From: Deltaproteobacteria bacterium
Lineage (GTDB): Bacteria > Desulfobacterota > Syntrophia > Syntrophales > Smithellaceae
DNA length: 5,299 nt
Direction: 5' to 3'
Assembly: GCA_019136325.1 (NCBI GenBank)
Contig: JAGVUJ010000029.1
Span: forward strand, 1-5,299
Shown: in pieces, positions 1-5,299 of the stretch
Layout of the letters: each line of letters starts with the position of its first letter
How positions within the stretch are numbered: the first letter of the stretch is position 1
Program-made: the position numbers and the translations under genes
Notes under the pieces: model-generated
Database searches by the model: none
Seen by the model: the letters and a program-made list of their open reading frames with translations, nothing else
What the model was told of the DNA's origin: nothing

Positions 1-594
1 AAGCGCCGCAAGCAGATTTTCAGCAGGCGTTGTTTCCCGCTCTTCCGCTTTATTATCCGCATGAAGGATTTTCAACCCTTCCTCGCCCGCCAGTTGCCAG
101 GCCAGGACACTCCAGGGTTGTTTCAGGGTGCGCGCCTTGCCCGCAGGCGAGATGACTTCCATGCCTTTTTCCACATCCAGTTTGTCAAAGCATAAAGCCG
201 CCACGCGGCAGCGCGGCGGACGCTCGCCAATGTCCTGGACGAATTCTTCGACGGCGGGCAGCTTGGGCAGCTTCGCCGGATCGTTGACGAGATGTCGAAG
301 CGTAATCAGCGTGTGCGTCTTGCCGCCGCCATAAGTTAATTCCAACTGACGCACGGCCTTGTCGTTCTTCCCTGCCAGACGGAGCACCACGTCGCGGACC
401 AAACGCCGCAGATTGAAGGTCGGAAACGTCAGGGCAAAAAACTGTTCGGGGTCTTCATAAATTTTTCTTTTTCCACGCTGCATCATCACATCGTAAAGAT
501 CGGCGGCAAACAGGTGCAACGGCAAATCACCCGACCGGAGATCTTCGCGAAGCTTCACTACTTCGTGCCAGGGCTTCCAAGGCAGCTTACTCAT
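1..594 (-). CDS. DUF499-family P-loop ATPase, N-terminal 198 residues (cut by window edge)
   Basis: This reading frame is open from an ATG at 594-592 to the window edge, so the C-terminus is missing. It begins MSKLPWKPWHEVVKLREDL. A P-loop sits at residues 88-95 (YGGGKTHT), preceded by a predicted strand (RQLELT). A GGGKTH Walker A near residue 90, in a protein that opens with a 'PW..V..L..DL..G.L' stretch, is what I know from DUF499 proteins, which are usually around 1000 residues long; Walker B would lie outside the window. DUF499 ATPases resemble the large PglY/BrxC ATPases of Pgl/BREX defence systems and often neighbour DUF1156 methyltransferases, as here. The start is secure: AAGGAGG lies 11 bases upstream and an in-frame TAA lies one codon before the ATG. 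It follows the methyltransferase gene after 82 bases. The precise role, phage sensing or DNA restriction, is inferred only from context. Confidence 0.88.
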   Translation of the reverse strand, partial: MSKLPWKPWHEVVKLREDLRSGDLPLHLFAADLYDVMMQRGKRKIYEDPEQFFALTFPTFNLRRLVRDVVLRLAGKNDKAVRQLELTYGGGKTHTLITLRHLVNDPAKLPKLPAVEEFVQDIGERPPRCRVAALCFDKLDVEKGMEVISPAGKARTLKQPWSVLAWQLAGEEGLKILHADNKAEERETTPAENLLAAL

Positions 595-605
595 CGATTA
601 TTCTT

Positions 606-612
606 CCTCCTT
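606..612 (-). promoter_or_regulatory. Shine-Dalgarno site of the DUF499 ATPase gene
   Basis: The minus strand reads AAGGAGG here, a perfect anti-16S match, 11 bases before the ATG at 594. The spacing is slightly long. An in-frame TAA between the site and the ATG rules out a longer N-terminus, so this site fixes the start. The ATPase therefore has its own strong ribosome binding site rather than relying on read-through from the methyltransferase gene. Confidence 0.8.
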
Positions 613-626
613 ATTCGATTGCATCG

Positions 627-651
627 ATTCCGCAGACGTAGTCTAACGAAT
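627..651 (-). promoter_or_regulatory. Interrupted dyad in the 82-base gap before the ATPase gene
   Basis: On the minus strand an inner inverted repeat AGAC-TAC-GTCT is flanked, after 3-base mismatched spacers, by ATTC on one side and GAAT on the other, giving a 25-base interrupted dyad. It lies between the methyltransferase stop (677) and the ATPase ribosome binding site (606-612). No U-run follows, so it is not a classical terminator. It could be an operator, a weak hairpin affecting relative expression, or chance. The same gap carries two exact CATCGATT copies on the plus strand (592-599 and 622-629), the first overlapping the ATPase start codon. Confidence 0.25.
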
Positions 652-676
652 TGCTTATTCAAACACAAATGTCTTT

Positions 677-3600
677 TCATTCCTCGTTTTCATCAAGGGA
701 CAGAATCGTCTGATCCGTCCTGACCGCGCCTTTCCCCTGAATGTGATTGCTGATGGATTCCATGAGCGATCTTTCCTCGCTGCCGGCGGCGGCAAGCTCG
801 ATAAGCGATTGCAGCAGTCTCCGAAAGAGTTCCTGCCGGCGAAGACCATTTTCGTCGAGATATTCATCCACCTTATGCAGATCGCCCGCCTTCCACAGGT
901 GCATCATCCGATGCACACGATCAATCAGGGGTACAGGCCTGCCGCCCGGCGCTTCGTAGCCCATGGATCGGCCTTTGCGCTGCATCCAGGTTTTGAGTTT
1001 CACCTTGCTGCCCGATTCTTCCAGGACATCCGAATCCGATCCCTGATCGTCAGCGGCATCCTCATCAATTTCGTCTGTTGATTTGCCTTTGGTAAACCCG
1101 ATGAGATCCCATGTGTCCGCCAGTTCCTTGTCCGATATGCCGCAGGACACGGCGTAAAGAATGCACGCGCCTGCCGGGGCTTCTTCCATGCCAAAGTCAT
1201 GGCGGTGCAGCAGGTAGTATGCGGAAGGCTCATCCAGACGGTCCCGGTTCATATTATCCATTACGCCTTCGTCTGCCGCTCCACCGCCATCACCGGACAA
1301 AACGCGGCCAACAACAAAATCCACCACCATCCGGCGGACGTGGGTAAGAAATTCACTCACCGTCATGGGACCCGGTTCATTGGCTTTGCGGACGATGGGG
1401 TGTCTGCTGTAAGCTTCCAGGGCAGGACCGGTTGCCGCCCAAACAAAGTCCGGTCCACGGATACCCGCGTCCCAGAACTCGCGAAGCTTTTCCCGGATAT
1501 TCCGCTTCATCTCTTCCAAAACCTGGTTGTCCCAGCCGGGGCGGGCTGTTGATGGTCGTTTTTTACAAACAAGCCAAACTGAAGAAGCTAGAGCTGCAGA
1601 AGAAAGCCCTCGCGTGCGATTAGCCATCTCGGTCTGAATCGGCCAACTACCGTCCACTACGAAGCCAGCTCGGATCAAAGCAGAGGCGAGCGTTTCCCAG
1701 GCAGCTGGTTCTTTGTGCGCGAACACGATGACTAATCGGCCATTGCTTTTCAACATACTAAAACAACGAAGAAAGACTCGATACATTCCCTCTTCATAGA
1801 CTTGCTTTGATTTTGCCCGATCTGCCCCATGGCGGCTCGCATCATCAATAAGTTCACCATCATTTGCGTTATGATCCCATTTCGGCGACAGGGAACTTTG
1901 AAAGGCCTCTTTGTAATCTATCGAAATATTTGATAGCATTCGCCGCAACCATATATAGAAGAAATCCATCAAATCAGAGTATGGAATAGCATCGTAGTAA
2001 GGCGGATCTGTAATGATGATATCCATTTCCTCTTTTTCAGTATCAGAAAGAGTTATTGCGCTTGTTTTTAAAACTGTTGGTAGCGGCGCATCCTGAGTTG
2101 CTTCTTTAAGTGCGCCTTCGATAGGATTAGCAATCCAATCGGTAACGGCCAACCAACCACCCGAATCACTGTCGAGGATGTTGTTTTCTGTAAAATCCCA
2201 CTTCATGGGCAAAGCCCAGCGCTGAAATGTGTTGCTTCCTTTTGCACCTTTAGGTTGCCAGGCAACAAAAGCACTATTATAATCAGCAACCTTATTCAAA
2301 ATACATGCGAGGTAGGATATAATAGCTTCTGCCCAGTGTGGGTTATAAATAGTGAAGTTAATAGCACTGAGCTTTTGAGTTAGCGTCCCAATAGTCAGCA
2401 ACTGACGTGGTGTGAAAAGCATATGCCATTGATTAAATCCATATCCATCAACCGAGAAAGCACGGCTAGCTCCAAGACCACCTTTTGGTGTTGGCTCATC
2501 AGGCCGACCAAATGGTACTTTAGTAAAATAACTGGAAACATTCTCTTGAACAATGCATATGACTTTATTTTCATGCTCTGTTGGGCTTCGAAATTCTTTA
2601 CTCTTTTGTCCTTCCACAACAACTGCGGTGTTTATGAGACCAAGACATCCTGCTTTTCCTTCAAGACGGATGTCTTCCATGGTCATAATCGTCCCGCAAC
2701 AGGGACATTTCGCGCCGGAACGTGACATGGTGCCACCGCCAATCTGTTTGTCATACTCGCGGCGTTGCGCCGTATTGCCGCCCTTAACCGGAACATTGGC
2801 CTCGATCCCAAAGACAACACCGGTATCCTCGGCGTTTGGCGTCATCGTGAGAAGAACGCGCTTCTTGTCTTTCTTGCAAAGCCAGCGGGTCTTCAAAAGC
2901 GGCACAACAGCACGGCAATTCTTGCAGGCCACCGTCCGCGCCCAGAGATAGGCTAATGTCGGTTTTGCAATCCAGCGCGGGTTGCTTTTATCATGAAGGT
3001 ATTCTTCACTGAATTCAGCGTTTAATGCTTTACTGTCCGGCGTTCCATCTTCCAAGAGATCAACCAGCCGCATGGGCTGCTTCTCGTAAGGCTTGGGGTG
3101 TCCGCCGGGAATAGGTTCAAAATCAGCATATGTCGGGTAAAAACGAGCCAGCTCGCGGCGGGCGTTTTTGAGCACCCATTGGCCCCATGCCCGCACATGC
3201 CAGGCCAGATCAGCCTTCGGGACGCGCCCGGAGTCCGGCTTATCGAAAAAGCCGGGCTGCTTTTCTTCTTTTTCTTTTTGTTTTTTTGTTTTTTTCGTGC
3301 GTCCGACCAGATGAGGATGAGCCTTGTAGAAGGCCTCCATGAAAGCGTCATCATCGACGATGAACTCCGGCAGGGGATAAGTTTTACCGGCTAATTGCTG
3401 CGGATATTCGAGCGTGCATTTCAGAATAAACCAGGCCACCGGATTAATATCCACGGCGGTGGTTTCACACCCCAGGCGCATCGCCTCCAGCGGAATCGCT
3501 CCGCCGCCGGCAAACGGATCGATCACACGCGGCGCGTGGCCACCGTTGGCCTTGCGAATCTCCTCGCGGAACCAGTCCAGAACATCTTTGTTTTTTGTTT

Positions 3601-3970
3601 CCAGGCCCCAGTGCAGGATGCCGCCTTCGGTTATTTTTTTTTCTCGCTCGATCATTTGGCCGTTGGGCATCTTCTTTTTTTCGATGGCCTTTTCAATTTT
3701 GCCGCCTATCTTCTCGCAGAGTTCACGGCGCTGCCGGATGATTTCATGATGCCAGTCTTCATCGGACATGCCTTCAGGCTTCCGTTGGGCGCTGGGATCA
3801 GGCAGCAGCGTCGCGATCAGCGCCGCCCGGCAAGCCGCCAGCGGCCGTCTCGCGGGCCAGATGTGAATAGCTTTTATATGTCCAGAATGACACATTTTTT
3901 CGTGAACAGAATCTAGTGACGCCTGCTCCAGCGGAAAAGCGTGTTCTATCAAACGGGGGTAATCGGTCAC
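677..3970 (-). CDS. DUF1156-family adenine-specific DNA methyltransferase with split zinc ribbon
   Basis: This 1097-residue protein is predicted to transfer a methyl group from S-adenosylmethionine to adenine N6 in DNA. The DUF1156 head spans roughly residues 5-60 (PRLIEHAFPL, IHIWPARRPLAACRA). SAM-binding motif I is DPFAGGG at 151-157, followed by VDINP at 173-177. Catalytic motif IV is DPPY at 655-658, and a later core strand is GRLVIVFAHK near 744-753. Between the two halves lie Cys pairs C349/C352 and C422/C425, a split zinc ribbon. A Lys/Glu-rich insertion occupies 223-240, and a 290-residue C-terminal region includes an acidic stretch near 965-985. All catalytic motifs are intact. The start is GTG at 3970, overlapping the previous stop as GTGA, with AAGGTG five bases upstream; it gives the expected family N-terminus. 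The gene lies between a Schlafen-like gene and a DUF499 ATPase gene. In such clusters the enzyme is thought to mark self DNA; the target sequence is unknown. GC content drops sharply in the middle of the gene. Confidence 0.92.
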   Translation of the reverse strand: MTDYPRLIEHAFPLEQASLDSVHEKMCHSGHIKAIHIWPARRPLAACRAALIATLLPDPSAQRKPEGMSDEDWHHEIIRQRRELCEKIGGKIEKAIEKKKMPNGQMIEREKKITEGGILHWGLETKNKDVLDWFREEIRKANGGHAPRVIDPFAGGGAIPLEAMRLGCETTAVDINPVAWFILKCTLEYPQQLAGKTYPLPEFIVDDDAFMEAFYKAHPHLVGRTKKTKKQKEKEEKQPGFFDKPDSGRVPKADLAWHVRAWGQWVLKNARRELARFYPTYADFEPIPGGHPKPYEKQPMRLVDLLEDGTPDSKALNAEFSEEYLHDKSNPRWIAKPTLAYLWARTVACKNCRAVVPLLKTRWLCKKDKKRVLLTMTPNAEDTGVVFGIEANVPVKGGNTAQRREYDKQIGGGTMSRSGAKCPCCGTIMTMEDIRLEGKAGCLGLINTAVVVEGQKSKEFRSPTEHENKVICIVQENVSSYFTKVPFGRPDEPTPKGGLGASRAFSVDGYGFNQWHMLFTPRQLLTIGTLTQKLSAINFTIYNPHWAEAIISYLACILNKVADYNSAFVAWQPKGAKGSNTFQRWALPMKWDFTENNILDSDSGGWLAVTDWIANPIEGALKEATQDAPLPTVLKTSAITLSDTEKEEMDIIITDPPYYDAIPYSDLMDFFYIWLRRMLSNISIDYKEAFQSSLSPKWDHNANDGELIDDASRHGADRAKSKQVYEEGMYRVFLRCFSMLKSNGRLVIVFAHKEPAAWETLASALIRAGFVVDGSWPIQTEMANRTRGLSSAALASSVWLVCKKRPSTARPGWDNQVLEEMKRNIREKLREFWDAGIRGPDFVWAATGPALEAYSRHPIVRKANEPGPMTVSEFLTHVRRMVVDFVVGRVLSGDGGGAADEGVMDNMNRDRLDEPSAYYLLHRHDFGMEEAPAGACILYAVSCGISDKELADTWDLIGFTKGKSTDEIDEDAADDQGSDSDVLEESGSKVKLKTWMQRKGRSMGYEAPGGRPVPLIDRVHRMMHLWKAGDLHKVDEYLDENGLRRQELFRRLLQSLIELAAAGSEERSLMESISNHIQGKGAVRTDQTILSLDENEE
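1560..2640. other. AT-rich block within the methyltransferase gene
   Basis: Hand counts of 60-base rows give about 30-42% GC inside this block (rows starting 1921, 2041, 2281, 2521). They give 55-73% outside it (rows starting 1261, 1441, 1501, 3181), with intermediate values at both edges. The block encodes about residues 444-804, which includes the DPPY catalytic motif and ends just after the last methyltransferase-core strand (VWLVCKKRP). The frame is continuous through both borders. The borders are approximate because only selected rows were counted. Confidence 0.7.
3261..3295. repeat. Low-complexity T-rich tract coding for a Lys/Glu-rich insertion
   Basis: The plus strand is almost pure T broken by single C or G bases, with two T7 runs (3281-3287 and 3289-3295) and two T5 runs. 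Read on the coding strand it gives the KKTKKQKEKEEK segment, residues 226-237 of the methyltransferase. It probably forms a charged linker or short helix between the first half of the SAM-binding core and the zinc ribbon. Such tracts can slip during replication, so length variants between strains are plausible. Confidence 0.75.
3634..3642. repeat. Nine-base homopolymer in the methyltransferase gene
   Basis: T9 on the plus strand (A9 on the coding strand) spans codons 110-113 (E-K-K-I), about 38 residues before SAM motif I. A second run, T7 at 3675-3681, encodes part of KKK at residues 98-100. A one-base slip at the A9 run would shift the frame before the catalytic core, so it is a candidate on/off switch; in this sequence the gene is in frame. 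Confidence 0.6.
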
Positions 3971-5193
3971 TTCTTCACCTTCCAGAGACGAAGGGTAAAT
4001 CGTTCGCTATCTTCTATCAGATCAGGCTCCGTGCCGTTGTGCTCTTGCATACCCTTGATAATTTTACGGGGAATACCCATCCCCATGTGTTCCAAATAAC
4101 CATAATCGCGCATCACATCTTTCAGAAGCTGGTTTCGCGCGGCACGGCAGCCGGCACGCATCCTGTCCGGCGTAATTCCGTTCGGCAATTTGCCTGGTGA
4201 AATGATTTCTAGGCGATCCTCATAGATGGACAGCTCAATATCTGTAGCCGAAAGCAAATAGTCACGGTGAACGGCAGCGTTAATCAGCGCCTCACGGATG
4301 ACTTCTTCCGGATAATCGGCCTGTTCCACACGACTCGTTCCGTGGCTCAGAACGGCGGTGACACCTGTGTTACGCTTCACGAAATAAACGGCCTGTTCGA
4401 TAACACCCGGCTCAATCAATTGATTGTCCTTATCCGTGAAAAGGCCCACCAGTGGACCACGGATGGTTGCCCGTTCCTTTGATGCATATTCTTTATCGTA
4501 ACCGGGATAGGCAACAGCATCAATACCCGCTTGTGGAATGAATCTATTAGGATTCTTGCCAAAGAGGAGCAAACCCGCCACCGTACAGACGCTTTGTTCG
4601 CCCGAGTTGGTCATGATTTCCGTGTTGATCAGCAATTGCTGCCATCCGGACATATCTTCGTCATGGGGGGTATCTTGTTTTCTGACTCGTTGGAAATAAT
4701 CCTTCAGGCGTCTAATATCGAGATCATCAATCGACGAACCTGTTACGGGCCGCACCTCCAAGCGAAAGGCACCGCGTTGCTGGAAGAGTCTTTCAAGTTC
4801 TTCCTTGCTGGCTTCTCTGCTTTGGCTGCCAACTCTAATATAATATGTGGAATGATTATCATGCCATCTGCAATGGACAGTCCAACCGACATCAACACTG
4901 ACAACAGCGATGTCTTTGCCCACATCGACATCCTTTATGATTTCAAAGAAAGGGATGATCTCCGGACGAATCTTTGTCCGGCAGGTTGTCATGACCCATT
5001 CTTCGATATCACCTCGTGTCAGGCCTGCAATAGAGCCATCGTCATCGACACCAAGCAGGACGCATCCCCCGTTTGAATTCGAAAAAGCGACAAGTTCTTT
5101 GGCCAGATCAAAATTTTGCAGTGTATCCCGCTTAAACTCCACACCAGAATTTTCTCCATTTCTGATTAATTCCAAAAGTTCCGTTTTCGTCAT
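3967..5193 (-). CDS. AlbA_2 (Schlafen-like) domain protein with GHKL-type ATPase C-terminus
   Basis: This 408-residue protein begins with an AlbA_2/Schlafen-type domain (about residues 13-135). Its signatures are E14-x4-E19-F-K, AFSNSNGGCVLLGVDDDG at 36-53 and YYIRVGSQSREAS at 117-129. A linker region follows, with GLLLFGKNP at 207-215. The C-terminus is a HATPase_c_4 (GHKL-like) domain: N-box EALINAAVHRDY at 301-312, DRLEIISPG at 326-334, and a glycine-rich GMGIPRKI at 371-378. Many relatives are annotated as putative transcriptional regulators and end in a winged helix; this one stops soon after the ATPase domain (LRLWKVKK), with no room for one. E14, E19 and D50-D52 sit where the Schlafen nuclease acidic triad would be expected, so an RNA-cleaving role is possible but inferred. 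The ATG at 5193 has AAGGAGG six bases upstream. It starts 11 bases after the preceding gene and its stop overlaps the methyltransferase GTG. It has no signal peptide or membrane segment, so it should be cytoplasmic. Confidence 0.9.
   Translation of the reverse strand: MTKTELLELIRNGENSGVEFKRDTLQNFDLAKELVAFSNSNGGCVLLGVDDDGSIAGLTRGDIEEWVMTTCRTKIRPEIIPFFEIIKDVDVGKDIAVVSVDVGWTVHCRWHDNHSTYYIRVGSQSREASKEELERLFQQRGAFRLEVRPVTGSSIDDLDIRRLKDYFQRVRKQDTPHDEDMSGWQQLLINTEIMTNSGEQSVCTVAGLLLFGKNPNRFIPQAGIDAVAYPGYDKEYASKERATIRGPLVGLFTDKDNQLIEPGVIEQAVYFVKRNTGVTAVLSHGTSRVEQADYPEEVIREALINAAVHRDYLLSATDIELSIYEDRLEIISPGKLPNGITPDRMRAGCRAARNQLLKDVMRDYGYLEHMGMGIPRKIIKGMQEHNGTEPDLIEDSERFTLRLWKVKK
3976..3981 (-). promoter_or_regulatory. 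Ribosome binding site of the methyltransferase gene, inside the upstream gene
   Basis: The minus strand reads AAGGTG, a partial Shine-Dalgarno match, five bases before the GTG start at 3970. It lies within the last codons of the Schlafen-like gene. Together with the GTGA start/stop overlap it supports GTG as the real start and suggests translational coupling of the two proteins. Confidence 0.6.
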
Positions 5194-5199
5194 AGGGTG

Positions 5200-5206
5200 C
5201 CTCCTT
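5200..5206 (-). promoter_or_regulatory. Shine-Dalgarno site of the Schlafen-like gene, overlapping the upstream stop
   Basis: The minus strand reads AAGGAGG, six bases before the ATG at 5193. It overlaps the TAA stop (5207-5205) of the preceding gene as TAAGGAGG. The perfect match and good spacing fix the start, and the overlap indicates that the two genes are co-transcribed and probably coupled. Confidence 0.85.
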
Positions 5207-5299
5207 AGAAACCGTATTTCAACCGGCGGGTCTCAAAGGCATTTTTTCCACCTTCGAGAAGTTCTTCCACCAGAATCCGGACAGGTTCATTGTCGATGG
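5205..5299 (-). CDS. C-terminal 30 codons of an unidentified upstream gene
   Basis: One minus-strand frame is open from the right edge to TAA at 5207-5205 and encodes 30 residues ending FETRRLKYGF. The other two frames are closed by stops in this stretch. The strong ribosome binding site of the next gene overlaps this stop, the usual arrangement of adjoining operon genes, which supports real coding. The visible piece looks like a helix (VRILVEELLEGGKNAF) followed by a short basic tail. I do not recognise the family; a further component of the same cluster is likely from position alone. Confidence 0.6.
   Translation of the reverse strand, partial: IDNEPVRILVEELLEGGKNAFETRRLKYGF

Follow-up and report, generated by a model that had tools for sequence, protein, structure and literature searches.

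A TrlF-TrlG gene pair encoding a predicted Schlafen-type RNase lies within a predicted Hma restriction operon

Introduction

Schlafen-HATPase genes have already been reported beside BREX and BREX-related (BR) loci (PMC8565338, PMC12839542). The latter paper links Schlafen-kinase-wHTH genes to such loci in at least 1017 taxa, and one passage treats Schlafen as one among several auxiliary effectors; none of the words TrlF, PHP and histidinol appears in its main text. Hma-embedded candidates (HEC) and "guilt-by-embedding" are named in PMC12988326. In Photorhabdus, a trlR-trlF-trlG locus lies between polA and dsbA and has been read as a temperature-restricting locus (PMC7554251). There, trlG is required for a temperature-dependent growth arrest, substitutions in both TrlG domains relieve the arrest, the wild-type allele is dominant over them, and the lesions selected include none in trlF; the word "phage" is absent from the main text (PMC7554251). 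Judged by title, none of the papers matched in a search on TrlF-related names deals with TrlF as a defence system. Among the papers listed for TrlF, one concerns the trl locus, and among those listed for TrlG and the locus names, only PMC7554251 treats it. Here, we describe a locus in which a trlF-trlG pair adjoins genes of the Hma family.

Results

The window carries the end of trlF, a complete trlG and two Hma genes

The window, which is the whole 5,299-nucleotide stretch of DNA analysed here, carries four co-directional reading frames, all on the minus strand. A sequence-only reading of this DNA had reported these frames and the GTGA overlap of the middle two, and both are real. The features are as follows:

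5299..5205, minus strand: frame 1, C-terminal end of TrlF (PHP plus SMC/Rad50-type ATPase), partial, running off the window edge; 30 residues followed by a TAA stop
5194..5204, minus strand: trlF-trlG gap of 11 bp containing a Shine-Dalgarno-like GGAGG (from sequence)
5193..3967, minus strand: frame 2, TrlG, 408 aa, with a Schlafen AlbA_2 domain, a middle part and an HATPase_c_4 domain (Pfam, model, fold matches)
4810..5154, minus strand: TrlG AlbA_2 (Schlafen) domain, residues 14-128 (Pfam)
5041..5154, minus strand: span of the predicted TrlG catalytic triad codons E14 (5154-5152), E19 (5139-5137) and D51 (5043-5041) (alignment with SLFN14)
3985..4242, minus strand: TrlG HATPase_c_4 domain, residues 318-403 (Pfam)
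3970-3967, minus strand: GTGA overlap of 4 bases, trlG stop and hmaB start (from sequence)
3970..677, minus strand: frame 3, HmaB, DUF1156 adenine methyltransferase, 1097 aa, GTG start (Pfam, NCBIfam, PADLOC)
1871..2470, minus strand: variable middle of HmaB, residues 501-700 (identity drop against P0124)
594..1, minus strand: frame 4, HmaC (DUF499 AAA+ ATPase), N-terminal 198 aa, cut by the window edge (PADLOC, NCBIfam)

All 30 residues of frame 1 are identical to the C-terminal end of P0247, a TrlF of 892 aa whose entry gives no source, as is the case for proteins of the window. This identity, together with the thousands of homologues of frames 2 and 3 and the matching order in which unrelated genomes keep these gene families, places the frames beyond chance. 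Tails like frame 1 are found in loci L034, L052 and L049, whose TrlF proteins share 49-64% identity with P0247 and score 507-534 bits on NCBIfam TrlF_fam_ATP (NF045780, cut-off 350); the window itself holds only 30 TrlF residues. The predicted fold of TrlF combines a Rad50/SMC-like ATPase with an EndoQ-like PHP domain, and searching PDB sequences with a type C TrlF returned nothing useful for the PHP part. Close homologues of frames 2 and 3 bear the names Smithellaceae and Syntrophales.

HmaB matches Pfam DUF1156 (5.9e-16) and PADLOC HmaB (2.1e-115), and it matches NCBIfam DUF1156_antiphage at 8.6e-54, under that model's curated cut-off. The 198 residues of HmaC that are present match PADLOC HmaC (1.1e-31) and NCBIfam DUF499_antiphage (1.1e-11, under the curated cut-off); Pfam gave no match to this fragment at E<=0.001. 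The earlier suggestion of a defence-type DUF1156/DUF499 cassette related to BREX is borne out. The sequence-only reading did not know the three-gene combination as a named system; the cassette is the candidate system known as Hma, or as DUF499-centred BREX-related systems (PMC8565338, PMC12839542). HmaB residues 501-700 share 36-37% identity with P0124, compared with 88-98% for residues 1-400 and 801-1097. The same drop is seen against P0123, and P0122 and P0125 diverge more evenly. Judged from these alignments, the variable middle is likely a target-recognition region.

The survey of HmaB relatives kept the best 80 of 201 confirmed loci; 82 HmaB loci were fetched, some of them cut by contig ends. 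HmaA, the helicase that the sequence-only reading had proposed to look for, lies upstream in 75 of the 82 (own profile, >60 bits); the window ends before any such position. PADLOC HmaA matches in L034 at 9.7e-156. DUF499-centred BR Type-1 systems are marked by a helicase with a nuclease at its C-terminal end and by the lack of DUF3780; in L021 and L034 a NOV_C domain lies close to the C-terminus of the helicase.

TrlG has a predicted Schlafen fold with a conserved E-E-D triad

TrlG matches Pfam SLFN_AlbA_2 (3.2e-18, residues 14-128) and HATPase_c_4 (1.3e-22, residues 318-403). Its predicted structure (pLDDT 86.2) matches Schlafen and SAMD9 tRNase domains. In a HMMER alignment, E14, E19 and D51 pair with SLFN14 E206, E211 and D249 (chain numbering), of which we take E206 and D249 to be catalytic partners. 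Mutants SLFN14-E211A and SLFN11-E209A are named in PDB titles. The triad is kept in 112 of 120 close TrlG homologues, the TrlG of the window counted in. TrlG is a protein of predicted Schlafen fold with an E-E-D triad and a predicted RNase; AlphaFold models and profile matches speak for fold, not function. Matches to TrlG in phage records are distant only, at about 27-30% identity.

TrlG pairs with TrlF and lies outside the Hma core

In a 380-genome sample, a TrlG-like gene lies directly downstream of 13 of 14 close TrlF genes. For each genome the searches scored only the leading candidates (4 in one search, 2 in another), and counts from them are therefore lower bounds. The trlF-trlG pair can occupy either of the two Hma gaps; in L049 it lies ahead of HmaC instead of HmaB. 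It was also found within operons for BREX-1 and for type I restriction, tightly packed between the operon's own genes. Other pairs (L132, L135, L148, L199) have no restriction operon recognised around them, and the same is true of TrlFG or TrlF alone on plasmids L157-L161. Some solo TrlF genes adjoin BREX, type I RM or a methylase gene (L155, L164, L165, L156). TrlG also occurs without TrlF, Hma loci L021 and L137 included, the L137 copy aligning without the triad. No TrlF was found at any of 21 TrlG-related loci on viral contigs, two Hma loci on viral contigs have no TrlG-like gene, and a near-mode search of E. coli with the Citrobacter pair gave no match.

The association with HmaB is looser. 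A Schlafen-like gene was found in 12 of the 82 fetched HmaB loci (phmmer E<=0.001; some loci cut by contig ends), and in 3 of the 75 loci with HmaA upstream it immediately precedes HmaB. The Schlafen gene is therefore outside the Hma core. This largely matches the outcome, "absent from nearly all" related loci, that the sequence-only reading had named as refuting its claim that this gene is a functional part of the cassette. The gene trlF, which the same reading left unnamed as frame 1, is a steadier partner of the Schlafen gene than hmaB. Gaps of at least 300 bp separate HmaA from HmaB in 57 of 75 loci and HmaB from HmaC in 47 of 71. Other known cargo models (HEC-01A) match 20 of the 73 cargo proteins, out of 187, that were scanned with PADLOC.

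TrlF and TrlG show reciprocal motif states in two types

In type A, to which the window belongs, the TrlF PHP domain lacks the HxH motif (P0247 and relatives) and TrlG keeps both Schlafen glutamates. By contrast, in type B, its sister, TrlF retains the HxH and TrlG carries E19Q. None of the 33 pairs read is missing both motifs. Each motif loss is clade-wide and corresponds to about one event on the tree, so the reciprocal pattern rests on about two events. D51 is replaced in 3 of 15 type A pairs (Y in L049, N in L146 and L149), and 11 of 23 solo TrlF read, with TrlG not nearby, are type A. The absence of HxH from type A TrlF suggests that the Schlafen protein TrlG would be the effector there; from the sequences, the effector role in type B may be reversed. 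If the proposal is right, the motif states foretell opposite effectors in the two types, which offers a clean way to ask which partner acts.

By alignment, the Photorhabdus trlG looks like type B, and this growth-arrest lineage, as assigned by alignment, shares 30-34% identity with the TrlG of the window. Residue numbers of P. laumondii taken unshifted fitted poorly (2 to 5 of 13). With a two-residue shift, picked after scanning nine offsets, agreement over the 13 positions was 10 for pYR3, 11 for type B L199, 7 for the window and 5 for type A L154. The pYR3 relative lacks E19, so that TrlG growth arrest in that lineage probably needs less than the full triad.

Discussion

We propose that the TrlF-TrlG pair forms an abortive (growth-arrest) module, complete in itself, inside a predicted operon for Hma restriction. 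TrlG would be its predicted Schlafen-type RNase and TrlF its predicted DNA- or damage-sensing ATPase; we give this reading an even chance of being correct. HmaB would mark self DNA, its variable middle fitting a changing recognition site, and HmaA with HmaC would attack phage DNA that lacks the mark, as judged from relatives and from published work on this family. TrlF would keep TrlG inactive, or would sense phage DNA or failed restriction. In response to a trigger, TrlG would use E14, E19 and D51 to cleave RNA, with tRNA the likeliest target, and growth would stop; the abortive effector role that the sequence-only reading had offered for the Schlafen gene remains plausible as a candidate role. 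By analogy with PrrC or PARIS, TrlFG may act as an abortive guard whose effector, in the window's type, would be the Schlafen, although the PrrC and PARIS effector families are unrelated to those of TrlFG. More tentatively, and with the balance of our judgement somewhat against it, TrlFG may be a transferable guard that serves methylation-based restriction in general (Hma, BREX-1, type I RM). On this view the killing activity would have passed between partners, the PHP site having died in one lineage and the Schlafen having lost a glutamate in the other.

TrlFG could instead be a stand-alone defence module that lands in restriction operons as safe, transferred and co-expressed sites, neither sensing nor depending on Hma. 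We consider this unlikely, though it deserves serious weight: the pairs outside recognised restriction operons (L132, L135, L148, L199) fit an independent passenger as well as they fit a guard, the plasmid copies likewise speak for a passenger, and the wide Hma gaps with their HEC-01A-type matches look like general cargo sites. Ppl, a relative by profile match, is a single-gene anti-phage system. A random passenger, however, need not prefer three unrelated methylation-based systems, in which individual cases sit in tight operons, and some solo TrlF genes have neighbours of this kind. Much less probable is a three-gene DUF1156/DUF499 system with the Schlafen gene coupled to the methyltransferase, as first suggested from the sequence. 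The GTGA overlap with hmaB, the TrlG genes before HmaB without TrlF in L021 and L137, and the grouping of 8 of 12 Hma-linked TrlG tree rows in a single 14-member clade with 97/97 support (5 of those 8 being the query or from the HmaB search) are consistent with such coupling. Against this, few HmaB loci hold a Schlafen-like gene, the pair occurs in BREX and type I RM and, in L049, before HmaC, and TrlG is 97% identical to P0007, yet the HmaB on a contig of equal length, which appears to be the same one, is only 76% identical, with a divergent middle.

There is likewise little chance that TrlG, with its AlbA_2 and HATPase domains, regulates transcription of the operon and is not a nuclease. Such genes are annotated "RecG", "putative DNA binding domain-containing protein" or, in some plasmid records, "transcriptional regulator", and type B TrlG has lost E19; nonetheless, the conserved triad among close relatives of the window's TrlG, the predicted structural match to tRNase domains, and the recessive Photorhabdus substitutions that relieve growth arrest all argue for a nuclease.

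The embedded abortive module can be set against several known systems. The window shares with Hma and DUF499-centred BR the HmaB and HmaC families, the A-B-C order and, in relatives, a SNF2/DEAD-type helicase upstream (PMC8565338, PMC12839542); it differs in its embedded TrlFG pair, and HmaA would fall outside the window. TrlG belongs to the same protein class, at the same kind of locus, as the Schlafen-kinase-wHTH genes of PMC12839542. Like HEC, TrlFG would be defence cargo within Hma operons, but HEC models gave no match to TrlG at E<=1e-3 (PADLOC), and TrlF matches HEC-01A/02A weakly, through its ATPase part. Ppl (PADLOC, NCBIfam) has the same combination of PHP and SMC-type ATPase, and the type C TrlF of L173 aligns with it almost from end to end (457.8 bits); the type A match is weak (P0247, 120 bits), and the PHP HxH is gone. 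The Photorhabdus trl locus agrees with the window in the order trlF-trlG and in the domains of TrlG (the window's spacing is 11 bp), but it resembles type B, is about 30% identical and has trlR, the place of which would fall beyond the window. If the general-guard reading is true, its "temperature restriction" would be a misfiring anti-phage abortive system, and an orphan locus would gain a biological purpose. In PrrC within EcoprrI and in PARIS (AriAB), an RNA-cutting effector is restrained by an ATPase or restriction complex and released by attack on restriction (PMC12409349), a likeness that we propose for TrlFG. As for PrrC, trlF-trlG lies within restriction operons (Hma, BREX-1, type I RM), though cases outside them exist. 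If this is right, one portable two-gene module would back three different methylation-based barriers, a broader role than that of PrrC and PARIS.

The Schlafen-like gene is the TrlG of a TrlF-TrlG pair

The sequence-only reading described four co-directional reading frames, which were borne out, all on the minus strand, and knew no name for its combination of Schlafen-like, DUF1156 and DUF499 genes. The latter two are nevertheless named, being HmaB and HmaC of the candidate system Hma; the name comes from PMC8565338, and the available text of PMC12839542 describes Hma anew as DUF499-centred BREX-related systems. The cassette, and a Schlafen gene alongside it, are thus already known. The fourth frame identifies the Schlafen gene:

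5299..5205, minus strand: C-terminus of TrlF; 30 residues, all matching the last 30 of P0247, an 892-residue TrlF that the search lists with no source, as it does proteins from the window

In three related loci (L034, L052 and L049), the gene directly preceding the Schlafen gene is of the same kind (887-910 aa), and these TrlF-type proteins reach 507-534 bits with the NCBIfam TrlF model, whose cut-off is 350. Hence, the Schlafen gene is the TrlG of a TrlF-TrlG pair (TrlFG).

We observed 29 TrlF loci in 27 of 380 genomes from a single phylum (E<=1e-100), with a TrlG-like gene directly downstream at 16 of them, and at 13 of the 14 loci whose TrlF exceeds 450 bits with our own TrlF profile. TrlG was found at E<=1e-80 in 23 of 1580 genomes from four phyla, including the search seeds G001-G004, which were taken from the HmaB search. 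TrlF lies directly upstream of TrlG in 11 of the 23 (8 of 19 non-seeds); in one more, G147, it lies downstream, and the G074 locus stops 542 bp upstream of TrlG. HmaB adjoins TrlG or the pair in 7 of the 23, namely the four seeds plus three of the 19 non-seeds (G025, G1122 and G966, the last counted on HmaB fragments). TrlF and TrlG distance matrices correlate at r=0.94 (27 pairs, including window TrlG with P0247).

TrlFG is one of several guests in Hma operons

The Schlafen-like gene had been read as a functional part of the cassette; across 82 loci retrieved with an HmaB alignment (the best 80 of 201 in genomes, plus 2 viral), such a gene is present in 12, filling 6 of the 75 gaps between HmaA and HmaB and 4 of the 71 between HmaB and HmaC, with the remaining two outside the gaps. 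Four of the 82 loci have a TrlF no more than six genes away from HmaB, and TrlG comes after it each time. The order is HmaA-[TrlFG]-HmaB in L034 and L052, and HmaB-[TrlFG]-HmaC in L049. Cargo is present in many Hma operons: gaps of at least 300 bp separate HmaA from HmaB in 57 of 75 cases and HmaB from HmaC in 47 of 71, with gaps below 100 bp in 17 and 22, respectively. Models of the HEC ('Hma-embedded candidates'; the available part of PMC12988326 cites a 'guilt-by-embedding' approach), run against 73 of 187 cargo proteins, matched 20 (HEC-01A) and 18 (HEC-01B). TrlFG is therefore one among several guests, and its location varies.

The HmaB-HmaC gap is repeatedly filled by a pair of ~417-429 aa and 187-227 aa (L008, L012, L021, L023, L031, L032, L037, L040, L041, L055, L058 and L059). 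Another Schlafen-like gene, with no TrlF link, lies in Hma gaps of L025 and L040, followed by a ~335-aa protein whose start resembles a ParA-type ATPase by eye. HmaA-HmaB-HmaC operons with no TrlG-like gene occur on two IMG/VR viral contigs (L081 and L082), and one Hma locus has two tandem HmaB-like genes (L042:9944-16704).

Window HmaB itself has a variable middle:

1871-2470, minus strand: divergent middle of HmaB, residues 501-700; 36-37% identity against much closer ends

Residues 1-400 and 801-1097 match the homologue P0124 at 88-98% and 88-97% identity, respectively; for residues 501-700 the figure is 36-37%. P0123 shows the same drop; P0122 and P0125 do not. This pattern would fit a swapped target-recognition region. 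Window TrlG shares 97% identity with P0007, and P0007 and P0124 probably lie on one contig, since their contigs are equally long (17,152).

TrlFG in BREX, type I RM and other contexts

On a Vibrio plasmid (L154, the one examined out of three matching Vibrio records), the BREX-1 genes pglX and pglZ flank TrlFG, and E. coli ET896 (L163) has BREX genes next to TrlFG. In G147 the BREX-1 order is PglX-like gene (scoring under that model's cut-off), TrlG, Ppl-like TrlF, second TrlG, pglZ (L136:1987-13730). On a Citrobacter IncC plasmid (L153), the type I RM operon reads hsdM-hsdS-TrlF-TrlG-hsdR, and other IncC and IncA plasmids (L198 and L201) carry hsdR-TrlF-TrlG-hsdS-AAA-hsdM. In Aeromonas (L202), hsdR lies ahead of TrlFG, with hsdS- and hsdM-like frames behind. 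L200 opens in the same order as L198 and L201, up to the record end; L198 and L201 have an extra AAA ATPase separating hsdS from hsdM, and in all three loci (IncC, IncFIA and IncA plasmids for L198, L200 and L201) TrlFG is within the type I RM operon.

We recognised no restriction operon around TrlFG at L132 or L148 (queried with our Hma, hsd and pgl sets only), L135 (neighbours acyl-CoA ligase and leuS), L199 or pYR3 (L203). In the available text of PMC7554251, trlR and trlF of pYR3 are separated by two small type I methyltransferase frames.

Motif states are reciprocal between TrlF and TrlG in most pairs

TrlG E14, E19 and D51 align with SLFN14 E206, E211 and D249 (chain numbering); PDB entries include SLFN14 E211A and SLFN11 E209A, and we take E206 and D249 to be catalytic as well. 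The triad is kept in 112 of 120 close TrlG homologues. Window-type TrlF reads QVN at the HxH of PHP motif I, and HxH is absent from all 120 close TrlF homologues among the matches listed. Among 27 pairs, 15 have lost HxH and kept E14/E19 (type A, as in the window), 8 have kept HxH and carry E19Q (type B), 4 have kept both motifs and none has lost both. Six more pairs (L198-L203, pYR3 included) are all HxH/E19Q, several being near-identical plasmid copies. D51 is changed in 3 of the 15 HxH-lost pairs (L049 Y, L146 N, L149 N). Each motif change tracks a clade, so about two events lie behind the reciprocal pattern.

Of 23 solo TrlF read, 11 are of the QVN type, and our own profile picks up no TrlG in the stretches fetched for them, which speaks against TrlF always needing TrlG. 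In E. coli ET915, beside hsdR and an McrBC-type pair, a 59-residue frame after TrlF corresponds to the TrlG start only (L164:10458-10637); TrlG looks decayed there while TrlF is kept.

According to the available text of PMC7554251, trlG lesions allow Photorhabdus laumondii growth at 36 C and are recessive to the wild-type allele, trlR-trlF-trlG is an operon induced by temperature shift, no trlF lesions were recovered, and pYR3 is a syntenic match. By alignment, P. laumondii TrlG appears to be type B. Its HATPase starts at ~298 (same partial source), compared with 297 in L198/L199 and 317-323 in type A; with a two-residue shift picked after an offset scan, L199 agrees at 11 of 13 published wild-type residues and pYR3 at 10, compared with 7 in the window and 5 in L154. 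TrlG identity between types is 27-35%, and the growth-arrest evidence would thus concern a cousin of window TrlG. Two mutated positions are identical in the window, S16 (window S16), which sits between the two glutamates, and N335 (window N354).

Comparison with known systems

No dedicated model in PADLOC-DB v2.0.0 matches TrlG or type A TrlF; TrlG partially matches Argonaute-associated models, and type A TrlF matches Ppl in part only. Literature searches at title level turned up no paper presenting TrlFG as a defence module, and neither TrlF nor PHP appears in the available main text of PMC12839542. The best reading, to which we give an even chance, is that TrlFG is an abortive pair guarding or accompanying restriction. 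The main rival, that TrlFG is an independent passenger, would suit the loci with no recognised restriction operon and seems rather unlikely overall. The abortive role proposed for TrlFG alongside restriction is like those of PrrC and PARIS (available text of PMC12409349), and restriction operons with an embedded effector are already a known kind.
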